Shown here: in pieces, positions 1-12,047 of the stretch | Numbering within the stretch: the stretch's first letter is position 1 | Layout: each line of letters begins with the position of its first letter | Translations under genes and position numbers: made by a program | From: Campylobacterales bacterium | GTDB lineage: Bacteria; Campylobacterota; Campylobacteria; Campylobacterales; Hydrogenimonadaceae | NCBI GenBank assembly: GCA_027067015.1 | Contig: JAMOMS010000137.1 | Coordinates: 1-12,047, forward strand | DNA: 12,047 nucleotides | Direction: 5' to 3' | Notes under the pieces: model-generated | What the model was told of the DNA's origin: nothing | Seen by the model: the letters and a program-made list of their open reading frames with translations, nothing else | Database searches by the model: none

Positions 1-288
1 CGGGATGTTTTGATTGACTCGTTCGCGAAGGCGGGCTGGAAGATTGAAAAACCCACCGCCAGTATGTTTGTCTGGGCCCGCCTGCCCAAAGAGGCCCTGC
101 ACTTAGGAAGCCTGGAGTTTTCCAAAAAGCTCTTGACCGAAGCCAAGGTGGCGGTAAGCCCCGGTATCGGCTTTGGCGAGTACGGTGATCAGTATGTCCG
201 CATCGCGTTGATCGAGAACGAAAAGCGGATCCGCCAGGCGGCGCGTAACATCAAGAAGTACCTCAAAAGCCTCAAAGAAAATCAATAA
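1..288 (+). CDS. PLP-dependent aminotransferase (AlaC/LL-diaminopimelate aminotransferase-like), C-terminal part
   Basis: The reading frame is open from the first base of the window and ends at TAA 286-288, so only about 95 C-terminal residues are visible and the start lies upstream. The visible segment carries the C-terminal small-domain features of class I/II aminotransferases. These are a [11 protein letters not shown] stretch, then [20 protein letters not shown] with the conserved substrate-carboxylate Arg, then the ending [20 protein letters not shown]. This tail resembles E. coli AlaC and the Campylobacter Cj0150c family, often annotated as LL-diaminopimelate aminotransferase. The PLP lysine lies outside the window. 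Position immediately upstream of hom fits aspartate-family amino acid metabolism and matches C. jejuni gene order. Whether the substrate is alanine, aspartate or LL-diaminopimelate cannot be decided from this fragment. Confidence 0.85.
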
Positions 289-312
289 AAGGGAACGCAG
301 TGACCTTCCATA

Positions 313-343
313 ACTTTTCACTTTTTACTATTCACTTTTCACT
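313..343. repeat. Short 7-nt tandem repeat (ACTTTTC-like), about four units
   Basis: The 79-bp gap between the aminotransferase and hom contains a run with a strict 7-nt period: ACTTTTC (313-319), ACTTTTT (320-326), ACTATTC (327-333), ACTTTTC (334-340), then a decaying unit from 341. The purpose is unknown. The array lies just upstream of the hom ribosome binding site and could vary in unit number between strains. The rest of this gap shows no clear TATAAT box, so hom may be read through from the aminotransferase gene. Confidence 0.6.
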
Positions 344-367
344 CGACCATATCCAAAGGGTTTTCCT

Positions 368-1630
368 ATGATTAAAGTCGGCATCATCGGCGTCGGAACG
401 GTCGGCGAGAGCGTGGCCGAGATTTTGCAAAAAAATCGGGACATCATCTCCGCCAGGGCGGGGAAGGAGATTGTGGTCAAAAAAGGGGTGGTGCGAAATC
501 TTTCCAAAAAGCGTGGCGTAAGTATTCCCCTGACAGACAACCCCGATGAGGTGCTCGACGATCCCGAAATCGACGTGGTGGTAGAGTTGATGGGCGGCGT
601 GGAAGAGCCCTACGCCGTGGTAAAAAAAGCCCTGCAAAACGGCAAGGCGGTGGTGACCGCCAACAAGGCCCTGTTGGCCTATCACCGCTATGAGTTGGAA
701 CAGTTGGCCGGGGAGCTCCCTTTTGAGTACGAAGCGAGCGTGGCCGGGGGGATTCCTATTATCAAAGCGCTCAGGGAGGGGCTTAGCGCCAACCACATCG
801 AGCGCATTGAGGGGATCATCAACGGCACCGCCAACTACATTCTGACCAAGATGATGCATGAAGGCGCCGATTTTGACGCGGTGCTCAAAGAGGCCCAGGA
901 GCTGGGGTACGCCGAGGCCGATCCCACCTTTGACATCGGCGGGTTTGACGCGGCGCATAAACTGTTGATTCTGGCTTCCATCGCCTACGGCATTGACGCC
1001 AAGCCCGAGGATATTCTGATCGAGGGGATCGAGAAGATCACCCAGGATGACATCGCCTTTGCCAAAGAGTTCGGCTATACCGTCAAACTGCTGGGCATCG
1101 CAAAAAAATCGGGCGAGGAGGTGGAGCTAAGAGTACATCCGACGCTGGTGCCGCGCGATCGGATGATCGCCAAGGTTGACGGCGTCATGAATGGCGTAAG
1201 CGTCGTGGGCGACAAAGTGGGCGAGACCATGTATTACGGCCCGGGTGCCGGCGGCGACGCCACGGCCAGCGCCGTCATTTCCGACATCATCGCCATTGCC
1301 CGTAGCGGCAAAAGCTCCCCGATGCTGGGATTTAAACGCCCGCTTGAGGAGGGACTGCGTCTGGCGGACAAAGCGTCGATAACCACCCACTACTACCTGC
1401 GTCTCAAAGTGGCTGACAGACCCGGTGTGTTGGCGGCGGTGGCCGATAGGATGGGTCAGGAAGGCATTTCGATCGAAACCATGCTTCAGCGCCCCGTGGA
1501 CAACGAGGCGGCCACCCTGCTCTTGGCCACCCACGCCTGCCGGGAGTCGGCGATGCAAAGGGCGCTTGAGGGTTTGCGTAATCTTGAGGCGGTGCGGGAA
1601 GAGCCGGTGATGATCCGCATCGAGAGATAG
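368..1630 (+). CDS. hom: Homoserine dehydrogenase with C-terminal ACT domain
   Basis: Catalyses the NAD(P)H-dependent reduction of aspartate semialdehyde to homoserine, the branch leading to threonine and methionine; a cytosolic enzyme. The 420-residue protein has an N-terminal Rossmann fold with GIIGVGTVGESV at residues 5-16. The catalytic domain has VTANKALLA with Lys100, SVAGGIPIIKALREG, GIINGTANYILTKM and the family signature AEADPTFDIGGFDAAHK, where Asp194 and Lys198 are the expected catalytic pair. YYGPGAGGDATASAV follows at about 289. An ACT domain spans about residues 342-418 (LRLKVADRPGVLAAVADRMG), the usual site of threonine feedback inhibition. The length is normal for the monofunctional ACT-containing type. 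ATG at 368 is preceded by AAAGGG at 355-360. It lies 79 bp after the aminotransferase gene, the same order as in Campylobacter. Confidence 0.96.
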   Translation: MIKVGIIGVGTVGESVAEILQKNRDIISARAGKEIVVKKGVVRNLSKKRGVSIPLTDNPDEVLDDPEIDVVVELMGGVEEPYAVVKKALQNGKAVVTANKALLAYHRYELEQLAGELPFEYEASVAGGIPIIKALREGLSANHIERIEGIINGTANYILTKMMHEGADFDAVLKEAQELGYAEADPTFDIGGFDAAHKLLILASIAYGIDAKPEDILIEGIEKITQDDIAFAKEFGYTVKLLGIAKKSGEEVELRVHPTLVPRDRMIAKVDGVMNGVSVVGDKVGETMYYGPGAGGDATASAVISDIIAIARSGKSSPMLGFKRPLEEGLRLADKASITTHYYLRLKVADRPGVLAAVADRMGQEGISIETMLQRPVDNEAATLLLATHACRESAMQRALEGLRNLEAVREEPVMIRIER

Positions 1631-1653
1631 CGCCCTCTTACATCATAAAACGG

Positions 1654-1680
1654 CGTGGTCGGCTGAAAAATCCGATCACG
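1654..1680. terminator. Hairpin downstream of hom, possible terminator
   Basis: A 9-bp stem pairs CGTGGTCGG (1654-1662) with CCGATCACG (1672-1680), with one G-U pair and a 9-nt A-rich loop. It begins 24 bp after the hom stop codon. No T-run follows on the plus strand, so it is not a textbook intrinsic terminator in that direction. It may act as a 3'-end stabiliser or a weak terminator separating hom from the following gene. Confidence 0.4.
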
Positions 1681-1715
1681 TTGGTCGCTTCAGGAAAAAC
1701 CTTTCCATTTTCTTT

Positions 1716-1721
1716 TATAAT
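1716..1721 (+). promoter_or_regulatory. Predicted -10 box (TATAAT) for the fdhF-like gene
   Basis: A perfect TATAAT lies 34 bp upstream of the ATG at 1755, with T-rich sequence before it and no recognisable -35 element. This fits Campylobacterota sigma70 promoters, where the -10 box and upstream AT periodicity matter more than a -35 hexamer. The start of transcription would fall near 1728. A GGAG at 1745-1748 provides the ribosome binding site. Confidence 0.6.
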
Positions 1722-1754
1722 CTTTTAACTATTGCCAAACTCCCGGAGCCTGCC

Positions 1755-3833
1755 ATGTCACATACCAAAGAGATCGAAAGTGTCTGTACCTACTGCGGTG
1801 TCGGTTGCGATATTGTCGCCCAGGTGGACGAGTCTTGCAATACCGTGCTTAAAATCGGCGCCGACAAGGACGGTTATGTCAGCCAGGGGAAGCTGTGTGT
1901 CAAGGGCAAGTACGGGTTTGACTTTTTACATGACGACGCGCGCCTTAAAGCGCCCCGTATCGCCCGGCGTTTTCTGGAGCGCAATCCGCGCATCGCCCGG
2001 GAACTGGAGGGTCGGTTACGCCCGCTGGACGGGGCGTGGTTTGAGACCGACCTTTCTGCGGCCGTCAAAGCGGCGGCCCTGAAGCTTAAAGAGATCACCG
2101 CGCAATACGGACAAGAGAGCTTTTGCGCCGTGGGCGGGGCCAGGAGTAACTGCGAAAGCGCCTATCTACTGCAAAAGTTTACCCGGCAGGTGATGGGCTC
2201 ACCCCATATAGATTGTTGCGCCAGGGTCTGCCACGCCCCCAGCCTCAGGGGTATGCGTGAGACCATCGGTGAGGGGGCGGCTACCAACCCCTACAATGAC
2301 ATCTACGAGGCCGAGTTTATTCTCATTATCGGTTCCAACACAACTGAGGCCCACCCCATTGTGGCCAACCGCATCATCGACGCGGCCAGACTGCACGATA
2401 ACGTGGCCGTCATTGACGTGCGCGAGATCAAGATGATGAAGTACGCCAAGCACAAGGCGGTAATTCCTTTTGAGGCCAATTTGCTGGTGCTTAATATGAT
2501 GGCCCGGGTGATTTTGGAGGAGGAGCTTTATAACGAGAAGTTTGTCAAAAACCGGACCACGGGTTTTGAGGCTTACCGCGAGGCGATTTTGAACGACCCC
2601 TACGCCGATCCGCTCTTTTTCAAACGGATTCCGGGATATGAATATCTGGCGACCAAAATTCCCGTCATCGCCCGGGAATACGCGCTGAAAAAATCGATGA
2701 TCTTCTGGGGACTTGGCGTTACCGAACATATCGACGGCAGTTACGCCGTGATGGCGATTACCCACCTGGCGCTTTTGACCGGCAACATCGGCAAGAGCGG
2801 CGCGGGACTCATGCCTCTGCGTGGCCAGAACAACGTGCAGGGGGCCTGCGACATGGGGTGTCTGCCCTATTACGCGCCCGATTATCAAAAGCCCGAAAAG
2901 ATAGGGATGATGACCCCGCAGTTGATTGAGGGAATGCTGGATGGAAAGATCAAGGCGCTATTGAATATGGGAGAGGATATCGCCCATATCCATCCCAATC
3001 AGAACAAGATTGACAAGGCGCTTGAGAAGTTGGAATTTTTGATGGTGCAAGAGCTTTTTATGACCGAGATCGCCCAAAAAGCCGACATCGTGATCGGGGT
3101 GAAGTCGGCCTATGAGAAAGAGGGGGTCTATGTCAACGCCATGCGGCGGCTCCACCTCTCCCAGCCGCTGACACACAGCGATCTGCCTGATGACTGGGAG
3201 GTGCTTCAGCGTCTTGCGAACGCCCTGGAGGGCGGTTTTGCCTACGAAAGCGGCGAAGCGGTCTGGAACGAGGTGCGCGAGGTGGCCAACCGGCGATTCA
3301 GCGGCGCCAGCTATTTGCGATTGCGCCGACACCGCAAGCGGGGCCTGCAGTGGCCCGTGTATATTGAGGATACCCCGGTTTTGCACCTGCTGGACTTTCG
3401 TACCGAAGACGGGTTGGGGCGTTATAGCTACCATCAGTACGAACTACGGGGACAGGTGAAAGAGCTGGTAGAAAAGGGAGAGATCGGCAACGGGTTTTAT
3501 CTTACAACGGGCCGTGCACTGCCCCACTACAACAACGCCGCCCAGACCCAATGCAGTCAAAAACTCAACCGCCGCTACGACGAGGAGGTTCTGCTGGCAA
3601 GCGAGGCCGACCGGGCGCGTTTACCGGAAAGCGAGTATGTGGTGCTTCAAAGCCGGTACGGCCGAAGCGCGCCGTTGCGGGTGAAATTTACCGAAAAGAT
3701 GCGCCCCGGTACCCTCTTTACTACCTTCCACCACGCCCAAAGCCGTATCAACTACCTCTTTGGGGACGAATCGGACGCTTTGGTGAAAACCGCGGCGTTC
3801 AAATCCGTTCATGTGGAGGTTTTGCCCGCGTGA
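1755..3833 (+). CDS. Stand-alone FdhF-type molybdopterin oxidoreductase (putative cytoplasmic formate dehydrogenase)
   Basis: A 692-residue member of the DMSO reductase family, most like E. coli formate dehydrogenase H (715 aa). The N-terminus has a [4Fe-4S] motif with Cys11, Cys14, Cys18 and Cys48, followed by Lys50, equivalent to the electron-path lysine of FdhF. DCCARVCHAPS places the Mo ligand at Cys159 with His160. E. coli has selenocysteine there; here the codon is TGC, so no selenium is needed. LRGQNNVQGACDMG (355-368) holds the conserved active-site Arg356. A C-terminal molybdopterin dinucleotide-binding domain starts near TTGRALPHYN (584-593). No twin-arginine signal is present, so it should be cytosolic. 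Expected chemistry is formate/CO2 interconversion. No Fe-S electron-transfer subunit, FdhD or cofactor gene is adjacent, so its redox partner is unknown. The late motif reads GVYVNAMRRLHLSQ where GTFTN-x-ER-x-Q is usual, so it is a divergent member and the substrate is not certain. Its stop overlaps the yraN start. Confidence 0.85.
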   Translation: MSHTKEIESVCTYCGVGCDIVAQVDESCNTVLKIGADKDGYVSQGKLCVKGKYGFDFLHDDARLKAPRIARRFLERNPRIARELEGRLRPLDGAWFETDLSAAVKAAALKLKEITAQYGQESFCAVGGARSNCESAYLLQKFTRQVMGSPHIDCCARVCHAPSLRGMRETIGEGAATNPYNDIYEAEFILIIGSNTTEAHPIVANRIIDAARLHDNVAVIDVREIKMMKYAKHKAVIPFEANLLVLNMMARVILEEELYNEKFVKNRTTGFEAYREAILNDPYADPLFFKRIPGYEYLATKIPVIAREYALKKSMIFWGLGVTEHIDGSYAVMAITHLALLTGNIGKSGAGLMPLRGQNNVQGACDMGCLPYYAPDYQKPEKIGMMTPQLIEGMLDGKIKALLNMGEDIAHIHPNQNKIDKALEKLEFLMVQELFMTEIAQKADIVIGVKSAYEKEGVYVNAMRRLHLSQPLTHSDLPDDWEVLQRLANALEGGFAYESGEAVWNEVREVANRRFSGASYLRLRRHRKRGLQWPVYIEDTPVLHLLDFRTEDGLGRYSYHQYELRGQVKELVEKGEIGNGFYLTTGRALPHYNNAAQTQCSQKLNRRYDEEVLLASEADRARLPESEYVVLQSRYGRSAPLRVKFTEKMRPGTLFTTFHHAQSRINYLFGDESDALVKTAAFKSVHVEVLPA

Positions 3834-4156
3834 GTCGCGCCAAGGGGAACGTCGCCGAAGAGAAGGCCTGCGCTTTTTTGCGGGCCAACGGGTGTGAGAT
3901 CGTGGCGCGTAATGTCTATTTCAAAGGGGGCGAGATTGATATTATCGCCCAAAAGAACGGGGTGGTCCATTTTGTGGAAGTCAAAAGCGGCAGGGGGTTT
4001 GAGCCGGTTTATAACCTTACCCCCGCCAAACTGCGTCGGATTGTCAGGGGCGCAGAGCTTTGGATGGCGCAAAACCGCTTTGACAGCCCCTGGCAGATCG
4101 ACGCGTTGATCGTCAGGGACGGAGTGTGTGAGTGGCTGGAAAATGTCACGATTTAA
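3830..4156 (+). CDS. YraN/UPF0102 family predicted nuclease
   Basis: A 108-residue protein of the UPF0102 (YraN) family, a small PD-(D/E)XK-type endonuclease fold whose physiological role is not settled. Visible family marks are GNVAEEKACAFLRANGCEIVA near the N-terminus, then GGEIDIIA (Glu35, Asp37) and FVEVKSG (Glu50, Lys52), which form the nuclease-like metal site, and NLTPAKLRRIVRGAELW in the C-terminal half. The frame stays open far upstream, but the family begins at about this point. The chosen start is GTG 3830, which overlaps the preceding TGA as GTGA. GGAGG at 3815-3819 precedes it by 10 nt. It is therefore translationally coupled to the fdhF-like gene. In C. jejuni and H. pylori the orthologue sits directly between hom and trxA. 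Confidence 0.88.
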   Translation: MSRAKGNVAEEKACAFLRANGCEIVARNVYFKGGEIDIIAQKNGVVHFVEVKSGRGFEPVYNLTPAKLRRIVRGAELWMAQNRFDSPWQIDALIVRDGVCEWLENVTI

Positions 4157-4191
4157 TCATTCGGGCCAAAAATTTTTAAAGCATTAACCGC

Positions 4192-4197
4192 TATAAT
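4192..4197 (+). promoter_or_regulatory. Predicted -10 box (TATAAT) for the trxA operon
   Basis: A perfect TATAAT in the 73-bp gap between yraN and trxA, preceded by A/T-rich runs and no clear -35 hexamer. Transcription would start near 4204, leaving a short leader with AAGGAG at 4217-4222, 7 nt before the trxA ATG. It probably drives trxA through purF. Confidence 0.65.
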
Positions 4198-4229
4198 CTA
4201 CACCATGAAATTTTTTAAGGAGCACAAAA

Positions 4230-4550
4230 ATGGGCAAATATGTTGAGCTTAATAGCGGCAATTTTGAAGAGACGGTCAAAGAGGGTGTGACCCTGGTAGA
4301 CTTCTGGGCGCCCTGGTGCGGGCCCTGCCGGATGATCGCGCCGGTGATTGAGGAGCTGGCCGAGGATTATGAAGGCAAAGCCACCATCGCCAAAGTCAAC
4401 ACCGACGAGGAGCAGGAATTGGCGGTAAAATTCGGTATCCGCTCCATTCCCACCATTCTCTTCTTCAAAGACGGTGAAGTGGTCGATCAGATGGTCGGCG
4501 CCGCCTCCAAGCAGGCGTTTGCCGAAAAACTTGACGCGTTGATCGGCTAA
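4230..4550 (+). CDS. trxA: Thioredoxin 1
   Basis: A 106-residue cytosolic thioredoxin that reduces protein disulfides and is itself recycled by thioredoxin reductase, encoded two genes downstream. The active site WCGPC is present with Cys30 and Cys33, preceded by VDFWAP. The cis-proline loop reads RSIPT (Pro74), and VNTDEEQELAVKFGI is the usual segment before it. Length and architecture are standard, with no signal peptide. The ATG at 4230 follows AAGGAG by 7 nt. The synteny yraN - trxA - trxB is shared with Campylobacter and Helicobacter, although here one extra gene lies between trxA and trxB. Confidence 0.97.
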   Translation: MGKYVELNSGNFEETVKEGVTLVDFWAPWCGPCRMIAPVIEELAEDYEGKATIAKVNTDEEQELAVKFGIRSIPTILFFKDGEVVDQMVGAASKQAFAEKLDALIG

Positions 4551-4559
4551 CCTCTTTTT

Positions 4560-5020
4560 ATGGCTGTCGGCGCCCGGAAGGGGCCCTTCTCCTTCACCTA
4601 TGTCTTCGCCTCCTTTTTCGGGGCGGCGATGGTCGCCGGCGCTTTTGCCTACTATAACTACAAATTCTCCCAATACCGGTTTATCGACTTCAAAGAGACG
4701 ATACTCTATACTAAAAAAGATATTTTCCAGCCTGTGGATGAGCGCTATATTGTCGTGGTCTACAGTTCGCATATGGGAGAGATCGGCAAGGCGCTTGGGG
4801 CGTTGGCCTCAAAAGAGCGGGTATTGGCGATAGACCTTTATCAGAAACGGCGAGAGAGCGATAAAAGGGTGATCTACCTGACGGCGGGTACCAATACGCT
4901 GTTAAAGATCATTCACCGTTTTCATATCCGGGAGGTTCCCTCTTACTTCCTGATAAAAAGACAAAACGACAAAGGCCTGTACAAACAGGATAGCAAGATC
5001 TACCTATTGGAGGTGCAATG

Positions 5021-5021
<1 letters not shown>
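4560..5021 (+). CDS. Cysteine-free membrane-anchored protein, possible thioredoxin-fold domain
   Basis: A 153-residue protein not assigned to a named family. One predicted membrane segment (about residues 12-32, rich in F, A, G) follows a short basic N-terminus, so the rest probably lies in the periplasm. The soluble part suggests a thioredoxin fold: a beta strand [17 protein letters not shown] (from 63) where thioredoxins have the CxxC turn, and [11 protein letters not shown] (123-133) resembling the cis-proline strand. SSHM occupies the place of CxxC, and the whole protein has no cysteine, so it cannot act as a dithiol oxidoreductase. It starts 9 nt after trxA, with no obvious Shine-Dalgarno, and its TGA overlaps the trxB start region. 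It is therefore co-transcribed with trxA and trxB. A chaperone-like or scaffolding role is conceivable but only inferred; the fold call is tentative. Confidence 0.75.
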
Positions 5022-5959
<938 letters not shown>

Positions 5960-5969
5960 GGAAGTAAAG

Positions 5970-6737
5970 ATGCTAAGAGTCGGAGTCTACGGCGCCAACG
6001 GTCGGGTTGGCAAACTGCTGGTGAAAAACCTTACCGAAGATCCCGCCACCGAGGTAGCGGCATTGTGTGAAAAGGGAGGTATTGACTACCATGCCCCCCA
6101 AGGATGCGTAGTCACCAATGACGCGAAAATCTTTCTGGACAGCTGTGAGGCGGCCATTGACTTTACGGTACCCGGGGCGACCGAAGCGCTTTTAAAAGCG
6201 GCACTGGAGCGTCCCCGCCCGCTGGTCATCGGCACCACGGGTTTAAGCGCGGAGCAAACGGCACTGCTGAACGAGGCGAGCCGAAAGATGCCGATTCTGT
6301 ATGCCACCAATATGTCCGCCGGTATTGCCCTGCTTAAAAAGCTGGTGCAGATGACGGCCCAGAAACTGGCCGATTTTGATATCGAGATTGTCGAACAGCA
6401 CCATCGCTACAAAAAAGACGCCCCCAGCGGCACGGCCCTGACGCTGGCCGAGTTTGCCGCCAAAGGGCGGGGCTGGGATCTTGACGCGGTGCGTGTGAGC
6501 GGTCGGGACGGCATGACGGGGGAACGTAAAAAAGAGGAGATCGGCGTCCTGGCGGTGCGGGGCGGCGACGTGGTGGGCCGCCATACGGTCGGCTTCTACA
6601 ACGACGGCGAATTTTTGGAGCTTAATCACACCGCCACCAGTCGGGAGACCTTCTCCAAGGGGGCGGTGCGGGCCGTGAAGTGGCTGGTTGATCAACCGGC
6701 GGGACTGTATGATATTAGCGATTGCCTGGGGTTGTAA
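5970..6737 (+). CDS. dapB: 4-hydroxy-tetrahydrodipicolinate reductase
   Basis: NAD(P)H-dependent reduction of hydroxytetrahydrodipicolinate in the diaminopimelate/lysine pathway, which supplies lysine and peptidoglycan precursors; cytosolic. The 255-residue protein has the dinucleotide-binding loop VYGANGRVGK (6-15), IGTTGLS (87-93), YATNMSAG (111-118) and the family signature EIVEQHHRYKKDAPSGTA (139-156), with the catalytic His/Lys pair. RHTVGFY and LELNHTATSRETF complete the C-terminal domain. The ATG at 5970 follows AAGGA (5958-5962), which overlaps the trxB stop. The frame is open further upstream inside trxB, but nothing there resembles the family. It follows trxB by 10 bp and is followed by purF after 5 bp. 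Confidence 0.95.
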   Translation: MLRVGVYGANGRVGKLLVKNLTEDPATEVAALCEKGGIDYHAPQGCVVTNDAKIFLDSCEAAIDFTVPGATEALLKAALERPRPLVIGTTGLSAEQTALLNEASRKMPILYATNMSAGIALLKKLVQMTAQKLADFDIEIVEQHHRYKKDAPSGTALTLAEFAAKGRGWDLDAVRVSGRDGMTGERKKEEIGVLAVRGGDVVGRHTVGFYNDGEFLELNHTATSRETFSKGAVRAVKWLVDQPAGLYDISDCLGL

Positions 6738-6742
6738 AACAC

Positions 6743-8092
6743 ATGGAACGACATCTGAACGAAAAGTGTGCGGTGGTTGGCGTCTTTAACGTCAAAGGGG
6801 CGGCGCAGATCGCCTATTTCGGGCTCTTTGCCCTGCAACATCGCGGCCAGGAGGCGGCGGGTATTTGTTCTAACAAAGAGGGCAAGTTTCACATGATCAA
6901 AGACCGGGGGCTGGTGACCCGGGTCTTTAGCGAAAAGAAGATCAAAAAGCTCAAGGGTGACATGGCCGTGGGCCATACCCGCTACTCCACCGCCGGGGAT
7001 GACTCCATTCTGGACGCCCAGCCGGTCTTTGCCCGCTACGATCTTGGCGAGATCGCCATTGTGCACAACGGCAACCTCACCAACGCCCAGGAGGTCAGAA
7101 AACAGCTCATTGACAAAGGGGCCATATTCCAGACCTTCATGGATACCGAAAACATGATCCACCTGATCGCCAAGAGCGAGAAGGAGAAGCTGATCGACCG
7201 GATTGTCGACGCTTTGCACAAAGTAGAGGGGGCTTACAGCTTTGTGATTCAGAGCCGTAGCAAGATGTTCGCCATCCGCGACCGCTTCGGCTTCCGTCCT
7301 CTCTCCCTTGCCAAACTCGGCGACGGCTATATGGTCGCCAGCGAAACCTGCGCGTTTGATCTGGTGGGCGCGGAGTTTATTCGTGACATCAAACCGGGTG
7401 AGATGGTGATTTTTGAAAAGGGCAAGGCGCCCCGTTCCATGCAGGTGTTTGAGCCCAATCCCCACAAATGTATTTTTGAGTATATCTACTTTGCCCGGCC
7501 CGATAGCGTGGTATTTGGCAAAAACGTCTACAGCCTTCGCAAGAAGATGGGCCGTGAGTTGGCCAAGGAACTGCCGGTAGAGGCCGACATGGTGGTGCCC
7601 GTGCCTGATAGCGGCGTGGCCGCGGCCCTGGGGTATTCGCAAGAAAGCGGCATACCGTTTGAGCTTGGCATCATGCGTAACCACTACGTGGGGCGTACCT
7701 TCATCGAGCCCACCCAGGAGCTGAGAAACCTGAAAGTCAAAATGAAGCTCAGCCCTATTCGGGAGGTGATCGAGGGCAAGCGCCTGATTGTTATTGACGA
7801 CTCCATCGTGCGCGGCACCACCAGCAAACAGATTGTCAGTATGCTTAAAGAAGCCGGCGCGGCGGAGGTGCATATGCGCATCTCTAGCCCGCCGACGACC
7901 GATCCCTGTTTTTACGGGGTGGATACGCCCGAAAAAGAGAAGCTCATCAGCGCCCGCATGAGCGTGGAGGAGATTCGCGACTACATCGGCGCCGACTCGC
8001 TGGCCTATATCTCTATTGAGGGCCTCATGCGTGCGGTGGGAGATGACCAGAACTACTGCAAAGCCTGCTTTGACGGACATTACGTAATTTAA
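6743..8092 (+). CDS. purF: Amidophosphoribosyltransferase (glutamine PRPP amidotransferase), Fe-S type
   Basis: First committed step of purine synthesis: PRPP plus glutamine give phosphoribosylamine. The 449-residue protein belongs to the Bacillus-type group. An 8-residue propeptide precedes the N-terminal nucleophile Cys9 (NEKCAVVGVF). The glutaminase domain has LQHRGQEAAGI, GHTRYST and VHNGNLTN. The phosphoribosyltransferase domain has VVPVPDSG and the PRPP loop VIDDSIVRGTTS (350-361). Four cysteines at 243, 389, 439 and 442 match the ligands of the [4Fe-4S] cluster that makes B. subtilis PurF oxygen-sensitive. The ATG at 6743 is chosen rather than an upstream TTG inside dapB because it gives the expected short propeptide. 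The gap to dapB is 5 bp with no strong Shine-Dalgarno, so coupling is likely. dapB and purF are also adjacent in C. jejuni. Confidence 0.96.
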   Translation: MERHLNEKCAVVGVFNVKGAAQIAYFGLFALQHRGQEAAGICSNKEGKFHMIKDRGLVTRVFSEKKIKKLKGDMAVGHTRYSTAGDDSILDAQPVFARYDLGEIAIVHNGNLTNAQEVRKQLIDKGAIFQTFMDTENMIHLIAKSEKEKLIDRIVDALHKVEGAYSFVIQSRSKMFAIRDRFGFRPLSLAKLGDGYMVASETCAFDLVGAEFIRDIKPGEMVIFEKGKAPRSMQVFEPNPHKCIFEYIYFARPDSVVFGKNVYSLRKKMGRELAKELPVEADMVVPVPDSGVAAALGYSQESGIPFELGIMRNHYVGRTFIEPTQELRNLKVKMKLSPIREVIEGKRLIVIDDSIVRGTTSKQIVSMLKEAGAAEVHMRISSPPTTDPCFYGVDTPEKEKLISARMSVEEIRDYIGADSLAYISIEGLMRAVGDDQNYCKACFDGHYVI

Positions 8093-8097
8093 ATAAC

Positions 8098-8130
8098 CGG
8101 CCCGCCTTACGCCCGTGCAACGGCGGGTTG
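8098..8130. terminator. GC-rich hairpin after purF, adjoining the next promoter
   Basis: CCCGCC (8101-8106) pairs with GGCGGG (8122-8127). G-U and C-G pairs extend the stem to 8098/8130, around a 15-nt loop. It starts 6 nt after the purF stop. No T-run follows on the plus strand; instead the TATAAT of the next gene begins 2 nt later. It may be a weak or Rho-assisted terminator, or a 3'-end stabiliser. Confidence 0.4.
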
Positions 8131-8131
8131 C

Positions 8132-8137
8132 TATAAT
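8132..8137 (+). promoter_or_regulatory. Predicted -10 box (TATAAT) for the radical SAM gene
   Basis: A perfect TATAAT lies 32 bp before the ATG at 8170, with the purF 3' hairpin occupying the position where a -35 element would be. It is the same style of -10 box as before trxA and the fdhF-like gene. Transcription would start near 8144. The ribosome binding site of the gene is weak (GACGGA at 8160-8165). Confidence 0.55.
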
Positions 8138-8169
8138 CGGGCACAAAAACGACGACAAGACGGACCAGC

Positions 8170-9126
8170 ATGAAAAGAGTCTATACCATCGGCCGCTATT
8201 TTCGCAAACGTTTTGGCGAAAGGGTTTACAAGGTTCCGCTCAGTATCGCGGGCTTTACCTGCCCCAATATTGACGGGACCGTTGCCAAAGGGGGATGCAC
8301 CTTTTGCCTTAACGAGTCGTTTAGCCCCAATCTTACGCAAAAAACGTCCAAAAAATTCTATCTGCGTCCCGATTCCTCCCAAAACCCTCTGCTGGATCGC
8401 CAGTTGGAGCAGGTCCGCTGTCAATATACCGCCACCGCTGAACGGTTGGCCGGTAAGTACGGTGTGCGCAAATTTTTGGCCTATTTTCAGTCGTTTACCA
8501 ATACCTACGCGCCGCTGGATACGCTTAAAATACTCTATGAGGAGGCGTTGGCGCAACCCGCCTGCGTGGGGCTTAGCATCGGCACCCGCACAGATAGTGT
8601 GAGCGAGGAGATTTTAGACTACCTGGCCGAGCTTTCGCAAAGGTATGAGATTTGGGTTGAGTACGGAATTCAATCGGTCTATGACGAGACGCTCAACAAG
8701 ATCAACCGCGGGCATGACAGCGCCAATATCCGGGAGTGGATCGAAAAGACCAAAGCCAGAGGTCTAAAGGTGTGCGGACACGTCATTTTCGGCCTGCCGG
8801 ATGAGAGTGACGCCATGATGCTGGAGACGGTGCGCCGGTCGCTTGCGTGGGGCATAGATTCCATTAAAATCCATCCCCTATATGTCGTCAAAAACACGGC
8901 GCTGGCCGTTGATTTGCAAAACGGTCGTTTCGCTCCCATTGAAGAGGAGCGGTATGTGCGCCTGGTGGTCGAGAGCGTGAAGATGTTGCCCCCTCATGTG
9001 AGTGTTCAGCGTTTAAGCGCGGGTATTCACGACGATTCTCTCTTGGCGCCCATGTGGTGTTACTGTAAACATCGCCAAATGCAAAAGATTCGCATGGCGC
9101 TCAAAGAGGCGGGCTATCTTTACTAA
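8170..9126 (+). CDS. Radical SAM protein, TIGR01212/YhcC-YtqA family
   Basis: A 318-residue radical SAM enzyme. The cluster motif is the family-specific wide spacing, Cys31-x11-Cys43-x2-Cys46 (FTCPNIDGTVAKGGCTFC), instead of Cx3Cx2C. The N-terminus YTIGRYFRKRFGERVYKVPLSIAGFTCPN is typical of E. coli YhcC. Further matches are YFQSFTNTYAP, LSIGTRTDSV, VEYGIQSVYDETLNKINRGHD, HVIFGLPDE and IKIHPLYVVKNTALA. From memory, B. subtilis YtqA of this family has been linked to wobble-uridine tRNA modification and named MnmL. Transfer of that role to this protein is inference. The protein is probably cytosolic, and no substrate is indicated by its neighbours. It has its own TATAAT box, and its stop faces the minus-strand operon across a 16-bp gap. 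Confidence 0.9.
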   Translation: MKRVYTIGRYFRKRFGERVYKVPLSIAGFTCPNIDGTVAKGGCTFCLNESFSPNLTQKTSKKFYLRPDSSQNPLLDRQLEQVRCQYTATAERLAGKYGVRKFLAYFQSFTNTYAPLDTLKILYEEALAQPACVGLSIGTRTDSVSEEILDYLAELSQRYEIWVEYGIQSVYDETLNKINRGHDSANIREWIEKTKARGLKVCGHVIFGLPDESDAMMLETVRRSLAWGIDSIKIHPLYVVKNTALAVDLQNGRFAPIEEERYVRLVVESVKMLPPHVSVQRLSAGIHDDSLLAPMWCYCKHRQMQKIRMALKEAGYLY

Positions 9127-9142
9127 AAAGCCCCTCTTGGCG

Positions 9143-9685
9143 TTAGTGGCAGTAGAGATGGTAGATAAGTCGGGTTTTTGAGAAGTAGGGCGGGTAGGGC
9201 ATACGGACGGTAAAGGGCTGGATCTCTCCCGGCTTGATCTTTCTGGCGACCACAAACTCCTCTTCAATGGTGTTGGGGCGCTCTTTTTTGGCGTCTTTGG
9301 CCTTAAAGAAGTCCAGCCCTGAAGGTTTGTAGATCTGACTGCCGCTTAGTTTGTTTCCCTCGACAGGGTTGTTGATCATCTTGATGCTCAGTTTGCATCG
9401 GCCGATGGTAAACTTGCCCACATTCATGATTTTGCCTTTAAAGACAATCTCTTCGGTGCGTAAAATCCGGTGATTTTCAATGGAGAGCAGTTTGGCCTTT
9501 TTGGTGTATTTGTCCAAGACAAACATACTAAAAAGCGCGCCGGTAGATGTGACCAAAAAAGAGGCGAAGACCATAGACCAAAAGACGTTCTTACGCTTTT
9601 CGCGCTTTGAAATAAGCACCAGCAGAAGAAAGAGAATGATAAAAAAAGCCAACGTCAACCAATGAAGAACGGTCATATAGATCAT
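9143..9685 (-). CDS. Two-pass membrane protein of unknown function, second of a tandem pair (possibly DUF2393-like)
   Basis: A 180-residue protein with two predicted membrane helices (about 8-26 and 35-56) joined by a basic loop KREKRK (27-32). By the positive-inside rule both ends and the C-terminal domain should be periplasmic. The domain (about 57-180) looks like an all-beta fold: LLSIENHRILRTEEIVFKGK, then IMNVGKFTIGRCKLSIKM. It is a paralogue of the upstream neighbour, sharing LDKY-x-(K/R)K, LR, a G-x-(I/L)-x-N-x-GK block and two cysteines, here Cys97 and Cys179. The start is taken as ATG 9685, which overlaps the neighbour's TGA by 4 nt and has AAGGTG (9697-9692) 6 nt upstream; a GTG at 9694 in the same frame is less likely. 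A Campylobacterota DUF2393 assignment is from memory and unverified. Confidence 0.75.
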   Translation of the reverse strand: MIYMTVLHWLTLAFFIILFLLLVLISKREKRKNVFWSMVFASFLVTSTGALFSMFVLDKYTKKAKLLSIENHRILRTEEIVFKGKIMNVGKFTIGRCKLSIKMINNPVEGNKLSGSQIYKPSGLDFFKAKDAKKERPNTIEEEFVVARKIKPGEIQPFTVRMPYPPYFSKTRLIYHLYCH

Positions 9686-10206
9686 GGATAGCACCTTGCC
9701 GTAACGGAAATATTTAGATCATCTCTTCTTGGAAGAGGATCGACAAGAATTTTAAAGGGTTTAGTCTCCTCCTTGGCAAGGGGAAGTATGAGAGACTTGA
9801 TATAAACGGCGGTCGGCTTGAGCCAGGGGGACCATGTTTTAAGAAAGGCTTGGGGGCGATAGAGCACGATAACCAAATCGCAGGAGGTGTAATCGACTTT
9901 GCCGGCGTTGGTGAGGTTGCCTTCCAGTAGCAGTGCGTCGGAGTAGCGCAAAAAACGGCTCTCTTTCAAAGTGACCTCTGTTTTGCGAATGTAGCGATCC
10001 AACCCTATTTTGATGGCGGGCGGGCCGAAAAAGAGCAGAACGATACCCAGTAACAGCAGAAAATAGGAGAGGCCGCGACGGCGCACGAAAGCGCCCAGAA
10101 ACATCAGCAAAAAGGCTAAAAAAACCACCCACCCCAGGGCCATATAGTCATACTTGGTGAGGGAGTGGAAAGTGTAGTAGAGGTAGTGTTTGAGCAGTTC
10201 AGCCAT
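9682..10206 (-). CDS. Two-pass membrane protein of unknown function, first of a tandem pair (possibly DUF2393-like)
   Basis: A 174-residue protein with two predicted membrane helices (about 22-40 and 46-66) separated by VRRR (41-44), placing the C-terminal domain in the periplasm by the positive-inside rule. The domain begins [22 protein letters not shown] and continues [25 protein letters not shown], resembling small periplasmic beta-sandwich domains. Its only cysteines are Cys109 and Cys172; the downstream paralogue also has just two, at matching places. The ATG at 10206 overlaps the end of hisIE by 8 nt, and its TGA overlaps the next gene by 4 nt, so the three genes are translationally coupled. 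Histidine synthesis gives no obvious reason for a membrane protein here. No function is assigned. Confidence 0.75.
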
Positions 10207-10870
10207 CTTGCCTGCTGTTTTTCTCTTCGATGCCGCTCATGCCAAAACGCCGCGCAAGCTCCTGGCGGATGCGGTCAGGCGTGATCTCTTTTTTGCCAAG
10301 CGCCACCAGAACGTGGTAGGTCAGATCCGCTGTTTCGTAGACAATCTCTTCCTCGTCATTGTCCTTGATCGCGAAGCAGAGCTCGCCTGCCTCTTCGACA
10401 ATCTTTTTAAGCAGGCTGTTCTCTTTGCCCTGAAGCAGTTTGGCGGTGTAAGAGCTTTTGGGGTCGGCGTTTTTGCGTTCCAAAATGGTGTGATAGAGGG
10501 TGTCGATCACGCCGTAGGTCGCGGCGGTATCCACTTCGGGGGTACTGATTGTTTGGTGTGTCTGTAGGTCGGTAAAGAAGCAACTGCGCCGACCCGTGTG
10601 GCAGGCGACGCCCTCCTGATGGACCTTCAAAAGAAGCGTATCGCCGTCGCAATCTACCAGCATCTTCTCGATTTTTTGGACGTGGCCGCTGGATTCCCCC
10701 TTTTTCCAGAGTCGTTTGCGACTGCGGGAGTAGTAGTGGGCAAAACCGGTTTGGCGCGAAAGCTTAAACGCCTCTTCGTTCATGTAGGCCAGCATCAGCA
10801 CCTCCCCGCTTTGGGCGTCTTGCACCACGGCGGGGATCAAGGGGTTTTTTTGCCAGTCGATGTTTATCAT
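10199..10870 (-). CDS. hisIE: Bifunctional phosphoribosyl-AMP cyclohydrolase/phosphoribosyl-ATP pyrophosphatase
   Basis: Fusion enzyme for steps 2 and 3 of histidine biosynthesis: PR-ATP is hydrolysed to PR-AMP (HisE part), which is then ring-opened (HisI part). In the 223-residue protein the HisI domain covers about 1-110, with [27 protein letters not shown] and the metal site DCDGD (Asp73, Asp75, Asp77), plus [13 protein letters not shown] with Cys90 and Cys97. The HisE domain covers about 117-215, with [17 protein letters not shown] (Glu159, Glu160, Glu163) and [14 protein letters not shown] (Glu179, Asp182). The ATG at 10870 overlaps the NYN gene's TGA by 4 nt, and AAGGA (10881-10877) lies 6 nt upstream. 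No other his gene is in the window. Confidence 0.96.
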
Positions 10871-11577
10871 AAAACTTCCTTAGTCTGAAGGGTTGTTTGA
10901 AGCGATGGGGATCGAAGCAGGTCGATATGTTCGGATAGATCGGGACGAATATCTTGGCGCATGGGATCAAGAATAAAGGTAATGCCCTCTTTGCGGGCCA
11001 ATTTGGCAACGGGTACGAAATCACTGTCACCGGCGATTAAAATGATACGCCCAACCAGTTGTTTCAGACTTAACCAGGTTATATCCATTCCAATTTTCAT
11101 ATCGACCTGCTTTTGGGTCACATCAATGGTGAAATCTTCTTCTTGTAAGCTTTCGTAAGATACTTTTCCCTGAATGAACCGTTTGTAAAGCTTTTTATCT
11201 TTGAGCGTCCAAACGGCTTCGGTTTCATGTAAAGTGCCAAGTCGTAAGGCCGTCATAGGATGTTGACGAATAGATTGATGAAGGGCTTCACGGATTTGTG
11301 AAGTTTTGCTTTTTGAAAAATCGATGGCGTGACCGGTTTTTGGATGGTGCATCTTTTTTTTTAACGGTGGGGCGTCATAAACATAGATACGATAAAGCTC
11401 ATGTTTCTCTTTTTTGAAAGTGAGGTGGTTTTTTATATGGTTAAAGAGAATGTCGGATAAAAATATAGCCTCTTCATCTGCGGAGGTAAGTTGTGAAAGT
11501 TCATTGCGGCATAGCGTGCGTACCCGTTTGATAAAAAAACCGAGATCAACAAGAATGGCGGTTTTGGTAAAGCTCAA
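10867..11577 (-). CDS. NYN (DUF88/LabA-like) domain protein, predicted ribonuclease
   Basis: A 236-residue protein with the NYN fold (PIN-like RNase). The N-terminal strand is [13 protein letters not shown] with Asp11. The C-terminal core is [16 protein letters not shown] (Asp159, Asp165), then [23 protein letters not shown] with Asp184 and Asp186, followed by a strand FILDPM. Together these supply the acidic metal-binding residues of the family. The middle (about 25-140) is basic and variable. The start is TTG 11577: AGGAG (11588-11584) is 6 nt upstream and an in-frame stop (TAG, 11589-11587) lies just before it. Its stop overlaps the hisIE start by 4 nt. Base composition is markedly lower in GC (about 30-42% in the 60-base blocks I counted) than the GC-rich blocks of purF, suggesting later acquisition or relaxed selection. 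Its RNA target is unknown. Confidence 0.85.
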
Positions 11578-11580
11578 TAG

Positions 11581-11596
11581 TTGCTCCTAAAAGCAA
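11581..11596 (-). promoter_or_regulatory. Small hairpin enclosing the NYN ribosome binding site
   Basis: On the minus strand TTGCT (11596-11592) can pair with AGCAA (11585-11581) around a 6-nt loop. The AGGAG Shine-Dalgarno (11588-11584) sits partly in the loop and partly in the stem, so folding would reduce ribosome access. Only 3 nt separate the hairpin from the TTG start. The stem is short, so the effect could be modest. Confidence 0.4.
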
Positions 11597-11597
11597 A

Positions 11598-11655
11598 AAC
11601 CTCCGGGGTACTGCCCTGCGGTGCATCGCTTTCGCAGGGGATCGCCACGGAGGTT
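11598..11655 (-). terminator. 58-nt imperfect hairpin with U-rich tail: SPFH terminator and/or NYN leader RNA
   Basis: An outer 8-bp stem pairs AACCTCCG with CGGAGGTT (11598-11605 with 11648-11655). An inner 7-bp stem pairs CCCTGCG with CGCAGGG (11614-11620 with 11633-11639). An 8 by 8 internal loop between them may add three pairs, and the apical loop is 12 nt. On the minus strand the stem runs into TTTTT, GC, TTTT, as in an intrinsic terminator for the SPFH gene, whose stop is about 46 nt upstream. The same hairpin would also be the first structure of any transcript from the adjacent promoter, so it could attenuate NYN-hisIE expression or end a roughly 60-nt RNA. No known riboswitch class was recognised. 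Confidence 0.6.
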
Positions 11656-11664
11656 GATTGCCAA

Positions 11665-11694
11665 ATTATAATATAAACTCCTTACCCTTTTCAA
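11665..11694 (-). promoter_or_regulatory. Predicted sigma70 promoter for the NYN-hisIE operon
   Basis: On the minus strand TTGAAA (11694-11689) and TATAAT (11670-11665) are separated by 18 nt, the most complete promoter in the window. Transcription would start near 11658, within about 3 nt of the foot of the 58-nt hairpin. A TATAAT also reads on the plus strand at 11667-11672 but has no fitting -35 and no gene to drive. Confidence 0.65.
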
Positions 11695-11700
11695 GTGTCG

Positions 11701-12047
11701 CTACTGTTGCGTTGAGACCCGTTGTTTGGTTTTTTCTTTGGTGTCGATCCAGATGTTGGGGACCGCGCCGCCGGGGGTGAGGAAGATTTTGGCGTCTTTG
11801 TTGGTTTTGAGCGCTTCGTTAAACTGCCCCTGCACCTCGATCTGGCGCAGTTGCAGCAGTTCGGGTGTGAGCGAGTCGCTGATGAGCTTGTTGGCTTTGG
11901 CCTGGGCGTCGGCTTCGATGCGGATACGGTCCGCCTCACCCTGGGCCTGGATCTTTTTGGCTTCCGCCTGGCCGCGTGCCAGCGCCGCTTTCTTCTCGGC
12001 CTCCTGCTTGGCGCGAAGTACCTCATATTTCATCCGCTCGGCTTCCT
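11701..12047 (-). CDS. Prohibitin/HflC-like SPFH family protein, C-terminal part
   Basis: The frame is open to the right edge of the window and ends at TAG (11703-11701), so about 114 C-terminal residues are seen and the N-terminal membrane anchor and SPFH domain lie outside. The visible part begins EAERMKYEVLRAKQEAEKKA and continues as a long alanine-, glutamate- and lysine-rich heptad-like helix (ARGQAEAKKIQAQGEADRIR), the coiled coil used by prohibitins for ring assembly. Then come AKANKLISDSLTPELLQLRQIE and the tail AKIFLTPGGAVPNIWID, typical of the Campylobacterota prohibitin-like proteins (C. jejuni Cj0268c, H. pylori HP0248 as I recall). Related proteins form large membrane rings and often associate with FtsH-type proteases. 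The following hairpin at 11655-11598 may end its transcript. Confidence 0.9.
   Translation of the reverse strand, partial: EAERMKYEVLRAKQEAEKKAALARGQAEAKKIQAQGEADRIRIEADAQAKANKLISDSLTPELLQLRQIEVQGQFNEALKTNKDAKIFLTPGGAVPNIWIDTKEKTKQRVSTQQ

Follow-up and report, generated by a model that had tools for sequence, protein, structure and literature searches.

The window, a 12,047-nucleotide stretch of DNA from a Campylobacterales bacterium of the Hydrogenimonadaceae (GenBank assembly GCA_027067015.1, contig JAMOMS010000137.1), carries a promoter, a hairpin, and an NYN gene that together form one insert of ∼0.8 kb. Since similar pairs of RNA and NYN gene are found in unrelated bacteria, on their phages and plasmids, the two may form an RNA–nuclease module that has gone unrecognised and that possibly serves in phage–host conflict. 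The mobility of the unit, its spread through phages, and the permuted order of its RNA are not visible from the window sequence alone and emerged from the comparisons described here.

For the segment 11581–11700, the first-pass annotation had described a promoter, a two-stem hairpin, a UUUUU-GC-UUUU tail, and a TTG-started NYN gene, all of which were borne out (Table 1). The −35 box TTGAAA (11694–11689) and the −10 box TATAAT (11670–11665) lie on the minus strand with a spacer of 18 nt, and this promoter ranks first among the window's 16 promoter-like sites (6.9 in shuffled sequences). Transcription is predicted to start at A11658, ∼7 nt past the −10 box, and the hairpin begins 3 nt further on, as had been proposed. 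Between its two helices lie a 2-bp step and the internal loop CGATC/CAGTA, and the first two T of the U-tract belong to the outer helix. The folding energy of the 79-nt stretch is −33.0 kcal/mol, compared with a mean of −21.9 kcal/mol for shuffled sequences (z = −3.75). The hairpin is absent from the list of a simple terminator scan, which is limited to loops of 3–8 nt, and a competing anti-terminator fold was not seen in the foldings of the window. The suggested masking of the Shine–Dalgarno sequence is weak: the AGGAG bases show an unpaired probability of 0.37–0.65, and two fold computations disagree locally. The segment is present in a single copy in its own genome. At the DNA level it finds only short stretches outside this genome among 120 relatives (best 28 nt, 5.7e-4) and no match among plasmids and phages.

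Table 1. Features of the NYN unit and of its neighbors in the window
Feature	Position	Strand	Basis
sigma-70 type promoter TTGAAA-N18-TATAAT	11665..11694	-	read directly, 11/12 consensus letters
58-nt two-helix hairpin	11598..11655	-	folding
hairpin outer helix, 8 bp	11655-11648 with 11605-11598	-	folding
hairpin inner helix, 7 bp	11639-11633 with 11620-11614	-	folding
loop strand GG-CGATC (second strand in canonical leaders)	11640..11646	-	comparison with relatives' leaders
loop strand CAGTA-CCC (first strand in canonical leaders)	11606..11613	-	comparison with relatives' leaders
interrupted U-tract TTTTT-GC-TTTT, intrinsic terminator-like tail	11589..11599	-	read directly
AGGAG ribosome site of NYN	11584..11588	-	read directly, folding
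NYN gene, 236 aa, TTG start at 11577	10867..11577	-	ORF, PF01936, phrog_5783
hisIE, downstream neighbor	10199..10870	-	ORF, Pfam; directly behind SPFH in relatives
SPFH gene end, upstream neighbor	11701..12045	-	ORF; name from the first-pass annotation

The unit is flanked by the stop codon of SPFH (TAG, 11703–11701) and by hisIE, whose ATG overlaps the NYN stop codon. Pfam gives no match for the piece of SPFH in the window. Of 17 same-genus genomes, 14 yielded SPFH, and the remaining three are assemblies of 76–83% completeness; in all 14, SPFH is followed by hisIE after a gap of 2–43 nt that holds neither NYN nor the hairpin. Because these sites are empty, promoter, hairpin, and NYN are seen to be a single insertion. 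Among 13 more distant genomes, a close SPFH–hisIE order is kept in 10, another frame lies between the two genes in one, and for two the fetched stretch showed no hisIE. None of the 17 same-genus genomes holds a convincing match to the NYN protein; one hit, at E = 7.3e-4, is to part of a 419-aa frame. NYN–hisIE as a conserved pair, an earlier assumption, is therefore not supported, the NYN unit being an insertion. The empty sites also rule out a plain terminator of SPFH, in line with the original argument that the hairpin is more than that. Since hisIE now lies behind the leader, termination at the leader is probably incomplete. Directly behind hisIE stand two DUF2393 genes in tandem (window 9143–10206).

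NYN is the only Pfam match of the inserted protein (PF01936, 28.5 bits with a cut-off of 24.2), and by Pfam the protein does not belong to the ToxN/AbiQ family (PF13958). It matches phrog_5783 at E = 3.5e-79, a PHROG without assigned function. PADLOC gives no match for it and weak NYN matches for three relatives, and a sequence search of the PDB returned no relative (best E = 0.63). Residues invariant across 27 NYN relatives include Asp-11, Asp-159, Asp-184, and Asp-186, which we take to be the catalytic residues of a domain that is presumably an RNase.

The NYN family is mobile, with relatives distributed among plasmids, phages, and chromosomes. At E ≤1e-3, 3717 of 3899 candidate proteins match NYN, the best 120 of which were listed. 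Close relatives known from metagenome DNA (P0002–P0005) are 57–69% identical to the window protein. By tblastn, NYN is found in 166 of 72,556 plasmid records, 128 of them typed as conjugative (Campylobacter, 136 plasmids; Xanthomonas, 13; Aeromonas, 8; Helicobacter, 3; Thermus, 2; four others), and in 15 of 50,697 phage records. IMG/VR holds 160 confirmed NYN loci, of which the best 80 were taken further. Among 397 Campylobacterota genomes, 35 carry NYN at E ≤1e-15, counting the own genome and partial matches. In three fetched phage records NYN adjoins a LexA- or XRE-type regulator, and in one of these also an integrase. On a Thermus plasmid (L123) NYN has a helicase-related gene on one side and an N-6 DNA methylase on the other, and on two Campylobacter plasmids (L243 and L244) it lies behind an SNF2/DEAD helicase-type gene. 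In Moraxella phage Mcat4 (L125:2286–2473), matches to isrK and C4 antisense RNA are located shortly downstream of NYN.

We read the regions upstream of NYN at 124 loci. Strict parses caught few leaders at first: one gave 39 for the 124 loci, part of them erroneous, and another gave 15. From 67 candidate leaders, 22 were aligned (alignment A3), two of them with ends shifted by 1–3 nt. In A3, 96.4% of the cells are paired and double changes occur at all 14 pairs. The covariation of 0.762 compares with 0.301 in shuffled alignments (0 of 500) and with at most 0.213 when the alignment is slid; for the outer stem it is partly circular, because the segments were cut by this stem, whereas the inner pairs were not so used. 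Covariation of the structure, which the first-pass annotation had put forward as a check, is thus strongly positive for the leaders of NYN relatives; the window hairpin itself stands outside this alignment.

A covariance model (R1) built from the 22 leaders was run over 113 sources of NYN loci, near-copies excluded. At E ≤1 it finds 68 matches in 67 sources and none in the other 46. Every match lies on the NYN strand, and by position all but one (L199:2436) lie in front of NYN. In a scan of 36 records, R1 gives a single match in 33. Outside the training set, 45 of 91 sources match, 39 of them at 22 bits or more. A second alignment (A4) comprises 44 matches outside the training set from 44 sources, namely 34 of the 45 NYN sources with a match, one further NYN locus, and nine loci at which the RNA stands without NYN; 11 weak or near-copy sources were omitted, L203 has no match at E ≤0.01, and L199 has two. 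In A4, 95.3% of the cells are paired, double changes are again present at 14 of 14 pairs, and the covariation is 0.611 versus 0.228 in shuffled alignments (0 of 500), counts that lean toward structure because A4 was fitted to the model. The conserved letters form an internal loop, AGUA opposite GA with paired flanks, that is nearly invariant (first strand A in 39, G in 38, T in 43, and A in 44 of 44; opposite strand G in 37 and A in 42 of 44). A −10 box with five to six of six letters is found within 45 nt upstream of 34 of 67 leaders, compared with 18.6% at random places, and is thus not universal. In many phage copies the outer stem and U-tract resemble an intrinsic terminator. R1 finds no match in the 397 Campylobacterota genomes under stricter filters and none in E. 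coli and Proteus phage records or leaders.

Leader type follows the NYN clade. In a 108-protein NYN tree whose tips are marked as R1-type leader (66 rows) or other (42 rows), six changes suffice, compared with a mean of 33.4 after shuffling (0 of 500), a clustering that is helped by near-copies. This is co-inheritance and says nothing on binding. The earlier view that the hairpin belongs with NYN, as a structured leader or an sRNA of ∼60 nt, is supported.

In the window, the strands of the internal loop run in the opposite order, and the hairpin was therefore left out of the leader alignment. Its loop has GTGGCGATCCC first and GGGCAGTACCC second, whereas the order is GGCAGTAACCC...GTGGCGATCCC in the leader of L082 and GGGCAGTAACCC...GGGCAAACCCC in that of L080, the locus with the nearest NYN in the tree (SH-aLRT 90). 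With filters off, R1 scores the window hairpin at 6.3 bits (E = 5.6), which is no match in canonical order. The AGUA strand opposite the GA strand, the 2-bp step, the two flanking helices, and the position in front of NYN are nevertheless all present, with only the order swapped. Among the 124 NYN upstream regions, only the window and its copies show the permuted form under a strict grammar, which is also satisfied at six unrelated sites in 1.86 Mb of DNA (both strands). The letters alone are unspecific: in 2.39 Mb, 197 permuted and 420 canonical hits reach at least 8 bits. In the log-odds scan for the permuted form, of which the top 16 of the 197 hits were examined, the window ranks fourth behind three hits with shorter helices. 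The exact permuted pattern has two matches in the 397 Campylobacterota genomes, the window and one in G414 without NYN within the fetched 3 kb. The exact canonical pattern also has two, one in front of NYN (G099) and one without NYN within the fetched 2.3 kb (G334); backward controls give two matches per pattern. From these background counts, a chance occurrence is expected at ∼3–6e-4 per single 170-nt leader. Judged by its sequence, the window hairpin is likely a circular permutation of the canonical leader, a single case.

NYN is not the RNA's only setting, as pattern scans of IMG/VR gave 18 loci, 7 with NYN directly downstream and 11 without. NYN was not found in the virus records of these 11 solo loci, which may be fragments, and L257, L259, and L266 are near-copies among them. 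The highest score of all copies, 76.2 bits, belongs to a solo copy (L253:9256–9305) that overlaps, on the opposite strand, the start region of a truncated ToxN-like frame (PF13958, 1.6e-18). Another (L256) lies by a lysin-like gene, as judged by eye, and neither copy has a convincing same-strand gene directly behind it. Solo copies are located 0.2–0.4 kb before a terminase small subunit in L261 (Terminase_2, 8.5e-30) and, by eye, before terminase-small-subunit-like genes in L265 and L266. More broadly, those in L257, L259, L261, L265, L266, and L268 lie 0.1–0.4 kb before phage packaging or scaffold-like genes. A second R1-type RNA in L199 (2436–2485, 50.1 bits), a record that also has NYN with its leader, is placed before an integrase-like gene (by eye).

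Comparison with known RNAs gave one direct link. An Rfam scan, also proposed in the first-pass annotation, has no match for the window at gathering and, with E-values, only MAT2A_B at 2.8. The NYN leader of L171 scores 58.3 bits to RF03535 (TEG147), above the cut-off of 56.1, which is reached by only this one of 20 NYN loci scanned and not by the window; RF03535 has no match in the own genome, but 14 controls are equally silent, so that this search is uninformative. In an excerpt on S. aureus HG003, Teg147 (386294–386353, 60 nt) is listed as a bona fide sRNA, defined as having its own promoter and terminator and as not arising from premature termination (PMC5826253). It is reportedly expressed from a genomic island, according to part of another report (PMC3053349), and the excerpted Rfam 14 paper includes the family (PMC7779021). 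TEG147 thus resembles the NYN leaders in its length of ∼60 nt and in its own promoter and terminator, but its model is narrow, and the Teg147 excerpt makes no mention of NYN (PMC5826253).

The layout is shared with several known systems. In the excerpted description of AbiF/RCd22, a phage-borne promoter, ncRNA, and terminator precede an RNase-type toxin, and RCd22 is made mainly as a short transcript, the toxin by read-through (PMC12373285). The window module has the same layout, whereas AbiF is an Abi_2 protein instead of NYN and RCd22 holds two motif copies (same excerpt, PMC12373285); the abiF motif (RF03085) is not found at gathering in the window or in 20 NYN loci. Type III toxin–antitoxin systems (ToxIN), as outlined in the excerpts at hand, likewise place an RNA gene and terminator before an endoribonuclease on plasmids and phages, a layout found in the window and in many leaders. 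Their antitoxin RNAs are described there as repeat arrays rather than a single hairpin per NYN leader, and their toxin is ToxN, in contrast to the NYN fold family of the window. A phage pseudo-ToxI, an antitoxin-like RNA without toxin gene, was shown to protect, as stated in part of its report (PMC3475682); the solo NYN-leader RNAs are comparable, although known here by presence only. According to another excerpt, the prophage defence gene BstA has a short cognate self-immunity element, aba, at the start of its locus, which acts as DNA, unlike the structured RNA of the NYN leader (PMC8585504). svsR of an E. coli prophage was discarded as a counterpart; its place is the 3′ end of cI, and NYN does not occur in the text on it. 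Among the papers listed in searches of the open-licence PMC literature, none ties NYN to this RNA by title or start of abstract.

We propose, with about an even chance of being right, that the unit is a mobile RNA–RNase module in which the RNA terminates as an sRNA and keeps the NYN nuclease in check. Promoter, hairpin, and NYN would have been inserted between SPFH and hisIE as one module. Most transcripts would stop after the hairpin and yield an sRNA of ∼60–80 nt in excess, and read-through past the hairpin would provide the nuclease. NYN may then recognise the conserved internal loop (AGUA opposite GA), and the leader RNA may restrain it as an inhibitor RNA and/or a feedback attenuator, a restraint that we liken to type III antitoxin RNAs and to RCd22 of AbiF. 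If the loop alone is recognised, its strands could be connected in either order, which would make the window copy a natural circular permutation.

The main rival is a riboswitch-like attenuator, in which the loop binds a small ligand or host protein and sets termination before NYN and some phage genes. We regard it as rather unlikely. It would account for a conserved non-helical loop within a terminator-like stem, for the copy before the integrase-like gene in L199, and for the copies 0.2–0.4 kb before terminase-like genes, but no competing anti-terminator fold was seen in the window, L253 and L256 have no convincing same-strand gene directly behind their copies, and the Teg147 excerpt classes this RNA as not derived from premature termination (PMC5826253). 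Its classification there as an independent sRNA (PMC5826253), together with the solo copies in 11 virus records without a NYN found, would rather fit a trans-acting sRNA that has its own targets and merely shares the promoter region with NYN. Such an sRNA is improbable given that the leader class tracks the NYN tree and that the conserved letters, rather than forming a long open seed, occupy an internal loop flanked by pairs. There is little chance that the window hairpin is an accidental look-alike and that the real family consists of the relatives' canonical leaders only: R1 misses the hairpin, the case is single, and letters alone are unspecific, yet both loop strands, the 2-bp step, and the 7- and 8-bp helices fit, the low expectation per leader argues against coincidence, and the nearest NYN relatives have the same loop. 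A terminator of the SPFH transcript is hardly credible, for although stem and U-tract lie directly behind SPFH, they are lacking in every one of the 14 same-genus genomes in which SPFH was found, and the hairpin has its own promoter upstream.

AGUA opposite GAA forms the bulged-G fold of sarcin–ricin and loop E motifs, and PIN toxins cut the sarcin–ricin loop. The letters AGUA/GAA fit most leaders, and the window has GAU; a search of the open-licence PMC literature for bulged-G motif terms found nothing. It is conceivable, but doubtful, that the leader is a decoy of the nuclease target. The AGUA/GA loop would then copy the sarcin–ricin bulged-G fold, and NYN, being PIN-like, would cut such loops and stop translation in infected cells; the leader RNA would check NYN, and solo phage copies would serve as counter-defence. 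As only the loop would be read, a decoy RNA would be open to circular permutation, as in the window.

Should the RNA restrain NYN, as we prefer to think, it would belong to a widespread RNA–RNase module of phages and conjugative plasmids. Rfam catches NYN leaders only once in the 21 sequences scanned, through a narrow S. aureus family, and Teg147 would gain a testable role. The solo RNAs of phages that lack NYN would, like pseudo-ToxI, add to the examples of RNA mimicry directed against an RNase. With its permuted order, the window copy would offer a natural test of which RNA part is recognised.

Some Campylobacterota and enterobacterial NYN clades have other leader hairpins with other internal loops. 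Leader hairpins that differ in their internal loop are seen in the NYN clades of L148, L149, and L150, of L081 and L140–L147, and of L127, L128, and L204, for example CTGGCTC opposite CTAGCTC in L148–L150. In L181, L198, L203, L212, and L232, inverted repeats (GTACAG..CTGTAC, TACAAC..GTTGT) lie between the −10 region and the hairpin, just upstream of the latter, and may be an operator or an extra 5′ stem. Among 5426 complete E. coli genomes, 274 have some match to the leader and NYN of the L128-type lambdoid phage, and in 73 the match covers 80% of the query or more; 17 of 25 sampled E. coli rows with such a match, several of them O157:H7, keep only the first ∼465 of 973 bases.
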